Position numbers and translations under genes: made by a program | Notes under the pieces: generated by a model | Told to the model about the DNA's origin: nothing | The model's input: the letters and a program-made list of their open reading frames with translations, nothing else | Databases searched by the model: none | In this document: positions 1 through 64,000 of the stretch, piece after piece | Layout: every line of letters begins with the position of its first letter | Position numbering within the stretch: position 1 is the stretch's first letter | Origin: Candidatus Thorarchaeota archaeon | GTDB lineage: Archaea > Asgardarchaeota > Thorarchaeia > Thorarchaeales > Thorarchaeaceae | Assembly (NCBI GenBank): GCA_016933575.1 | Contig: JAFGAR010000088.1 | Location: forward strand, 1 to 64,000 | Reading direction: 5' to 3' | Length of the DNA: 64,000 nucleotides

Positions 1-2
1 AG

Positions 3-2438
3 AACGAACATGTAGATGCTATTTCAAAGATGAAATTTGAGAGCATAATACCTGATCTTAGAAGAGTCTTCCTTCATGCAATGGAACTCAAAATTGACAG
101 AATTACAGATACCAAGGGCAAATCTCTCAAGTTTGAGATGATACCTGATGAACAGGCAATGTTTGTTGATTTGAAAGAACCCCTCAAGGAGAATGGAATT
201 GAAGAGCTCACCTTTTCATACACAATAGATCACCCACGTACAGGGTTGTTCTTTACCAATCCATGTCCGGAGTTTCCAGATATAGAAACTAGTGCTTGGA
301 CTCAGATGCAGGACGACTATGCTCGATATTGTTTCCCAATCTACGATAATCCTAGCCACAAGTTTCCAACTGAAACAATAATTACAGTACCGCAGGGCTT
401 CTTTGCAATGAGCAATGGATACTTGAAAAAGAGCGAGAAGAATGATAATGGAACAGAGACTTTCCACTGGGTTCAGGAGAAACCAATTCCTGCGTATCTC
501 ATTACAGTAGCTGCATCAGAGTATAACGAGTACAAAGAAGATCTAGACGGTCTCGAAGTTAGTTACTATGTTCACAAGAGATGGGACAAAGACACTGTCT
601 ACCGCTCCTTTGGTAAGACTCCTAAGATGATCAAGTTCTTTGAAACAAAATTAGGAGTCAAATACCCATGGGCAAAATATGCACAAGTCACAGCAGCCAA
701 TTTTCTGATTGGTGGCATGGAGAATGTAAGCGCAACAACTCAGACTGATGGTACCCTACACGATGAAAAAGCGCATAGGGATATTGATTCGGATGGATTG
801 GTAGCCCATGAACTGGCACATATGTGGGGTGGCGATCTTGTGACCTGTAGAACCTGGTCGCATGGCTGGCTGAATGAGGGATGGGGTACTCAGATGCAAA
901 ATGAGTGGAAACGTCATGACAAAGGAGATGAGGAATATCTCTATGACCAGTATGGAAAACAGCAGTCCTACTTCAATGAAGACAAAAATCGATATCGTCG
1001 ACCCATTGTGAAAAACGAATGGGAGCGAGGTTCAGATGTATTTGACGCTCACCTTTACCCCGGTGCTGCATGGAGATACTATATGCTCAGACATCTTGTT
1101 GGTGAAGAGCGATGGTGGAAGATTCTCGGTGAGTGGCTGACAAGATTCGGGTACAAATCAGCCTATACGCACGACCTTGAGAGTCTGTTCACCGAGATGA
1201 CTGGTGAAGACTACGGATGGTTCTTTGATCAATGGTTATACAAGGCAGGATACCCGGAGTGTAAAATTAAGGTGTCCCATGATGAAAAACTGGGGCATGT
1301 CCATATCAAAGTAGAACAGACACAGAATGATGAGGATAGAATTACGCCTAAGGTGTTTCAATTCCCATTGACTGTGGAATTTGTGGATGAAAAGGGAGTA
1401 CGAACCCGCTACACAGTTCAGGTCAACGAACGAGTTCAGGGATTCTACTATCCTGTGAAGGATAAGCCAATACAGGTAATTATCGACCCGGATTATGCAA
1501 CACTGATGGACTGGAATATAGAGAAACCAGAGCCAATGTGGATTGAACAACTACATAATGGAACAAACACAATCCAAAAAATCAAAGCCGCACAGGCGCT
1601 AGGGAAGAAGGCAACGCCAAAGGCTGTAGAAGCACTTGGAACTGCTCTCATTAAGGATAAGTTTTGGGGCACACAATCAGAGATTGCTAAGGTCTTGGGA
1701 TCACTTAAGTCAGAACCCGCACTAAACTGGCTTCTTAAAGCTACAAAAATCAAAGATACCAAGGCTAGGACTGCAGTAGCACGGGCCCTTGGGCAGTTCT
1801 ATAGGAATGACAGGGCATTTGATACTTTGAAGAAGTTACTTGATGATATGGAGAGCTATTTTGTTGTAGCCGCAGCTGCTGCCTCGATTGGAAAGACTCA
1901 ACATGAAGCAGCTTTTGAAACACTAACGAAGTTTCTATCAAATTGTCCCGCAAGTTGGCACGATGTGATTAAGATTGGTTGTTTGGAGGGTCTAACAGCA
2001 ATAGAAAAGGAAGAGGTCATTGATATTGTTGTGAAATATTTAGATCTTGGAACCAGTGATTGGATTAGACGGATGATTCCAAATATGCTTGCAAGTCTTG
2101 GGAAGCGATACAAGAAAGAACACCCAGAGATTAAGTCAGTTCTAGAGAGACATCTCTTTGATAATTCCTATCGGGTCCAATATTTGACAATCTCAGCAGC
2201 ATCAACTTATGAAGATGCTACATTGATTCCCACCTTATCGAAACTTGCTGAGAGAGCAGCAGAGAGTGGAATTGTAAGGGGGTGCAGAGTAGCTATTCGA
2301 AGTCTCAGTATGAAGAAGGAGCCACAGAAGATAGAGTCTCTGCAGAAAAGTATTGAAGATCTTGAAAAGGAGAATAGGGACCTTAAGGACCGATTGGACA
2401 AGATAGAGGCGATACTTGAGAAGAAAGATGAGAAATAA
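3..2438 (+). CDS. M1 family zinc aminopeptidase, 5' truncated by window edge
   Basis: Zinc-dependent aminopeptidase that removes N-terminal residues from peptides, probably cytosolic since no signal peptide is visible. The zinc motif HELAH lies at about residues 260-264 counted from the ATG at 30, with the third ligand Glu about 19 residues later in WLNEGWGT. The substrate-binding GGMEN (usual GAMEN) is at 228-232. The C-terminal third looks like helical HEAT-type repeats and ends in a Glu/Lys-rich coiled coil. The frame stays open upstream of the ATG at 30 to the window edge and still looks like the M1 N-terminal beta domain, so the true start is outside. The gene ends just before a structured RNA segment. 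Confidence 0.9.
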   Translation, partial: NEHVDAISKMKFESIIPDLRRVFLHAMELKIDRITDTKGKSLKFEMIPDEQAMFVDLKEPLKENGIEELTFSYTIDHPRTGLFFTNPCPEFPDIETSAWTQMQDDYARYCFPIYDNPSHKFPTETIITVPQGFFAMSNGYLKKSEKNDNGTETFHWVQEKPIPAYLITVAASEYNEYKEDLDGLEVSYYVHKRWDKDTVYRSFGKTPKMIKFFETKLGVKYPWAKYAQVTAANFLIGGMENVSATTQTDGTLHDEKAHRDIDSDGLVAHELAHMWGGDLVTCRTWSHGWLNEGWGTQMQNEWKRHDKGDEEYLYDQYGKQQSYFNEDKNRYRRPIVKNEWERGSDVFDAHLYPGAAWRYYMLRHLVGEERWWKILGEWLTRFGYKSAYTHDLESLFTEMTGEDYGWFFDQWLYKAGYPECKIKVSHDEKLGHVHIKVEQTQNDEDRITPKVFQFPLTVEFVDEKGVRTRYTVQVNERVQGFYYPVKDKPIQVIIDPDYATLMDWNIEKPEPMWIEQLHNGTNTIQKIKAAQALGKKATPKAVEALGTALIKDKFWGTQSEIAKVLGSLKSEPALNWLLKATKIKDTKARTAVARALGQFYRNDRAFDTLKKLLDDMESYFVVAAAAASIGKTQHEAAFETLTKFLSNCPASWHDVIKIGCLEGLTAIEKEEVIDIVVKYLDLGTSDWIRRMIPNMLASLGKRYKKEHPEIKSVLERHLFDNSYRVQYLTISAASTYEDATLIPTLSKLAERAAESGIVRGCRVAIRSLSMKKEPQKIESLQKSIEDLEKENRDLKDRLDKIEAILEKKDEK

Positions 2439-2441
2439 GAG

Positions 2442-2530
2442 GTGATGGAAGGGCGGGGAAGAACCCGCCATTCAAAGCAGTACAGGATAGTCCTGTCCGC
2501 TCATCTTGCAGTTGTCGGTACTTCCATCAT
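2442..2530 (+). other. Structured multi-hairpin segment between convergent genes
   Basis: A 9-bp outer helix pairs TGATGGAAG (2443-2451) with CTTCCATCA (2521-2529). Inside are a GC-rich hairpin GGCGGG/CCCGCC (2452-2457 with 2464-2469) and a second hairpin ACAGGA/TCCTGT (2482-2487 with 2491-2496). It fills the space between the aminopeptidase stop and the stop of the opposite-strand gene. It could be a processed 3' UTR RNA, an ncRNA or an elaborate terminator. No T-run follows it and no own promoter is visible. Confidence 0.4.
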
Positions 2531-2532
2531 GA

Positions 2533-3087
2533 TTAGATTCGGTGGATACGACCTACCTGTGCAAAAACAATTACATCATCACCAAGAGTGAGTCTTCCCT
2601 TCATGAAAAGTCGTGGTCCATATTCCTGTGTACGATAGACCCGACCCACAAACTCGAGACCACCTAAATTGCTGTCAGAGTCAGTCACATTGATTCTAAA
2701 TCCGAAAATAGCTGTACTATTGACGGTTTCATCATTTGAACAACGGGTAAAACCAACGCCATCGGAAAAGGCGAATACTGAGCCATTCAAAGAGAACATG
2801 CCAGCATGTACTTCAAACAGCACAACACGAACACCCTGACGGACTATAGAGAAATCAAGCTCCATTCTAGTCTGATAATTAACAATAAAGTCTTCTCTGG
2901 TTTCTGTTTGTACACCACCACGACCTCGAGCATAAATTTGGAAAGAGTCCCCAATACTGGCGGTGGCAGCAGCAGGGGACTCTAGTATTGTTGCAGCATC
3001 AACTGATGTTGTCAGTAGTGGTATTGCAACAATGAAGGTGAGGACCAAAGCTGAAGTGAGTGTCAATATTTTCTTGGCATGCTTCAT
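2533..3087 (-). CDS. Secreted or membrane-anchored protein of unknown function
   Basis: I do not recognise the family. From the ATG at 3087 the protein begins MKHAKK, then a hydrophobic stretch and a small-residue site (SVDAA) typical of a Sec signal peptide. The rest, about 150 residues, is rich in beta-strand-forming and hydrophilic residues with a few Asn-x-Thr/Ser sites, which fits an extracellular beta-sandwich domain. The longer frame to 3156 adds 23 residues before the signal peptide and is less likely. It is monocistronic, converging on the aminopeptidase gene and divergent from the next membrane protein. Confidence 0.65.
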   Translation of the reverse strand: MKHAKKILTLTSALVLTFIVAIPLLTTSVDAATILESPAAATASIGDSFQIYARGRGGVQTETREDFIVNYQTRMELDFSIVRQGVRVVLFEVHAGMFSLNGSVFAFSDGVGFTRCSNDETVNSTAIFGFRINVTDSDSNLGGLEFVGRVYRTQEYGPRLFMKGRLTLGDDVIVFAQVGRIHRI

Positions 3088-3299
3088 GTTTTGCACAAGA
3101 CAGATGATGTATTTTGAATATAAAGGCAGAATGAACGATAGTACTAGATGATTCATCTAGAAGAAATATCCGCATTAGAGGTGGATTTGAGCCAAGATTA
3201 TATCACCGAATTAGCCAAAAGTCATAGATGAATCATCCATTATCAATAAGACCAATGTCAACAAGAATAGGATAGGCGTCACCCATGCAAGGAGAACTC

Positions 3300-3902
3300 A
3301 TGATTATTCGATTGGATCTGATCTTTGAAATGATTAGTGGAATAATCGCTCTCATGGTGACCTACTATGCAACTAAGGCATATCGCTTGACGGGACAGAA
3401 GAGACTCTCGGATCTCTCCACGGGTTTCCTCGTCCTCTCCGCAGGCATGTTTGGGAGAGTTGTAGGTACTTGGTATTTTCTAGTGAGAGAGCCTAGTACT
3501 GTCATATTTGGAATAGTCACTGTAGCATATGGCGTATCCAGAATCATGGCATACATCATCTTTGTTGTATCTACAAGACCTACACATAGGCAACCAGAGG
3601 AACAAAACGCCAATCAGATTAGCATGTTACTAATGGCAACATTTCTAGTGGAACCATCTCTTGAGATAGTTGCAATACTAGTCTTGATTATAGTTGTTCT
3701 ACAGGCTATTATCAATTATATGGCAACAAGAAGCAGGTATGCACGATATGTTTTGGCTGGATTCTTCTTGCTTCTAATGAGTCATATCATGATGGCGCAG
3801 GTGGAAGCAGCTCCAGGGCTCTATCTCTTAAGTCAAGGCGCGCAGTTTCTTGGATTCTTGTTTCTATTGGTCATGCTCTATCAGGCAGGCCGAAATGTAT
3901 GA
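3300..3902 (+). CDS. Polytopic membrane protein of unknown function
   Basis: About 200 residues with six or seven predicted hydrophobic helices and short charged loops, including RLTGQKR and RPTHRQPEEQ, and no catalytic motif I recognise. I start it at the ATG at 3300 because AAGGAGA lies about 5 bases upstream. An earlier ATG at 3285 lacks such a site. Its stop overlaps the start of the following HTH gene (ATGA), so the two are almost certainly co-transcribed and co-translated. A membrane protein plus small DNA-binding protein pair could be a sensor module, but that is inference. It resembles the membrane protein at 23572 in size and layout. Confidence 0.7.
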   Translation: MIIRLDLIFEMISGIIALMVTYYATKAYRLTGQKRLSDLSTGFLVLSAGMFGRVVGTWYFLVREPSTVIFGIVTVAYGVSRIMAYIIFVVSTRPTHRQPEEQNANQISMLLMATFLVEPSLEIVAILVLIIVVLQAIINYMATRSRYARYVLAGFFLLLMSHIMMAQVEAAPGLYLLSQGAQFLGFLFLLVMLYQAGRNV

Positions 3903-4192
3903 GTAAGAAACGACCGTATCGCTCAAAGATGCGCATACTAGCTGACATGATGCGCGCTATTCAGAGTGAGGGTGATGAAGGTGCTGGGCCTACCAAGATA
4001 CTTTATGCAGCCAATCTATCCCATGATAGGCTGACCCAATATTTAGAGGAACTCATCGAAAAAGAACTCATAGATGAGATTGACCCTGAAAGTACCAATA
4101 GATCATATCTCTTAACTGAGAAGGGGAGAGAGTTCCTAAGGGAATTCATACGGATTGAACGCTTCTCCGAGGCGTTTGGAATAGAAATCTAA
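3899..4192 (+). CDS. Winged-helix transcriptional regulator (HTH_45-like)
   Basis: A 97-residue basic protein whose length and order (RMRILADMM region, GPTKILYAANLSHDRLTQYL, ELIDEIDPE, YLLTEKGREFL) match small archaeal winged-helix regulators of the HTH_45 type. The recognition helix would be LSHDRLTQYLEELIE and the wing the segment before LTEKGREF. It overlaps the preceding membrane protein gene by 4 bases. It probably binds DNA as a dimer and may respond to its membrane partner. The target is unknown. Confidence 0.8.
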   Translation: MSKKRPYRSKMRILADMMRAIQSEGDEGAGPTKILYAANLSHDRLTQYLEELIEKELIDEIDPESTNRSYLLTEKGREFLREFIRIERFSEAFGIEI

Positions 4193-4210
4193 TACTGCTA
4201 ATCAGACAAG

Positions 4211-4222
4211 GTTTTAAGAATA
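4211..4222 (+). promoter_or_regulatory. TATA-like element for tRNA-Ala
   Basis: GTTTTAAGAATA is centred about 28 bases before the tRNA 5' end, the usual archaeal TATA-box distance. Confidence 0.45.
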
Positions 4223-4244
4223 CTTTTTGGAAAAGCTTCTCAAT

Positions 4245-4319
4245 GGGCCGGTAGATCAGCGGCAGATCGTCTGATTCGCATTCAGAAGGTCGGGGGTTCA
4301 ATTCCCCCCCGGTCCACCA
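4245..4319 (+). tRNA. tRNA-Ala (anticodon CGC)
   Basis: A full cloverleaf: acceptor GGGCCGG/CCGGTCC including the G3-U70 wobble that marks tRNA-Ala, D-stem GATC/GATC, anticodon stem TCTGA/TCAGA with loop TTCGCAT (anticodon CGC), T-stem GGGGG/CCCCC with loop TTCAATT, and discriminator A with encoded CCA. It has no intron, unlike the other four tRNA genes here. Its 3' end overlaps the 3' end of the opposite-strand MFS gene by 22 bases. Confidence 0.95.
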
Positions 4320-5506
4320 TTTCGTTTCTTGGTCTTGATGGTCAGAAGCAATATTAATGCAGCAAATGAGAGGATTATGGAATACAGGAAAGCTGTATGA
4401 GGATTGAATGAATCCCAAAGGAACCCAATGATTAGTCCTGCAGGAAATGCAGCTATGCCAACAACCATCTGAAATGCACCAATGATGCTTGCACGACGCT
4501 CTTCTTCTACCAGGTCTGCAACAAAGCTTGTCTGAACAGGATCTAGAGCACCATTCATCAGACCGAAGAATATGAAGAGAGGGATTATTGTCAACATGTC
4601 CATCGTGAACGAGAATGCCCATAACGATGTCAGAATCAAGAAAAGAAAAGCTGCTATCAAGATTGGTTTTCGACCGACTCTATCTGAAGCTCTACCAAAG
4701 GGATAGGCTGTGGCAGCATACACAAATGTAAATAGAAGATAGAGGAGTGTTTGGTGTTCGACAGTGTACCCAAAAGAAGCAGAATAGAGAATCAATAGAG
4801 AATAACTGAATGTCGCAAGTGCAAAGAGTACAGAAGCTATGAGAAAGATCACCAGATTACTATCAAGGCCACGGAAACTAATACCTTTGAACACATCCTT
4901 TCCCCGTTTTTCTTTTATCAGTACTGAAACGACGATAACAGAACCAAGACTTGGAATAACAGCTAGAAGTATAATTCCAGTATAACCAAGATAAGCGAAG
5001 AGCAAGAAGGTGATTATTGTACCTATAACTGCACCAGCTGTATCGAGTGCTCGTAGCACGCCAAAAGCTCGACCCCGCTTTTTCTCAGTGGCATGTGCTG
5101 CAACAATTGCATCTCGTGGTGGCCCACGCATCTTACCAAGACGGTCCATGGATTTCCAGAGGATGATTTGAAAGAGCTGGTAACCAAGTGTTGCTAGTAT
5201 AAAACCAATTCTGGCTGCAGCTGATAATGTATATCCCAGAGTGATGAAAGATTTTCGTTTGCCACTTTTATCAGATGCATAGCCTGCCCCAAGTTTTGAT
5301 AGTGAAGTAATCATAAGAGCCAGACCATCGACAATCTGCACTTGGCCGGGACTGATACCAAGCTGAGTGGTGAGAAAAGTTGGCCAGATGGGAGCAATCA
5401 TGTCAGAACCAGCATCATTGAGAAAAGATGCTGTCCCAAGAATCAAGGCAGGATTTCTTTCTGATTCTTCATGTTCAATCTTTGATTCATCGACCGTTGT
5501 ACACAC
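4298..5506 (-). CDS. MFS transporter, probable drug or metabolite exporter
   Basis: A twelve-helix major facilitator protein of 402 residues. The loop between helices 2 and 3 has the conserved motif as GAGYASDKSGKRK, and the matching second-half motif is GRASDRVGRKP. No substrate-specific signature is recognisable, so exporter is a guess from the overall DHA1-like layout. Its last codons, encoding GGPGGN and the TGA stop, are formed by the antisense of the tRNA-Ala T-arm, acceptor and CCA. It diverges from the DUF302 gene. The assigned start is a GTG, and the N-terminal 15-20 residues are hydrophilic and uncertain. Confidence 0.85.
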   Translation of the reverse strand: MCTTVDESKIEHEESERNPALILGTASFLNDAGSDMIAPIWPTFLTTQLGISPGQVQIVDGLALMITSLSKLGAGYASDKSGKRKSFITLGYTLSAAARIGFILATLGYQLFQIILWKSMDRLGKMRGPPRDAIVAAHATEKKRGRAFGVLRALDTAGAVIGTIITFLLFAYLGYTGIILLAVIPSLGSVIVVSVLIKEKRGKDVFKGISFRGLDSNLVIFLIASVLFALATFSYSLLILYSASFGYTVEHQTLLYLLFTFVYAATAYPFGRASDRVGRKPILIAAFLFLILTSLWAFSFTMDMLTIIPLFIFFGLMNGALDPVQTSFVADLVEEERRASIIGAFQMVVGIAAFPAGLIIGFLWDSFNPHTAFLYSIILSFAALILLLTIKTKKRNGGPGGN

Positions 5507-5609
5507 ACCAGACGAGTGAGGAGTATATGTGACTCTTATCTTGATTGGTTATTATGGCGAGATTCTACAGATAGAAAATAATTTAACTATAGTGAAAGTA
5601 GTACTCCAT

Positions 5610-6002
5610 ATGGTAGATGTGTTGCGTAAAGAAGTCTCGTATTCTTTTGACGAGACTGTAAAAAGAGTAGAAGAAGCGTGCAAGAGTGAAGGATTTGGTC
5701 TTTTACTGACTAAAGGACTCGATTCGGTCTTCAAGGAAAAGCTGGGAGTGGAACACTCACGATATACGTTCATCTTGGCTTGCGCACCAGAACTAGCAAA
5801 AATGGCATTAGATGCATCAAAAGATGTAGGAACGCTTTTTCCATGCAGTTTTGTTGTCTATGAAGATAATGACAAAATTATTGTTGCCCATACATCGATT
5901 ATGAAAGTAGCCGCTGATGTTGGACTCGCTTCAGAGAGATCGATGGCCTCAGTAATTGAAGAAACTGGAAAAAGAGTTCGAAAAGTATGGGAAAAAATCT
6001 GA
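5610..6002 (+). CDS. DUF302 domain protein
   Basis: About 130 residues matching the DUF302 layout: an alpha/beta fold starting with a YSFDETVKRVEEACKSEGFG helix, then KEKLGVEHSRYTFILAC, and the family-typical FPCSFVVYEDNDKIIVAHT strand pair. Function is unproven; relatives are small cytosolic proteins. I choose the ATG at 5610 because the domain begins there and an AT-rich TATA-like stretch (ATTTAACTATAG, 5581-5592) lies about 25 bases upstream. That would make this a leaderless or nearly leaderless transcript. The longer frame from 5529 reads through that promoter and is unlikely. Confidence 0.75.
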   Translation: MVDVLRKEVSYSFDETVKRVEEACKSEGFGLLLTKGLDSVFKEKLGVEHSRYTFILACAPELAKMALDASKDVGTLFPCSFVVYEDNDKIIVAHTSIMKVAADVGLASERSMASVIEETGKRVRKVWEKI

Positions 6003-6049
6003 AAGTCTTATTTGATACCCAATAATTACTTGATTGAGAGCAGAAAATC

Positions 6050-6823
6050 ATGCAGGATAAGATACGAAACCAGTGGGAAAAAAATGCAGAGGCCTTTTCA
6101 GATCTCATTGCAGGAATTGGGACGCCACATCATAGAAGCATACTGAATCCGTGTGTGGAAGAGCTCGTAGGTGATGTTAGGAATAAGAAACTACTTGATG
6201 CTGGTTGTGGTGAGGGCTATCTTTCTCGATACTATGCTCAGAAGGGAGCAAAAGTAACTGGAATTGATCTATCAGAGCGCTTGATTAAAACTTCTCAAAG
6301 ATTGGCTGAAGGTGCAAATTATATTGTGACCTATAGGGCTGACGATATCTGTCACCTTGAGTCAGTTACCAATGATGAGTTTGATATTGTTTTGTCCAAT
6401 CTTGTTCTTCTGAATATCCCCTGCCTTGAATCTGCTCTTAGAGAATATCATCGTGTTCTCAAGAGGGGCGGACACTTAGTTTTCTCAATTGTACATCCAG
6501 CATTCAATTTCTATGGACCAGGTTCGTGGGAGATGGGGGAAAAAGATCCAGAATCTGGTAGAAGACAGGGGCTATACTTCAAAGTAGACAATTACTTTGA
6601 TGAGAAAGAGTATGAACGGTATTGGAAGACTCGAAAAGGGGAGGATTTCCCAGCTCCAATTAGCTTCTTTCACAGGACTCTTAGTACCTATCTGAATGCC
6701 CTTGTAAAAGCAGGTTTTAGTATCACAGAATTCAGAGAACCACTGCCAATTGATAATGATGAGTTCTTCAACCGCGAGATGAGGATTCCTTTCTTTGTGG
6801 TAATCAAGGCAGAAAAAACATAG
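6050..6823 (+). CDS. Class I SAM-dependent methyltransferase
   Basis: A 257-residue Rossmann-fold methyltransferase. Motif I is LLDAGCGEGYLSRYY, followed by the acidic residue of motif II in VTGIDLSERLI, then an aspartate motif (YRADDICHL) and a motif IV-like NDEFDIVLSNLVLLNI. The C-terminal third carries a substrate-specific insert rich in aromatic residues (FYGPGSWEMGEKDP), common in UbiE/Methyltransf_11-like enzymes acting on small molecules. The substrate is unknown. It stands between DUF302 and OsmC genes on the same strand, about 50-60 bases from each. Confidence 0.85.
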   Translation: MQDKIRNQWEKNAEAFSDLIAGIGTPHHRSILNPCVEELVGDVRNKKLLDAGCGEGYLSRYYAQKGAKVTGIDLSERLIKTSQRLAEGANYIVTYRADDICHLESVTNDEFDIVLSNLVLLNIPCLESALREYHRVLKRGGHLVFSIVHPAFNFYGPGSWEMGEKDPESGRRQGLYFKVDNYFDEKEYERYWKTRKGEDFPAPISFFHRTLSTYLNALVKAGFSITEFREPLPIDNDEFFNREMRIPFFVVIKAEKT

Positions 6824-6883
6824 ATTATTGCCACGCCTAAAGCCTTTTTCCACTACTCATGAAATACAAGTTAGGTGTTTTGA

Positions 6884-7318
6884 ATGAGCGATGATCCTGT
6901 ATATTTTCCAGTCAGACTCAATTGGATAGGTGGAAAATCTGGCGAACTCACTGTGACGGGAAAGGCAATAATCAAGACAGGGACACGTACATTAGATTCT
7001 GAGGAAATCAGATACCATTCCCCAGAAGACCTGTTTGTAGCATCTGCAACAGTTTGCTATATGAATGGCTTCATCAATTTCACGAAGAAGATGCGTATTG
7101 AGTTCAAATCCTTTGAGTGTAATGCTGTTGGAATTTTGGAGAAGATAGATCGCAGTTTCGAGATAACAAAGATAGAAATGAGTGCAAAGGTTGGAATTGA
7201 AACTGAGGACCTTCGAAACAGGATTAGTCGTGCTCTTGATTTAGCAGCCAAGTATTGTTACGTGGGAAATAGCATGAAGTGTTCAATCACTCATCAAACA
7301 GATATCTTTGTAGAATAA
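6884..7318 (+). CDS. OsmC-like peroxiredoxin-type protein (first of tandem pair)
   Basis: A 144-residue OsmC/Ohr-fold protein, expected to be a thiol-dependent hydroperoxide reductase or a relative. Landmarks are SPEDLFVASATVCYMNGF, with the first Cys at the helix start, FTKKMRIEFKSFECNAVG after it, and the C-terminal Cys in KYCYVGNSMKCSITH. Two further Cys residues (FEC and MKC) are shared with the next gene. Only 57 bases separate the two paralogues and both are the same length, so a tandem duplication is likely. The substrate is unknown. Confidence 0.85.
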   Translation: MSDDPVYFPVRLNWIGGKSGELTVTGKAIIKTGTRTLDSEEIRYHSPEDLFVASATVCYMNGFINFTKKMRIEFKSFECNAVGILEKIDRSFEITKIEMSAKVGIETEDLRNRISRALDLAAKYCYVGNSMKCSITHQTDIFVE

Positions 7319-7375
7319 ATCGTTGGAACCAAATCTTTTTTCCTAGACTGGATCAAAGGAAGTTAGGTAATCGAG

Positions 7376-7810
7376 ATGAGTGAAGAGTCACATGAATATC
7401 TTGTCAAGATAGATTGGTCACATGATCGAGTCGGAGAGATGAGTGTAGAAGGAAAGCCGAAGATTCAGGTTGCTACACCTCCGGAATTCGAAGGGCCCGA
7501 GGGAATCATCTCTCCAGAGGACCTATTTGTAGCAGCTGCAGCTTCTTGTTTAATGACGACCTTCGTCACTTTTACGAAGAAAATGCATATCGAGTTCAAG
7601 TCTTTCACATGTAATGGTCATGGAACCCTTGAGAAGGTTGACAAGGGATTCCAGTTCACCAAGATTCTTTTGAAGACACGAGTAATGGTGGAATCGGAGG
7701 ATCTCGTGCCTAAGGCAGAGAGAGCATTAGAACTTGCAGGTAAGTATTGCCTTGTTTCTAATAGTATGAAGTGCACAACTGAACATGAGAATGAAGTTAT
7801 CGTTAGATAA
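7376..7810 (+). CDS. OsmC-like peroxiredoxin-type protein (second of tandem pair)
   Basis: The paralogue of the preceding gene: same 144-residue length, with SPEDLFVAAAASCLMTTF, TFTKKMHIEFKSFTCNGHG and KYCLVSNSMKCTTEH aligning without gaps. The catalytic-type Cys pair of OsmC proteins is retained. The first 40 residues differ most between the copies, which suggests divergence in substrate or partner binding. An AAGGAAG Shine-Dalgarno-like run precedes the ATG. Transcription probably stops at the perfect hairpin directly downstream. Confidence 0.85.
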   Translation: MSEESHEYLVKIDWSHDRVGEMSVEGKPKIQVATPPEFEGPEGIISPEDLFVAAAASCLMTTFVTFTKKMHIEFKSFTCNGHGTLEKVDKGFQFTKILLKTRVMVESEDLVPKAERALELAGKYCLVSNSMKCTTEHENEVIVR

Positions 7811-7815
7811 GAGAC

Positions 7816-7838
7816 TCGGGCTGCAAGGAGCAGCCCGA
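7816..7838. terminator. Bidirectional hairpin between convergent OsmC and valS
   Basis: A perfect 9-bp stem TCGGGCTGC/TCGGGCTGC-complement (7816-7824 with 7830-7838) with loop AAGGA, followed on the + strand by ATTATTTCT. It abuts the stop codon of the opposite-strand synthetase gene, so it can serve both transcripts. Confidence 0.7.
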
Positions 7839-10310
7839 TTATTTCTGTTCTTCAGAGGGGGGAAGAATGTATATCGCATCTCCAATCTCAGGGATGTCAA
7901 TTTTTACAAACTTGCTACTCTTTGGTTTGCCAAACTTGACCTGTTCGATGCCATGCATTGCTTGCAAATCCTTCATCCAAGGCTTCAGGGCTTCAGCAAC
8001 ATATGCCTCTGGTAGACCTTGCCTCAAGGAGAGACCCGCTTCCCGTTTGTATTTCCAGAATGCGGAGTTGGTCTGGACAAGTAGATCAGTGTATTTTGTG
8101 AGCGGAGACACCCACTCCTTATGTGTCGAGGGATATGGCTGCCTATGGACACCCGCACTGTCATAGAGTTCCCGATAGATTTGGTCTGTTATGAAGGGAG
8201 TAATAGGTGCAAGAGCACGAACCAATTTCTTCAGAATAGTATGGAGTGTGAACCAGGCAGACTTCTGTTCTTCTGACGAGAATAAACCATCAGTATTGAA
8301 AGCACGTCCCTTGAACATCTCGACAACATGATCGGCAAATAGATTCCATGTGAAACCACGGATTTCAATAGCAGGTTTGTGAAAATCAAGAAGATTGCAC
8401 TCAGGGATAATCCGTTCGATAATTGTATTTAGTTCTGCGAGAATCCACTGGTCAGCCGGTGTTAACTTCTTGAACTCAATATCCTCGGAGATTGGAAACA
8501 TAGAGATGAAACGAGCAATATTCCAGAGCTTAGTCATGAACTTAGACACGCCAGCAAGACGGTCTTCAGAGAATCGAACATCGCTACCAAGCCCTGCCTC
8601 AAGAGCGCCGAACATCCGCATTGCATCAGCACCATATTTCTCCACAAAGGGCATTGGTGGAGGTGAGTTGCCCTTTGATTTACTCATAGCTTCTCCATTT
8701 TCATCCACAACATGTCCAGACACCCATACCTCTTTGAATGCGGGTTTCCCGGTTAGCTGTAGAGTTCTCAAAAGAGAGTAATAGAGCCAAGTTCGAACAA
8801 TGTCTTTTCCCTGAGGGCGAAGGACATTGCCAAAAGCTTTCTTGAATAGCTGTTCATTGCGCATGTAGCCTATAGCCTGAAGACCACTAATTGACGAGTC
8901 CATCCACGTATCAAATGTACGGGTTTCACCTGTGAAACCTTCTTGTGCACCGCACTTTGGACACTTCTTAAAGGGCGGATCTTCTCGCCAAGGTTGGTAG
9001 TATTTAGGTTCACCCTCAAGTTTTGGTACTACTGGTTCGTTGCATGAATTACAATACCATATAGGAATCTCCGTCCCATAATACCTACGTCTACTCACAG
9101 GCCAATCGACGGATACCCGATTTAGCCAATCGATGAGGATCTGCCTATGAAAGTCAGGGAAGAATGTTGTTTCGCGCGCTATCTCAAGCAGTTCGTCTAC
9201 GAATTCCACCTGTTTCACGTAATATTCTTCCATCGCAATGAATTCTATAGGTGTGCCACTTCTCCAACACAGAGGGACTCGCTGCATAGACTGCTCTTGT
9301 TTAAAGAGAAGATTTCTCTTCTTGAGCTCATCCAAAATAGCTTTTCTTGCCTCATTGATTTTCATTCCAGAGTATTGGCCAGCCGCATCGGTCATAGTAC
9401 CACTGGGGGATACTGCGGCAATAGGTTTGAGTGCATGGTCACGGAAGGCCATGACATCTCCTTGGTCACCATAGCTACACACCATTAAAGCACCAGTACC
9501 AAAATCCATCTGAGCGGTAGGACTCGTAATTATTGAGACCTCTATATCGAATATTGGAACCTTTGCAGTCTTGCCATGATAGGCCAAGTATCTTTCATCG
9601 TCAGGGTGTACAAAGACTGCGCCACAGGCACAAAGTAGCTCGGGGCGCGTTGTGGCAATCTCAATCGGATCAAGTCCTTCGACTTGAAAATGGAGGTAGT
9701 TCAGAGTAGTCTGACGCTCAGAATACTCGACTTCTGCATCAGCGATTGTAGTACCACAATCAAAACACCAATTATTGGGTCGTGCGTCAAAGTAGACTAG
9801 ACCCTTATTCCAAATCTCAATGAATGTTGCCTGAGTCACTGCTCGATATCGAGGACTATCAGTTCGATAACTTCCTTCATCCTCATATGTGTTAAAGGCA
9901 ATTCCAAGCCGCTTGAATCCCCCAATGGCTATCTTTTCATCTTCATCAAGACGCTTTTTACAAAGTCGGAGAAATTCATCGCGGGGAGTCTCATGCATAT
10001 GGATACCCAAATCCTTCTCTACACGCACCTCTACTGGAAGACCATTCCGGTCAATTCCTAATATGAAATTCACCTCATAGCCCTGCATGCGTCTGTACCG
10101 GGCAATCGTGTCTATCTGGGTATAATGGGTTACCTGACCAACATGCATTGGACCGGATAGATAAGGGGGAGGAGTATCAATCGTATAGATCTCTTTCCCC
10201 GAGTTCATATTGAACTTGTAGGTATCCTCTTCCAACCAAGTTTTGAGTAACTCGGCCTCCGATTCAGGCTTCCAGCGTTTGGACTTAATCTTAGGTTCTA
10301 ATTTCGACAA
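7839..10310 (-). CDS. valS: Valyl-tRNA synthetase, archaeal type
   Basis: A class Ia synthetase that charges tRNA-Val. The catalytic domain starts with TPPPYLSGPMHVGQ, where the HIGH signature reads HVGQ. The CP1 editing domain (TTRPELLCACGAVFVHPDDERY and MDFGTGALMVCSYGDQ) and DWPVSRRRYYGTEIPIWYC are typical of archaeal ValRS. The KMSKS loop reads AMSKS. Two CxxC pairs (CNSC, CPKC) form a zinc knuckle. I prefer the TTG start at 10310 because AAGGAGA sits 9-10 bases upstream; an ATG at 10337 would add nine residues. IleRS is the main alternative, but the editing-domain motifs fit ValRS better. Confidence 0.82.
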   Translation of the reverse strand: MSKLEPKIKSKRWKPESEAELLKTWLEEDTYKFNMNSGKEIYTIDTPPPYLSGPMHVGQVTHYTQIDTIARYRRMQGYEVNFILGIDRNGLPVEVRVEKDLGIHMHETPRDEFLRLCKKRLDEDEKIAIGGFKRLGIAFNTYEDEGSYRTDSPRYRAVTQATFIEIWNKGLVYFDARPNNWCFDCGTTIADAEVEYSERQTTLNYLHFQVEGLDPIEIATTRPELLCACGAVFVHPDDERYLAYHGKTAKVPIFDIEVSIITSPTAQMDFGTGALMVCSYGDQGDVMAFRDHALKPIAAVSPSGTMTDAAGQYSGMKINEARKAILDELKKRNLLFKQEQSMQRVPLCWRSGTPIEFIAMEEYYVKQVEFVDELLEIARETTFFPDFHRQILIDWLNRVSVDWPVSRRRYYGTEIPIWYCNSCNEPVVPKLEGEPKYYQPWREDPPFKKCPKCGAQEGFTGETRTFDTWMDSSISGLQAIGYMRNEQLFKKAFGNVLRPQGKDIVRTWLYYSLLRTLQLTGKPAFKEVWVSGHVVDENGEAMSKSKGNSPPPMPFVEKYGADAMRMFGALEAGLGSDVRFSEDRLAGVSKFMTKLWNIARFISMFPISEDIEFKKLTPADQWILAELNTIIERIIPECNLLDFHKPAIEIRGFTWNLFADHVVEMFKGRAFNTDGLFSSEEQKSAWFTLHTILKKLVRALAPITPFITDQIYRELYDSAGVHRQPYPSTHKEWVSPLTKYTDLLVQTNSAFWKYKREAGLSLRQGLPEAYVAEALKPWMKDLQAMHGIEQVKFGKPKSSKFVKIDIPEIGDAIYILPPSEEQK

Positions 10311-10584
10311 AAGGATCAGTCTCCTTGATGTCAGCAAGGGTCGGCTCTCGCCGCTTAGCTTCGATAAATGTGTATAGCCTAAAAGGGCTTTGGTCAGTTT
10401 CTTTTATCCATTGAAATATAATAGAACATGCTTCTATAAGGCAAAACACAGAGCGATTTCTATCTTCAATTTAGAAAATATGGATACCAAGTTAAGATTT
10501 CGAAAATTCGGCGAACTGGTCCATTCAAGAAAGCTTCTTTAGTAACGTGAAGGAGAAGTATCCAAGCTTGCAAGGAGACTCTTT

Positions 10585-11280
10585 ATGAGAGCAGTAGTCA
10601 AAATTGGAGGTTCTCTCCTCTATGATGCAGAGGGTAAGGTCATTGTTAGTAGAGTAAGAGACTATGCCTCTGTTATCGAGTCTCTTGTAAAGAGTGGACA
10701 TTCACTTGTTGTCGTTGTGGGAGGAGGTAGACCAGCACGTACCTTCATTGCAGCGGCTAGGGAGCTTGGGGCAAGTGAAGCTCAATGTGACTGGCTTGGA
10801 ATAAAGCTAGCAAGAAATAATGCAGAACTACTATGTGCCGCTCTAGGAGCTATTGCATATCCCAAGATTGTTGATAACCTTGATGAGCTTGAGGTCGCAG
10901 TCAATTTGGGAAAGGTAATACTGATGGGTGGTCTTATTCCTGGACAATCGACTAATGCGGTTGCAGCTATTGCGGCAGAACTAATACAGGCAGAAATTCT
11001 GCTTAATGCAACTAACATCGATGGAGTCTATGACAGAGACCCAAAGGAAAAAGGTGCAGTGAAGCTAGATACCGTCACAATAGAACAGCTGAGACAGATA
11101 CTAAAAAGTGGCGGCACTAGAGCTGGAGAGTATGAGCTCTTCGATCCTGTTGCTATCAGGATTGTTGAACGCTCAAAGATACCTACGACAATTCTCGATG
11201 GAAGTAAACCTGAGAATCTTGCAAGGGCTATTCGTGGAGAGAAAATAGGCACACAGATAATTACTAGTGGTTCAAAATAG
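10585..11280 (+). CDS. pyrH: UMP kinase, archaeal type
   Basis: Phosphorylates UMP to UDP in pyrimidine nucleotide synthesis. The 231-residue amino acid kinase fold matches archaeal PyrH: N-terminal VVKIGGSLL phosphate loop, VVVVGGGRPARTFI, the nucleotide-binding LLNATNIDGVYDRDPKEKGAVKLD segment, and the C-terminal FDPVAIRIVERSKIPTTILDG. AAGGAG lies 7 bases before the ATG. The HTH gene directly downstream is probably in the same operon. Isopentenyl phosphate kinase is a related fold, but the YDRDPK motif and length favour UMP kinase. Confidence 0.9.
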   Translation: MRAVVKIGGSLLYDAEGKVIVSRVRDYASVIESLVKSGHSLVVVVGGGRPARTFIAAARELGASEAQCDWLGIKLARNNAELLCAALGAIAYPKIVDNLDELEVAVNLGKVILMGGLIPGQSTNAVAAIAAELIQAEILLNATNIDGVYDRDPKEKGAVKLDTVTIEQLRQILKSGGTRAGEYELFDPVAIRIVERSKIPTTILDGSKPENLARAIRGEKIGTQIITSGSK

Positions 11281-11292
11281 AGGTGGAAGTAG

Positions 11293-11583
11293 TTGAAGAA
11301 ATTGCTTGAGAAAGTATTTGCATCCCGCGCACAGACTCGTGTCGTACAACATTTCTTAGACCGTCCAAAGGATTTCTTTAATCTTAGCAGGGTAGCAAAG
11401 GAAACTGGATTAGCGCATTCTACTATCCATCGTGTAATGCAACCCCTTGTAGATATGGGTATAGTGAAGGAAATTAAGGTGGGTCAGCAGATACGTCTGT
11501 TTATTCTGGAAACTGAAGATCCCAAGTCCAAGATCATTGCGGAGTTCTATGAGACTATTAGACCGCATCTTGAGGGACCATAG
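11293..11583 (+). CDS. Small winged-helix transcriptional regulator
   Basis: A 96-residue winged-helix protein starting at TTG 11293 with AGGTGG seven bases upstream. The helix-turn-helix reads FFNLSRVAKETGLAHSTIHR, followed by MQPLVDMGIVKEIKVGQQIRLFIL as the wing, like ArsR/MarR-type archaeal regulators. It follows pyrH by only 12 bases, so it is probably co-transcribed and might regulate pyrimidine genes or itself. Neither is shown by the sequence. Confidence 0.8.
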   Translation: MKKLLEKVFASRAQTRVVQHFLDRPKDFFNLSRVAKETGLAHSTIHRVMQPLVDMGIVKEIKVGQQIRLFILETEDPKSKIIAEFYETIRPHLEGP

Positions 11584-11641
11584 ATAAGGTCTCAAGAATT
11601 TCCTTAAAACTTCAATTTATATTATTATAATCTAATGTTAG

Positions 11642-11782
11642 TATGAAGAGACGATATTAACGGATATTTTTTCTGGATTTTATGAAGCAGCCGCTGGTTT
11701 TATTGAACTCAGCGTGTTCCTCGGTATAGTGTATTTTATGTGGCATTTCATTTCGAGAGACGAATATCATCATTCACGATGA
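11642..11782 (+). pseudogene. Coding-like small membrane protein without a normal start
   Basis: An open frame of about 46 codons after an in-frame TAG reads as an acidic N-terminus (YEETILTDIFSG), one hydrophobic helix (AAAGFIELSVFLGIVYFMW) and a charged tail (ISRDEYHHSR). It has no ATG, GTG or TTG early in the frame. A TATA-like run (11616-11630) lies just upstream and a hairpin plus T-run lies exactly at its stop, so it has the outline of a real gene. An upstream ATG TTA at 11636 would join it with a one-base shift. It may be frameshifted, may use a rare start, or may be a chance frame. Confidence 0.35.
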
Positions 11783-11806
11783 TAATTCCTCTTTTCCCTT
11801 TTTTAT
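11765..11806 (+). terminator. Hairpin plus T-rich tract
   Basis: TATCATC (11765-11771) pairs with GATGATA (11778-11784), loop ATTCAC, followed by a pyrimidine-rich tract ending in TTTTTT. It coincides with the stop codon of the coding-like frame at 11642-11782. The rest of the 350-base gap before tRNA-Leu shows only AT-rich sequence and the TATA-like CTAAATAG at about 11904-11911. Confidence 0.55.
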
Positions 11807-11936
11807 GGTCTTTTAGTAACATACCAGATTTTGATTTCCTGTATGCAGATTCAGAGATAGAATTGAATATTATTCAGGCACGATGTATTATGTTCCAAAA
11901 GTGCTAAATAGATACTGACTTCATCTGGAAATTCAA

Positions 11937-12056
11937 GCCGAGATAGCCAAGCTGGTCAACGGCGGTGGACTCAAGATCACAAAGCCATTGGCTTGACTCC
12001 GATGAGTTATCCACTCTTGTAGGAGTTCATGGGTTCGAATCCCATTCTCGGCACCA
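11937..12056 (+). tRNA. tRNA-Leu (anticodon CAA) with canonical 37/38 intron
   Basis: Acceptor GCCGAGA/TCTCGGC with discriminator A and encoded CCA, a class II long variable arm (12015-12028), and T-arm ATGGG-TTCGAAT-CCCAT. The anticodon stem GTGGA (11965-11969) pairs with TCCAC (12010-12014). Loop bases 32-37 are CTCAAG, giving anticodon CAA. The 33-nt intron is 11976-12008. Its bulge-helix-bulge is clear: CTCA (11970-11973) pairs with TGAG (12003-12006), leaving 3-nt bulges AGA and TTA cut after their second base. The intron body is an AAGCC/GGCTT hairpin. Confidence 0.93.
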
Positions 12057-12070
12057 CCTAATCATATCAA

Positions 12071-13786
12071 CTATTTCGTAATAGTACTCATCAATTTCTT
12101 CAAGGGGTATGTGTTGATGACATCATTCTTGGTCAACCAGCCCCGTCGCGCTTGAAACACTCCAAACTGCATGTTATCAAGCTCGGTTGTATAGTGAGCA
12201 TCAGTATTGATGGCTATCTTCAGACCATTCTTTGTTGCTTTGCGTAAGTTGCCAGCATTCAGGTCTAATCGTTGGGGATGAGCATTTAACTCCATTACCA
12301 CTTTGTTCTTCCTAGCAGATTCAAACACTGCATCAATATCTATCTCAAATTCAGGTCTCTTAAGTAGCAAGCGACCAGTGGGATGCCCAAGAAGGTGTAC
12401 ATACTTACTCTCAAGTGCGTGACAGACACGATCGGTCATTGTCTTCTTGTCGTCTTTCATTCTACTATGTATCGAAACTGTCACGAAATCCAGTTCTGCA
12501 AGAACTTCATCTTTGATGTCCAGCTCGCCTGCAGAGAGAATATCAACCTCAGCTCCTTTGAGTATCGTCATCTTCCATCGACCAGATGCGTTCAAGTCGT
12601 CAATCTCTTCAATACGCTTCAAGAGCCGAGCTTCGTCCATACCATTCGAAATGGTCAGACTCTGTGTGTGATCTGAAACGCAATAGTAATCGTACCCCTT
12701 TGCTTGGGCAGCATCAAGCATCTCCTCAATTGTATTCTTACCATCAGATTGATCGGTATGACTATGAAGGTCTCCACGAATGTCCTTCAATTCAATGAGA
12801 GATGGTAAGTTTCCGCTTTGTGCGGCCTCAATCTCACCTGTGTCCTCTCGCAGTTCAGGAGGGATGAGTTTCAACCCTAGCGTGCTGTAGATGTCCGCTT
12901 CAGCTCCACCTGCGACCTTCTTTTCACCTTTGAATAGGCCATACTCATTTAGGAGAAGCCCTTTCTTCTGAGCAATACTTCTCAGGTGAACATTATGGTC
13001 TATATTGCCTGTGAAGTATTGAAGCCCAGCCCCAAAGCTATCCTCAGGTAGTATTCTTAGATCTACTTGGATGCCGCTAGTGAGTCTCACTGAAGATTTT
13101 GTTTGACCATGAGCTGTCACAGAGGAAACATCCCTATGTGAAACAAATGAGTCCATCACTGCCTTGGGATCAGATGCGGACACAAGAATATCGATATCAC
13201 CTATGGTTTCTCTACGTCTACGAACAGAACCTGCGATTATGATCTGGGTAATGCCTGATATTTGATTCAGGCTTTTCTTGATATCTTCTGCAACCGACAA
13301 TGCATTAGCCAGTAGAGTTCTACCAAGACCACTGCGAGCCACACGGATACCTTCTTTGATTTGTGCCTCAGTCTTTGCCCCAAGACCCGGAAGTCCTGCC
13401 AATCGCCCCTCATTGGCTGCAGCTTCAAGCGATTCAAGGTCAATCACCCCAAGTTTATCGTAAACTAATTTGATGGTCTTTGGGCCTACTCCTGGAATTG
13501 CATCAAGTTCCATGATTTTGATTGGAACACGTGTTCTAAGCTCCTCAAGACCTGTAACCTGTCCGTCATTGAGATAGTCCGTAATGACCTCAGCAATACC
13601 CTTGCCAATGCCTGCAATGGTTGTAAGCTCACCACGCTCAGCAATTGAAGCAACATCTTCACCCAAGGATGAGATCGACCTCACTGCGCGCTGATAGGCA
13701 CGTATCTTGAAGGGTTCCTTTCCCTCGAACTCTAAATAGAGACTTATCTCTTTCAATACTTTTGCCACTTCAGCATTCTTGGTCAT
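12071..13786 (-). CDS. polX: Family X DNA polymerase with PHP domain
   Basis: A repair polymerase with an additional metal-dependent PHP phosphoesterase or exonuclease domain, 571 residues as usual for bacterial and archaeal PolX. The N-terminal 8-kDa region is followed by helix-hairpin-helix motifs (IAGIGKGIAEVI near 57-68 and IPGVGPKTIKLV near 97-108). The polymerase core has GSVRRRRETIGDIDILV at about 186-202 with the metal-binding Asp pair, and the third Asp in IQVDLRILPED near 239-249. PHP motifs start at DLHSHTDQSDG (339-349) and continue with VSDHTQSL and GHPTGRLL. It likely acts in base-excision or gap repair. Confidence 0.92.
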   Translation of the reverse strand: MTKNAEVAKVLKEISLYLEFEGKEPFKIRAYQRAVRSISSLGEDVASIAERGELTTIAGIGKGIAEVITDYLNDGQVTGLEELRTRVPIKIMELDAIPGVGPKTIKLVYDKLGVIDLESLEAAANEGRLAGLPGLGAKTEAQIKEGIRVARSGLGRTLLANALSVAEDIKKSLNQISGITQIIIAGSVRRRRETIGDIDILVSASDPKAVMDSFVSHRDVSSVTAHGQTKSSVRLTSGIQVDLRILPEDSFGAGLQYFTGNIDHNVHLRSIAQKKGLLLNEYGLFKGEKKVAGGAEADIYSTLGLKLIPPELREDTGEIEAAQSGNLPSLIELKDIRGDLHSHTDQSDGKNTIEEMLDAAQAKGYDYYCVSDHTQSLTISNGMDEARLLKRIEEIDDLNASGRWKMTILKGAEVDILSAGELDIKDEVLAELDFVTVSIHSRMKDDKKTMTDRVCHALESKYVHLLGHPTGRLLLKRPEFEIDIDAVFESARKNKVVMELNAHPQRLDLNAGNLRKATKNGLKIAINTDAHYTTELDNMQFGVFQARRGWLTKNDVINTYPLKKLMSTITK

Positions 13787-13803
13787 TCACTAGCCTCCTA
13801 CCT

Positions 13804-14811
13804 TCATTCATAGGGATTGATAGAGCGAATAGCATCTCTCACTGCAATCATGTTTTCTAGAGGAGTATCAACAGTAACAACACAGCCAGGGGCAACGATG
13901 AGATGTTCATACCCAGCAGCTTGGACTGCCTTTAGGATCTGTTCCTCAGCCTCATCAGAGGTACCAGACCGAAAGATACCATTATGATCAATACCGCCGA
14001 GCACTGTTTTCCGAGACCTTCTCTTACCCTCTTCAAGTGAGAGAGCTGAGCTCTGGTCCTCCCAGTTGATGGCATCCACACCTGGAGTTCGTGCAATCCT
14101 ATCAAATCGGATTTCTTCATTATCTTCACGTGCATGAAGATGCATTATAATGAACTTCGCCTTTCCTCTTAGCTTGGAGATAAGTTTCTGATGGTAAGGA
14201 TAGATGAATTCCTCATAGTGCTCATCGGAAATCGATGAATGGGTCGAATGTTGTGTGGCAAGAAATAGACCGTCAGCTCCAGCCTCAAGGGTAGCACGTG
14301 CGAAATCTACCATTACCTCAGTAATCATATCAAGAGCGCCTTTGAGGATCTCCGAGTGCTCATCAGCATATTTGACGAAATTCCGATCGCATAGCCGGTC
14401 TGCAACCATTGCGGCATCAAATATTGTAGCCATGGTAGGAACTCTACCATGGGTGTATTTCTGAATCAGTTCCACCGCATGGACTTGGTTTCCAAACTCA
14501 CCGGTATTCACATCTACAGGTTCAAGTGTTTCCCAGTCTGTGAGGTTCTTGATTGGGTAGGAAGTCAGTGTGGTTGAACCGGAGATAGCTCCATCATATT
14601 CTGCAGTACATCCAAAATCAATACAAGGATAGTGCCCAAAGAAGGATATCTTGAGAAGATCATGATCAATCTTCTTATGGAAGTCAATCTCAGCAGAGGC
14701 TAGGCCCTGAGGTGTTCTGTCTAGATTGGGATGGTGCTTCCAGAGTGAGAAGGGGATATGGTCCCCAAGATTTCCAAGAAGTGTTTCTTTTAGTAGGTCA
14801 TACTTAGACAT
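13804..14811 (-). CDS. Uroporphyrinogen decarboxylase family (URO-D) protein
   Basis: A 335-residue TIM-barrel protein of the URO-D superfamily, seen in ADGLFLATQHSTHSSISDEHYEEF, the FIIMHLHARED strand, GVDAINWEDQSS, TVLGGIDHNG and the C-terminal VAPGCVVTVDTPLENM. True HemE enzymes have an N-terminal RQAGRY motif, which is absent. This fits better with the MtaA/CmuA-like methyltransferase branch or the many uncharacterised archaeal members. The Cys in APGC could bind zinc, as in corrinoid methyltransferases. The substrate is unknown. It lies just upstream of polX on the same strand, with 17 bases between them. Confidence 0.75.
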   Translation of the reverse strand: MSKYDLLKETLLGNLGDHIPFSLWKHHPNLDRTPQGLASAEIDFHKKIDHDLLKISFFGHYPCIDFGCTAEYDGAISGSTTLTSYPIKNLTDWETLEPVDVNTGEFGNQVHAVELIQKYTHGRVPTMATIFDAAMVADRLCDRNFVKYADEHSEILKGALDMITEVMVDFARATLEAGADGLFLATQHSTHSSISDEHYEEFIYPYHQKLISKLRGKAKFIIMHLHAREDNEEIRFDRIARTPGVDAINWEDQSSALSLEEGKRRSRKTVLGGIDHNGIFRSGTSDEAEEQILKAVQAAGYEHLIVAPGCVVTVDTPLENMIAVRDAIRSINPYE

Positions 14812-14926
14812 AGCACTTCTCTATAGTTCATTGATGATAATGAGCCTTTCGAAGAGTGACATGCCATCAGACATAAGTAGATGTCAATTCCGTGATAGGA
14901 TATACTTCCAGTGAGATGATTATTGA

Positions 14927-16111
14927 TTGGCCGAACTCACAGCCCTATACAGTCTTGAGAGCCTTTTGGCTCTTGATGGAATTGATGAACTAGAACGAAT
15001 GAAGGCTGAAGTCAATCCATTCTGGAATAGACCGCGTTTTGATATTGCTTGGAGTCTACCGGTGATGTCAGGCCTCACTGAAGAGAGGAAAATCTCTGTA
15101 CAGCAAATGAGAGAGGCAAGCAGAGATGAATTGCTCTTGTTTCATGACCCATCCTATATCGAAACACTGGAACTATTTGGCAATACAGGATCCGCATTCT
15201 CGTCCCGATTTGGATTGGACACTCCCGAGTGTCCGGTTTTTCAGGATGTTCATAAATATGCAAGCCTTCCTGTTGGCGGGGTCATTGATGCTACAATTGG
15301 GGTTGCAGAAGGGAAATTCAAGAGTGCAATCTCCTTTGCAGGAGGATTTCATCATGCTATGGAGAGTCAGGCTGCGGGATTTTGTTATCTGAATGATACT
15401 GTGATTGCTATTAAGAAGTACAAGCAACTCAATCCGGGCAAGAAAGTGCTGTACTTGGATACTGACGTGCATCATGGAGATGGCACACAAGCGGCGTTCT
15501 ACGGAAACCCTGATGTACTTACAATATCCCTTCACGAATTTAGTATGGGATTCTTCCCAAGAACAGGAGGAGTAGAAGAGATTGGTAATGGAGAGGGAAA
15601 GGGATATTCCGTCAATTTACCATTGCCACCATTGACTGATGATGTTGAGTATTGGAGAGTTTTCGAAGATGTAGTCATCCCAATCTGGCAAGCTTACAAA
15701 CCAGACCTTGTGTTCTGGGACGTTGGTGCTGATGCTCATATTGGTGACCCCTTGGCAGATCTAATGCTCACATATGATACCTATCATCGATTGTCTATGA
15801 CTGTACGACAACTTGTCCACCTTGGAAGAAGACAATTAGTTGTTGTTGGTGGGGGTGGATATGAGCCTGTGACAGCAGCAAAGATTTGGACAATAGTATT
15901 AGCAGATCTTGCAGATGTTGCATTACCGCCAGCATTACCAATTGAGTGGGTACAGCTCGTTCAGAAATATGGTTGTACAATGAGAAGGAGTGGATGGACT
16001 GATAGACCAAGAAGGATGGAAGATGAACATTACCCAAAAATCAGTAGAGCTGTTGATGATGCCATCAAGAAAGTAAAGGAGCTCATATTCCCCACATTTG
16101 GTCTCGAATGA
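14927..16111 (+). CDS. Histone deacetylase / AcuC-like zinc deacetylase
   Basis: Class I/II HDAC-fold deacetylase that removes acetyl groups from lysines or small amines. The active site is intact: His-His dyad in GGFHHAMES, zinc ligands in DTDVHHGDGTQ and GADAHIGDPL, and the catalytic Tyr in GGGGYEP. At 394 residues it matches AcuC and archaeal HDAC-like enzymes. The TTG start at 14927 follows GTGAG. Candidate substrates include the acetyl-CoA synthetase encoded about 16 kb away or DNA-binding proteins. Neither is demonstrated here, and acetylpolyamine amidohydrolase activity is possible. Confidence 0.88.
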   Translation: MAELTALYSLESLLALDGIDELERMKAEVNPFWNRPRFDIAWSLPVMSGLTEERKISVQQMREASRDELLLFHDPSYIETLELFGNTGSAFSSRFGLDTPECPVFQDVHKYASLPVGGVIDATIGVAEGKFKSAISFAGGFHHAMESQAAGFCYLNDTVIAIKKYKQLNPGKKVLYLDTDVHHGDGTQAAFYGNPDVLTISLHEFSMGFFPRTGGVEEIGNGEGKGYSVNLPLPPLTDDVEYWRVFEDVVIPIWQAYKPDLVFWDVGADAHIGDPLADLMLTYDTYHRLSMTVRQLVHLGRRQLVVVGGGGYEPVTAAKIWTIVLADLADVALPPALPIEWVQLVQKYGCTMRRSGWTDRPRRMEDEHYPKISRAVDDAIKKVKELIFPTFGLE

Positions 16112-16121
16112 GGTTTGATAT

Positions 16122-16751
16122 CTATTTCTTAATACCCAACACGCAACGGTGATCGGTATTGCCTACAAATATCTCTAGAATATTGAAACCATTGAATAGG
16201 CTGAAAATTTCATCTTCTGTGAAAAAATGATGTGGGATGCCACTCTCAGGTCCACTCCGAGGAATGAATGTGCCAGGTTCAACTTCTTGAAGTTCCCAAT
16301 CATCCTTTGAATTATTAGGTTTGGGACCAAGGATTGGGACAGAGAAAAACACATACCCACCTGTTCTCGTGACACGTTCCATTTCCCGGATTGTAAAGAT
16401 GATGTCCTTGAGCATATTGTGATGAATCACTTGAATTGAGATAACTGCATCAAAGAATGTGGAGGGGTATAGAAAACGGTCTTGCATCAGATGATTCGAA
16501 ACTGTAGCAGTGAGATTTTCTTCTTCTAGCCATTTGTTAGTCAGATCAACTGCATTTGAGGAAGAATCAAACCCATACATCTCAAAACCACATTTGGATA
16601 AGAATACTATATGCCGACCGGTCCCACAGCCAAGATCAAGAATGCGCTTGACACCGTTCTTTCTGAACATATCTGAGATTCGGACTACTTCTGGGTGAGG
16701 ATCTACAAAGAAATAACCATGTTCTCTGAAGATTGTATCCCATTCAGGCAT
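16122..16751 (-). CDS. Class I SAM-dependent methyltransferase
   Basis: A methyltransferase of about 209 residues with motif I in ILDLGCGTGRHIVFL, motif II acidic residue in MYGFDSSSNAVDL, and FFDAVISIQVIHHN as motif IV. The tail includes a GYVFFSVPILG post-motif strand and a HHFFTEDEIFSLF segment typical of Methyltransf_25-type proteins. I start it at the ATG at 16751 (MPEWDTIFREHG), where the family normally begins; an upstream TTG at 16775 would add eight residues. The substrate is unknown. It converges on the deacetylase gene with a 10-base gap. Confidence 0.82.
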   Translation of the reverse strand: MPEWDTIFREHGYFFVDPHPEVVRISDMFRKNGVKRILDLGCGTGRHIVFLSKCGFEMYGFDSSSNAVDLTNKWLEEENLTATVSNHLMQDRFLYPSTFFDAVISIQVIHHNMLKDIIFTIREMERVTRTGGYVFFSVPILGPKPNNSKDDWELQEVEPGTFIPRSGPESGIPHHFFTEDEIFSLFNGFNILEIFVGNTDHRCVLGIKK

Positions 16752-16859
16752 GATAGCAACCGTATCTATTATCAATTTGAATTCTACTAATTCATCGAGA
16801 GAAATAAAAGAGGGGGATACTTACGTTACGCTTCATAAACACGAGGAGTAGTAGCCTCA

Positions 16860-18569
16860 ATGACACTCAAAAAGAGATACCTCATTCTTATTATCGGTCT
16901 TATTGTGATGGTTTCAGGAGTAGCTAGTGCTGCTTATGCTCAGACGGGTTATGGAACTGTAAGCGTCACAGAGGTTGATTTTCAAGCTGCTGATGGATCT
17001 ATGATTCACAGTACACTGCAGCGACCATTCTATGCCACAAATGCGAATCCCCTCCCAGGAGTAGTCGTTATCCATGGATCATTACAGAACAAAGAATGGT
17101 TGATGGCATTTGGAATTGAGTTGGCACGTCGTGGTTTCGTCGTATTAACAATCGATGCAAACGGACATGGTAACTCAGATCCTGGAACAGGAAGTGGCGC
17201 CGCTGCCTTGGACTATATTGCATCTCTAGATTTTGTTGATAGTTCACAGATTGGTCTGATTGGACATAGTATGGGTGGAGGTATCTCATGGAGTGCAATC
17301 AGCGAATCAAGCGTATATGTTCGCGCACTCATACTGGTTGGATCGGGTTTTTGGACTGAAGCACCCTATATTCCTAATACACTGGTCGCAGTTGGTAGTT
17401 TTGACTCGCTCTCAAGCTATCCCAGTAATATCACAAAATTAGAGCCATACTTCAATGTGACCAATATTTTACCTGATACAACATATGGGAATTTCACAGA
17501 CAACACTGCAAGAAGGGCAATATTTCCTGCAACAAACCACCTTTTTGAAACCATAGACCCAATCATTGTGAAAGAGAGTGTAGATTGGATGAGGGAAAGC
17601 CTCAAGGGTGGTCTCGAGGATGAACATTGGATTGATAGTTCTAATCTCATATTTTCAGCTTGGTTGATTGGCGGGTTATTTGGATTGCTTGGGGCATTAC
17701 TGACTGTCTTCCCAATGATGTTGATCTTACTGAATATACCTATTTTCACAGACCTGAAACATCAATCTTTAGATGTGAATCCAAGAGATACGAGCTCGAT
17801 TCTTATCTATGGTATGGTATACGGATTCATTGGAGTCATTACATTCTTTCCATTCTTGATTATTGGCACATTGATTCAGTCTGTTATACCCTTTCCACAA
17901 TACAATGGAGTTCCGGTGATGTCTTGGATATTAGGGAGTGGGTTGATTGCCGCGTTGGTTCTACGTTTCATCCTTCAAAGAAAATCAGACCTACAGCTTA
18001 GTCTGAAAGATTTCTTGAGAATCGATAGCAAGGAAGGTCAACTTGCTATTGTAAAGACATTTGTCTTGGCTGCAATCATAACTATTTGGTTGTATGCTCT
18101 TACTCTATTGGTAGACATGGGTCTTGTACTTGATCTAAGATGTTTTCTCCCCGGACTTCATGACCTTACACTAAACCAAGCTCTACAAGTACCACTCTAC
18201 TTCATTGTATTTCTTGTCTATTTCATTACAGAAGGTGCCTGGTTTACTTCAATTCTGCAACCAAAGACCACGGGAACTTGGACAAGGTCCCAGATTGAAT
18301 GGACTGCAATGGCGATTTTCATCAAGACCTTACCGTACCTGATTCTCATTGCGATAGAGTACCTTGGAGGACTCCTTGCAGGAGCTCCTGTAATCCCGGG
18401 AATCATCGGATATTCATGGCTCTTCTTCTATGCCTTTGCTCCATGGTTTGCCATATGTACGGTCATAACTGTATTTGCATATCGTGTGACAGGAAACAGA
18501 TGGCTAGGAGCCATGGTCAATGCATTGATTTGCGCTTGGTTATTAGCTTCTATTCTATCAATTAGATGA
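16860..18569 (+). CDS. Alpha/beta hydrolase fused to a polytopic membrane domain
   Basis: A 569-residue protein with an N-terminal membrane segment or signal anchor (residues 7-28), then an alpha/beta-hydrolase domain of about 220 residues facing outside: GVVVIHGSLQNKEW as oxyanion-hole region, GHGNSDPGTG, nucleophile elbow IGLIGHSMGGG, and catalytic His in FPATNHLFE. The C-terminal 300 residues contain about seven or eight membrane helices with no catalytic motif. Lipid or surface-polymer hydrolysis is a reasonable guess. The next gene is convergent and a strong hairpin terminator lies between. Confidence 0.82.
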   Translation: MTLKKRYLILIIGLIVMVSGVASAAYAQTGYGTVSVTEVDFQAADGSMIHSTLQRPFYATNANPLPGVVVIHGSLQNKEWLMAFGIELARRGFVVLTIDANGHGNSDPGTGSGAAALDYIASLDFVDSSQIGLIGHSMGGGISWSAISESSVYVRALILVGSGFWTEAPYIPNTLVAVGSFDSLSSYPSNITKLEPYFNVTNILPDTTYGNFTDNTARRAIFPATNHLFETIDPIIVKESVDWMRESLKGGLEDEHWIDSSNLIFSAWLIGGLFGLLGALLTVFPMMLILLNIPIFTDLKHQSLDVNPRDTSSILIYGMVYGFIGVITFFPFLIIGTLIQSVIPFPQYNGVPVMSWILGSGLIAALVLRFILQRKSDLQLSLKDFLRIDSKEGQLAIVKTFVLAAIITIWLYALTLLVDMGLVLDLRCFLPGLHDLTLNQALQVPLYFIVFLVYFITEGAWFTSILQPKTTGTWTRSQIEWTAMAIFIKTLPYLILIAIEYLGGLLAGAPVIPGIIGYSWLFFYAFAPWFAICTVITVFAYRVTGNRWLGAMVNALICAWLLASILSIR

Positions 18570-18588
18570 TAATTGAGAATACAAAGAC

Positions 18589-18623
18589 AGCAGGCATTGA
18601 TTGCCTGCTGCCAGATATTTTTC
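18589..18623. terminator. Hairpin with T-run between convergent genes
   Basis: CAGCAGGCA (18589-18597) pairs with TGCCTGCTG (18603-18611), loop TTGAT, followed by ATATTTTT. It ends the hydrolase transcript and sits just beyond the stop of the opposite-strand gene. Confidence 0.7.
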
Positions 18624-18627
18624 CTGT

Positions 18628-19533
18628 CTATTTAGTAGGCTGTGTGAATAACCATTCGATAAGACCTGTACCTTGTAATCCAAGTTCTTCGCATTGATGA
18701 ATTGCCATTCCTTCATAGAGATCAGTCCGACCTTCAGGAAATTCACGAGTAAATCTGACGTAACTATTTGATGAGATTAGCTGGGATCTGAGAGTGTATA
18801 CTATCCCATCGTGATCTAGTATTGTTGTCTTTGCGCCGATTGGTATTCCTGAATTCGGATGGGTTTCTGTTGTGAGTTCTATACGCTCTATGGGTATATG
18901 AGCATCTAAGCTGCTAATCCCTCCAGAAGGATAAGCAGTCCCTTTGACCAAATCTCTTCGAAGACCGATAGATAAATTATCAAATTGAGCGTGAAGAGCG
19001 AACCAACTCTCGATATGCCAATCTCTGGAACCCCAGCTCTTGTCCCGCTGACCGAGGCCATTGAACTTCAGAATTCTACCATCTGAGAATGTGAGAGTAC
19101 CATGGGGTGAGCCAGATTGCTCAAAATGACCAGACCAAGAGGTCCCACTCCCACTACCGAAGTCATAGACAGGAAATCGACCCGGCCAGACAATATCAGC
19201 CTTGAGATTCTTGCCGAGATAGGTTATTCGCCACTCTTTGAGAGGTTTCGTCAGGTCAAATCTCAATGTCCCATCTGACAATGCCTCTGAAAGATTGCCT
19301 GAGAAATTACCACTTGGTTCTTCAAAATGAACTTCGCGCTTATCATGATCATAGAAGAGTGTAAATACAAACTCTCTCTTTCCAATATTGGGAAGAAGAC
19401 CTATGGTGGAAAATCCAGACACACCTGCATCAAGATCCACCCAGTTGAAATAATAGCTCTCGCGCCAATTTGGTTTCTTATCTGCATCATGGACGTATTC
19501 ATCAGTTTCTGAAAGCATTGGCATTTCTGTCAC
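18628..19533 (-). CDS. CrtC/AttH-like lipocalin-fold protein
   Basis: A 301-residue, beta-rich, Trp/Gly-rich protein without signal peptide or membrane segment. Features such as GFSTIGLLPNIGKREF, GRFPVYDFGSGSGTSWSGHFEQ, the GLGQRDKSWGSRDW motif and WFALHAQF resemble the tandem lipocalin-like domains of the CrtC/AttH hydratase-like superfamily (hydroxyneurosporene synthase and tocopherol-cyclase relatives). GxGxRDxSWGxRxW is the recurrent motif of that group. A lipid or isoprenoid ligand is plausible but unproven. The GTG start at 19533 follows the preceding gene by 12 bases, so the two form an operon. Confidence 0.6.
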   Translation of the reverse strand: MTEMPMLSETDEYVHDADKKPNWRESYYFNWVDLDAGVSGFSTIGLLPNIGKREFVFTLFYDHDKREVHFEEPSGNFSGNLSEALSDGTLRFDLTKPLKEWRITYLGKNLKADIVWPGRFPVYDFGSGSGTSWSGHFEQSGSPHGTLTFSDGRILKFNGLGQRDKSWGSRDWHIESWFALHAQFDNLSIGLRRDLVKGTAYPSGGISSLDAHIPIERIELTTETHPNSGIPIGAKTTILDHDGIVYTLRSQLISSNSYVRFTREFPEGRTDLYEGMAIHQCEELGLQGTGLIEWLFTQPTK

Positions 19534-19545
19534 AATCAGACACTC

Positions 19546-20712
19546 CTATTCTGGGAGTAGGTATAGAGTTGGATCTTCTTCCATCTCATCATCAAAACGA
19601 CCAAATCTTATGAAAGCAGGATCTGCATCGTTATCCATAAAGAAGGGGACATACTCGTCGATTACTGCTTGAGATAGTTTCCAGTCAATCTTGTCTGTTA
19701 TTCCAACCTGATTTGTATAGCGTGCGTAGCATCTCCAATAAGCTTCAGCTCCAGCAATCATGAGCTTTTCCTTATCCCACTCAGCAAATCGCAGATAGAG
19801 TTCCGTCTGTGCAGCATCTGCAGCATCAGCATAGGCTTGTAATTCATCTAGACCTACAGGGACTATCTTGGTACCATGTTTTGTATAAGCACAGGCATTA
19901 GTGACCAACCGGGAGTAATCACCTGGTTCAACAGTCACAGTCCCAATATCATTGAAGAATGACGTACATCCTTTCAGTGTCATAGCAATGCCTAAAGATG
20001 CAGAGGGAAGCTTGGTTTCAGTATCGGACCAGGGTAACCAGAGATCCTCCTTTCCATCATGAAGATGGGTGTATTCTGATATGATTAATACCTCATCCTT
20101 GGAAACTGGAAAAGGGCCATGATCGATAATTTTTGCACGGGCCTCACATTCATCCATGAAAGCATACAGGTCGACTGAACCAATGTTTCTGCGAATGCTA
20201 CGTACCTGTTCTTCGGTGACTGGTTCGAGATTGTCTTTCACCCAATCAAGACTGTCAGTATTCAAAGCAAGATTGACACCGCCTGAAGAGGCAACAGTGG
20301 GTTTTCCAGAATTGAAGTAATTAGTTCCTAGTTTGTACCATTGTTCAAGCATCCATTTCCATTGCTCCTGCTTCTCTCTTGATTCCTTGGAGGGATCACT
20401 ATCGAACTTGTTGAAGATTATCCCCATTCGAGCCAAACTATAGTAGAGCCACAGGTAGGTAATGGAAAGGGCTTGAATCTCAGAGAGTAGTGTCTTACTT
20501 CTCTTAGCAAGTTCTTCAGGGGTGATTCGCTCCCATACCTGCTTCATTACATCGTGGAGATGATAATAGGTCTGGTAGAAACTCACACTGATGTATTCAT
20601 TGACTGGAAAGAGCTTGGATTCTAACAACCCGCGTTCCGCAAGTATATCAGAAAATACGCAAGATAGATGTGTAAGCTGTTCATTGATTTTTGATATTTC
20701 CAATTCAATCAT
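19546..20712 (-). CDS. Protein of unknown function, partner of CrtC-like gene
   Basis: I do not recognise this 388-residue protein. It is largely helical and soluble, with many Trp/Tyr residues (ITYLWLYYSLARMG, WKWMLEQWYKLGTNYF, EAYWRCYARYTNQVG). A central part resembles a small beta domain (VSKDEVLIISEYTHLHDGKEDLW, TVTVEPGDYSRLVTNACAYTKHG) and it ends with an acidic tail. There are no signal peptide or metal motifs. It is the upstream gene of a two-gene operon with the lipocalin-like protein, so a shared role in handling a hydrophobic small molecule is a reasonable guess. Confidence 0.6.
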   Translation of the reverse strand: MIELEISKINEQLTHLSCVFSDILAERGLLESKLFPVNEYISVSFYQTYYHLHDVMKQVWERITPEELAKRSKTLLSEIQALSITYLWLYYSLARMGIIFNKFDSDPSKESREKQEQWKWMLEQWYKLGTNYFNSGKPTVASSGGVNLALNTDSLDWVKDNLEPVTEEQVRSIRRNIGSVDLYAFMDECEARAKIIDHGPFPVSKDEVLIISEYTHLHDGKEDLWLPWSDTETKLPSASLGIAMTLKGCTSFFNDIGTVTVEPGDYSRLVTNACAYTKHGTKIVPVGLDELQAYADAADAAQTELYLRFAEWDKEKLMIAGAEAYWRCYARYTNQVGITDKIDWKLSQAVIDEYVPFFMDNDADPAFIRFGRFDDEMEEDPTLYLLPE

Positions 20713-20870
20713 CCTCAGAGGTCATGCGTTCATTGTTGAAACGATGACTCTAAGCTTCGTGGTATTAAGTCATTCGAGAGTGTGGAGGGTCAATTTCTAG
20801 AGAATGAAACCAAGAGCCATCACTCTTATAATGGAGAATTCGTGCTAGAGAGAGAACTTCTAAGGATGGA

Positions 20871-21230
20871 TTGGCTGAATTGAAGAAGGTCGGGCAAGGC
20901 CTAATTTCACTGAAACTAGGAGCAGAAGGAGAATTGCGATATATCACATCTGTTCAGGAAGTTGTTCATCTCTTAAAGGAGGGGGCTGATGGGAAGATTG
21001 TCCTTGTAGATGATGCAGGTACAACATTCTTGGCGCCGATTCTTTCTAAACTAGCAGGTGTTGTCTGCATGTCAGGTGCACTTGGATCTCATCTAGCTAT
21101 TGTTACACGTGAGTTTGAAATTCCAGCATTGATGGGTGTAAAAATAGAGAATCCAAAAGAGCTGGAGAAGAAATTCGTTGCGATTAGACCTGATGATGGA
21201 GCATCTGGAGCTCTATTTGTTGAGGATTGA
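20871..21230 (+). CDS. Stand-alone PEP-utilising mobile (phosphohistidine) domain
   Basis: A 119-residue swivelling domain of the PEP-utilising enzyme family. The catalytic histidine motif is VCMSGALGSHLAIVTREFEI, corresponding to the usual G-G-x-T-S-H-A-A-I-x-A-R-E of PEP synthase and pyruvate phosphate dikinase. In those enzymes this domain is internal, but here it is a separate gene 16 bases upstream of an ATP-binding domain gene. It would carry a phosphoryl group on His between ATP and an acceptor. It begins at TTG 20871 after an AAGGATGGA run. Confidence 0.8.
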   Translation: MAELKKVGQGLISLKLGAEGELRYITSVQEVVHLLKEGADGKIVLVDDAGTTFLAPILSKLAGVVCMSGALGSHLAIVTREFEIPALMGVKIENPKELEKKFVAIRPDDGASGALFVED

Positions 21231-21246
21231 TAGGAGGTTTAAGTTC

Positions 21247-22242
21247 TTGGACAAAGAGAAGAAATCCTTGACTCAATCATTGGATTGCGTTCTACCAGAG
21301 GAGGTCGATCTTCATGGAGGGAAGGCTACAAATCTTGCAAGCTTGTGTCGTAAGGGATTTCTTGTCCCGAGAGGATTTTCAATATCAGCAGAGAATTTTG
21401 TACAAATGAAGACAGAAAATCCAGATGTAGTTCGAATAATAAAAAAACTTGAGAATCTGGATGATTTTGATGAGATAATAGAACTTGTACCAAAGCTTGA
21501 AACTCTGATAGCAGGTTACAAACTAAGTGACGACTTGAAATCTGCTATCGAGGGGGAGTTTGAGAGATTAGAAGATGGGCGAAGTTCAGAGTGGGGTTAT
21601 GCCATTCGTTCCTCAGCAACTATTGAAGACAGCAAGGATGTTTCCTTTGCCGGGCAGGCTATGAGCTTTCTTTGTGTCAGAGATATTTCACATCTTTTTG
21701 ATGCTGTGAAGCAGGTTTGGGGATCTACATTTTCACTAAATGCAATCATCTATCTTAAGACAAAAGGAATTCCAATTTCAAAAGTCAAAATGGCTGTGGT
21801 AATTCAAGAGATGATACCTGCAAGTATCTCAGGAGTGATGTTCACATCCAATGTTGTAACAAATAATTCCAAAGAGATGTTGATCAATGCCACATGGGGC
21901 CTAGGAGAAGCTCTTGTTTCAGGAAAAGTAATTCCAGATACCTATATTCTCGCAAAGAGTCCTCTTAGTATTGTCCAGCAAGAGAAGGGAATGAAAGAAG
22001 TGACTTCTACTGCATTAGTCACTGATAATGGTATTCAATCCGTTCTAGAGGAAACACCAAAGGAAAGGAGGGAGCAATTCACATTGGATGAGCGATCTCT
22101 TCTGAAGGTTGCTGAACTAGGTCTAGAGATTGAGAAACAAATGAAAGCCCCTCAAGACATTGAGTGGTGTATGAGAACCAATGGTGAACTTGTGATTCTT
22201 CAATCACGACCAATAACGACACTTAGTGACCTCTCATTGTAG
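21247..22242 (+). CDS. PEP synthase-type ATP-binding domain (PPDK_N) protein
   Basis: About 331 residues forming just the N-terminal ATP-grasp domain of PEP synthase, pyruvate phosphate dikinase or rifampin phosphotransferase. Landmarks are LHGGKATNLASLCRKGFLVP, IRSSATIEDSKDVSFAGQ, VKQVWGSTFSLNAIIYLK, VIQEMIPASISGVMFTSN, NATWGLGEALVSGKVIPD and the closing DIEWCM...LVILQSRPIT. The TTG at 21247 has GGAGGT eight bases upstream. The longer frame from 21178 overlaps the previous gene and is unlikely. No C-terminal PEP/pyruvate barrel or acceptor domain follows. With the upstream His domain it forms a split phosphotransferase of unknown substrate. Confidence 0.85.
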   Translation: MDKEKKSLTQSLDCVLPEEVDLHGGKATNLASLCRKGFLVPRGFSISAENFVQMKTENPDVVRIIKKLENLDDFDEIIELVPKLETLIAGYKLSDDLKSAIEGEFERLEDGRSSEWGYAIRSSATIEDSKDVSFAGQAMSFLCVRDISHLFDAVKQVWGSTFSLNAIIYLKTKGIPISKVKMAVVIQEMIPASISGVMFTSNVVTNNSKEMLINATWGLGEALVSGKVIPDTYILAKSPLSIVQQEKGMKEVTSTALVTDNGIQSVLEETPKERREQFTLDERSLLKVAELGLEIEKQMKAPQDIEWCMRTNGELVILQSRPITTLSDLSL

Positions 22243-22507
22243 CAAGAGAGTCACCAGGTTTTACAGTGATTGCATGTTCTGGACAGATTGAAACACATTT
22301 CATACATCCAGTGCATTTAGAGAGCCATATGGCATCGATTCTCCAAATTTCGGGATTATGAGGATCTGGATGATCTTCCAAAGTGGGATGCATTAGAAAC
22401 ACTGCAGGATCACAGACATGAAGACATTTTCTACAGTCACGAGGATCAGTACTTGCACCAGTGTGACATTTGGAATAGTCAATCTTGATAATTGTTTTCT
22501 TAACCAC
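22223..22507 (-). CDS. Ferredoxin-like 4Fe-4S protein
   Basis: A small protein of about 94 residues with a C-terminal ferredoxin motif CTGCMKCVSICPEHAI (C-x2-C-x2-C-x3-C-P) and an N-terminal Cys set (YSKCHTGASTDPRDCRKCLHVCDP). Two clusters are possible, but the spacing of the first set is unusual. I prefer the GTG at 22507 because GAGGTGG lies just upstream. It is the second gene of an operon with the larger FeS protein. Its 3' end overlaps the ATP-binding-domain gene by 20 bases. It is probably an electron carrier or subunit of the neighbour. Confidence 0.8.
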   Translation of the reverse strand: MVKKTIIKIDYSKCHTGASTDPRDCRKCLHVCDPAVFLMHPTLEDHPDPHNPEIWRIDAIWLSKCTGCMKCVSICPEHAITVKPGDSLATMRGH

Positions 22508-22517
22508 CCATACCACC

Positions 22518-23387
22518 TCAGTATTTTCCTGCCTGTCCCGGAACGGACTCTCTTGGGATTAATTTGAGCGCATCATGATTACATGCATGTCTGCATACAC
22601 CGCAGCCAAAACATTTGTCCAAATCTACTATCACACGCTTTACTGATGGAAGGTACCTTAGTGCATTAAATTGGCACATTCTTACGCAGGACTTGCAGCC
22701 TTGGCATTTGTCAATGTCAATATCTATCACATATTCGCCCTTATAGACAGTCTTCAGATTAAAGTCATTGCGAAGTCTGAGACCTCCGCATTCGGGACTT
22801 TCACACGAACAGATTGCATTGATGTAAGGTACTGGTTGGAACCAGACAGAGGCAACATAGCCCTTCTCATTCTGCTCTTGGAGAGCTTGGATTGCTTCTT
22901 CTCTGTCAAGGCGATACTTGACTCCTTCAGGAATATACCGTGTGTGTTTCTCAATTACCTCAGATAATTGACCAAAATTGATACATACTGCATCCTTTAC
23001 GCCTCGCTGCATCCATCGACAGACACAGTAGTTCTTAATGATAGGTTCTGCAGCTAGATTCCCGATAATATGTTGAGCATCTTCAAGGGGAAGTACCTGC
23101 CCAAAATGGCCATCTGCTCTAACGGGATTTCTATTCTTCTTTTCGCTGTGAATCTGGCCTTCAACAACTTTACGAATCACTCTCCCAATAATAGGCATCT
23201 GCATTTTATAGCCTAGACCAATCGAATTGAATCCCATTATCTTTCTGATGAAGAGAGTTTCCATATTCTTCCATTGTTCATTGAGATATTCACTGGCGTT
23301 GTACTCGTCAGCTAGCTCATTTCTATAGAGTCGAGCGTTGTTGTACCACTTGCCACCATCACCGTGTTTGAAGCACCATTCACACAT
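22518..23387 (-). CDS. 4Fe-4S dicluster protein, probable redox enzyme subunit
   Basis: A 289-residue protein with three parts. The N-terminal segment starts MCEWCFKHGDGGKWYNNARLYR. A middle domain has Cys residues in NYCVCRWMQRG, DAVCINFG and AICSCESPECGG. The C-terminal bacterial-type 2x[4Fe-4S] ferredoxin domain has CQGCKSCVRMCQFNAL and CFGCGVCRHACNHDALKLIP. I recognise the architecture from uncharacterised archaeal anaerobes but not its reaction. The ATG at 23387 has GGTGAT just upstream. It is co-transcribed with the small ferredoxin gene, 10 bases apart, suggesting one electron-transfer complex. Confidence 0.8.
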   Translation of the reverse strand: MCEWCFKHGDGGKWYNNARLYRNELADEYNASEYLNEQWKNMETLFIRKIMGFNSIGLGYKMQMPIIGRVIRKVVEGQIHSEKKNRNPVRADGHFGQVLPLEDAQHIIGNLAAEPIIKNYCVCRWMQRGVKDAVCINFGQLSEVIEKHTRYIPEGVKYRLDREEAIQALQEQNEKGYVASVWFQPVPYINAICSCESPECGGLRLRNDFNLKTVYKGEYVIDIDIDKCQGCKSCVRMCQFNALRYLPSVKRVIVDLDKCFGCGVCRHACNHDALKLIPRESVPGQAGKY

Positions 23388-23571
23388 TGATATCACCCTT
23401 AGCAGTTAGAGATATTTTCTCAGTTCATTTGCAATATTTAAGGGTCTTGTACACATAGTAAGATACGAAATTGGTTCTAAATGCGCATTTAGAAGAGATA
23501 AGTGAGATGTGGTGCTTTTATTGTAATCAGTCGTTTAATCTTTGGTCAAATCCAATGGTGGTTAGAAATCG

Positions 23572-24264
23572 TTGCAAATAATACTCGATATGACAACAAT
23601 GGCTAATATTGCTACAATTTTATTCTCAGCCGTAATGGCCACATTTCTCTTTTCTCTATGGTATCGCCAAGAGAACAGATTGTATTCAGATCTTCCGCTT
23701 ATGTTTGGAATAACGCTGCTAACGCAAGCTATCAACAATTTCATACTCATAATACCAGTCTTAGGAATTGCTCCAGCGTCTCTGGAACTCTTCAGATTTA
23801 GATCCCTTGTCATAATTGGAACTGCATTTCCGATGCTAGTAGTTCTCATAACTATCTGGTTACCAAGACTGAAACGACATCATAGCAAAATCCTTGGTTT
23901 GTTAGCAGTTTATTGGGTGACTGTTGCCCTATTAGGCCCTTCAGAGGCAATAATCATGATGCTCCATCTTCCCGTCATTGCAGTGATGACACTTGGGATG
24001 ATTGTGACGTTTTCAATTACTTGGAAAACAAATCGACTCAAAGAAGTCCGTAGCGATTATATGGTTTTATCCTTTATTCTAGGATTCGCTGGGCAAGTGG
24101 GTAAAGTTCCAATGATGAACATGGGTCTCGATGTTCTCGGTCACCTCATTAATGCAGTTGCTACAGTACTTATCGCACTGGCTCTATACAATCCTTGGTA
24201 TAGACGAGAGAAAGCTGTTTTGGCAAAGACAGAAGATACACCAATGGCATCAGTGACAATCTAG
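23572..24264 (+). CDS. Seven-helix membrane protein of unknown function
   Basis: About 230 residues with seven hydrophobic stretches and short basic loops (WLPRLKRHHSK, WKTNRLKEVRSD), ending in a charged cytosolic tail. There is no recognisable motif. Length and topology recall the membrane protein at 3300, which is paired with an HTH gene. A TTG start at 23572 is assigned; ATG codons six and nine codons later are alternatives. It is followed after 20 bases by a CPBP protease gene, so both are likely in one operon. Confidence 0.65.
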   Translation: MQIILDMTTMANIATILFSAVMATFLFSLWYRQENRLYSDLPLMFGITLLTQAINNFILIIPVLGIAPASLELFRFRSLVIIGTAFPMLVVLITIWLPRLKRHHSKILGLLAVYWVTVALLGPSEAIIMMLHLPVIAVMTLGMIVTFSITWKTNRLKEVRSDYMVLSFILGFAGQVGKVPMMNMGLDVLGHLINAVATVLIALALYNPWYRREKAVLAKTEDTPMASVTI

Positions 24265-24283
24265 TAAGGAGGCTACGTTTTAG

Positions 24284-25207
24284 ATGACTGTATTAGAAAC
24301 TGGCCGTGAGATTGAGCAGAGGCCAGCAGAAAGTAAGCCCTTTCTATCAAGAATTGAGCTTTTGCCTCTTGCCCTCATTTTGATTACAATAGCAGTAGTC
24401 TGGAGACAGATTGATATCTTCATTCTCGGACTTGGCGATACTTGGATGAACATTCTGCCTAACAAATTATTCACAATGCTAATTATTCTCGGAATTTTTT
24501 GGAGATATAGAAGGAGTGAGATTGAACCAATTCTGGGTCTGAGTCGGAACAATTTGAGAACTCAGCTTGCTATGGGCACAATCATCGGTCTTGTGATGAT
24601 CTTCTTCATGGACTCCTTACCTGTCATCCTCTACGGTACATTCATAGACACAGCATATCCACTCAATCTGAATATCATCGCTATCAATATGCTCTGGTAT
24701 CAATTTCTCTTCTTTCTATGCAATGCTGTAGTAGAGGAGAGCCTATTTCGTGGAATGCTACAGAATGGTCTGAATACCTATACAACTCCGAACCGTGCAA
24801 TACTGATCTCTGCAATAATTTTTGGGATATATCATGTCTGCTGGCCAATTCTAAAACTACTCACTGGAGGTTTCAATGCAGGTGAAGCCTTCTCTATGCT
24901 TCTCTTCTCTGGAATCACTGGAGGATTCTTTGGAATATACTATGAAAAATTCAGCTCAAGAAAGTCCTTGATGGGACCAATCGCAGCTCACACGTTAATC
25001 AATTTCATCAATGAGAACTTCAAGATTGGTCCAGAGATCGCGGATCAAGGACCAGATCTAGCATTTGGGAACCCTGCAATACTTGGGATTGCAGCAGTGA
25101 TGTTCCTTGTCACGATGACTTTTCTGATAGCTTTTGTCTGGCGTTATAGAATTGAGAGTGTACAAGTAGCTTGGAAGAAATTCGTGAGTGTGTTCACAAA
25201 GGAATAG
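24284..25207 (+). CDS. CPBP family intramembrane metalloprotease
   Basis: A 307-residue membrane protein with about eight helices. The CPBP/Abi (Rce1-like) active-site signature is clear: NAVVEESLFRGMLQNGL carries the EExxxR motif, followed by IIFGIYHVCWP (His) and PIAAHTLINFINEN (second His region). Such enzymes cut membrane-embedded or prenylated peptides. The substrate is unknown. It follows the seven-helix protein closely and ends at a strong terminator hairpin. Confidence 0.85.
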   Translation: MTVLETGREIEQRPAESKPFLSRIELLPLALILITIAVVWRQIDIFILGLGDTWMNILPNKLFTMLIILGIFWRYRRSEIEPILGLSRNNLRTQLAMGTIIGLVMIFFMDSLPVILYGTFIDTAYPLNLNIIAINMLWYQFLFFLCNAVVEESLFRGMLQNGLNTYTTPNRAILISAIIFGIYHVCWPILKLLTGGFNAGEAFSMLLFSGITGGFFGIYYEKFSSRKSLMGPIAAHTLINFINENFKIGPEIADQGPDLAFGNPAILGIAAVMFLVTMTFLIAFVWRYRIESVQVAWKKFVSVFTKE

Positions 25208-25226
25208 GAAATTTTAGTAAAATTAG

Positions 25227-25260
25227 AGATCATCACGATTTGTGATGATCTTTATTTTTT
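25227..25260 (+). terminator. Intrinsic-type terminator
   Basis: A perfect 10-bp stem, AGATCATCAC (25227-25236) with GTGATGATCT (25242-25251), loop GATTT, then TTATTTTTT. It lies 19 bases after the CPBP protease stop. Confidence 0.75.
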
Positions 25261-25347
25261 CATTTTCGGACCGATTGAACTGAGAATAGCTCCTAGAAAC
25301 CCTTTTTTCACACGATATAGTATATGAAAAGGTAGAGGAATCACCTT

Positions 25348-27444
25348 ATGATTAGACTAATTGGTGTTTTGACAACAGGTGGCATTCCTATCAAAATCAA
25401 GAGTTCTATGGATGCAGAGGGAGAGCTGATACTAGGACCTCTCATAGAAGCAGCAAAAGCCCTTAGTGCTGTCATTGGCAGTGGAGAAGTAAGGAAACTT
25501 GGATTCAAGAATAACACCTTAATTGTTACAGAAACCAAGAAAGGTTACACAATTGTTGCACTTGTGGGTAAAGCAGAAGACTACATGGATACACTGCTTA
25601 GAATACTTGCTGATGCAATCGATGATTCGGAAATACCGAGAGCTGATGGTCTTGTTGATGAAATTCATGTGAGAGTGATAGACAAGATTATTGGCACCTA
25701 TATTAGGGACAATATTGAGATTGGATTCCCTGAAACAATATCAGATATCTGGACACCAATACTCAATGCATTGAAGAGAGATAATAGGTTATCAAGAGCT
25801 GTCAATGATATTGAGGGCTTACTAAAGAGGGAAATCCCTACTGAAGCATGGAACAATCTCAGGAATGAAGTCAGTGGGTCACTTGAGGATGCTCTCAAGT
25901 ATGCATTAGAGGGGGAGTACGATCGAGCATGTGCTGTAGCAATGGACATAGACAAACCAATAGCCAGAGTGTTCTGTATCAAAATGGGAGCATTAGCACA
26001 TACGATGACTAAAGCGATTGCACCACCACTATCAACACTGCGAGAGATTTCAAAAAGCCTTCAAGATGATTATCCATTCACAAATCTTGCCAGAACCCTT
26101 ATTGAGTACATATCAGGAGAACGGATTCCTGCGGATTATTCTAGGGCTTTTAGAGAAGCTATCAAACAATTCAATTTCAATGATGAGAAAGAGAGTCTTA
26201 TTCTTGGGTTTCTATTCTTAGATCCACGAGTAGTAGACTACAAAGATTTCGCGTTCAAAATAGTGAAGTTATATCGAGGAAAATCCGAAGTTTTCAGTAC
26301 ATTCATTGAAACTATCAATGAACGTGGAAATCTCTTTGAAAAGCTATATTCGATAACAAGCTATGATGGATTCCGGGACGAATTAGGGGTCTATAAGACA
26401 AGAATAACTGGAATTCTAGGAAGTATAAATTGGGTTCTTGATTCAGACCTGCTATGGGAACTTAAGAAAGAGGGTAAAGGAATCGAGATTGGTATTCTAG
26501 CTTCATTACAATTACAAAACTACATTGCAATACTCACAGCGCTTACTGAATCGCCAGTGCTTACTATCGGCGAACGAAAAGAAATCCTTGAAGAAGTCCT
26601 TATGCTATACAATGACTATTTTCGAGGACTCATGAAGGCGGATATTCCCCTCTTCAGTTATACTATTGACAGCGTGGCGCAAAGCTTGAGTGTGGCTAAT
26701 GCAGAATATTACTGCCTAGCTACTGGTGATGCTCGTAATGAGCATTTGAATCGATGCTGTGCATTTCTTAGTGATATCTATCAGATTATTAATGTCGAAT
26801 GGCCAAAAGCACAAATCCGTTTTCCACTATTTGTGGTTCTTAATGCTCTAGGTCCTATACTCACACGAGCTGACATGTTACCTTTAGAAGAGGTGTATTT
26901 GGCATATCTCGCGATGCGCCTCCTTGATACTAATACCATAGATGCAACACAAATAACTCGACCTGAATACTATGCAACATATCTTGGAAACACAACAACC
27001 ACATTAACAGCTTTAGCATCAAAACTATTGGAAGGCGATGAACGGCTTAGAGTTCTCAAGACATGTGTCGATGTAATTCTCGACGTTCAAGAGTGGTTCA
27101 TTTCTCATGGAGTTATTTGTCGGGATGATATCTTTTCTGCAAGTTTTCACGCATCACTCATCATTGAATCCCTCGACGATAATACACTAGAAAAGGTAGC
27201 TAAACGAGTAATAGCACTCAATAGAGTGGCTGTACAAGATCAGTCCAAGTATGATTATGAGGTGGCTATGATAGGAAGCCCACTCATAGAGATATTGTTC
27301 CATACATGGAAGCGATTGAATGACGAGAGATACCTCAGTCTAGCAAGGCAATCGTATGATTCTGCGTATAGAGCGTGGACTAAGTATGGATTTCAAGAGA
27401 AAGCAGAGAACTTTAAGATAAAATATGGTCATGTCTGGCGGTAG
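25348..27444 (+). CDS. Longin-like N-terminal domain plus helical-repeat protein
   Basis: A 698-residue cytosolic protein. The first 110 residues read as alternating strands and helices: LIGVLTTGGIPIKIKS, LILGPLIEAAKALSAVIGS, RKLGFKNNTLIVTETKKG, YTIVALVGKAEDY, MDTLLRILADAIDDSE. This is the pattern of longin/roadblock-type domains, which bind small GTPases and scaffold trafficking complexes in eukaryotes. The remaining 580 residues are almost entirely alpha-helical with repeat-like hydrophobic spacing, like a TPR or HEAT solenoid. I cannot name the family. A GAGGAA site precedes the ATG. The gene stands alone between two membrane or surface protein genes. Confidence 0.7.
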   Translation: MIRLIGVLTTGGIPIKIKSSMDAEGELILGPLIEAAKALSAVIGSGEVRKLGFKNNTLIVTETKKGYTIVALVGKAEDYMDTLLRILADAIDDSEIPRADGLVDEIHVRVIDKIIGTYIRDNIEIGFPETISDIWTPILNALKRDNRLSRAVNDIEGLLKREIPTEAWNNLRNEVSGSLEDALKYALEGEYDRACAVAMDIDKPIARVFCIKMGALAHTMTKAIAPPLSTLREISKSLQDDYPFTNLARTLIEYISGERIPADYSRAFREAIKQFNFNDEKESLILGFLFLDPRVVDYKDFAFKIVKLYRGKSEVFSTFIETINERGNLFEKLYSITSYDGFRDELGVYKTRITGILGSINWVLDSDLLWELKKEGKGIEIGILASLQLQNYIAILTALTESPVLTIGERKEILEEVLMLYNDYFRGLMKADIPLFSYTIDSVAQSLSVANAEYYCLATGDARNEHLNRCCAFLSDIYQIINVEWPKAQIRFPLFVVLNALGPILTRADMLPLEEVYLAYLAMRLLDTNTIDATQITRPEYYATYLGNTTTTLTALASKLLEGDERLRVLKTCVDVILDVQEWFISHGVICRDDIFSASFHASLIIESLDDNTLEKVAKRVIALNRVAVQDQSKYDYEVAMIGSPLIEILFHTWKRLNDERYLSLARQSYDSAYRAWTKYGFQEKAENFKIKYGHVWR

Positions 27445-27631
27445 ACATCCATATGGTATGATATAATGAATCTTAGATCAAAATATCAGCCTTGTACGTA
27501 TCTTCTGCAAAAAAGCTGCATAGTATAGACTTCAAAATTCTAGGAGCTATTGTAGATCCTAAAGTGACGATTTTTCTTGTGTAAACTTGCGTCGACCCTA
27601 CTATATTAGATAATATGAAGGAGAAGAAGCC

Positions 27632-28735
27632 TTGGTGACCAAGACCATGATTGGATTCCATATGAAAAGGCTGTATCCTCGTCATTATGTGCTAGTTCTA
27701 TCTCTACTATTGATTCTCACAGTAAATGTAGGAGTGATTGACTCATTTCAGATTGATATGACTGAGCATGCAACAGAACCTACTAAGATATTATTGGTTC
27801 TGGACCACGAGTATGGGATGAATGTCTATTTCATCATTACAATCTTCGAGCGTTATGGCTGGGAAATTACAACCACAGCGCTCAATAAGACGGTATCAAG
27901 TTGTGACTACCAAGTTGACACCCCGTTTGAGGTGGACTTTCTTCTCTCAGATATTAGTAATGTAGCAGTCTACGACGCAATTTCGATAATGCCAGGAGAA
28001 TCCCATGAAAACCTACGAACTAATGCGACTGCATTGAATCTCATCCAAACAGCTGTACAGCAGAATGTGATAGTAAGCGCTTGGTGTCGAGCAGTGCGAG
28101 TCCTTGCTGCAGCAGATGTGATAGATGGGAAGAATGTAACAGGTAATGCAGAATATTCGCTTGAATATGAGGCGGCTGGAGCAACGTTCTTCGAGCTAGT
28201 CCCACCAATTATTGACGGGAACATTGTGACTGGTGTCAGGAGTAGATTCTATAGAGAAGAGATGTGTCAGGCTATTGCAACTGCCGTCGGGGTCTATGAA
28301 GATAATCCCCCAACTCTAGTTAGTGTTGTAGTAAATCCAGAGATTGTTGAAATTAACACAAATGTACAAGTGACTGTAGATCTTGAGGATGTAACTGGTA
28401 TCAATCAAGTTAACTGTAAAGTGTTTGAATTGAATGACACAGGATTCCGCATTTCCACAGAACCACTCTATGATGTGAAGCTGGAGCAGATGTCCTCAGA
28501 GCTCTCATTCAATGGAACAATAACAGATTTGGCAATTGGTAACTACTCGATAGATATTATTGCATATGATGTTTATCTGAATCAAGCTGAATTTGTTGAT
28601 GTTGCAGGAGTTCTTGTGGTTGAAGAAATCCCACAGGATACCGGGCTTGGTCTCTTTCAATGGTTTATTCTTGGCGGTGCAACTACTGCCATTGTCGGCC
28701 TAGCTGCACTAGGATTCTTTCTGAGAAAGAGGTGA
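27632..28735 (+). CDS. Surface-anchored DJ-1/PfpI-like domain protein
   Basis: A 367-residue protein with an N-terminal signal or anchor segment (YVLVLSLLLILTVNVGV), an extracellular domain, and a C-terminal membrane helix (FILGGATTAIVGLAALGFF) followed by LRKR. The domain at about 45-215 resembles the DJ-1/PfpI class I amidotransferase fold: KILLVLDHEYGMNVYFI, YDAISIMPGES, and a nucleophile elbow VSAWCRAVRVLAAADVIDG with Cys in the expected place. A beta-sandwich region follows (about 225-330). A TTG start at 27632 has AAGGAGAAG upstream. An extracellular DJ-1-like domain is unusual and its role is unknown. Confidence 0.68.
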   Translation: MVTKTMIGFHMKRLYPRHYVLVLSLLLILTVNVGVIDSFQIDMTEHATEPTKILLVLDHEYGMNVYFIITIFERYGWEITTTALNKTVSSCDYQVDTPFEVDFLLSDISNVAVYDAISIMPGESHENLRTNATALNLIQTAVQQNVIVSAWCRAVRVLAAADVIDGKNVTGNAEYSLEYEAAGATFFELVPPIIDGNIVTGVRSRFYREEMCQAIATAVGVYEDNPPTLVSVVVNPEIVEINTNVQVTVDLEDVTGINQVNCKVFELNDTGFRISTEPLYDVKLEQMSSELSFNGTITDLAIGNYSIDIIAYDVYLNQAEFVDVAGVLVVEEIPQDTGLGLFQWFILGGATTAIVGLAALGFFLRKR

Positions 28736-28749
28736 AAACGTAGTTAGCA

Positions 28750-28774
28750 AGTAGGAAGTCAATTACTTCCTACT
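28750..28774. terminator. Bidirectional hairpin terminator
   Basis: AGTAGGAAGT (28750-28759) pairs with ACTTCCTACT (28765-28774), loop CAATT. It lies exactly between convergent stops and touches the stop codon of the opposite-strand membrane protein gene. Confidence 0.6.
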
Positions 28775-29688
28775 CAATCGCTTCTTTCATCAGCGGTAGA
28801 CTGTTCGGAGAGAATCTTTGCAATCACAGGTTTTTGAACAATATCCGCACCAAGAGTTCCTGCAAGTCGTTGGATTATACCTGCAGATTTCGTTTGAAAC
28901 CTTTCATTGAGGATAACAATTGGAACAATAAATGACATCACCAGCAATGGAATTCCAGCAGTCCATAAGAAACTGATAAACAGGGAGATGAAGTCGGGTT
29001 CTGCACCTCCTAAGATAAAGGGTTGTAAGAAATGCTGCGAGAACATAGCAATTGGAAAAGCAAGGATGGAATAGCCTCCAAGCATGCTACTATACCATCG
29101 TCCAACACCTTCTGTGTCAGGGCATTGTCGTACGTCTAACTGACTCTGTCTGAGATGAGTGACAATTCCAGCATCGTTCAAAATCCATGTGGGCATGAAA
29201 AGGGCTAGTGCAATAGGCATTATCACAAGGCTGGCCATCAAGGTTGCACTGATACCGAATAAGACTTCAATAATTGGAGGATCGAAGGGGCCAATCTCTG
29301 TAAAGAGAAAATCACGAAAGAAACCACGTACAATACCAGCTGTACTTACACTGAAAAGGGCTGGAGCTGCGGCTCTCCGAATCATTCGAATTCCACTGAA
29401 TTTGCTCCCTATCTGCATAATGTTAGTTTCATAGGCTGCAGCTTTTATGAATCTATTAGCTAGAAGAAAGATTGCAGCCAGTGGTATTGCAACTACAAAG
29501 TACTCAAGTAGAAGTACAGGAATAGCGATAACCAACACAACCACAATGTCTGTATACAAGGTACCTTCAATGAAAGAAAAGAAGCCTGTAGACGGTAAGT
29601 CCATTGTTACCTGATAAATTGATAGAATTGTAAGTGCAATTCCTACAATTGAAAAGATGACCGGGAGCGCGAAACGCGATCGACCCAA
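28774..29688 (-). CDS. Polytopic membrane protein of unknown function
   Basis: About 304 residues with six to eight hydrophobic helices, a central amphipathic basic region (KFSGIRMIRRAAAPALF) and a cytosolic C-terminus (ERFQTKSAGIIQRLAGTLGADIVQKP). No catalytic or transport signature is evident. The TTG start at 29688 has GGTGA seven bases upstream. It diverges from the ECF-like gene. I cannot assign a family. Confidence 0.65.
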   Translation of the reverse strand: MGRSRFALPVIFSIVGIALTILSIYQVTMDLPSTGFFSFIEGTLYTDIVVVLVIAIPVLLLEYFVVAIPLAAIFLLANRFIKAAAYETNIMQIGSKFSGIRMIRRAAAPALFSVSTAGIVRGFFRDFLFTEIGPFDPPIIEVLFGISATLMASLVIMPIALALFMPTWILNDAGIVTHLRQSQLDVRQCPDTEGVGRWYSSMLGGYSILAFPIAMFSQHFLQPFILGGAEPDFISLFISFLWTAGIPLLVMSFIVPIVILNERFQTKSAGIIQRLAGTLGADIVQKPVIAKILSEQSTADERSD

Positions 29689-29801
29689 TTCATTTCACCA
29701 ATCCATAATTTAACAGTGTCTGTAAAGAGCACTGTGATATTTAGAATCTCTGTCTATGAAAAGGCTGGTTTAAATCATGCTGGTTCATAGTTAATAAAGA
29801 A

Positions 29802-30524
29802 ATGGAAATATCCATCGATACAAAAAGTCAGTTTGTAGCATTCGTTGCTATATTCACAGCACTTGCTGTCGTTCTCGACTCCATTCCAATAGTTCCTGGA
29901 TTCTATAGTGGAGTATGGGACTCATGGCTCTTCTTGATTAGCCCACTTTTAGGAATCCTCCTAGGACCTGTAGTTGGTGCAGTTTCTACGTTACTCGGAA
30001 GTTTCATTGGTCACTTGATCTACTTCAGAGATCCATTTGAATTGATTTTCATGTTTGGTGCACAACTTGGTGCCTTCTCAGCAGGAATGGTATATCGATA
30101 TCAATGGAAACCTGTGCTTGTTATGTATTCAGGTCTACTACTCGGGTATTTTTTGACTCCAGTGTCTTGGCAATTATCATTATGGGGCATTTGGGATGTA
30201 GTAGTAGGTTTCATAGTGATTCTTGTCGGTTCCTTGTTTACTCGTTCAGGAAGATGGCCACTAAATGATACTCAGACTGTCGGACTTCGTTTGATTCTTG
30301 CTACAATAATTGGATTGGAAACCGACATCCTTCTTCGGATATTCATTCTAGTGCCTTGCCAAGCATATTGGATATTTTATGGATTCACTGTAGAACAACT
30401 TCAAATTCTATGGTTGGGAGCTGGTTTCATTACTCCGCTAAAGGTACTCATGGCTACTCTAGTTGGAACATCTATAGGACTTTACTTAAAGAAAGTATTT
30501 GGAAAAACGATTCAGCTTGATTAA
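29802..30524 (+). CDS. ECF transporter S component-like membrane protein
   Basis: A 240-residue membrane protein with six helices. The N-terminal VAIFTALAVVLDSIPIVPGFYSGVW, followed by LISPLLGILLGPVVGAVSTLLGSFIGHLI, is the glycine-rich layout of substrate-binding S components of energy-coupling factor vitamin transporters. No ECF ATPase or T component is encoded nearby, so it would use a shared module elsewhere or act alone. The ligand is unknown. It is 25 bases upstream of the DinB gene on the same strand. Confidence 0.7.
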   Translation: MEISIDTKSQFVAFVAIFTALAVVLDSIPIVPGFYSGVWDSWLFLISPLLGILLGPVVGAVSTLLGSFIGHLIYFRDPFELIFMFGAQLGAFSAGMVYRYQWKPVLVMYSGLLLGYFLTPVSWQLSLWGIWDVVVGFIVILVGSLFTRSGRWPLNDTQTVGLRLILATIIGLETDILLRIFILVPCQAYWIFYGFTVEQLQILWLGAGFITPLKVLMATLVGTSIGLYLKKVFGKTIQLD

Positions 30525-30549
30525 AATAGAAAGACCAATCTGAAAAGAC

Positions 30550-31014
30550 ATGAATCTTTCAAACGCTATCATCGAATATCTACTCTGGACACATAACATG
30601 ATTTGGAATATTGTGGAGAATCTGACTGATGATGAGTTTGAGCAATCGTTTGGCACTAATAGTGGAAGTATCAAAGTCAGGTACATTCACCTTGCAGAAG
30701 ACACTTGGGAATGGTTTCATGACTGGTGTTATAATGAACTTGAAATGCCAGCATTCTGTGATATGAGCAGGCATGAGCTATATCAATCAATTATAGGATA
30801 TATCGAAGAGTGGAAACAACTGGTTGACCATCCGACTATAGATACATACACAGAACAACGGAATGGAAAGACTGTAACCGTTAACTTTGATGAGATCATC
30901 TTTCACCTTGTTAATCATCATAGCTATCATAGAGGACAGATTGTATTGTGTCTTAGACTACTTGGAAAAGAAGTATGTATGACTGACTATGTGCCGTACA
31001 AATTTGCGTCCTAG
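30550..31014 (+). CDS. DinB/DUF664 family metal-binding four-helix protein
   Basis: A 154-residue DinB-like protein: N-terminal helix NAIIEYLLWTHNMIWNIVENL, a His after the second helix (YIHLAEDTWEW), and the C-terminal metal motif HLVNHHSYHRGQIVLCLRLLG with H-x3-H. These three histidines form the usual metal site. Family members include thiol S-transferases (bacillithiol or mycothiol types) and damage-induced proteins of unknown activity. The substrate cannot be read from the sequence. Confidence 0.85.
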   Translation: MNLSNAIIEYLLWTHNMIWNIVENLTDDEFEQSFGTNSGSIKVRYIHLAEDTWEWFHDWCYNELEMPAFCDMSRHELYQSIIGYIEEWKQLVDHPTIDTYTEQRNGKTVTVNFDEIIFHLVNHHSYHRGQIVLCLRLLGKEVCMTDYVPYKFAS

Positions 31015-31100
31015 AGATATCAAGTAGTCAGTAATCTTCCCAAAAATAGTGATTATCTGACAAAAGGCAGAGTTTCAGATTAAAATTAAAAAGAAATAAT

Positions 31101-31120
31101 GAGGGGGCAAATGCTCCCTC
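31101..31120. terminator. Hairpin terminator between convergent genes
   Basis: GAGGGGGCA (31101-31109) pairs with TGCTCCCTC (31112-31120) with one G-T wobble. The A-rich flank at 31081-31098 becomes a U-rich tail on the - strand, so it mainly suits the opposite-strand gene. Confidence 0.55.
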
Positions 31121-31126
31121 TAAGAC

Positions 31127-31696
31127 CTAGACACGTTCAGTTTCAATAGACATCGTTGCCCCACAATGTGGACAACGTACCTGATCGGGTCCAATCCATT
31201 CAACTTCCTTAGGATTAAGAGCTGCTCCACATCGAAGACATGCATCTGGAGCTTTTCGGGTAACCATCACTTCACGCTCAATGGTCACGGTTTCACCAGG
31301 TTTCGGTGTTTCTCTAAAGAAAGTATTCTCTCGGACAGTTCCGTGAATCTTTCCCTCAGAAATTGCTGCAAAAAGGATTGGACGAACCTTTGGTAATTTA
31401 ACACCTGACTGTCTACTGATATCATCAATTGTGATTTTTTCAAACGAACTGATAACACCGACCACTCGTTGCATCTCTGAAGCTCCACGAATGGTAGATA
31501 CTAGCATATAGAATCCAATTATGAACAGGAGACCTCCAACTGCAAGAGGAAACACTGGAGGAAGTCCAGAACCAGGAATAGACCCCATGATTCCTACACT
31601 AAGAGCTCCTAACGAACCATAGAGTAGTGCAAACGTCCCAACTAATGTGATGACTAACCACAGACAAATAGCGCAATATTTGTTCAATTGCAACAC
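31127..31696 (-). CDS. Membrane-anchored winged-helix and zinc-ribbon protein
   Basis: A 189-residue protein with two N-terminal membrane helices (about 8-32 and 48-68). A winged-helix-like domain follows (MQRVVGVISSFEKITIDDISRQSGVKLPKVRPILFAAISEGKI). A C-terminal zinc ribbon has CLRCG and CPHCG pairs 18 residues apart. The last two parts would face the cytosol. The function is unknown; it could be a membrane-tethered regulator or an adaptor. A GTG start at 31696 follows GAAGG, and a TTG nine bases further in is also possible. Confidence 0.75.
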   Translation of the reverse strand: MLQLNKYCAICLWLVITLVGTFALLYGSLGALSVGIMGSIPGSGLPPVFPLAVGGLLFIIGFYMLVSTIRGASEMQRVVGVISSFEKITIDDISRQSGVKLPKVRPILFAAISEGKIHGTVRENTFFRETPKPGETVTIEREVMVTRKAPDACLRCGAALNPKEVEWIGPDQVRCPHCGATMSIETERV

Positions 31697-31802
31697 CTTC
31701 TCAATACTATTGACAATTCTGTATATATTGTTACGCTGTGTTTGATGGATTTATAACAAGAGTCTGTTTTATCTGTGCTATAAATTAGAAAAGAAAAGGA
31801 GA

Positions 31803-31822
31803 AGAGACCCTTCCGGGTCTCT
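31803..31822 (-). terminator. Terminator of acs
   Basis: AGAGACCC (31803-31810) pairs with GGGTCTCT (31815-31822), loop TTCC. On the - strand it is followed by a pyrimidine-rich tract with TTTTCTTTTC, as expected at the end of the acetyl-CoA synthetase transcript. Confidence 0.65.
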
Positions 31823-31840
31823 CTTGAACTAGTTTATCTT

Positions 31841-33829
31841 CTAAAGACGTTCGTTAACCAAGGTTTCGACAACGGATGGATCTGCTAGTGTGGTAACATC
31901 ACCAAGGTCATCGATCTTTCCAGCTGCAATTCTCTTGAGAATCCTTCTCATGATCTTGCCTGAACGGGTCTTGGGTAGAGCGTCAGCCCATTGGATCTTA
32001 GCAGGAGTAGCGATTGGGCCCACGTCATTACGGACATGTGCACGGAGCTCCTCACGAAGAGCATCGGTCTTCTCTACACCCATCTTAAGAGTCACGAATA
32101 CATAGATATCCTCACCCTTAATCTCATGTGGAAATCCAACGACAGCACACTCTGCGACTGATGGATGCTTGACTAGTGATGACTCGATTTCAGCAGTACC
32201 AAGTCTGTGACCAGAAACCTTGAGAACATCATCAAGACGACCCATCACAAAGTAGTAGCCATCACTGTTGAAACGTGCACCATCACCTGTATAGTACATA
32301 GGCTTCTTATCTTCAGGATTCTTGAACTGGACCCAGTATGTATCCACGAACCGTTTGTGGTCACCATAGACTGTTCTCATAAGACCCGGCCAGGGTTTCT
32401 TGAAACAAAGATAACCACCTTCATTGGCGCTGACAGGTACACCATCTTCTGCGACAATGAGAGGATCAAGTCCAAAGTAGGGGAAGGTCGCAGAACCTGG
32501 AATTGTCGGGGTTGCACCAGGTAGTGGAGTGAGAATCACGCCACCAGTTTCAGTCTGCCAGTAGGTATCAACGATTGGACACTTCTCTTTGCCAATCAAT
32601 CTGTGATACCACATCCAAGCCTCTGGGTTGATTGGTTCACCAACAGTACCAAGTAGGTTTAGACTCGAGAGATCATGCTTGAGAACTGGTCCATCACCAA
32701 ATCTCATGAGAGCACGAATGGCTGTTGGTGCGGTATAGAACTGCGTGACCTTCCAGTGCTCGACTTCTAACCAGAAACGGTCATTATCTGGATAGGTTGG
32801 AACAGACTCGTACATCAGGGTCGTAGCCCCAGCGGAGAGAGGACCGTAAACGATGTATGAGTGACCAGTAATCCAACCAATGTCGGCAGTACACCAGTAG
32901 ATGTCACCAGGATGCCAGTCGAATATATTGAGGAAGGAGTGAGTTGTATAGACCATGTAACCTCCGGTAGTGTGGAGTACACCCTTTGGTTTTCCAGTGG
33001 AACCAGATGTGTAGAGGATGAATAATGGATCCTCAGCGTTCATCCACTCGGTTTCACACTTGTCGTCGACCTTTGCATATTCTTCATGATACCAGACATC
33101 ACGTCCTTCAGTCCATGGTAGATCAATTCCAACTCTCTTGACAACGAGAACTTTCTCAACCGTTGGAGTGGACTCGAGAGCTACATCTGCACCAGCCTTC
33201 TGTGGAATAGTCTTACCTGCACGATAGTAACCATCAGCTGTGACAAGGACTCTGCCTTCACAGTCAAGGATTCTATCCACTAGTGAGTCTGCACTGAATC
33301 CACCGAAGACTATGCTATGTACTGCGCCAATCTTCACGCAAGCAAGCATGATAATTGCTAGCTCTGGAATCATTGGAAGGTACATTGTAATCCTATCGCC
33401 CTTTTTGACTCCAAGATTCTTCAGGACATTGGCAGCCTTATTGACCTCACTTAGGAGTTCACTATAGGTGTAGGTCTTTGACTCATCAAGGGGTTCGCCT
33501 TGCCAGATTAATGCAATCTGGTCACCCTTCCCAGCCTTAACATGCTTGTCAAGACAGTTGTAAGCCATATTGGTTACACCATCTTCAAACCATGTGAATT
33601 CGGCATTGGTGGGATTCTTCCAATCGAAGCCTTTAGTTGGCTCCTTCTTCCAGTAACAAAGTTCCTTTGCTGCTTTTAACCAAAAGGCGCTAGGGTCTTC
33701 AACAGACTCCTTCCAGATCTTCATCCGTTCTTCGTGGCTCTTTATATAGGCCTTATCGATGAAGCTCTGAGGAGGTTTGAAACGCCTTTCCTCTTGGCTA
33801 TATACCTTAATCTTCTTATCTTCTGACAA
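31841..33829 (-). CDS. acs: Acetyl-CoA synthetase, AMP-forming
   Basis: Activates acetate with ATP and CoA to acetyl-CoA, AMP and PPi. At 662 residues it is full length for Acs. Visible motifs are the ATP loop FILYTSGSTGKPKGVLHTTG, the acetate-pocket region VDTYWQTETGG, the hinge YYTGDGARFNSDGYYFVMGRLDD, and the C-terminal PKTRSGKIMRR containing the catalytic lysine that is the usual acetylation target. The TTG start at 33829 follows GGTGACC. The neighbouring OFA-type transporter on the same strand probably brings in the acid substrate. Confidence 0.95.
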   Translation of the reverse strand: MSEDKKIKVYSQEERRFKPPQSFIDKAYIKSHEERMKIWKESVEDPSAFWLKAAKELCYWKKEPTKGFDWKNPTNAEFTWFEDGVTNMAYNCLDKHVKAGKGDQIALIWQGEPLDESKTYTYSELLSEVNKAANVLKNLGVKKGDRITMYLPMIPELAIIMLACVKIGAVHSIVFGGFSADSLVDRILDCEGRVLVTADGYYRAGKTIPQKAGADVALESTPTVEKVLVVKRVGIDLPWTEGRDVWYHEEYAKVDDKCETEWMNAEDPLFILYTSGSTGKPKGVLHTTGGYMVYTTHSFLNIFDWHPGDIYWCTADIGWITGHSYIVYGPLSAGATTLMYESVPTYPDNDRFWLEVEHWKVTQFYTAPTAIRALMRFGDGPVLKHDLSSLNLLGTVGEPINPEAWMWYHRLIGKEKCPIVDTYWQTETGGVILTPLPGATPTIPGSATFPYFGLDPLIVAEDGVPVSANEGGYLCFKKPWPGLMRTVYGDHKRFVDTYWVQFKNPEDKKPMYYTGDGARFNSDGYYFVMGRLDDVLKVSGHRLGTAEIESSLVKHPSVAECAVVGFPHEIKGEDIYVFVTLKMGVEKTDALREELRAHVRNDVGPIATPAKIQWADALPKTRSGKIMRRILKRIAAGKIDDLGDVTTLADPSVVETLVNERL

Positions 33830-33944
33830 AATCGGTCACCAAATTTGGTCGATGATTTGGCGACCCTGAAAAAACGCCCTATATGAAGATTGTCCAATCG
33901 ATATAAAATTCGTGCGAAACAGAAAATTAAAAAAATAATGAGAA

Positions 33945-33973
33945 GAGGTCTGAGGAAACTGGTCCTCGACCTC
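33945..33973 (-). terminator. Terminator of OFA transporter gene
   Basis: GAGGTC-T-GAGG (33945-33955) pairs with CCTCGACCTC (33964-33973), one bulged T. On the - strand a T-rich tract (complement of 33926-33937) follows. Confidence 0.6.
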
Positions 33974-33985
33974 AGATTATACTAC

Positions 33986-35305
33986 TTATTGACCCTTACG
34001 TCTGGAACGTAGAACAAGAGTGAAAAGAACCGCGATGATTGCCAACACGCCAGTGATAATAAATGCCATGAAGTAAGAACCAGTGGTGTCCACAATGGGG
34101 CCTGCAACTAATGCACCGGTGATTCCCGCGATTCCGTATGCAGTGAACATCACACCATAGTTTTTACCTACATTTTTGCTACCGAAGAAATCTGCTGTGG
34201 CTGAGGGGAATAATGCGAAGTTGCCGCCGAAACAGAAACCAATCAATGATGCTATTCCCATAACAGCATACCAGCTGATACTGATAGTTGACATGTACGC
34301 AAAGGTGAACATCCCTATTGCAAGTATAAGGAACATGAGAACCATTGTTTTTTCACGACCAAGCTTGTCAGAAACAGCACCCCAGACAATTCTTCCTGCT
34401 GCATTGAGTAGACTCATGACACCTACAACAATGACTGCGTCAGCTGTAGCATCAATCGCTGAGGCTGCTGTCTTCACATTACCAAGAGTCATTAAACCTG
34501 CGGTGGCAGCAAAGACAAACATGAGCCAGAGAAGCCAGAATGTAGAAGTTCTGATCATCTCACCGGGTAAGATGTCTTGACCTTTCCCATCAGCAGTTGA
34601 AGGAGCTGGGGTGAAGCCATCGGGCAACCAACCTTGTGGAGGATTGGTCAATACTTGGGCACCTAAGACTACAAATACTAGATATACTATTCCAAGAATC
34701 AACATTGGCATTCCAATATTTGCAACTGTTGGGACGTTATACAGTTCTAGGAGATACTGCTCAACGTATCCAAAGACGAGGGCACCTGCGCCAAATCCAG
34801 CTACTGCAATGCCAGTGATTGTTCCTTTCTTGTCGGGGAACCACTTAACAAGTGCGGCAATCGGGCATACGTACGCAAAACCAATACCAGCACCGGCGAT
34901 TATACCATAGGTGAGAATCAGAAATAACATACCAATAAACGCATCATCAGTAGTAGATACTAATCCATCAGTTACTACAATGATATCAATCAAATATGCG
35001 AGAATATAACCCAATCCAAGGAGGATACCTCCTACAGTAGCTACCTTGCGAGGCCCAACACGATCTTGCCATCTTCCGGCAATAATCATAAAGAGAGCAA
35101 AGGAAGCCAGACCAGCTGCAAAAGGAAGCTGAGAGTATAACGAAGGCCAGAGATAGAGACCTACATCTTGCACCTTTGTAATTGGATTGATACCATTTAG
35201 AGCTGATTGAAAGAACGACCATGCGTAAATGGAACCAAGACATAGTTGGACTATGATTGCACCAAGTACAACCAAGTACCGATTTCCAATTTTTTCTTCA
35301 GACAT
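33986..35305 (-). CDS. OFA family MFS transporter (oxalate/formate antiporter type)
   Basis: A 439-residue, twelve-helix MFS protein of the oxalate:formate antiporter group. It is recognised by the N-terminal VLGAIIVQLCLGSIYAWSFF, GRWQDRVGPRKVATVGG in the first loop, GAGIGFAYVCPIAALVKWFPDKKG, and the second-half GAVSDKLGREK. Members carry small carboxylates such as formate, oxalate, acetate or lactate. It lies upstream of acs on the same strand with its own terminator, and diverges from the CoA-transferase gene across a shared control region. Confidence 0.88.
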   Translation of the reverse strand: MSEEKIGNRYLVVLGAIIVQLCLGSIYAWSFFQSALNGINPITKVQDVGLYLWPSLYSQLPFAAGLASFALFMIIAGRWQDRVGPRKVATVGGILLGLGYILAYLIDIIVVTDGLVSTTDDAFIGMLFLILTYGIIAGAGIGFAYVCPIAALVKWFPDKKGTITGIAVAGFGAGALVFGYVEQYLLELYNVPTVANIGMPMLILGIVYLVFVVLGAQVLTNPPQGWLPDGFTPAPSTADGKGQDILPGEMIRTSTFWLLWLMFVFAATAGLMTLGNVKTAASAIDATADAVIVVGVMSLLNAAGRIVWGAVSDKLGREKTMVLMFLILAIGMFTFAYMSTISISWYAVMGIASLIGFCFGGNFALFPSATADFFGSKNVGKNYGVMFTAYGIAGITGALVAGPIVDTTGSYFMAFIITGVLAIIAVLFTLVLRSRRKGQ

Positions 35306-35402
35306 GATAGAAAACTCCTATCAAATTGTTAGATGTTATTCTGCTGGCGAAATTACTGTACTAAAAGCCTTCCTACTTCGAAGAATGTCATACTCCAGCC
35401 AT

Positions 35403-35417
35403 AGCGACACTGTCGCT
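35403..35417. promoter_or_regulatory. Perfect palindrome in the OFA/CoA-transferase divergent region
   Basis: AGCGACA-C-TGTCGCT is a perfect 7-1-7 inverted repeat about 60-70 bases before the CoA-transferase start and 100 bases before the OFA start. A TATA-like CCTAAATAC follows at 35426-35434. A dimeric regulator binding here could control both acetate-related genes. Confidence 0.5.
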
Positions 35418-35475
35418 TGGAAACGCCTAAATACTCAGCCTAGTGAGTGTGTTCCATCCACCAGAGGTGACGACA

Positions 35476-37362
35476 GTGGTCGCGGCAGATTGGACTGATA
35501 AGTACAAGAACAAAATCCTGAGTGCTTCCAAAGCGATAACAAAGATTAGACGAGGTTCTAGGATTTTTCTAGGCACAGGTTGCGGTGTACCGTACCATCT
35601 TGTGCAAGAACTGGCGAGTCATGCAGATAAGATGGCAGACAACGAAATTGTTCATCTGCTGACTCTTGGTGATACGCCATCAGCTGATAAGAAATTTCAG
35701 AATCAATTCAGGCATAACACATTCTTCGTCAGTGCGAACATACGAGATGCTGTATCTGCAGGACGTGCAGATTATACTCCAATGATGTTATCGGAGATTC
35801 CAGATCTCTTCAGACAGAAACGAATGCCTCTGGATGTTGCTATGATACAGGTCAGTCCTCCCGACCGATACGGATACTGCTCTCTTGGCATATCTGTGGA
35901 CATAACAAAAGGAGCAGCAGAGAGTGCAGATATGGTCATTGCTCAAATCAATGATAGAATGCCAGTAACCCATGGAGATTCCTTTATTGACATAAGAGAT
36001 CTTGATTATCTTGTTCCATTCAATGAACCTCTGAGAGAGTTTCAGGGAGATGAGATCACAGAAACCATTGACCTCATAGGAAGCTATGTTGCAAGGCTTG
36101 TGGAAAATGAGTCAACTCTAGAACTTGGAATCGGAGCTCTTCCACAGTCAGTGTGCAATAATCTACTAGAAACTGGGGTGAAAGACGTTGGGATTCATAC
36201 AGAGATGTTCAGCGATAGTCTAGTGCCCCTGATTGACCAAGGAGTTGTAACGAACAAGAAGAAGTCAATCCATAGAGATAAAGTTGTAGCAAGCTTTGCC
36301 ATGGGATCAAACAAGCTTTATGACTATATAAATGACAATCCCATGTTCCAGTTTCACGATACTGCGTATGTCAATGATCCTTATGTCATTGGGCAGAACA
36401 GAAAGATGATAGCTATCAACTCAGCATTGGAAGTTGATCTAACTGGACAAGTATGTGCAGATTCTCTCGGTCACAGATTTTATAGTGGGATTGGCGGGCA
36501 GGTTGATTTCATTCGTGGAGCGAAGAGATCGATTGGAGGGAAAGCAATCATCTGCTTACTCTCAACAGCAATGGACGGTCAGGTTTCCAGGATTGTTCCA
36601 CAGTTAAGTGAAGGAGCAGGGGTTGTCACCACACGTGGAGATGTAGATGTAATCATCACTGAATACGGATTAGCGAATCTCCATGGCAAGACGATTCGAG
36701 AACGTGTGCTGTCACTGATTGCTATTGCAAATCCAAAATTCAGGAATGAATTGCTTGAAGCAGCAAAAGATATGCATTACGTCTTTGAAGATCAAGTCCC
36801 GTTCCTAGTTCAGGGTACATACTTTGCATCAGAATACGAAGTATCTGAAAGGTTCAAGGGACCTGATGGCCCTGTGGATGTTCATTTCAGATTAATTCGA
36901 CCTGATGATAGTGATAGAATCAAAGAACTATTTTATGGTCTTAGTGAAGAGAGCATTTACTTCAGATTCCTGACTCCACTCAAGACTCTTAGGAGACAGA
37001 CCCTTCAAGATTTCTACAATGTCGACCAATCAAGAGATATCAGCGTAGTAGCGGTTATAAAGTCGGACGAAGAGGGAGAGAGTGAGAAAATAATCGGTGC
37101 TGGTAGATACTTGCTTAATAGAAGCACAAATGAAGCTGAGTTTGCTCTACTCATAAATGATGATTTTCAGAATAAGGGGATTGGAACATTCTTACTCAAT
37201 CATCTCATGCGAATTGCAAAGAGTAAAGGTGTTGATGCGTTCATCGCGTATGTTCATCCGCAGAACCAACCAATGATTAGATTCATTCACAAGACAGGGA
37301 AGGTCGTAGAGAGTAAGATATCTATACAGGACGAGGAGTACGTATTTCGCCTCAAACTATAG
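35476..37362 (+). CDS. Acetyl-CoA hydrolase/CoA-transferase fused to GNAT domain
   Basis: A two-domain protein of about 628 residues. The first 430 residues are a class I CoA-transferase of the acetyl-CoA hydrolase / 4-hydroxybutyrate CoA-transferase type (GSRIFLGTGCGVP, ELGIGALPQSVCNNL, GLHTE-like VGIHTEMFSD, YSGIGGQVDFIRGAKRS, TEYGLANLHGKTIRER). The last 160 residues are a GNAT acetyltransferase with the acetyl-CoA loop NKGIGTFLLNHL. This fusion is known in bacteria. I choose GTG 35476 because AGAGGTGA precedes it; GTG 35443 is possible. The GNAT part might acetylate Acs, which is encoded nearby. Confidence 0.88.
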   Translation: MVAADWTDKYKNKILSASKAITKIRRGSRIFLGTGCGVPYHLVQELASHADKMADNEIVHLLTLGDTPSADKKFQNQFRHNTFFVSANIRDAVSAGRADYTPMMLSEIPDLFRQKRMPLDVAMIQVSPPDRYGYCSLGISVDITKGAAESADMVIAQINDRMPVTHGDSFIDIRDLDYLVPFNEPLREFQGDEITETIDLIGSYVARLVENESTLELGIGALPQSVCNNLLETGVKDVGIHTEMFSDSLVPLIDQGVVTNKKKSIHRDKVVASFAMGSNKLYDYINDNPMFQFHDTAYVNDPYVIGQNRKMIAINSALEVDLTGQVCADSLGHRFYSGIGGQVDFIRGAKRSIGGKAIICLLSTAMDGQVSRIVPQLSEGAGVVTTRGDVDVIITEYGLANLHGKTIRERVLSLIAIANPKFRNELLEAAKDMHYVFEDQVPFLVQGTYFASEYEVSERFKGPDGPVDVHFRLIRPDDSDRIKELFYGLSEESIYFRFLTPLKTLRRQTLQDFYNVDQSRDISVVAVIKSDEEGESEKIIGAGRYLLNRSTNEAEFALLINDDFQNKGIGTFLLNHLMRIAKSKGVDAFIAYVHPQNQPMIRFIHKTGKVVESKISIQDEEYVFRLKL

Positions 37363-37437
37363 ACTGTTGTATTGAATCCTTATTCACGGTGTAAATCATT
37401 CGAAGAGTCTTACAGACAGTAATCTGGGTGATTATAA

Positions 37438-38643
37438 ATGAAGGAAACGCTTCTAAAAGCAGGAACTGTAATTATAGGTGATGGTAATCTTATCGAGAAT
37501 GCATCAATATTGATACAAAACGGAATCATCTCTAGAATCGAAGAGAAAATTCCTACTGGTCTAGAAACCGAGGTTCTTGATTTTTCTGATTGTGTGGTCA
37601 TGCCAGGAATGATTGATCCACATGTTCATGTCTGCTTTGACGGTTCCCCAAACATGGCTGAAACACGGTTGTTCTCTGATGAACTGTTAGCAATAAGAGG
37701 TGGCAAATTACTGGAAATCCTCCTCCAACAGGGGGTAACAACTGTTGGCGATGCAGCGGGAAGAGGAAATGTTCCCTTTGCCGTGAAAGAGGCAATTGAT
37801 CGAGGTTTTGTCAATGGACCTCGTTTTCTTCCCTGCGGAAGAATGATTACGATATCAGGTGGGAGAGATCCTCTTGCAGGAGCAAATGAAGCAGATGGTG
37901 TAGATGGTATACGTAGAGCTGTCCGAGAAGAGATTGCAAGAGGCGCATACTATATCAAACTCGCAACTACTGGAGCCATGACATCTGAACATACAGAGAG
38001 TATGAGTGTACAGTTCAATCAAGATGAACTACAAACAGCTGCTGATGAAACAAGGAAGGTTGGTAAAATGTCTCACGCTCATGCGTACGGGGACGAAGGA
38101 ATCAAAAACACAATACTTGCAGGAGTAGATGTACTAGTTCACGGTCATCCACTCAGTAAAGAGAATATCGAACTGATGAAGAAACACAAGACAATGTACA
38201 TGCCCACGATTGTGACCTATTATGAGTCACAGCTGCACCATGATGATGGCGAACTTCCAGAGTATATGATTCGCAAAGAGAAGGAGATATTCCCACTCAT
38301 CGAAGAGGGTGTACGGAATGCTGTCAAGGCAGGAATAGAAATGGTTGTCGGAACTGATTCAGGAATGCCATACACATTCTTTGGAAAATCCACACCAGAA
38401 GAGATGGAGTTGCTTGTGAGACTAGGTGGTACCTCAGAGATGCAGGCAATTGTTGCAGGCACAAGAAATGCTGCAAAGTCAATGAGCATCGAGTCAAAGG
38501 TTGGGACTATTAAACTGGGAAAGTCAGCGGATATGTTGATTCTTGCTCAAGGAAAGAACCCTCTAGATAACATATCTATCCTGCAAGACAAGGAATCTAT
38601 CAAGAGAGTCATTCTCAATGGAAGGACTGTCGTTGAAAGATAA
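37438..38643 (+). CDS. Amidohydrolase family protein (imidazolonepropionase/prolidase-like)
   Basis: A 401-residue metal-dependent amidohydrolase: VVMPGMIDPHVHVCFDG provides the H-x-H metal pair, KLATTGAMTSEHTESM the region of the bridging lysine, SHAHAYGD and VLVHGHPL the further histidines, and VVGTDSGMPYTF the catalytic aspartate. Family members of this layout hydrolyse Xaa-Pro dipeptides, imidazolonepropionate-like rings or other cyclic amides. The exact substrate cannot be read. It follows the CoA-transferase gene by about 75 bases. Confidence 0.85.
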   Translation: MKETLLKAGTVIIGDGNLIENASILIQNGIISRIEEKIPTGLETEVLDFSDCVVMPGMIDPHVHVCFDGSPNMAETRLFSDELLAIRGGKLLEILLQQGVTTVGDAAGRGNVPFAVKEAIDRGFVNGPRFLPCGRMITISGGRDPLAGANEADGVDGIRRAVREEIARGAYYIKLATTGAMTSEHTESMSVQFNQDELQTAADETRKVGKMSHAHAYGDEGIKNTILAGVDVLVHGHPLSKENIELMKKHKTMYMPTIVTYYESQLHHDDGELPEYMIRKEKEIFPLIEEGVRNAVKAGIEMVVGTDSGMPYTFFGKSTPEEMELLVRLGGTSEMQAIVAGTRNAAKSMSIESKVGTIKLGKSADMLILAQGKNPLDNISILQDKESIKRVILNGRTVVER

Positions 38644-38700
38644 GATGTTAGTATGTAATGTGACAGTGAGATTGATTGTTTAATCTTGAAAAGAAATTGA

Positions 38701-38722
38701 GCGGGTTGAGTGATATACCCGC
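38701..38722 (+). terminator. Hairpin after amidohydrolase gene
   Basis: GCGGGT (38701-38706) pairs with ACCCGC (38717-38722) with a 10-base loop. The following sequence has only a short T-run, so termination is less certain here. Confidence 0.4.
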
Positions 38723-38848
38723 CCTTTGAGTGGTATACTATGGGTTGCACTAGATGCAATGGTGTGGTTATGGTTCTCGTTTAGAATGGTTCATCTGGCG
38801 AATTGCTTGGTGGCATATCCGTTACTCACCCCCGACAAATAGTAGTCT

Positions 38849-38861
38849 TATAATAATTTAA
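38849..38861 (+). promoter_or_regulatory. TATA-like element upstream of a structured RNA
   Basis: TATAATAATTTAA lies about 22-27 bases before the start of the paired region at 38879, the spacing expected for an archaeal TATA box and transcription start. Confidence 0.45.
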
Positions 38862-38875
38862 GCCCAGAAGAAAGT

Positions 38876-38940
38876 GAGGGCGCCACCCGCCGGGAAGCGG
38901 ACACGACAGACATTAAAAGTTAGATAGGGACCGTGGCGCC
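38876..38940 (+). ncRNA. Candidate structured small RNA
   Basis: GGCGCCAC (38879-38886) pairs perfectly with GTGGCGCC (38933-38940). Immediately inside is the hairpin CCGC (38887-38890)/GCGG (38897-38900), and a 32-base A-rich unpaired stretch follows. A TATA-like box sits at the right distance upstream. The segment is clearly more GC-rich than its flanks, which in an AT-rich archaeon often marks a stable RNA. I see no box C/D, no box ACA and no tRNA fold. It could also be a leader element for the small gene at 39000. The rest of the 38643-39000 gap shows nothing else. Confidence 0.45.
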
Positions 38941-38999
38941 ATTCAGTATTTTGTCTGCACGACTGCTAATAAGCCCCTAGAAAATTACGAGCATATATT

Positions 39000-39212
39000 G
39001 TGAAAAACTCACTTGAGAATATGACAGGCATAACGAGTTTCCCAGTAGTGGGTCACTTCACCAAGGAACAACTCGAGGCAATTGATAAGGTCTTACAATT
39101 ATTAGACTCTGAGGAGTTCAGAGACTATCATGACCAATTTGGAGTATGTAATGCTCCGGATATTATTGACACGCTCAGACGAAGTGTCCAGCAGGCCCTT
39201 GAGAGAGTCTAG
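39000..39212 (+). CDS. Small hypothetical protein
   Basis: A 70-residue soluble protein beginning at GTG 39000, with an amphipathic helical segment (FTKEQLEAIDKVLQLLDSEEFRDYHDQFG) and a second helix (DIIDTLRRSVQQALERV). It has no recognisable motif. A Met at codon 8 is an alternative start. No clear Shine-Dalgarno site precedes it. It stands between a candidate structured RNA and a small membrane protein gene that converges on it after 5 bases. Confidence 0.5.
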   Translation: MKNSLENMTGITSFPVVGHFTKEQLEAIDKVLQLLDSEEFRDYHDQFGVCNAPDIIDTLRRSVQQALERV

Positions 39213-39217
39213 AGGTT

Positions 39218-39472
39218 TTAGACCAGTACAAAGTTTGGTGGAAAGAGCACAAAATACTCTATCACAATAGAGAGAAGAATTCCACTGAAGACTAGACCAC
39301 GTCCACGTTTCATATTCACCTCTGTAAACCAGAGTATTGCACCGATGAGAACAATGATGACCCCTGATATTTGGCCAATGAATATCAGGAAGTCCCAGAT
39401 TTCAATGAGATAAGCCCCAATCAATTGTGCAAAGTTTACCAATGGCGATTGCAATAGTAACGAGAGATCCAT
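39218..39472 (-). CDS. Small two- or three-helix membrane protein
   Basis: An 84-residue hydrophobic protein. Helices are around residues 9-30, 33-50 (ISGVIIVLIGAILWF) and 58-78 (LVFSGILLSIVIEYFVLFP), separated by a basic loop (EVNMKRGRG). It is not recognised as a known family. It lies between tRNA-Ile and the small gene at 39000. Its start codon is about 75 bases from the tRNA 3' end. Confidence 0.55.
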   Translation of the reverse strand: MDLSLLLQSPLVNFAQLIGAYLIEIWDFLIFIGQISGVIIVLIGAILWFTEVNMKRGRGLVFSGILLSIVIEYFVLFPPNFVLV

Positions 39473-39548
39473 GTACTCGACCCAGAAATCAGTGAGTCTC
39501 TGCTAATTTAAAGTCGTAGAGATACGGTGAGTAACAATCAAGAGAGAG

Positions 39549-39687
39549 TGGTGGGCCCGACGCGATGAATTCCAGTTGGGCAAATCCCATACTGTTTGAA
39601 CGCGCGATATCCGCCTTATCAGAGCGGCGCTATAATTGACTAAGGAAAACGAAGGTCGTTGACCTTTCCAGTCTAAGCCACGGGCCC
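39549..39687 (-). tRNA. tRNA-Ile (anticodon GAT) with D-loop and T-loop introns
   Basis: Acceptor GGGCCCG (39681-39687) pairs with CGGGCCC (39553-39559), discriminator A and encoded CCA. The anticodon arm is CCGCT-CTGATAA-GGCGG, giving GAT, with no intron there. Two inserts break the gene. Intron 1 (39636-39667, 32 nt) lies after G19 of the D-loop: GACT pairs with AGTC, bulges GGA and AAT, inner helix AAGG/CCTT. Intron 2 (39567-39595, 29 nt) lies in the T-loop at 58/59: GTTC pairs with GAAT, inner helix CAGT/ACTG. Removing both leaves a 78-nt tRNA with T-stem GCGCG/CGCGT and T-loop TTCAAAT. One T-T mismatch remains in the D-stem. Confidence 0.88.
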
Positions 39688-39760
39688 ATTGCATTCGTAG
39701 ACGGCTGCATATCGAAAGTGGATAAAAACGTTATGACTGTGTGTCAAACAAGAGATGCCT

Positions 39761-40657
39761 CTAGAGAACTTCTGGAACTATGTGTTTAATTTTGTCTAAT
39801 GATTCTTGGGCTTCAGACCTTGTAAGTTCAAAGATAATAGGCCCATCAAAGTCATCAGCAGATAAAGCTAGAAGGAATTCTCGAAGAACTTCATCACCCA
39901 TAATGCCACGACCAAGAGCAACATGATCCTCACGAGCTATTGCACCATCATATTCATGATAAATCCCATCTTGGAGATGTATCTCTATTATTCGATCCTT
40001 ATGGGTTGCATAGAACTCCATTACAGATTCATTTCCAGACATATGAGTAATCAGATGAGCTGTGTCAAAGCAGATGCTTGTATCAAGATCATCTATCATA
40101 TCCCGCGTAACGTCAAACGGAAACATACAATTCTCAATTGCTAGTCTTCGTGGTTTAATTTCTGTCTGCGTGATAATCTCTTCAATACTCTGCATGGAAA
40201 ATCCTGACAATAGCATACATATCAAACGAACCGTGTTATTTGAATATGGCAGGGTTGAGAATTCAGCAGCTAAAGCCCCAGTAGCATGTAAGACGTAAGC
40301 CTCTGGCTCCAGTCGTTCAGCCAGTCTTATGCACTCTACTTGACTCTTGACACTACCTTGACGTACTGGTTCATTGAAGGTCGCAAGTTCAATTGACCAG
40401 AAGGGAAGATGTATCGTATAAGCTAATCCAAGTTCATCCTTTAAATCTACGAGTTGATCAATTGCTTTTGGAGTAAAAATAGAATCGAGAATATATTGTG
40501 CATCCATTGAAATCTCTGCAACCGAAAATCCTGAAGTTGCAGTATCTCTTACCGGGTTGACTACATTGACCAGAGAGAAGTCTGGAATTCCATCGACTAT
40601 TACCTGTTGTGCAGTTGACTGAAAATCAAGAGCAGTTAGACCAAATCTAAAAGGCAT
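39761..40657 (-). CDS. Xylose isomerase-like TIM-barrel protein (AP2Ec)
   Basis: A 298-residue TIM-barrel protein of the sugar phosphate isomerase/epimerase or AP endonuclease 2 superfamily. Metal ligands are suggested by LAIENCMFP (Glu), SICFDTAHLITHM (Asp and His), IEIHLQDGIYHEYDG (His), DHVALGRGIMG and the closing PIIFELTRSEAQESL (Glu). The reaction is unknown; members include isomerases, epimerases and repair nucleases. It follows the cysteine desulfurase-SelD gene after about 30 bases and is probably in its operon, but no link to selenium is evident. Confidence 0.8.
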   Translation of the reverse strand: MPFRFGLTALDFQSTAQQVIVDGIPDFSLVNVVNPVRDTATSGFSVAEISMDAQYILDSIFTPKAIDQLVDLKDELGLAYTIHLPFWSIELATFNEPVRQGSVKSQVECIRLAERLEPEAYVLHATGALAAEFSTLPYSNNTVRLICMLLSGFSMQSIEEIITQTEIKPRRLAIENCMFPFDVTRDMIDDLDTSICFDTAHLITHMSGNESVMEFYATHKDRIIEIHLQDGIYHEYDGAIAREDHVALGRGIMGDEVLREFLLALSADDFDGPIIFELTRSEAQESLDKIKHIVPEVL

Positions 40658-40690
40658 GTACCATCGACTCCTAGTTCACATTTAGAAGAT

Positions 40691-42919
40691 TCATTCTTCA
40701 ACATTAATTCTACCAGTTCCAACGCCTGTTACGATTCCAATTATAGATGCTTCAGAAACTCCCTGAGCCTTAAGGGATTCTACTAGGGTTTCAGCCCGAT
40801 TAACAGGCAGAGAGATCAGTAATCCGCCAGATGTCTGAGCATCTGCTAATAATAATTGAGTTGCTCTTGAGATACTATTGGCAAAGGCGACATATGGTTC
40901 TACATAGGCCAAGTTATTTATCGTACCACCGGGTACCACACCTGTTCCTGCTAAATCACGCGCCTCCTTCAAGATTGGAATAGCACTTACGTTGATTGAC
41001 ACATCCACGCGACTTCCAGCAGCCATCTCATACAAGTGTCCTAATAATCCAAAGCCGGTAATATCTGTGCAGGCGTTGACGCCAATTTGTGTCATTAGTT
41101 CTGCAGCCTGACGATTCAGTGTTGCCATGATCTTGGCAATTTTAGTCCTCGTCACTTCATCAAGTAGTCCTCGCTTGGCAGCTGTTGATAGGATGCCTAC
41201 GCCCAGAGGTTTGGTCAATATGAGAGCATCACCGGGTAGTGCAGTGCTGTTTCTTATGACTCTATCAGGATGGACTAGTCCTGTTACAGCAAGTCCATAC
41301 TTAGGTTCAGTATCATCAACGGTATGACCGCCAATGATACTTATTCCAGCCTCTGAAGCCTTGTCCTGAGCTCCACGTAAGATGTCTTGGAGAACCGAGA
41401 GAGGAAGACGGTTCGAGGGAAAACCTACAATGTTTAAGGCAAATAATGGTTTTGCCCCCATGGCATAAATATCACTTAGAGAGTTAGCTGCAGAAATTGC
41501 ACCAAACCAATAGGGGTCATCAACTATTGGAGTGAAAAAATCCACGGTTTCAACAATTGCTACATCATCACTAATCTTGTAGACTGCCGCATCATCAGAA
41601 GTTTCTACTCCAACTACTATTGCAGGATCAGATGGTAGTGAAAATCCCCGAAGCACTTCTTCTAGTGCTTGAGGTCTCAGTTTGCAGGCGCAGCCAAGAC
41701 CATGCGTATATCGGGTTAGTTTGTACTCACCAGATCCAATAGGAACTTCCAGTCTTAGTTCTGTGTCAAGAGGTTGTAATCGACGGACCGCCTCGATTAT
41801 GACTGGAGTTGCTCTATCAATATCATCTGTAGTGGTATCCCGACCCACTGAGAAACGAACTGTTCCCATAGCCCATTCTATAGGAACATGCATGGCTTCA
41901 AGTACTGCGGAAACATCAACTTTATCCGCATGGCAGGCAGCGCCCGCAGAGGCTGCAACTCGGTCATTTATCTCTGAGAGAAGTGTATTGGCCTCTACAC
42001 CTTTAAAACTGACACTCAATGTATTTGGTAAGCGTAACTCAGGATGACCATTGGTCTTGATAGCATCACTGCCCAGCTCTTTGACAAGTTGCTGGGAGAG
42101 TCTATCACGCATCTCACTGAATTGCAGCATATTAGTATTCAAATCACGTGATGCTATCTCACAAGCTTTTCCAAGCCCTACAATTAGAAGAACATTCTCA
42201 GTACCTGGACGCTTCGCACCCTCTTGTCCAGCTCCATGCATGAGCAGATTCAACTTAATACCCTCACGTATGTAGAGAGCACCTACACCTTTGGGAGCAT
42301 AGAGCTTGTGTCCAGCAATTGATAGTAAGTCAACACCAAGATCGTCTACCATTACTGGTATTTTCCCTACAGACTGGGCAGCATCGGTATGAATCAATGC
42401 ACCATGTCTATGTGCAATCTTTGCTAACTCCTGAATTGGCTGAATTGTACCTACTTCGTTATTTGCATGCATGATAGTGACAAGAATAGTATCCGAGGTG
42501 ATTGATTCCTCCAAATCCAATGGGTTTACAAGACCATATTCATCAACGGGAAGAATTGTGATTCGGAACCCCTGATCCTTTAGCCAAGAACAGACCTCAA
42601 CCACAGCAGGGTGTTCTACTGCAGAAGTAATGATATGATTACCTCGTTCACGATAGGCTAGAGCTACTCCTTTGATTGCATAGTTGTTGCTCTCTGTTCC
42701 ACCACTAGTAAAGATAATCTCTGATTGTTGACAACCAATTAATGACCCCACTTGAGACCGTGCAGTTTCCACAGCTCTCTTAGCAACAGATCCATAGGGA
42801 TGATTACTTGATGGATTCCCAAAGTGCTCATACAAATAGGGAGTCATAGTCTCAGCCACCTCTCGAGCAATCGGCGTCGTAGCATTATAGTCAAGATAGA
42901 TTGGTTTCTTATTCGACAT
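40691..42919 (-). CDS. selD: Cysteine desulfurase-selenophosphate synthetase fusion
   Basis: A protein of about 742 residues joining two enzymes of selenium or sulfur mobilisation. Residues 1 to about 385 are a NifS/IscS-type PLP desulfurase: YLDYNATTP, SGGTESNNYAIKG, ITSAVEHPA, the PLP-lysine motif SIAGHKLYAPKGVGAL, and the Cys loop SAGAACHAD. The rest is SelD: LTRYTHGLGCACKLRPQ with catalytic Cys and Lys, ETSDDAAVYKI, DIYAMGAKPLFALNIVGFP and IIGGHTVDDTEPKYGLAVTG. The desulfurase would deliver selenium directly to SelD to make selenophosphate. I use the ATG at 42919 because GGTGAG precedes it. Confidence 0.93.
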   Translation of the reverse strand: MSNKKPIYLDYNATTPIAREVAETMTPYLYEHFGNPSSNHPYGSVAKRAVETARSQVGSLIGCQQSEIIFTSGGTESNNYAIKGVALAYRERGNHIITSAVEHPAVVEVCSWLKDQGFRITILPVDEYGLVNPLDLEESITSDTILVTIMHANNEVGTIQPIQELAKIAHRHGALIHTDAAQSVGKIPVMVDDLGVDLLSIAGHKLYAPKGVGALYIREGIKLNLLMHGAGQEGAKRPGTENVLLIVGLGKACEIASRDLNTNMLQFSEMRDRLSQQLVKELGSDAIKTNGHPELRLPNTLSVSFKGVEANTLLSEINDRVAASAGAACHADKVDVSAVLEAMHVPIEWAMGTVRFSVGRDTTTDDIDRATPVIIEAVRRLQPLDTELRLEVPIGSGEYKLTRYTHGLGCACKLRPQALEEVLRGFSLPSDPAIVVGVETSDDAAVYKISDDVAIVETVDFFTPIVDDPYWFGAISAANSLSDIYAMGAKPLFALNIVGFPSNRLPLSVLQDILRGAQDKASEAGISIIGGHTVDDTEPKYGLAVTGLVHPDRVIRNSTALPGDALILTKPLGVGILSTAAKRGLLDEVTRTKIAKIMATLNRQAAELMTQIGVNACTDITGFGLLGHLYEMAAGSRVDVSINVSAIPILKEARDLAGTGVVPGGTINNLAYVEPYVAFANSISRATQLLLADAQTSGGLLISLPVNRAETLVESLKAQGVSEASIIGIVTGVGTGRINVEE

Positions 42920-43099
42920 GGAGTCACTCACCAAGAGAACAGGTTACTGTCCGGATAGCTCTAAACACAACCTTTCAATCTTACGAATGGACTGTGTACC
43001 AATAGTTCAAAAGGTTGAGGAATTATCAAGTTGGATAGAATATACTATCTTATGAAAGACATATACATCGCTATGTATTGACATAGAGAGGCGATTCTA

Positions 43100-43771
43100 A
43101 TGGGAATTACAATAAAGTGCATGGCGCATGCTACCTTCAAGATAAAGACAGAGAAACAGGTCATCTACATTGACCCAACAACCAAAGGTACAGGTCTCAA
43201 GAAAGACCACTTCGAACCAGCAGACCTGATTTTGGTTACTCATGGACATCAGGACCATTTTGACAAAGACTTACTCAAAAAAATCCGCAAACTTGGATCT
43301 CCAGTGATTGCACCACTAAATCTTCAGAAAGAGATGAAGGGGATTCCAATGTGGGATCTGAGCGAAGGTCAATTCATGAAGATGGCTGATGGTTCTGCAA
43401 CTATATGGGCTGTACCAGCATATAATGTGAAACGGTTCAAGTCTCCAGGTAATCCATTTCATCCAAAGGGATATGGACTTGGATATATCATTAAGATTGA
43501 CGACAAGAAGATCTATCATGCTGGGGATACTGATCTTATTCCAGAGATGGAAAAAATCACTGATATTGATGTTGCTCTCTTGCCCAGTGGAGACACATAT
43601 ACCATGGATAATATGGAGGCCGCAGAAGCAGCCATACTCATCAAACCAAAGGTCGCAATTCCAATGCATTTGAAAGACTCCAATCCCGAGGTCTTCAAGA
43701 ATGAAGTGGAAGCAAAATCATCCACAAAAGTTGTTATTCTCCGAAATGGAGAAGAATACACCCTCGAATAG
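43100..43771 (+). CDS. Metallo-beta-lactamase fold hydrolase (UPF0173-like)
   Basis: A 223-residue metal-dependent hydrolase with VTHGHQDHFDKD as the H-x-H-x-D-H motif, MWDLSEGQFM, YGLGYIIKIDDKKIYHAGDTD with the metal-binding His and Asp, and IPMHLKDSNPE with the last His. This order matches the UPF0173/YtkL-like group, whose natural substrate is not settled. It is a single-gene transcript ending at a strong terminator and converging on the cyclophilin gene. Confidence 0.88.
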   Translation: MGITIKCMAHATFKIKTEKQVIYIDPTTKGTGLKKDHFEPADLILVTHGHQDHFDKDLLKKIRKLGSPVIAPLNLQKEMKGIPMWDLSEGQFMKMADGSATIWAVPAYNVKRFKSPGNPFHPKGYGLGYIIKIDDKKIYHAGDTDLIPEMEKITDIDVALLPSGDTYTMDNMEAAEAAILIKPKVAIPMHLKDSNPEVFKNEVEAKSSTKVVILRNGEEYTLE

Positions 43772-43774
43772 ATG

Positions 43775-43810
43775 GAACAGGAGAGTAGTCTCCTGTTCAA
43801 CTATTTTTTT
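43775..43810. terminator. Hairpin with T7 tract
   Basis: GAACAGGAG (43775-43783) pairs perfectly with CTCCTGTTC (43790-43798), loop AGTAGT, then AACTATTTTTTT. It lies between convergent stops of the hydrolase and cyclophilin genes. Confidence 0.78.
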
Positions 43811-43813
43811 AGA

Positions 43814-44302
43814 TTATCTCCAAGATTTTAGTTTCTGAAGTTCGTGCGCCTCGATATTGGGGTCAACCTCGAGCACTTCTACCTTTAGCATCTTATCACC
43901 TTGTTTTATCTGTTGGACCACATCAAAGCCTTCGATAGTCTGACCGAAGACTGTATGTCGACCATCGAGATGCTTTGTATTTTTCTCATCAAGAACGATA
44001 AAAAACTGGCTACCTCCAGTGTCCCTTCCTGCGTGCGCCATCGAGAATGCGCCAACTCTATGTTTTTGTTTCTGACCCCGTGTTTCACAGGGAATTGCAT
44101 ACCCAGGTCCTCCAGAACCAGTACCAGTTGGGTCGCCTCCTTGTATCACAAAATTGTCTACAACTCTGTGAAAAGTCAAACCATCATAGTACCCACTCTG
44201 GGCTAAAGTCACGAAATTCTTGACAGTATTGATTGCATCATCATTCCAAAACTCAGCAATAATATCGCCACGATTTGTTTGAATCTTAACCTTTGTTGCC
44301 AC
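43814..44302 (-). CDS. Cyclophilin-type peptidyl-prolyl cis-trans isomerase
   Basis: Catalyses proline isomerisation in the cytosol. At about 162 residues it is a minimal cyclophilin: LTFHRVVDNFVIQGGDPTGTG contains the catalytic Arg and the FxxQGG core, GAFSMAHAGRDTGGSQFFIVL the substrate pocket, and LDGRHTVFGQTIEGFDVV the closing strand. I prefer GTG 44302 (MATKVKIQTNRG) with AGGTG just upstream, over GTG 44311. No signal peptide is present. Confidence 0.9.
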   Translation of the reverse strand: MATKVKIQTNRGDIIAEFWNDDAINTVKNFVTLAQSGYYDGLTFHRVVDNFVIQGGDPTGTGSGGPGYAIPCETRGQKQKHRVGAFSMAHAGRDTGGSQFFIVLDEKNTKHLDGRHTVFGQTIEGFDVVQQIKQGDKMLKVEVLEVDPNIEAHELQKLKSWR

Positions 44303-44442
44303 ATCAAACACCTAGACATGTATTGAACGAACTCAATCGCCCTTTCAGGACTGCTTGTACCATTCCTCTTAGGCATTCCGGAAGCGCATTTTTCAGGTCC
44401 AGCCTATCGGCTTATTAGGAAATTCTAGGAGTGAGAAAATAG

Positions 44443-45648
44443 ATGACAGTCGAGAGAGAATATACCGAGGGTAGAACAACCTTCCTCAGTGCAGATGTTG
44501 ATCACTATAGAGGTGATAAGAACCAAGTAACTGCAAGTATGCCAGTCTTCTATAATCCTCGAATGCGATTGAATAGAGATATTTCGGTCATTCTTTTCTC
44601 TGCGTATTTGAAGAGTAATCCTGTAGAAGTGATGTGTGAACCACTTACTGGGTCTGGTGTCAGAACGCTACGATATCTGAATGAATGTAATGATGCTATG
44701 ACTGCAAAGATGTTTGATGTTAATCCAAATGCAATAGATATCGCGCGAAGGAATATCAAACGTCTAGGATTTGAAGACAGAGCTCAGGTCATCAAGGGCG
44801 ATGCTAAACTCTTGCTAATGTCAGAATCCAGAGAGAAACGATTTGATTATGTTGATGTTGATCCCTTTGGTACTCCAGCACTCTATCTAAATGCAGCCAT
44901 CCAGTCTCTGAACCCAGATGGAGGGTTGCTTGCTCTAACTGCAACAGATATGCCTGTACTCTGCGGTTCATATCAAAAAGTGGCTCTGCGGCGATATGGC
45001 GGATTCTCACTAAAGGCTCCATTTGTTCATGAGGTTGCAATTCGTCTTCTTCAAGGTCTGGCATTTCGATTAGCGGGACTCAATGATGCTTCAATGAAGC
45101 CCATTGCAGTTCTGAGTACTGACCATTATGTTAGAACTTGGGTACGGATTGAAGCGGACAGAAAGGAATCAAATAGACAATCAGAAAGAATTGGGATAAT
45201 CAGATACTGTCAAGGATGTATGAAGACGGAAACACATCCACTCACACCAATTAGGGATGAAACATATTTTGAACATGCAATTAATGACTGTAAAGGTCCA
45301 ATACGAGAAGCAGGCCCACTGTGGATTGGTGACTTGTTCAATGGGAAGATACTCGAGCATGCTTGGGAGATATTTAGTCAAGAAGAAACGAGTATCTATC
45401 ATAGACGCGTTTCGAGAATTCTAGAAGAAATGAGAGAGGAGGATGAGTTGATACGATTTCCGTTTCTTGATATACATGCACTATGTGACTTGCATAATCT
45501 CACGCCTCCCAAGAACAGTGCCATTATAGAATACCTCAAGAACGCTGGATATAGAGTGTCCAGAACGCACTTCACGCCAACTGCAATCAGAACGGATGCT
45601 CCAACTCAAGAGATTGTATCATCGATTAGAAATCTAATAGGAAAGTGA
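44443..45648 (+). CDS. trm1: tRNA (guanine26-N2)-dimethyltransferase
   Basis: Methylates G26 of tRNA using SAM, as in Archaea and Eukarya. The 401-residue protein begins with the family-typical EYTEGRTTFLSADVDHYRGDK and has NPRMRLNRDISV, CEPLTGSGVRTLRYLNE, DVNPNAIDIARRNIKRLG, the catalytic DVDPFGTPALYLNAAIQS, and a C-terminal domain with CQGC and TPTAIRTDAP. Four of the five tRNAs in this window have G26. It is followed after 8 bases by the FtsJ-type methyltransferase, so the two form an RNA-modification operon. Confidence 0.93.
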   Translation: MTVEREYTEGRTTFLSADVDHYRGDKNQVTASMPVFYNPRMRLNRDISVILFSAYLKSNPVEVMCEPLTGSGVRTLRYLNECNDAMTAKMFDVNPNAIDIARRNIKRLGFEDRAQVIKGDAKLLLMSESREKRFDYVDVDPFGTPALYLNAAIQSLNPDGGLLALTATDMPVLCGSYQKVALRRYGGFSLKAPFVHEVAIRLLQGLAFRLAGLNDASMKPIAVLSTDHYVRTWVRIEADRKESNRQSERIGIIRYCQGCMKTETHPLTPIRDETYFEHAINDCKGPIREAGPLWIGDLFNGKILEHAWEIFSQEETSIYHRRVSRILEEMREEDELIRFPFLDIHALCDLHNLTPPKNSAIIEYLKNAGYRVSRTHFTPTAIRTDAPTQEIVSSIRNLIGK

Positions 45649-45656
45649 GAGAATAA

Positions 45657-46289
45657 ATGCCAAGAAAAACAGAAGGAGAGCGTCGTAGGAGTGACCCATA
45701 CTATAAAGCAGCCAAAAAACAAGGATATCGAAGTAGATCAGCTTACAAGATAAAACAAATGGCAAAGAATAACAAAATTCTACAAGGCGTTGACGTTGTT
45801 CTCGAACTCTGCAGTGCACCAGGAGGTTGGACGCAGGTCTTACGCGAGCTTGATAATACTCTGCGTATAGTAGCAATTGATCTTGATGCGATGCAATCAG
45901 TTCAGGGGGTACATTTCATTCAAGGAAGTATCCTTGATGATGATGTGATTAAAAAGGCAGAAGATTTGACTGGAGGGGCTTTCGATTTGGTGCTATCTGA
46001 CTGCTCCCCCAAGGTATCAGGACAGTGGGAGCTTGATGTTGTGAGACAGTTAGAGTTAGCAGAACGTACTTTTAAGATTGGACAGAGAGTGCTAGGTCCA
46101 AATGGAAAAGCTCTTGCCAAGGTATTCCAAGGAAAAGGGTTTCAAGATTTTATCAAGAACATCAAAGAGATGTTCAACACTGTAAAGCTGATCAAGCCTC
46201 CAGCATCACGAAAATCAAGTGCGGAGATATACCTTCTAGCTACTGGACCACGCAAGGAACAGGCAATTGAAGAGAACAAAGACATTTAG
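45657..46289 (+). CDS. rlmE: RlmE/FtsJ family rRNA 2'-O-methyltransferase
   Basis: A ribose 2'-O-methyltransferase, probably acting on 23S rRNA. The 210-residue protein opens with DPYYKAAKKQGYRSRSAYK, then VLELCSAPGGWTQVL (SAM motif), IVAIDLDAM, FDLVLSDCSPKVSGQWELD with the catalytic Asp, LAKVFQGKGFQDF with catalytic Lys, and KPPASRKSSAEIYLLATG with Glu. These supply the K-D-K-E tetrad of the FtsJ family. The stop overlaps the 3' end of the convergent RPC34-like gene by 4 bases. Confidence 0.92.
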   Translation: MPRKTEGERRRSDPYYKAAKKQGYRSRSAYKIKQMAKNNKILQGVDVVLELCSAPGGWTQVLRELDNTLRIVAIDLDAMQSVQGVHFIQGSILDDDVIKKAEDLTGGAFDLVLSDCSPKVSGQWELDVVRQLELAERTFKIGQRVLGPNGKALAKVFQGKGFQDFIKNIKEMFNTVKLIKPPASRKSSAEIYLLATGPRKEQAIEENKDI

Positions 46290-46633
46290 TTGATGTCTGC
46301 GCCTAACCAGTCTTCTAAGTCTCGACAGGTGACTGGAGATTCTGGTTGTCTAACACCACAACGACTAATTTTCAAACAGTGAAAACAGGGGCAGCCATTC
46401 ATGTCAGTTAGACCACTAGGCTCGGAGTCTTCAGTGAGTACTGTCCGTACAACATATCTTTCGGTTTCGGTTTCTTGTTTCTGCATTATTCTTCCCTCGG
46501 ACATCAGAGCCTTTAGAGCTGACGTGATTTGTTCGGGGTCAATACCAAGCTTATCCAAAAGGTCAGCGACGCTTAGACCATCTTTGCTTGCGCTTTCTAA
46601 TTCACTTAGAATCTGGTCAGTTACATCGTTCAT
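46286..46633 (-). CDS. RPC34-like winged-helix/FeS protein
   Basis: A protein of about 115 residues: an N-terminal winged-helix domain (VTDQILSELESASKDGLSVADLLDKLG through ALKALMSEGRIMQKQ, TERYVVR) and a C-terminal Cys cluster C-P-C-x2-C-x5-C-x9-C ending in TCRDLEDWLG. This order matches RNA polymerase III subunit RPC34/RPC6 and its archaeal orthologue, where the cysteines bind a 4Fe-4S cluster. It could act in transcription initiation. ATG 46633 has AAGGG upstream; ATG 46666 lies 26 bases after a TATA-like box and would be leaderless. Gar1 and SRP19 genes lie upstream on the same strand. Confidence 0.72.
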   Translation of the reverse strand: MNDVTDQILSELESASKDGLSVADLLDKLGIDPEQITSALKALMSEGRIMQKQETETERYVVRTVLTEDSEPSGLTDMNGCPCFHCLKISRCGVRQPESPVTCRDLEDWLGADIN

Positions 46634-46683
46634 GGATACGACCCTTGAATAAACACATGGCAACATCGGACGAAGTACACAGA

Positions 46684-46701
46684 CCGATATTTAACTATCG
46701 G
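46684..46701 (-). promoter_or_regulatory. Palindrome enclosing a TATA-like box
   Basis: On the - strand, CCGATA-GTTAAA-TATCGG is a perfect 6-6-6 inverted repeat whose centre contains TTAAATAT, a good archaeal TATA box. It is centred about 26 bases before ATG 46666 of the RPC34-like gene. A repressor bound here would block TBP. Confidence 0.5.
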
Positions 46702-46761
46702 AAGCTACACGACATAATCGGCAAACGTCGTAGAATAAATAGCACGGATGTACAGTTGTGT

Positions 46762-47001
46762 TCATTGGCTTTTTTGCATGTAGAGCATTTGTCCAATGAG
46801 TTGACTAGTATCATAATCCCTGTTTGGGCGAATAGCAACATAGGGATTCTGTACAGGTCCGAAGACGTCCATAATTTTACCGACTATCTGTGCCTTCTTA
46901 TCCATCACAACGGACTTGTCACCTACAGGAGGAGTCTTCTCTGTTTTGACAATGATGGATCCACGATTTGATATGTGGAGGACTGTACCTAATCGTCGCA
47001 T
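46762..47001 (-). CDS. gar1: H/ACA RNP component Gar1
   Basis: A 79-residue beta-barrel protein of H/ACA guide RNPs, which pseudouridylate rRNA. The sequence RLGTVLHISNRGSIIVKTEK, then PPVGDKSVVMDKKAQIVGKI, DVFGPVQNPYVAIRP is the compact archaeal Gar1, lacking the Gly-Arg-rich ends of eukaryotic forms. GGAGGT sits 7-8 bases before the ATG. It follows SRP19 by 24 bases in one operon. Confidence 0.92.
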   Translation of the reverse strand: MRRLGTVLHISNRGSIIVKTEKTPPVGDKSVVMDKKAQIVGKIMDVFGPVQNPYVAIRPNRDYDTSQLIGQMLYMQKSQ

Positions 47002-47025
47002 TTATGTGACCTCCGACAAGATTGA

Positions 47026-47382
47026 TTATCTTCTACGTTTCTGTTTCTTGTTCTTTTTCGATTCTAGTGCCTGTCTGGTAGATTCGCGTTGAGCAACAGC
47101 TCTTCGAACACTCTTTGCTAGCATGAGCATGATTCTCTTCTTCTTATGACCTTCCTCGTTAGTGAGAACCAGATATCCCTTCTTTTCACTCCAATTACGA
47201 GGATATCTCTTGTCACGCTCCACCTCGAAGTCAAATCCGGATTGCTCTGCTGCCTCAGCAAGGATATCTATGTTAATATCTGAAGCAGCAAGATTGCTTG
47301 GCAATCTACGACCTTGGAGTCGGGTATAGTTCTTCTCAAAGTAAGCTGGCCAGAATATGAGCTTACCACTCTGTTTTCTCAT
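47026..47382 (-). CDS. srp19: Signal recognition particle 19 kDa subunit
   Basis: Binds 7S RNA and assists SRP54 loading. The 118-residue protein starts with LIFWPAYFEKNYTRLQGRRLPSN, the classic SRP19 N-terminal pattern, and continues with EAAEQSGFDFEVERDKRYPRNWSEKKGYLVL. It ends in a Lys/Arg-rich RNA-binding tail. First gene of the srp19-gar1 operon, with the RPC34-like gene further down on the same strand. Confidence 0.93.
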   Translation of the reverse strand: MRKQSGKLIFWPAYFEKNYTRLQGRRLPSNLAASDINIDILAEAAEQSGFDFEVERDKRYPRNWSEKKGYLVLTNEEGHKKKRIMLMLAKSVRRAVAQRESTRQALESKKNKKQKRRR

Positions 47383-47538
47383 TCTGTAAGCATCCGTCTT
47401 TCGATATTGATAGTCTATCTGTTCTACTTTTTACCTTTCCCATGGAAATCTAAAGGAGATCATTCGGGCATCCCGATGGGGAACTTCTTAAGCAGCTACA
47501 TTGGACTATGAGATTATCGAAGAAAGGATGATTGCCAC

Positions 47539-48024
47539 TTGAATAGAAAGAGCAAGGATGTTTATTTTTCTGAGATAGCGGACTTGGTATCATCAAGAAG
47601 TACTTGTCTTAGAAACCAAGTCGGTGCTGTGATAGTAAAAGAATCACAAATTCTGAGCACGGGATATAATGGCGCCCCAAAAGGACTTCCTCATTGTTCA
47701 GAGGTTGGTTGTCTGAGAGATCAACTGGGTGTTAAACCTGGGGAACGTCATGAACTATGTAGAGGACTTCATGCAGAACAGAATGCAATAATCCAAGCAG
47801 CCTATCATGGTGTTAGTGTGCGAGGGTCCAAGATGTATTGTACAACAAAACCTTGCAGCATTTGTACTAAGATGATAATAAATGCTGGAATTGAAGAGAT
47901 CATCTATAATGAGGAGTATGAAGATACTCTAGCAGCACAATTATTGAAAGAGTCGGCACTCGTTCTTAGGAAAGTAGAGATTCCTAGGCAGTATGGAAGA
48001 AACAGCAAGAAAACAGAGATCTGA
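47539..48024 (+). CDS. Deoxycytidylate deaminase (ComEB-like)
   Basis: Converts dCMP to dUMP for thymidylate synthesis. The 161-residue zinc deaminase has [29 protein letters not shown], the active-site [15 protein letters not shown] (His, Glu) and [17 protein letters not shown] (two Cys ligands). Extra Cys/His residues in LPHCSEVGC resemble the structural zinc of dCMP deaminases. The start is TTG 47539. It lies 60 bases upstream of pyrB on the same strand, a plausible pyrimidine operon. Confidence 0.9.
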
Positions 48025-48084
48025 ATTATCTGGAAACCTTAAAGAGTGACTTACTTCCAGATTTAGTCCCAGGTGCAATAACAC

Positions 48085-48999
48085 ATGGGTGAACTCCGAA
48101 ATCTCATCAGTATGAAGGACTTGGATAGAAAGCAGATTGACCATATTCTTGATGTTTCAAGTAAGATGGAAGATGTTGCTATAAAACGGAGTAAGGATCT
48201 TGAGTCTAAGATAATGGCTGTACTGTTTTTTGAACCATCAACTCGCACACGCCTCTCATTTGAAAGTGCTATGTTGCGTCTTGGGGGGAGTGTTCTGGGG
48301 TTTGCAGAAGCAACGACCTCAAGTGCTGGAGGAAAGGGAGAAACCCTTGCAGATACGATTAGAACCGTCGAGAGATATGCAGATATCATAGTAATTAGAC
48401 ATCCATTGGACGGGTCAGCCAGAGTAGCTGCTGAATTCTCAAGCATACCAGTGATTAATGCAGGAAGTGGTTCCGAGGAACACCCAACACAGGCACTATT
48501 GGACCTATATTCGATAAAGAAATTCAAAGGGAGCATTGATGGTCTATCAATATCTCTGTGTGGAGACCTAAAGTATGGTCGAACAGTTCATTCTCTGGGA
48601 ATGGCACTCACAAATTATAATGTAAGCATTAAACTTGCGGCTCCACAAATGTTGAGAATGAAGCCTGCAGTGATTGAGGATATGAGAAAAGCTGGAGCAG
48701 AGGTCATAGAAGTAGACAGTGTTGAAGAGGCAGTGAAAGACGTAGATGTAATTTATATGACACGAATTCAGAAGGAACGATTCCCAGATCCACGTGAGTA
48801 TGATAAAGTGGTTGGGCGATTCAGTATCACAGCCGATGATGCACCTCTGATGCGGGATGATGCGATTGTTCTACATCCACTCCCACGTGTGGATGAATTA
48901 AGTGCAGATTTGGATGGCCTTCCTCAGGCAAGGTATTTTGATCAGGTCTACAATGGAGTCATTCTCAGAATGGCAATCCTCAAGATGATTCTTGGTTAG
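48085..48999 (+). CDS. pyrB: Aspartate carbamoyltransferase catalytic subunit
   Basis: Joins carbamoyl phosphate and aspartate in de novo pyrimidine synthesis. At 304 residues it is full length, with FFEPSTRTRLSFESAMLRLGG (carbamoyl phosphate loop), IIVIRHPLDGSARVAAEFS, GSGSEEHPTQALLDLYSIKK, SLCGDLKYGRTVHSL and VLHPLPRVDELSAD (aspartate site). The regulatory subunit PyrI is not encoded next to it. The stop overlaps the convergent regulator gene by 4 bases. Confidence 0.95.
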   Translation: MGELRNLISMKDLDRKQIDHILDVSSKMEDVAIKRSKDLESKIMAVLFFEPSTRTRLSFESAMLRLGGSVLGFAEATTSSAGGKGETLADTIRTVERYADIIVIRHPLDGSARVAAEFSSIPVINAGSGSEEHPTQALLDLYSIKKFKGSIDGLSISLCGDLKYGRTVHSLGMALTNYNVSIKLAAPQMLRMKPAVIEDMRKAGAEVIEVDSVEEAVKDVDVIYMTRIQKERFPDPREYDKVVGRFSITADDAPLMRDDAIVLHPLPRVDELSADLDGLPQARYFDQVYNGVILRMAILKMILG

Positions 49000-49721
49000 G
49001 TAGGATCAAGACTACGAAGCTCACGAGTCAACAGATCCAGAGACCCTATCTTACTGACTGCAAGGGGGATTCGCATCTGTTCGGCAAGTTCGATGGGTAA
49101 ACGGTCTACTTCAGTTACACCATGCAATATGACAAGAGAGGGTTTGAACTCCTGGGACTTGATGGCAATCATCGGAGCTCGACCAGTATTCACATTTGTG
49201 AAGAGAAGACATCTCTCAGTGGTCGCACCAAAGAGTTTGAGAAAGGCATCACTATTCAATTCCTTCACAGCTCGTTCTACATCAACAAGAGTATATCCGA
49301 ATATTTCTCGGTCCAGATATTTCTCTCCAGCAAGAACCGAACATTTTAGCTGCTTGCAGAAATCCTTTGAACTGATAGGTGATTGAAAGTCACTCATTGC
49401 CAAGACAATATTGAGATCAACCAGACTAACATCCATCAGGCGTACAAATGCGGCAACTGTCTGTCCGCCATTCCGTTCATCGAGACTCAAGAGAGCCATC
49501 ACAAAACGACGAATTGTCGATGTCCCAGGTGACTTCCTCCTTCCAGACTCGTAATCACTAATGACACTAGGACTGATACCAAGATGCTCTGCGAGAACAA
49601 TTTGAGGGAGTCTAAACCGCTCTCGCCACACTCTCATGGCCTGACCTGGACTCTCGGACAGGGCTATCTCACCAGCAATGCGACGAGCAAGTCGGTCTCG
49701 AACCGAGGATTGATACGACAT
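48996..49721 (-). CDS. Archaeal HTH (XRE-type) transcriptional regulator
   Basis: A 241-residue regulator with an N-terminal Cro/XRE helix-turn-helix at about residues 28-75 (MRVWRERFRLPQIVLAEHLGISPSVISDYESGRRKSPG), a pattern found in large archaeal regulators (COG1709 type). The C-terminal 160 residues form an alpha/beta domain with ERCLLFTNVNTGRAPMIAIKS and SLVILHGVTEVDRLPIELAEQMRIPL, perhaps a ligand-binding domain. It converges on pyrB. A regulatory link to pyrimidine genes is possible but not shown. Confidence 0.82.
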   Translation of the reverse strand: MSYQSSVRDRLARRIAGEIALSESPGQAMRVWRERFRLPQIVLAEHLGISPSVISDYESGRRKSPGTSTIRRFVMALLSLDERNGGQTVAAFVRLMDVSLVDLNIVLAMSDFQSPISSKDFCKQLKCSVLAGEKYLDREIFGYTLVDVERAVKELNSDAFLKLFGATTERCLLFTNVNTGRAPMIAIKSQEFKPSLVILHGVTEVDRLPIELAEQMRIPLAVSKIGSLDLLTRELRSLDPT

Positions 49722-49898
49722 TACACGATTTTCTGTGAGAGATGAACATAAGGATTTCGACTATTGACGATGTATACCCCGGTCAAACATCTGTTTATCA
49801 TAGTTATCCCGAATTGAACTGGAAAAATAGAGATGGGCGCTATGCTGAGAACTCATCAAACCCTTTTCCAAATGAGATGAAGAGTCAGAAACAAGAGA

Positions 49899-50035
49899 TG
49901 GTGGGTCGGGGGAGATTTGTTCCAATAGGGAGAAGTTCCCTATTGATTGAACTCCCGATCCCTTGGAATCTTGCTTACGAACAGATGTCCGCAAGACCCA
50001 AACCAAGAATCATAGCCAATCTAGACCACCGGCCC
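49899..50035 (-). tRNA. tRNA-Pro (anticodon TGG) with 37/38 and T-loop introns
   Basis: Acceptor GGGCCGG (50029-50035) pairs with CCGACCC (49903-49909) except for a C4-A69 mismatch, discriminator A, encoded CCA. D-arm GTCT...TGAT. The anticodon stem CTTGG/CCAAG carries anticodon TGG. Intron 1 (49968-49996, 29 nt) is at 37/38: TTTG pairs with CAAG, bulges GGT and ATT, inner helix CTTGC/GTAAG. Intron 2 (49922-49951 minus the exon bases; about 49917-49946, 30 nt) is at 58/59 in the T-loop: GTTC pairs with GAAC and the body is a CAATAGGGA/TCCCTATTG hairpin. Splicing leaves a 78-nt tRNA with T-stem GGGAG/CTCCC and loop TTCAAAT. Confidence 0.85.
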
Positions 50036-50083
50036 GTTGGTATGAATTTCCTCTCAATTCTAGTTATAAGAATATCTCTGGAA

Positions 50084-51781
50084 TCATGCAGATAGACCAA
50101 GGACTACTCCTTGGTATGGTTCAAGATGGAGTTTAGAGTCTTTGAGTGAATCAGCATCCACGATTGTGGAAAAGAGCAATTTTGAACTCACTTCTATTCT
50201 TCCAATCTCAAGTGGTTTCTTTGAAAAGTTCAACCAGATCTGTGCTACTTGTTCATCATGTATTCGTTGGTAGGAGAGAAGAGATTGAGTGGATAGAGAC
50301 TGATTCAAGAAACTAATAGAACCTGAGTGAAGAGCAGGCATTTTTTTACGAAGTCGTAGAAGAGCTTTGTAACAGTTGAGCAGAGAGTCCGGATTATCCT
50401 CTTCCGAACTCACATTGAGCTCGTGATGACCAAGGCTTAATGGTAACCAAGGTTCAAGTTCTTCAGAACAGAAGCCTGCATTGAGTGAAGGGTCCCATTG
50501 CATAGGGGTCCTGCAGTCATCACGATTGAGTGAGATAGAACCTTTTCTCGTCAAGAGATTAACCAGAAATTTGGGAAGCCGACTGAATCTTTGACCAATA
50601 GGATCTTCAGCAGTTTTCAAAGGAAGTCTATGATTTGACATACCAACCTCTTCGCCATAGTAGATGAAAGGGACTCCCCTAGCTGTAAGTTGCAAAGTGG
50701 CATTGAGCTTGGCCTTGTTCAAATCATTACCCAATTTGCTAATCCGGCGCATCTGATCATGATTGGAAAAGACCCAAGTTGGAATGTATGGTTCACTGAG
50801 ATGTTGCTCATACAGACAGATTAGTTCGTGAATTGGTTTTGCCATGAGAGGGACATTCAACGATTGGAACTGGAATGTCAAGTGAAGACCATTGGTTCTT
50901 GTCTTGTTTATAGCATCCCCGCAGTACTTCTTTAGGACTTCAACTGATGCACTAATCTCACCAACCAAGAATCGTTCAGGAGCATCATACTCATCCAACA
51001 CACTCCTAAGCTCCTTTACAAAAATGAAGTTGTCAGGGTGATTAATAGTATGAATTTTCTTCTGGAAGAAACTCGAATCGTCTGCATCGGATGGGAAAAA
51101 CTTCCAAGTAAATGGATTATTTCGGAATTGTTCATCTTCAAAGATGGTGTTTATGATATCTAGACGAAATCCATCAATTCCTTTATCCAACCAGAACCGA
51201 ATGGTGTCAAACATCTCCTTCTTCACATCAGGATTACGATAATTGAGATCAGGTTGAAAAGGGAGGAACTGAGCCCAGTACCACTGGTCTGTCAAATCGC
51301 GATAGTGCCATCCAGAACCACCCAACATCGACTTCCAGTTGTTCGGTGGTTTCTTTCCCATAGGTTTCTGGCCATCATGCCAGATGTACCAGTCACGTTT
51401 CGGGTTATCCCGACTTGATTGTGATTCTTGAAACCATGGATGTTGGTCACTGGTGTGATTGAGGACTAAATCGAATACAATGTACATTTCTCGAGTATGA
51501 ATCTCACGTATTAGTAGTTCACAATCTCTTATAGATCCATACTCAGGTGCGATACTTCTATATCCACTCACATCATATCCATGGTCTGCTTGAGGACTTG
51601 AGAAGATAGGCGAGAGCCAGATTGTCTCAATCCCAAAATCTTTCAAATAATCTAATTTTGAGATAATTCCTGGAATGTCCCCAATCCCGTTACCCGAACT
51701 GTCTTTGTAACTTCGTGGATAGATATGATATACTGTGGTCTTCTTCCACCAAGGTATTTCATGGACAGAGAAAATTGACAC
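50084..51781 (-). CDS. GH13 alpha-glucosidase (oligo-1,6-glucosidase type)
   Basis: Hydrolyses alpha-glucosidic bonds in small maltooligosaccharides or isomaltose, probably in the cytosol. The 565-residue protein follows oligo-1,6-glucosidase: WWKKTTVYHIYPRSYKDSSGNGIGDI, VFDLVLNHTSDQHPWF, nucleophile Asp in GIDGFRLDIINTI, acid/base Glu in FLVGEIS, transition-state Asp in VFSNHDQMRR, and GVPFIYYGEEVGM. I prefer GTG 51781 because AGAGGT lies 8 bases upstream and the homologous region begins there; the longer frame to 51859 adds 26 residues. GH13 is common in bacteria, so transfer is possible. Confidence 0.92.
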   Translation of the reverse strand: MSIFSVHEIPWWKKTTVYHIYPRSYKDSSGNGIGDIPGIISKLDYLKDFGIETIWLSPIFSSPQADHGYDVSGYRSIAPEYGSIRDCELLIREIHTREMYIVFDLVLNHTSDQHPWFQESQSSRDNPKRDWYIWHDGQKPMGKKPPNNWKSMLGGSGWHYRDLTDQWYWAQFLPFQPDLNYRNPDVKKEMFDTIRFWLDKGIDGFRLDIINTIFEDEQFRNNPFTWKFFPSDADDSSFFQKKIHTINHPDNFIFVKELRSVLDEYDAPERFLVGEISASVEVLKKYCGDAINKTRTNGLHLTFQFQSLNVPLMAKPIHELICLYEQHLSEPYIPTWVFSNHDQMRRISKLGNDLNKAKLNATLQLTARGVPFIYYGEEVGMSNHRLPLKTAEDPIGQRFSRLPKFLVNLLTRKGSISLNRDDCRTPMQWDPSLNAGFCSEELEPWLPLSLGHHELNVSSEEDNPDSLLNCYKALLRLRKKMPALHSGSISFLNQSLSTQSLLSYQRIHDEQVAQIWLNFSKKPLEIGRIEVSSKLLFSTIVDADSLKDSKLHLEPYQGVVLGLSA

Positions 51782-51894
51782 ATTAGTAACCTCTGAGAAT
51801 TGACATGCTAGCAGCCTCTTTTTTCTTCTCTCTTTTATTGGGGGTATGAATAAGGTCATAACATCAAACTAACAGAAATAGATAGTGAACCACT

Positions 51895-52134
51895 ATGAGT
51901 CTACTTGGACCTGACGATTTCGACCTCGATAGAAAAGGGAGAAAGAAGAAGTTAGCTAAGGACCTCTCTCCTTCTGTGGCTAAAGAGATCGAGAGATGGT
52001 TAGATAAACTGGAAGACCCAGAGGCATACAGGAGAATCTCGGAACTAGTGGGACCTGAAGAAGCATCCCGCATTTTAGCAAAACGAAAAAGACAGAAAGA
52101 TCTCAAATCAGATGATTTGTTACTCGACAAATAG
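51895..52134 (+). CDS. Small charged hypothetical protein
   Basis: A 79-residue, very charged helical protein with a basic segment (DRKGRKKKLAKDL) and helices around VAKEIERWLDKLEDPEAYRRI and GPEEASRILAKRKRQKD. It has no family match I can name. It starts 113 bases from the divergent glucosidase start and is followed after 19 bases by a small membrane protein gene, so it probably heads a three-gene transcript. Confidence 0.6.
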   Translation: MSLLGPDDFDLDRKGRKKKLAKDLSPSVAKEIERWLDKLEDPEAYRRISELVGPEEASRILAKRKRQKDLKSDDLLLDK

Positions 52135-52153
52135 GAAGAAGTTGATTTAGGAT

Positions 52154-52495
52154 ATGGCTGATGAATCTGAAGATATTAGAACTACATTGGCGCTCATCCG
52201 CACGATTGATGCAGAGAAACGTACTCATCTTGCGGAGCTGCGTACAGGGATAGGAATTCTTACAATTCCCCTCTCACTGTTGACCATACTTATTGCCACC
52301 TCTAACTACTATACTTTTGAAGCTGTGTTACACTTTATCCTTGGACTCATCATCGGAATCATTGCACTATCATGCGTAGGAACCTATCTTGTTGTCAGAG
52401 CCCTGAAGAAGATACGAAGAAATGAGGGGCTACGGAGTGCATGCAAAGACATATCCTGTTTTCTTGATGAACACAAGAAAACAAGACAATTATGA
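52154..52495 (+). CDS. Small two-helix membrane protein
   Basis: 113 residues: a charged N-terminal helix (about 1-30, ESEDIRTTLALIRTIDAEKRTH), two membrane helices (about 33-52 and 57-80) and a basic cytosolic tail with two Cys (ACKDISCFLDEHKK). The layout resembles small membrane proteins with an N-terminal coiled helix (DUF202-like), but I cannot assign a family. It is co-oriented with its neighbours on both sides. Confidence 0.6.
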   Translation: MADESEDIRTTLALIRTIDAEKRTHLAELRTGIGILTIPLSLLTILIATSNYYTFEAVLHFILGLIIGIIALSCVGTYLVVRALKKIRRNEGLRSACKDISCFLDEHKKTRQL

Positions 52496-52501
52496 AAGTA
52501 A

Positions 52502-52825
52502 ATGGACCGACGATTAAGATTGATGGTTGGATTGTTGCCAATCATAGTCTATTTTGTCATTAGATGGCTTTTTCAAATTCTTGGACATGAAGGGGTGAAT
52601 TCAGCCTATTCAGTGGATACATTGAGAAGACATAGAATCACTCTGGGAATTGTAGCGCTACCCCTTGAAACGAATTTCTATACAATTGAGATTATTAACT
52701 ATCAGTCAAGTTCGTTAAGTCCTCCACCAATGCCAGTAATCTACTACGTATTTTGGATTACATTTCTTGTCATTGATATGCTACATCAATACATGCTGCT
52801 ATCTAAATCACAAAAGATACCATAG
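52502..52825 (+). CDS. Small membrane protein of unknown function
   Basis: 107 residues with an N-terminal membrane helix (LMVGLLPIIVYFVIRWLFQIL), an extracytoplasmic loop of about 55 residues and a C-terminal helix (VIYYVFWITFLVIDMLHQYML) ending in a short basic tail. No motif is recognised. It starts 6 bases after the previous stop, so translation is probably coupled. Confidence 0.55.
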   Translation: MDRRLRLMVGLLPIIVYFVIRWLFQILGHEGVNSAYSVDTLRRHRITLGIVALPLETNFYTIEIINYQSSSLSPPPMPVIYYVFWITFLVIDMLHQYMLLSKSQKIP

Positions 52826-52855
52826 AATACACTAGTAGTATTATTAGAGGATAAG

Positions 52856-52995
52856 TGGAGCCCCAGGCGAGATTTGTTCCACATTGAAGAGTTTTCAATA
52901 TGTTTGAACTCGCGGCCTCCTCCTTACCAAGGAGGCGATCTTTGAGGGTATGGGTGGGCGAATCCACCTAACTAACCGGTCTAAGCTACTGGGGC
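52856..52995 (-). tRNA. tRNA-Thr (anticodon GGT) with T-loop intron and D-arm insert
   Basis: Acceptor GCCCCAG (52989-52995) pairs with CTGGGGC (52860-52866), discriminator T and encoded CCA. The anticodon arm CCTCC-TTGGTAA-GGAGG gives GGT with no intron. The T-stem GCGAG/CTCGC is interrupted in the loop by about 30 nt (52874-52903): GTTC pairs with GAAC and the body is a nine-pair hairpin CATATTGAA/TTCAATGTG. Removal gives TTCAAAT. The D-arm holds about 32 extra bases between GCTTAGACCGG (52976-52986) and GATCG (52936-52940), including a GGTGG/CCACC hairpin. I could not find a strict bulge-helix-bulge there, so those splice points are unresolved. Confidence 0.82.
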
Positions 52996-53065
52996 TTTTT
53001 TGACACACCTAAAAGGTGATGTCATCCGCTTTTCGCTAGAGGAGTAGAGATAAAGATTTCGTTAC

Positions 53066-53680
53066 TTAGCTCCATCTGATTTTGTTGAGGAGGGGTTTTA
53101 GGGCACGGGGAACATTAACGCTCTTCAGTTTCGCAGAAGCTGTCAGAGTCACCTCATCATCCAGACCGAGTTGCATGAGGTTAGGGCAGGAGAATAGAGG
53201 AGAGATATCAAGACTCGTGAAGTCATTCTTTGTTAGCGTCAGATTTCGTAATTTCTTGCATTTACTAAGAGTTGACAGGTCTATATTCTCAAGTTTATTC
53301 TCATAGAGATGAAGCGCCTTTAGGCTCTTACACCCCCCTAGCGGTGATAGATCAAGAGCCCTGAGCTTGTTGAATGATAGATCAAGATGCATTAGACTCG
53401 TCACACTCCCAAGAGGGACAAGGTCGATTGCTTCTAATTCATTACTACCAAGATTGAGTTCTAACAGATTTCCATTCCCGGTTAGCACAGAGAGGTCCAA
53501 CGTCTGAATCTCATTGCCCGATAGAGTCAATACTTCAAGATTGGGAAACTGATTTAGAGGGTCGAGGTCAATCGATCCAATCCTTCTGTCACTGAGGTTG
53601 ATTGTTGATGTAGCTGGATCGAATCGTTCTGCGATCTTTCCACCCTTTTTTGTCTCGCACCAGATGGTAATCTCTTCCAT
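53066..53680 (-). CDS. Leucine-rich repeat protein
   Basis: About 204 residues, mostly five or six leucine-rich repeats of 24 residues with the pattern L-x2-L-x5-L-x2-L-x-L-x2-N-x-L-x2-[IL]-D (for example LMHLDLSFNKLRALD and LKALHLYENKLENID). There is a short N-terminal strand region and a C-terminal cap. No signal peptide or membrane helix is seen, so it is probably a cytosolic protein-binding scaffold. The ATG at 53680 is preferred; a TTG at 53695 lies at leaderless distance from an AATTATAAAG box. Cytosolic LRR proteins of this kind are frequent in Asgard genomes. Confidence 0.85.
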   Translation of the reverse strand: MEEITIWCETKKGGKIAERFDPATSTINLSDRRIGSIDLDPLNQFPNLEVLTLSGNEIQTLDLSVLTGNGNLLELNLGSNELEAIDLVPLGSVTSLMHLDLSFNKLRALDLSPLGGCKSLKALHLYENKLENIDLSTLSKCKKLRNLTLTKNDFTSLDISPLFSCPNLMQLGLDDEVTLTASAKLKSVNVPRALKPLLNKIRWS

Positions 53681-53777
53681 TGATGAAACATCCAAGAACC
53701 AAACACACTCCCTGCTTTATAATTAGGTATGGTCAACCCCATAAGAGGAGCACAGATAACACAGGAAGAATAACAAA

Positions 53778-54674
53778 CTAGGAGAGTATATCATGCAAAT
53801 GAATCTGATATTTACCGAGTTTCCCACCAAAATTGCCAGCGGTCACTCTCAGGACTCCATCATGGGAGCAGACCTCTTTGATAGCTATAGCCATTGCAGC
53901 TCCAACATCCTCCTCTGTAAGACCATTGATGACTATCTCCATAACAAATTCACTGTCCCTAGGCACTTCAGTATCAGGGATTTTGGCTCTAATAGTTGGA
54001 CAATATCGTTCATTAGTAGATGCAACCAGACCTTTGTATCTTGAAGATGGTTTTGAACCAGAACCTACAAGGCCCCCCGGAAATGGGGTGTATGCGCCTT
54101 CGACCTTCTCAATTGCTTTGACAGCTGCACGGCCACTTGTCATACCACTTCCAAGATCCTTGCAGAAGTAGATGATATTGCCTCCAGCCACTCCTTTCGT
54201 ACGGCCGAAGTTCTCTTGAACGACAAAGGTACCACTCATTCTTGGAACTAGCCAGAGAATTCGACCATCAATTGGACCCTTCTTAATCTGGTGTCCATCA
54301 CCGAACATTGCTAGTTGTCTTCCGATAGGAAAGAAGTCTTTTGGGTCAGGAGTAGAGTCGTATGCAGATGCTGTTGGACTTGTAAGGATACATTGTCCAA
54401 TTCGTGCATTGAGCTGCTGTTCAAGGGTCTCTTTCTTTGATGTAGCAAAGATGACTCTTACCCCGGGACGTCTATCAGGAGTAGCCTCGGGAGAGAGGAT
54501 GTATTCAATTCCAGCCTCAGCAGGGGACATTATAATAGAGGTGGCGAACCCTGTAGCCTCCTGGGCAGTTATTCGAGCCCAGTCTTCTTCATAGGCTGTG
54601 ATTAGGGTTCTATTCATGTGCATACTGAATGCTTCAGCAAAGGTATCGTCGATTGCTACTCCGTTTATCTCCAT
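53778..54674 (-). CDS. ftr: Formylmethanofuran:tetrahydromethanopterin formyltransferase
   Basis: Transfers the formyl group between formylmethanofuran and tetrahydromethanopterin in archaeal C1 metabolism. At 298 residues it is full length: MEINGVAIDDTFAEAF, ARITAQEATGFATSIIMSPAEAGIE, PGVRVIFATSK, RIGQCILTSPTASAYDS, VQENFGRTKGVAGGNI and the C-terminal VTAGNFGGKLGKYQIHL are all typical Ftr segments. It diverges from the fwdC-mch operon across about 130 bases, so these pathway genes may share control. Confidence 0.95.
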   Translation of the reverse strand: MEINGVAIDDTFAEAFSMHMNRTLITAYEEDWARITAQEATGFATSIIMSPAEAGIEYILSPEATPDRRPGVRVIFATSKKETLEQQLNARIGQCILTSPTASAYDSTPDPKDFFPIGRQLAMFGDGHQIKKGPIDGRILWLVPRMSGTFVVQENFGRTKGVAGGNIIYFCKDLGSGMTSGRAAVKAIEKVEGAYTPFPGGLVGSGSKPSSRYKGLVASTNERYCPTIRAKIPDTEVPRDSEFVMEIVINGLTEEDVGAAMAIAIKEVCSHDGVLRVTAGNFGGKLGKYQIHLHDILS

Positions 54675-54802
54675 TTCAGAACTTCCAGCTAGATTACAAT
54701 CCTTTCATGATATGCAGTCTTTTCTCTGTTCCGCAAGATGATTGTAGTTGGGAGTCTTTATCAGGAAGAGAGTAGTGGAAACTGAACAGGTCGAGTACAG
54801 TC

Positions 54803-55669
54803 ATGTCTGTTTTCCTGACATTGAAAGAATCTCCTGATATTCCAATCGAGGCGGATACAATAACTCCGAGTGAGTTTGCGGGTAAGACAATCTCGCAAAT
54901 CAGCAATCTATCAGTTCAGCAAGGAAACAAGTCTCTGTCTCTAAAGAAGTTCTTCAGTGTAAAAGGAAAGCCTGGAAAGACTGCCAATGATACTAAGATT
55001 ATACTAGACGGTGACCTGAGAAAAATCAAGATGATTGGCAGAGGTATGGATGGTGGCAGAATTATCATTGATGGAAATGTAGGAATGTATCTTGGTGCAG
55101 AGATGAAATCTGGAAGAATTCATGTAAAGGGCTCTGTTGATGACTGGGCAGCAGCAGAGATGCAGGGAGGGAATATCCAGATTGAAGGAGATACTGGAGA
55201 CTATCTCTGTGCAGGCTTTCGTGGAAGCAGAGATGGAATGCGCGGAGGTCGGGTCTATGTTGGTGGAAATGTTGGTAGAGAACTTGCATCGCATATGCAA
55301 AGAGGATTCATAGCAATCAAAGGGAATGTGGGGTCACCTTGTGCAGCAAGAATGATGGGTGGAACGATAATCATCATTGGAAATGTTGGGGAGAGAACCG
55401 CCATTCAGGCAACGAGGGGGATGATCATATGTTTGGGAACGGTCGAATCAGTACTACCCACCTACAAATTCAGTGGTTCTTCAGAACGTGAGATTGTGAA
55501 CTACTATTTACGTTACTTACATTCACGTCGACCAGACTTTGTGGGTGATAGTGTCAATAATACCGAAAAATGGATGAAATTCATTGGCGATTTTGCTGAG
55601 GCCAGTCCAAATGAGGAAATATTTGTGCGCTCTTCAATAAATGAGCACTTACATCCAGGTGGCAAATGA
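54803..55669 (+). CDS. fwdC: Formylmethanofuran dehydrogenase subunit C-like
   Basis: A 288-residue protein built on the GXGXG right-handed beta-helix also seen in glutamate synthase: repeated G-G-x-I-x-[IV]-x-G-x-[VA]-G units such as GGRIIIDGNVGMYLGAEMKSG, GGNIQIEGDTGDYLCAG and GGRVYVGGNVGRELASHM. Subunit C helps fix CO2 to formylmethanofuran. It overlaps mch (ATGATG junction), the next C1 gene. The other Fwd subunits are not in this window. Confidence 0.88.
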   Translation: MSVFLTLKESPDIPIEADTITPSEFAGKTISQISNLSVQQGNKSLSLKKFFSVKGKPGKTANDTKIILDGDLRKIKMIGRGMDGGRIIIDGNVGMYLGAEMKSGRIHVKGSVDDWAAAEMQGGNIQIEGDTGDYLCAGFRGSRDGMRGGRVYVGGNVGRELASHMQRGFIAIKGNVGSPCAARMMGGTIIIIGNVGERTAIQATRGMIICLGTVESVLPTYKFSGSSEREIVNYYLRYLHSRRPDFVGDSVNNTEKWMKFIGDFAEASPNEEIFVRSSINEHLHPGGK

Positions 55670-56640
55670 TGTATCATAGTGTGAACCAGACAGCAATTGA
55701 GATTGCCAAGGAGATATTGGATAGGAAAGAGAGCCTGCGCTGTATTATCGATGAGAGCCCTTCAGGAGCAACATTGATTGATGCAGGTATCAAAGCTCAA
55801 GGTAGTTTTGAACTGGGGCGTCTAATTGGAGAAGTATGCCTTGGCGGACTAGGGGCTATCAGACTTACAAGGATGTATATTGGATCTCTAGATATGCCTG
55901 CAACTATTGTCAGCACTTCACATCCAAAAATTGCTACCCTTGGATCACAGTATGCAGGATGGACTATCAAGGTTGGGAAATATTTTGCCATGGGGTCAGG
56001 ACCTGCAAGAGCATTAGCCCGGGTTGAGCGAGAACTCTATGATGCGTTGGGGTATGAGGACCATTCGAAGAAAGGTGTTATTATTCTGGAGAGTAGGAAA
56101 ATGCCTACAGAAGAGGTGATAGCATATATTGCTGAAAAATGTCATATTGCGCCGTCACATCTGTATTGCATAGTTGTGCCCACAGCAAGCATTGCGGGCT
56201 CAGTTCAGATTGCCGCGAGGATTGTGGAAGTCGGTATGCACAAGCTCCACCAATTTGGATTTGATCTCGAGAGGATTCGAAGAGGGCATGGTGTTGCACC
56301 AATTGCCCCAGTCGCAAAGAATGATAACCGGGCTATGGGAGTGACAAATGATTGCATCCTCTATGGGGGACGTACATTCTACTATGTCCGTGCAGAGAAT
56401 GATGATCTTCAGAAGGTAGTAGATAAAGTCCCGTCTTCAACTTCAAAACAATATGGTCAGCCTTTTTATGACCTCTTCAAGAGCGTAGACTTCGACTTCT
56501 ACAAGATAGATCCATTACTCTTTAGCCCTGCTGAGGTCACATTCAATATCATTGAGAGTACGGACTATTACCATGCAGGAGCAATAAATCCAGAGATACT
56601 TGAGATATCACTTGGACAAATAGATAACAAGTCTAAGTGA
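55666..56640 (+). CDS. mch: Methenyltetrahydromethanopterin cyclohydrolase
   Basis: Interconverts formyl- and methenyl-tetrahydromethanopterin. The 324-residue protein has SVNQTAIEIAKEI, GATLIDAGIKAQGSFELGRLIGEVCLGGLG, GSQYAGWTIKVGKYFAMGSGPARAL, RIRRGHGVAPIAPVAKNDNRAMGVTNDCILYGG and a C-terminal DPLLFSPAEVTFN, all standard for Mch. It acts directly after Ftr in the pathway and follows fwdC with overlapping codons. The 3' end overlaps the convergent MFS gene by 8 bases. Confidence 0.95.
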   Translation: MMYHSVNQTAIEIAKEILDRKESLRCIIDESPSGATLIDAGIKAQGSFELGRLIGEVCLGGLGAIRLTRMYIGSLDMPATIVSTSHPKIATLGSQYAGWTIKVGKYFAMGSGPARALARVERELYDALGYEDHSKKGVIILESRKMPTEEVIAYIAEKCHIAPSHLYCIVVPTASIAGSVQIAARIVEVGMHKLHQFGFDLERIRRGHGVAPIAPVAKNDNRAMGVTNDCILYGGRTFYYVRAENDDLQKVVDKVPSSTSKQYGQPFYDLFKSVDFDFYKIDPLLFSPAEVTFNIIESTDYYHAGAINPEILEISLGQIDNKSK

Positions 56641-58138
56641 CTTCCATCTCGATGACCTCTTCACTCTCTTCTTTATCTGCAACTATAACTTCTTCAGTCT
56701 TAGGAATTGGATGTTTGAAGGCCTCATAGATCATTATAGTTGAAATGAGAGAAATAACTGCACATATGAGGAATGAGAGTGTGAATCCACCTGTAAAGGG
56801 AATGAACCAGCCAAAGAAAGCTATGAGTGGCATTGACACCAACATGACCAACGTGGGTTGAAGAGAATACATCGAATTGCGAATCCTATTTGGAATTACA
56901 TCTAACATGACGCGCTGTGTAAGAATATCTGCTATTCCACCAAACATATTCAATGCTACAAAGAGGATAAACAAGAGCGCGACAGGAACGATGGTTTCAA
57001 TGGGTATTTCGATTATTGGAACAGATGTAAAGGGAACCAGAATGCTGATGAACTCTGTAGTGTTGGGATCAGCCCCTGGAAAGAGATGAACTACAACTGC
57101 TAGGAGAAGGTAAAAGACGAAACCTGTGAATTGTAAAAATCTAAAGCGTGGAATCCATGTCTTTGGGTCAAATCGTTTTGCTAAAACACCACTTCTCTCA
57201 TTGGATAGGGCTTGAGGAATAAATACCAAGGTACGGAAGGACGATACTGCAACAATAGTGACAAGATAACTGAAATATAATGGAAATAGAATGAGATTCC
57301 ACCATACGGGTCCAGTGCTAAACATCACGACCTCACCCAGAATGAGAAGAGTCACGAAACGACTAGACCATAGAAACTTGAATCCATCTTTTAATAGAGT
57401 TCCGTACTCTCCAAGGTCAGGCCGTTTTTCATTCTCATCTCGAACTCCAGGCAGGTCTCTAACAAGCTTAAACACTAGAATAGCTAAGAATATGGCAAAG
57501 ACCGCTTGGAACTGGAAGACCCAAGGTTCACCGAAGAAATAGGCAAGCCAAGAACCAGGAATCAGAACGAGGGTCGATGCGACCTGCCAGATCATACCCA
57601 CTTTCCCCCAGAAGACACCATACATCTTCCGATCTTTGTCGTGAGGCATGACAGCACGATAATTGTTGTCAAACCACGCATGAAAGGCTCCACTCTCTTG
57701 AGAAGCACCTAAACCAAAGAGAATGTAGATCACAACATACACATAGAATGGCGACGGAGTATTTTTCACAACAGTAGAAGTGAGCCAGAACGCAAAAGCA
57801 TAACATACAAGAGCTGAGGCTATAACAAAACGCTGCCCTATCCAATCGCCAATGGCTCCGGAGGGGTAGTCTAGAGCTGTCTGGATTGCCATCTGAATGA
57901 CAACTAGAAAACCAACCAATGTAAGCCCAGCAAAATAATCTCCATTTCCAAGTGATTCTGCAATATAGATCATCCAGAAGGTTGTACTGATTTGAAAACT
58001 AGCAGCAAAGGCAGGAAGTATGACGGACAGAATCTTGACTAAACGAACCGCATCTGAGGTGGGCGATTCTAGGCCAAAGAGACGAGCATATCTGCTCTTC
58101 ACTATCTCTGGTTGGTCAAGATCACTATCATTTGTCAT
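56633..58138 (-). CDS. MFS transporter
   Basis: A 501-residue MFS-like membrane protein of about twelve helices, with the first-half loop motif as LDYPSGAIGDWIGQRFVIA, a long intracellular loop (PHDKDRKMYGVFWGKVGMIWQ) and an acidic C-terminal tail rich in Glu. The layout resembles uncharacterised archaeal MFS proteins; the substrate is unknown. The 3' end overlaps mch by 8 bases, and it is divergent from the MoaD-like gene. Confidence 0.82.
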   Translation of the reverse strand: MTNDSDLDQPEIVKSRYARLFGLESPTSDAVRLVKILSVILPAFAASFQISTTFWMIYIAESLGNGDYFAGLTLVGFLVVIQMAIQTALDYPSGAIGDWIGQRFVIASALVCYAFAFWLTSTVVKNTPSPFYVYVVIYILFGLGASQESGAFHAWFDNNYRAVMPHDKDRKMYGVFWGKVGMIWQVASTLVLIPGSWLAYFFGEPWVFQFQAVFAIFLAILVFKLVRDLPGVRDENEKRPDLGEYGTLLKDGFKFLWSSRFVTLLILGEVVMFSTGPVWWNLILFPLYFSYLVTIVAVSSFRTLVFIPQALSNERSGVLAKRFDPKTWIPRFRFLQFTGFVFYLLLAVVVHLFPGADPNTTEFISILVPFTSVPIIEIPIETIVPVALLFILFVALNMFGGIADILTQRVMLDVIPNRIRNSMYSLQPTLVMLVSMPLIAFFGWFIPFTGGFTLSFLICAVISLISTIMIYEAFKHPIPKTEEVIVADKEESEEVIEMEVT

Positions 58139-58236
58139 AATTTCAACCCGCAGGGATTACATATAGCAATTAACACTTGAGCAGGAGCATGCGATTTATC
58201 AAGGATTCGCTCGAAGAACGTGAGTGGCGAGGTATC

Positions 58237-58515
58237 ATGAAATTAACTATCAAATTTCGAGGCCCTATTGCCCGTCAGTTCAAAGAGGGTATCTTAGTTA
58301 TAGATATTGAAGATGGTGTTTCAATCAATCAACTGCTCGTGATGCTTCTTGATCAAAATCCCAACCTTCAGAGAATTTGGAACGAACCAAGTGACGTGGA
58401 TCGTGATACAATGATTCTCAGAAATGAGGTGGACATTGGCGTAATAGAAGGACTCGATTCTATCTTGGAAGACGCAGATGTTCTTACTGTCCTTCCGCTT
58501 GTTCATGGTGGCTAG
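58237..58515 (+). CDS. MoaD/ThiS-like ubiquitin-fold protein with C-terminal Gly-Gly
   Basis: A beta-grasp protein of about 92 residues: KLTIKFRGPIARQF, VIDIEDGVSINQLLVMLL, DRDTMILRNEVDIGVIEG, LEDADVLTVLPLVHGG. The C-terminal Gly-Gly after LPLVH is the adenylation site shared by MoaD, ThiS, Urm1 and archaeal SAMPs. It could supply sulfur for molybdopterin or tungstopterin, thiolate tRNA, or act as a protein modifier. I start at ATG 58237, with GAGGT just upstream, rather than 58177. Its stop overlaps the convergent korC gene by 4 bases. Confidence 0.85.
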   Translation: MKLTIKFRGPIARQFKEGILVIDIEDGVSINQLLVMLLDQNPNLQRIWNEPSDVDRDTMILRNEVDIGVIEGLDSILEDADVLTVLPLVHGG

Positions 58516-59036
58516 ACTAGTTTTGCCCCTGCACGGACAGCATCAATGTCAAGTTTGAGTGCCTTTGCTGCTATAAATTCAGTCAATGTCTTCTCTAGAA
58601 CTTCAATTGGAAACAATCCTGCTTTTTGTACCAAGGCTCCAAGCATCACCATATTTGATACTAACCTGAGACCCAATTCATCTGCAGTTCGCATTGCAGG
58701 AACTTGTACTACCTCATACCCTTGGATATTGTCAGTATTTACTAAATCAGGGTCAGCAATTACAACACTGCCCTTCTTGGCATCTTTCAAATACAAATCC
58801 AGAGCTTTTTGGGACATCACGATGAAGTAATCCGATAAGCGAACCTTCGGATATTGAATTGGTTTGTCGCTTATTATGACCTCACTCTTTGCTGCGGTTC
58901 CACGGGCTTCAGCACCATAACTTTGGCTCTGAACTGCATCAAGATTTCCATATACCACTGCGGCATGACCAAGTATCACACCTGCAAGAACTACACCCAT
59001 ACCACCAGTCCCGGCAATCCGGATTTCAGTTCGCAT
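58512..59036 (-). CDS. korC: 2-oxoacid:ferredoxin oxidoreductase gamma subunit
   Basis: A 174-residue gamma subunit of the 2-oxoglutarate (or related 2-oxoacid) ferredoxin oxidoreductase: EIRIAGTGGMGVVLAGVILGHAA, VQSQSYGAEARGTAAKSEVIISD and DYFIVMSQKALDLYL are typical. It overlaps the 3' end of korB by 11 bases, so the two are translationally coupled. The alpha subunit is not adjacent. The exact 2-oxoacid cannot be read from this subunit. Confidence 0.88.
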   Translation of the reverse strand: MRTEIRIAGTGGMGVVLAGVILGHAAVVYGNLDAVQSQSYGAEARGTAAKSEVIISDKPIQYPKVRLSDYFIVMSQKALDLYLKDAKKGSVVIADPDLVNTDNIQGYEVVQVPAMRTADELGLRLVSNMVMLGALVQKAGLFPIEVLEKTLTEFIAAKALKLDIDAVRAGAKLV

Positions 59037-59880
59037 CCTTCACTTCCTCCAAGTTCGCAAATGTTGCCTTCATCGAGTCTATGAACTCTATCTCATTGCG
59101 GTCGACAAAAACACCGAGATCTACACCATCTCGTGTTGGAATCTTAGAATCCAGTGGTTCTCCACGTTTACGTACTGGAAACTTCTTGAACCATTCAATC
59201 ATCTCTGTAGGACCTCCAGTCTTTGTTCTACGCCCGTAGGCTGTAGGACATTGAGAGACCATCTCTATGAAGGAGAATCCCTTCTTTTCAAGAGCTGTTC
59301 GTATTGAGCGAGCGGCTTGTACGGGATGTGCTGTTGTCCAACGCGCAACGTAGTTTGCTCCAGCAGCAGTTACTAGACGAGCCATATCAAAAGGACGCTC
59401 AGGATTTCCATATGGAGAGGTACTAGTACGGTCTCCTGTAAACGTAGTTGGTCCAACCTGACCTCCAGTCATTCCATAGATATAGTTGTTGACACAGATT
59501 ACCGTCATATCGATATTACGACGGGCGGCATGAATCAGATGGTTTCCACCAATTGCTGCAAGGTCTCCATCACCGCTAATCACTACGATTTTGAGTTCTG
59601 GTGTAGCTAGTTTCAAACCAGTCGCAAATGCAATTGCACGACCATGAGTCGTATGAAGTGTATCCGCTTTGAAATGTGGAGATGTGATCCAAGAACTGCA
59701 GCCAATTCCTGAAACGAAGGCAAATCCTGAGAAGTCATCATGCCCCATATCTTTGATTGCTTTGAGAAAAGCGGAAGTGACGATTCCTGCGCCACAACCC
59801 GGACAGAAGGTATTTGGCAAAGTTTCTTCGCGGAGATAGTGTCGTGCAAAGTGCTTAGTAGTTGTTGACAAGACATTCAC
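59026..59880 (-). CDS. korB: 2-oxoacid:ferredoxin oxidoreductase beta (TPP) subunit
   Basis: The thiamine-diphosphate-binding beta subunit, 284 residues. LPNTFCPGCGAGIV opens the protein. The TPP site is VVISGDGDLAAIGGNHLIHAARRN to VNNYIYGMTGGQ with the GDG...NN motif, and GIGCSSWITSPHF with THGRAIAFATGLK lies between. It catalyses oxidative decarboxylation of a 2-oxoacid, most likely 2-oxoglutarate, passing electrons to ferredoxin. GTG 59880 is the assigned start. No alpha-subunit gene lies upstream before the window's next gene, so it must be elsewhere. Confidence 0.9.
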   Translation of the reverse strand: MNVLSTTTKHFARHYLREETLPNTFCPGCGAGIVTSAFLKAIKDMGHDDFSGFAFVSGIGCSSWITSPHFKADTLHTTHGRAIAFATGLKLATPELKIVVISGDGDLAAIGGNHLIHAARRNIDMTVICVNNYIYGMTGGQVGPTTFTGDRTSTSPYGNPERPFDMARLVTAAGANYVARWTTAHPVQAARSIRTALEKKGFSFIEMVSQCPTAYGRRTKTGGPTEMIEWFKKFPVRKRGEPLDSKIPTRDGVDLGVFVDRNEIEFIDSMKATFANLEEVKDAN

Positions 59881-60005
59881 CCTTGGACAGGGAGAGTCCA
59901 GTACGTTCCAGTTAATAATCCATTCTTTATGGATACAGAGTTTTACCCAAAAAGATTAATTATAGTAGCTACTCAATCCTGTTTTGGATAGAGGAGAGGA
60001 TTTCG

Positions 60006-60338
60006 TTGAGAGATTGCCAAAACTGTAATTACTGTACAGATGTCAAAAAGATAGGGGATTCTTGATGGGTCAATTGTACAAATCCAGCACGTTCTATAGA
60101 GGCAGACTTCAAAGGTAGAAACTGGGGGAGAAGCGGGTTGAATCTTCCATGTTGGATCGAAAAGGTCATCTATGCTCATGAGGAAATCGAACCGGTCAAG
60201 CCATCAGGATTCCAGAGGTTTAGAAAGCAAGGACCTTTACAGTCATATTTTGAAAGACCAAGAGATGGGACTATGAATATACCATGGCATTACATACTTC
60301 ATTCAAAGATAAAGGAACTATTCATGGAAGAAGAATAG
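60006..60338 (+). CDS. Cys-rich small protein gene with in-frame TGA (readthrough, Sec or broken)
   Basis: From TTG 60006, with GAGGAGAGG 6-7 bases upstream, the frame encodes a Cys-rich start (RDCQNCNYCTDVKKIGDS), then TGA at 60063-60065. It continues open for 90 codons: WVNCTNPARSIEADFKGRNW, GLNLPCWIEKVIYAHEEIEP and RDGTMNIPWHYILHSKIKEL. Both sides of the TGA read as one protein: a Cys cluster CxxCxxC...C plus a region faintly like the MJ1316/DUF504 domain. A second TTG at 60138, after GGGGGAG, could start a 66-residue version alone. The TGA may encode selenocysteine, be a nonsense change (for instance from CGA), or be a sequencing error. Confidence 0.5.
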
Positions 60339-60417
60339 CATCAAAGACCACATAATAAAATGAATTATGATTCATTATTTTGACTTCTCCATTTTCGTGA
60401 CTTTTTATGGGTTTGCC

Positions 60418-60447
60418 TTGGCGCTGCTCCAAACGCCGACCTTTTTT
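60418..60447 (+). terminator. Hairpin plus T6 tract
   Basis: TTGGCG (60418-60423) pairs with CGCCGA (60434-60439) allowing one G-T pair, followed by CCTTTTTTAATT. It ends the small TGA-containing gene. An alternative pairing GTTTG/CAAAC overlaps it. Confidence 0.5.
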
Positions 60448-60502
60448 AATTATGAAACCAAGTCTGTCATTAAAGAGGAGATAACGCACTCAAGGTGATA
60501 CT

Positions 60503-61834
60503 ATGAGAGCGGATGGAAAAATAAAGATCGCACTACTACTTGCGATTGTACTTGCTGTGGGTGTTCTAGGAAATCCAGTAATTAGTTCCAATATTGAACC
60601 ACAACTATTGGAAGACCAGAATGGATTTTCCACTGCGTACACTCCACATGCGGCAATCATAATTCACAGTAATACTGAGATGGTCGCTCGGGCAACAACA
60701 GAATCATGGCCAGGTGATGGTTCAGCAGGAAATCCCTATGTAATAACGGGATATTATTTCTATGACACAACACATTCACTTGAGATATATGATACTAGTC
60801 TCTACTGGGTGTTTACTGGCAATGAGGTGAATGGTTCAGGTGATCCAACTGTCTGGTGTGGAATAGCAATCGATAATGCTACAAATGGCATAATCTCGAA
60901 TAACCTGTTCCATAACAGGTATCGAGGTGTCTGGCTGGATGATGTGACCAATGTCAACATAACTGGAAATATAATACAAAACAATCATCTCCATGGAATA
61001 GAATGTGTTGGATTCATCAACGGTTGTCTGATATCAGAAAACACTGTGACACGATGTGAAGGAGCTGGAATTCGTTCAGTCATAGCTACAGACTGCATTA
61101 TCTCAGACAATGTGATATACGAAAATGACTTGAGTGGAATTCAGGTCGTAGGAAGCTCAACTAGATGTGAGATAAATAATAATGAAATTAATTTGATGGG
61201 AAGCATGGGTATCCAACTTGGCCCTTCAACATCAGTTTCTATCAAACACAACCAAATCAGTAACACATCAGGTGCAGGTATGTATCTACAAGGATCTGAT
61301 GGTATTGAAATCTACAATAACACAATAGAGCATTGCGATGATGATGGGATGAAGCTTACCACATGTGAAAGAGGGTTGGTTCACGAGAATACTATTACAT
61401 CATGTGATGGTATTGGTATCTACATCGTTTCAGGAGAGAACTCAACATTCAAACTCAACCATATTGAAGGCGTAACTGAGTATGGAATCAAGACTGGAGT
61501 AGCTGCCATGAACATGACCATAACACGAAATGCATTCATCAATAATGGTGGAACTGCGCAGGTCTATGATGATGGTGAGAACAATGTATACATCTATAAT
61601 TACTACGATGATTGGACATCCCCAGATGTAGACGCAGACCAAATCGTAGATGTGCCCTATGTAATGGATGGAGATGCTGATAATGAGGACCCATATCCTC
61701 TCACTGAATCGCCAACAGGAACAAATCCAAGTGGCGGAGAGAGCTTCTCGATACCAATAGATGTTCTATTGATTGTAAGTGGCGGAGTTGCACTTGTGAT
61801 TGTAATGGTAGTTCTTGTAAAGAAGAGATGTTGA
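60503..61834 (+). CDS. Surface-anchored right-handed beta-helix (NosD-like) protein
   Basis: A 443-residue exported protein: N-terminal signal segment (IALLLAIVLAVGVLGNPVI), a WPGDGSAGNPYVITGY motif that typically opens NosD/pectate-lyase-fold repeats, then about ten beta-helix turns rich in Asn and Ile (NGIISNNLFHNRYRGVWLDD, ISNTSGAGMYLQGSDGIEIY). A PYPLTESPTG linker, a C-terminal membrane helix (IDVLLIVSGGVALVIVMVVLV) and KKRC follow. It is probably bound to the cell surface and interacts with carbohydrate. AAGGTGATACT precedes the ATG. A strong terminator follows. Confidence 0.88.
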   Translation: MRADGKIKIALLLAIVLAVGVLGNPVISSNIEPQLLEDQNGFSTAYTPHAAIIIHSNTEMVARATTESWPGDGSAGNPYVITGYYFYDTTHSLEIYDTSLYWVFTGNEVNGSGDPTVWCGIAIDNATNGIISNNLFHNRYRGVWLDDVTNVNITGNIIQNNHLHGIECVGFINGCLISENTVTRCEGAGIRSVIATDCIISDNVIYENDLSGIQVVGSSTRCEINNNEINLMGSMGIQLGPSTSVSIKHNQISNTSGAGMYLQGSDGIEIYNNTIEHCDDDGMKLTTCERGLVHENTITSCDGIGIYIVSGENSTFKLNHIEGVTEYGIKTGVAAMNMTITRNAFINNGGTAQVYDDGENNVYIYNYYDDWTSPDVDADQIVDVPYVMDGDADNEDPYPLTESPTGTNPSGGESFSIPIDVLLIVSGGVALVIVMVVLVKKRC

Positions 61835-61852
61835 AGAACATGTGATTACAAA

Positions 61853-61896
61853 GCGGAGTCATGATTCGCCCCATGATTCCGCGGTTCTTTTTTTAT
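61853..61896 (+). terminator. Intrinsic-type terminator
   Basis: GCGGAGTCAT (61853-61862) pairs with ATGATTCCGC (61873-61882) including one G-T pair, followed by GGTTCTTTTTTTATC. It ends the beta-helix gene transcript. Confidence 0.75.
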
Positions 61897-62028
61897 CTGT
61901 AATAAGATGAGTTTCCATTAATAGTTGTCAATCACAGATTATTGAGGAATATCGGAGCTAGCATCAATTTTAAAACGGCATCACGTCGCCATCACTTCTG
62001 AATTCATTTGATTTAGTGGTGAAACTAA

Positions 62029-62469
62029 ATGTCAGATGTCGCAGCAATGAGGTCCTTCAATCGTGAACTCGCAGCGGTTGTAGGCGCAACAATAGAAGTT
62101 TCAACAAAAGATGGAAAGACCTACCAAGGCACTCTCAAGGGAATTGATCAAAACACCCTGAGCATTATTCTATCTGATGTTGTTGCAGTAGGAGAGAGTG
62201 GAAACATTCCCAAGATTTTCATCTATGGTAGTAGTATTGTTTCATTCTCAGTGGCTCAAAAAGAGGTCAGTCTTGAGGGATTAGCTAAAGAACTCGAGAA
62301 GACATTTCCTCCTGGTGGTGTGAATTTCTATCCTGAAACGGGAGGTGGCGTGATCGTCGTCATGAACAAAATAAGGATCACACCAGAGGGTGTTGACGGG
62401 TCAGGTCCACTCTATGAGAGAGTGCGTGAGATTGCTGAGGATTGGCTTAGAGATAGAGGATTGATATAG
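62029..62469 (+). CDS. Sm-like RNA-binding protein with C-terminal extension
   Basis: A 146-residue protein. Residues 8-75 form an Sm fold: Sm1-like ELAAVVGATIEVSTKDGKTYQGTLKGIDQNTLSIILSD and Sm2-like KIFIYGSSIVSFSVAQK. The last 70 residues form a separate alpha/beta domain (LEGLAKELEKTFPPGGVNFYPETGGGVIVVMNKIRITPEG). This matches the two-domain archaeal Sm proteins (SmAP3-like), which assemble into rings. It probably binds U-rich RNA. GGTGA lies 7 bases before the ATG. Confidence 0.85.
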   Translation: MSDVAAMRSFNRELAAVVGATIEVSTKDGKTYQGTLKGIDQNTLSIILSDVVAVGESGNIPKIFIYGSSIVSFSVAQKEVSLEGLAKELEKTFPPGGVNFYPETGGGVIVVMNKIRITPEGVDGSGPLYERVREIAEDWLRDRGLI

Positions 62470-62486
62470 AAATAAGTCAAAGATGA

Positions 62487-62528
62487 ATTTCCAGTTTCTT
62501 TCTCATTATATTAGTGGATACTGGAAAT
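62487..62528. terminator. Inverted repeat after the Sm-like gene
   Basis: ATTTCCAGT (62487-62495) pairs with ACTGGAAAT (62520-62528) across a 24-base loop that is T-rich on the + strand. It may end transcripts from both directions, although no terminal T-run is present. Confidence 0.35.
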
Positions 62529-62533
62529 ACTGT

Positions 62534-62809
62534 TCAAATATCCGACTGCGACACCTGATATTTGCTGACTTTCTTCAATTCAAGTAGGACTCTATGGTAT
62601 CTGTGTTGTTGGGACTCAATCCACGATTGAACTTTCAATCTTTTCTTAACATCATCAGGAGGTGCTTGAATAGCTACAATCATAGCTCCATCTCGTGTCT
62701 TTGTTCTTGCTCTCCAAAGAACAGAAACACGACCAGTCCCCGGGTAGTACCATATCTCAGTAGGAGATGAAACTGATTCGACACCTAGATTGTAGAAAGT
62801 CCTTCTCAG
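62534..62809 (-). CDS. Coding-like ORF of about 91 residues without a usual start codon
   Basis: The frame from a CTG at 62809 to TGA at 62534 encodes a compact basic alpha/beta-looking protein: RRTFYNLGVESVSSPTEIWYY, GRVSVLWRARTKTRDGAMIV, APPDDVKKRLKVQSWIESQQ, HRYHRVLLELKKVSKYQV. An in-frame TAG lies four codons before that CTG, and no ATG, GTG or TTG occurs before an internal ATG at codon 45 or so. It could use a CTG start, be 5'-truncated or frameshifted, or be a chance frame. The regular alternation of hydrophobic residues argues for a real protein. I cannot name a family. Confidence 0.45.
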   Translation of the reverse strand: MRRTFYNLGVESVSSPTEIWYYPGTGRVSVLWRARTKTRDGAMIVAIQAPPDDVKKRLKVQSWIESQQHRYHRVLLELKKVSKYQVSQSDI

Positions 62810-62887
62810 TCTAAACTAGAAAATACTAGGTCTATTGCTGCAACTACGTATTTAGAACAGACTCATATCACTAACTGACAATGAAAA

Positions 62888-64000
62888 CTAGAGAAGGCGA
62901 CGAAGGCCTAATTCATCCAGGTCTTTCTTCTTCTCAAGTTCTTTGTGTTTTCTACCACCGAGAGTCCGCTCTAGAGGCTTGAGTCTATCTTCCCAAGAAC
63001 CTCGTGGCGAATCTGGTATCTTCCCAAATGCCTTTGCTCTTGCCTGAACTGAACCAAGTGACGTGGTCTGTGAACCTATTACGCCAAATTCTGCAAGACG
63101 CTTTGTTGCTACTGATATTCCAGATTCTTCTTTTGATCGCGGGAGCAATTGAGGACTCTTCACTCCAGTGAGAATAAGCATGACCCGCAATACACCGCCC
63201 AGACGAGGATCGACTCGAGCCCCCCAGATAACATTTGCATCAAGACTCATCTTCTCGGAAACCAGTTCACCGACCTTATTAGCCTCAGCGAGGCTCATGT
63301 CCGGGCCTCCAGTGATGTGAATCAATGCACCTGTGGCCCCACTCCACTCTACTTCTAGGAGGGGGCTGTTCAACGCGTTCTTTATCGCTGCGTGTGCTCG
63401 GTCTTGGCCAGTGGCCTCACCAAGTCCGACAAGGGCTACACCACCATTGCAGATAATTGAGCGAACGTCAGCATAATCCAAATTGATCAGGCTAGGCATA
63501 GTAATGGTTTCAGTGATGCCTTTGACCATATTGGCAAGGACTTCATCAGCTACACCAAATGCTTCCTCTATGGGTAGATCTGGAACAAGTTGCATGAGCT
63601 TCTGGTTATCAATGACTACAGCTGTGTCAACATTCTCTTGAAGACGAGCAAGACCAGCTTTTGCCTTATCGATACGAGTTCGTTCAAGACTGAAAGGCAT
63701 TGTAACAACACCAACCACAATTGCATCGTTGTTTTTCGCAATCTCTGCCACAACTGGTGCACTCCCTGTTCCTGTACCACCGCCCATACCTGCTGCAATA
63801 AAGACTAGGTCAGCATCGCGGAGTAATTCGGTCAATTGCCCTGTGGATTCCTCAGCTGCAGCTTTCCCAACATGAGGGTAGCCCCCGGCTCCTAGTCCTC
63901 GGGTAATTCGTTCTCCAATCAATAGTTTCCTGTGTGCTGTGGTAACAGCAAGATGTTGTCTATCTGTATTGATTGCAATACATTCAGCGCCTTGAACACC
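62888..64000 (-). CDS. ftsZ: Cell division GTPase FtsZ, truncated by window edge
   Basis: A tubulin-like GTPase forming the division ring. The frame stays open to the window end, where [12 protein letters not shown] and [14 protein letters not shown] show the start of the GTPase domain continuing outside. The nucleotide signature is [20 protein letters not shown], followed by [40 protein letters not shown] and [20 protein letters not shown]. The basic 60-residue C-terminal tail ([37 protein letters not shown]) differs from the bacterial conserved peptide. The TTG at 63922 is internal, not the start. Confidence 0.93.

Follow-up and report, generated by a model that had tools for sequence, protein, structure and literature searches.

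Does a single archaeal tRNA gene carry two introns, one in its D-loop and one in its T-loop, while its anticodon loop is left whole? The question is raised by a 139-nt segment of the window, that is, the whole 64-kb stretch (64,000 nucleotides) of Thorarchaeota DNA analysed here, in which a sequence-only reading had proposed such a tRNA-Ile gene. On the evidence below, both inserts are very likely bulge-helix-bulge introns of the sole tRNA-Ile(GAT) gene found, predicted to be cut out by a two-subunit endonuclease, with RtcB as the likely ligase of the exons. The two-intron gene is very likely functional, as judged from sequence comparisons.

The interrupted gene and its detection

The locus consists of the following parts:

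39549..39687, minus strand: tRNA-Ile(GAT) precursor gene, 139 nt, CCA encoded, 76.5 bits with the Ile model (R1)
39668..39687, minus strand: exon 1, 20 nt, from the 5' strand of the acceptor stem up to G19 in the D-loop
39636..39667, minus strand: D-loop intron, 32 nt, at position 19/20, with central helix GACT/AGTC and 3-nt bulges GGA and AAT
39596..39635, minus strand: exon 2, 40 nt, remaining D-arm, unbroken anticodon arm with GAT, variable arm and 5' side of the T-arm
39567..39595, minus strand: T-loop intron, 29 nt, at position 58/59 or 59/60, with central helix GTTC/GAAT, inner hairpin and longer 3' bulge (relaxed motif)
39549..39566, minus strand: exon 3, 18 nt, 3' side of the T-arm, acceptor 3' strand and CCA
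39721..39728, minus strand: TATA-like box TTTTTATC, starting 41 nt upstream of the gene

The coordinates and the splice arithmetic agree with the earlier claim that a cloverleaf appears only without 39636-39667 (32 nt) and 39567-39595 (29 nt). The predicted spliced product is 78 nt long and has TTCAAAT in its T-loop, as had been noted beforehand, both of the middle helices named at that time (GACT/AGTC and GTTC/GAAT) are present in the inserts, and the anticodon arm is whole, with no intron in its loop. Cutting the T-loop after product nucleotide 60 or after 61 (58/59 or 59/60) has an identical outcome. Boxes like that of the study gene start between 33 and 58 nt upstream at all 51 of the 51 related loci, the study locus counted (regular expression, four close variants).

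ARAGORN identified the spliced 78-mer as tRNA-Ile(gat) and reported nothing on the unspliced 139-nt gene, with or without its intron option, an option that does detect the tRNA-Leu(CAA) of the same window. At E<=10, Rfam cmscan detected no tRNA in 39000-40300; the single other match near the locus was a plus-strand riboswitch at E 3.8, below the cut-off and at chance level. The gene was also not among the matches of a whole-genome RF00005 search at E<=10 (150 of 181 candidates scored). The expectation that standard scanners would miss the gene was therefore borne out for ARAGORN and Rfam; tRNAscan-SE 2.0 is described as looking for non-canonical tRNA introns (PMC8450103).

In a splice scan, the unspliced sequence and all one- and two-intron removals fitting our own bulge-helix-bulge definition were compared (350 sequences), and the top tRNA (ARAGORN 115.5) was precisely the one with the D-loop and T-loop introns removed. 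No tRNA was obtained from any of 200 dinucleotide shuffles of the gene (93,690 sequences). Among 300 random window segments one gave a tRNA, at 105.8, and none reached 115.5. The scan was weak elsewhere, with implausible products at several other tRNA loci (e.g. L012, L013, L019 and L166), no product at some (L009, L021 and L027-L029), and only a partial tRNA (100.5) for a tRNA-Thr gene of the window, whose D insert was placed instead by comparison with the insert-free gene (L201) of the relative G010.

Structure of the inserts and the predicted splicing machinery

In the precursor, either insert is predicted to form a hairpin that lengthens the D- or T-arm. In the D-loop, exon GACT would pair with intron AGTC, leaving two 3-nt bulges (GGA and AAT) at the expected cut sites, after GG and after AA, which is the archaeal bulge-helix-bulge arrangement. 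In the T-loop, the GTTC that is near-universal in tRNAs would pair with an intron-borne GAAT; the 5' bulge has 3 nt (AAA), the 3' bulge has 5 nt rather than 3, and the central helix is near-invariant. A relaxed motif of this kind would be accepted by two-subunit endonucleases with a lysine loop. Removal of the inserts restores a complete tRNA-Ile equal to a natural intronless gene, as is characteristic of archaeal bulge-helix-bulge introns. Self-splicing group I and II introns have a ribozyme core of hundreds of bases; they were rejected as candidates for these inserts of 32 and 29 nt, which gave no such Rfam match at E<=10.

The folded precursor of the study gene kept its acceptor, anticodon and T stems and displayed both hairpins (z -3.06, with 2 of 200 shuffles as low). 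Two of the three precursors folded were those of related loci, L049, which resembled the study gene, and L047, whose D-arm was paired otherwise. When folded alone, the D-elements gave z values of -1.63, -3.64, -0.76 and -1.45, not strongly stable except for one of the four, and the T-elements gave -2.86, -3.00, -2.39, -2.61 and -2.98. The central GTTC/GAAT helix was not drawn in the minimum-energy fold of the T-intron element.

Covariation was observed in both inserts. Across nine D-intron elements, 97.1% of 139 pair cells were standard, a proportion reached by none of 500 shuffles, and six pairs showed changes on both sides, one of these being in the exonic D-stem; the count of pair types was equalled by 20 of the 500. 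One pair joins exon to intron and is A-U in seven sequences and C-G in two, so that exon C instead of A goes with intron G instead of U. Across six T-intron elements, 93.8% of 96 pair cells were paired and the covariation score was equalled by 0/500 shuffles; two of the five measures fell within the shuffle range (277/500 and 435/500 as high), and three of the five two-sided pairs belong to the exonic T-stem. Covariation gives no test of the central helix of the T-intron because this helix is bound to the invariant GTTC and hardly varies. The T-intron alignment comprises six of the 12 T-intron sequences: L054, L059, L058, L041 and L042 were left out, and L045 was dropped for its gapped alignment, with the insert one or two bases further on.

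Two endonuclease genes were found in the host genome, encoding a 188-aa catalytic alpha subunit and a 213-aa beta subunit. The alpha subunit aligns nearly end to end with that of A. pernix (E 1.5e-44, residues 11-188; PDB 3p1z, 3ajv), keeps the Tyr/His/Lys catalytic residues and has a loop lysine matching A. pernix K44. In the beta subunit an Asn is aligned to the catalytic His, as read from the printed alignment. The loop lysine is present in 26 of 26 alpha subunits read, drawn from the 30 best loci (L111, L118, L121 and L123 unread), and endonuclease genes occur in 59 of 59 genomes, 51 of which have two. With alpha and beta subunits, catalytic triad and loop lysine, the host is predicted to encode the endonuclease type able to cut relaxed motifs. 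In one study, the crenarchaeal loop lysine is said to widen the substrate range, relaxed-motif introns are removed efficiently only by (alpha-beta)2 and epsilon2 enzymes, and one loop-less (alpha-beta)2 enzyme removes them only slightly (PMC6379350). The Asgard alpha subunit shares its catalytic residues and loop lysine with the crenarchaeal (alpha-beta)2 enzyme that bears what is described there as a Crenarchaea-specific loop (PMC6379350); since the loop was found here in Asgard archaea, it is not confined to crenarchaea.

The two-subunit endonuclease would excise both introns, and RtcB would likely rejoin the exons. RtcB was searched for in the host assembly (3.47 Mb in 215 contigs, 85.5% completeness) and not found; it was detected in 56 of the 59 genomes searched, the host being among the three without it. 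This gap is put down to assembly completeness, because RtcB was matched in every one of the 15 relatives from the same genus. Splicing without RtcB was considered and rejected, given its presence in 56/59 genomes. We infer the cutting, the joining and the order of both events; the sequences, the twins described below, the covariation and the enzyme genes were observed directly.

Intronless twins and intron gain or loss among relatives

The predicted 78-nt product is identical at 78 of 78 positions to the intronless tRNA-Ile of the same-genus genome G010 (Thorarchaeota 4_1_July_SF_Bin37), and the study gene reduces to this twin in one way only, if the one-base ambiguity of the T-loop cut is set aside. 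Within the genus, relatives with both inserts, with either one and with none all occur. From 51 loci, with duplicate records of one genome counted apart, 28 distinct tRNA-Ile sequences were obtained and classed by eye according to their inserts: five have both, four D only, seven T only, one an insert in the variable arm and 11 none. Exact reduction to an intronless sequence of the set was found for all five two-intron sequences and for 10 of the 17 intron-bearing ones, a count that leaves out a contrived split solution for L058. The genome G036 has two tRNA-Ile(GAT) copies (L057 and L061) within a duplicated segment (1.24 kb, 85% identity), and the T insert is present in one copy and absent from the other. 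A tRNA-Ile found by the model in G005 has, by eye, an anticodon-loop intron. At least one neighbour gene of the study locus was matched in 44 of 51 loci, including 12 of 12 same-genus loci (gene order unconsidered).

Could the locus be a decayed tRNA-Ile pseudogene with two chance insertions, the cell being served by a separate intact gene? We regard this as highly improbable. A second gene could be missing from an 85.5%-complete assembly, and G036 does have one tRNA-Ile(GAT) gene with and another without the T insert. However, the exons are identical to an intronless gene of a relative, the inserts covary with exon bases, both inserts occur at the same sites in several species, and the promoter-like box is retained. 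The second intact tRNA-Ile(GAT) that would have spoken against the sequence-only reading was sought in the host assembly, and none was found by pattern or by model (150 of 1119 candidates scored): the pattern, with up to three mismatches, matched in 25 of 59 genomes including the host, which had a single match.

Less likely still is a reading in which a single insert, presumably that of the D-loop with its full motif, is a true intron and the T-loop insert stays in place or leaves by another route; we give this reading next to no credence. The relaxed motif of the T insert, its longer 3' bulge and the absence of its central helix from the fold are on the side of such a reading. Against it stand exact T-insert-free twins, including two paralogues within one genome, and similarly shaped inserts in the T-loops of Pro and Thr genes and, with the isotype read by eye, of Leu and Val genes. 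In addition, a 29-nt insert in the tRNA elbow would hardly be compatible with the contact between D-loop and T-loop. Overall, the intron-minus twin, the intron-exon covariation, the fitting endonuclease genes and the Thorarchaeota relatives support a two-intron tRNA-Ile(GAT) in an Asgard genome.

Gain and loss were argued from exon-identical groups with differing introns. Insert states differ within each of the two exon groups, which implies more than one change of either insert, provided that these groups are separate lineages. At the level of sequence, the presence/absence pattern shows that introns were gained or lost among close relatives.

Other interrupted tRNA genes and the distribution of T-loop introns

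The Ile model built here revealed a tRNA-Thr(GGT) and a tRNA-Pro(TGG) in the window, both of which were missed by ARAGORN with its intron option and by Rfam at E<=10. With the tRNA-Leu mentioned above, these genes are:

52856..52995, minus strand: tRNA-Thr(GGT), of the same architecture, with D-arm insert 52940-52971 (32 nt, or shifted by one base) and T-loop intron 52874-52903 (30 nt)
49899..50035, minus strand: tRNA-Pro(TGG), with anticodon-loop intron 49968-49996 (29 nt) and T-loop intron 49917-49946 (30 nt)
11937-12056, plus strand: tRNA-Leu(CAA), interrupted in the anticodon loop by a canonical 33-nt intron

A 'tRNA-???' reported by ARAGORN at 15266-15346 (plus strand) lies inside a 394-aa open frame (14927-16111) and is probably false. 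Elsewhere in the host genome, a tRNA-Pro (GGG by eye) has a T-loop intron, an intron interrupts the D-loop of Arg-TCG, Arg-TCT and Ala-GGC after nucleotide 20, and ARAGORN reported a tRNA-SeC (L024). Within the window, a single open frame at 40691-42934 (minus strand) combines a NifS-like cysteine desulfurase with the selenophosphate synthase SelD, and at 35443-37362 (plus strand) acetyl-CoA hydrolase/transferase domains are fused to a GNAT acetyltransferase domain.

With a T-arm model at E<=0.01, at least 86 matches of insert-bearing length were found in at least 39 of 47 family genomes, including the host, besides at least 29 short, insert-free ones. These searches scored part of the candidates (e.g. 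119 of about 2000 per genome), which makes the counts lower bounds and absences weak. In a wider draw, matches at E<=1e-4 were found in at least 44 of 158 genomes of the phylum, 31 of them in the family. A pattern check showed a tRNA with a T-loop intron at 19 of the 28 loci examined and, outside the family, where it covered five of the matched loci, at one. By eye, a tRNA-Arg(TCT) of G026 (L208) has three inserts, in the D-loop, the anticodon loop and the T-loop.

T-arm matches are not all working tRNAs, since two of the six in the host genome are orphan 3' ends. These tRNA-Leu 3' ends (L214; G000:C64:171700-172900) lie near 171897 and 172376, about 480 bases apart in the same orientation, and each has a T-loop insert, one being decayed. 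They might be remnants or attachment sites. A split tRNA-Leu was rejected for now, as a search with a 5'-half pattern gave three matches, all known tRNA genes, one of which (78409) was partly resolved.

How did these introns arise? On average, the Pro (GGG by eye) T-intron of G009 has 19.0 of 29 bases in common with each of six Ile introns (18.6 over all pairs). Structure-matched random introns share 11.9, and 8 of 20000 were as high as the Pro-Ile likeness, by our own rough null on hand-picked introns of 29 nt. This likeness points to a putative common origin of T-introns across isotypes. The recurring D- and T-introns may instead be old and vertically inherited, with repeated exact loss and no movement from gene to gene, a history that would be compatible with the splicing explanation and to which we give not quite an even chance. 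That the D-introns of both exon groups are alike in sequence, and that a neighbour gene is matched in 44/51 loci (12/12 in the genus), fits such inheritance, whereas the resemblance of the tRNA-Ile and tRNA-Pro T-introns across isotypes does not. Tentatively, and with some doubt, we propose that T-loop introns are mobile mini-introns of about 30 nt that may spread among Thorarchaeota tRNA genes, combining the universal T-loop GTTC with an intron-borne GAAY and helped by the lysine-loop endonuclease. The Ile-Pro likeness resembles the transposition of tRNA introns that one report describes in Thermoproteales (PMC4090602).

The earlier view that non-anticodon introns are established mainly in Thermoproteales was not borne out, as Thaumarchaeota and two other Asgard classes also have them (PMC8450103, PMC11291895). 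Such introns are well documented for crenarchaea (PMC3218864) and numerous in Thaumarchaeota (PMC8450103). Atabeyarchaeia and Freyarchaeia were reported in 2024 to have introns in 92-95% of their tRNA genes, many of them away from the canonical position, with several introns in more than half of the genes (PMC11291895). The latter are other Asgard classes, and the text consulted mentions neither twins that lack the introns nor a T-loop family nor the loop of the endonuclease (PMC11291895). Thermoproteales are likewise described as having introns in the D- and T-arms (at 20/21, 56/57, 59/60 and further positions), more than one intron in a gene, introns that resemble each other across different tRNAs, and a two-subunit endonuclease (PMC4090602, PMC3218864). 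Unlike in Thermoproteales, the positions here are 19/20 and 58/59 (or 59/60), the T-loop set has one compact hairpin plan ending in GGAAY plus two bases, and the lineage is Thorarchaeota: exact matches to the middle exon comprised 25 stretches, of which 21 are from Thorarchaeota, two from Lokiarchaeota and two labelled 'archaeon', a host range that is not that of Thermoproteales-type introns. A search of open-licence literature by title and start of abstract found no dedicated report of non-canonical tRNA introns in Thorarchaeota, which is weak evidence. The new elements here are the naturally occurring intron-minus twins and the shared family of T-loop introns, non-canonical Asgard tRNA introns having already been published in 2024.

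Because three tRNA genes of this 64-kb window escape both ARAGORN with its intron option and Rfam, Asgard genomes may have more tRNA genes than it seems. The intron-plus and intron-minus alleles within one genus, together with the pair with and without an insert in one genome, constitute a natural test bed for the gain and loss of tRNA introns. The lysine loop of the Asgard endonuclease predicts that a wide range of substrates would be cut in this lineage, which is close to eukaryotes; the splicing endonuclease of eukaryotes has been proposed to descend from two-subunit enzymes of such a type (PMC6379350). If T-loop introns are indeed mobile, such an intron could land in any isotype and still be excised, each tRNA already having half of the splicing signal.
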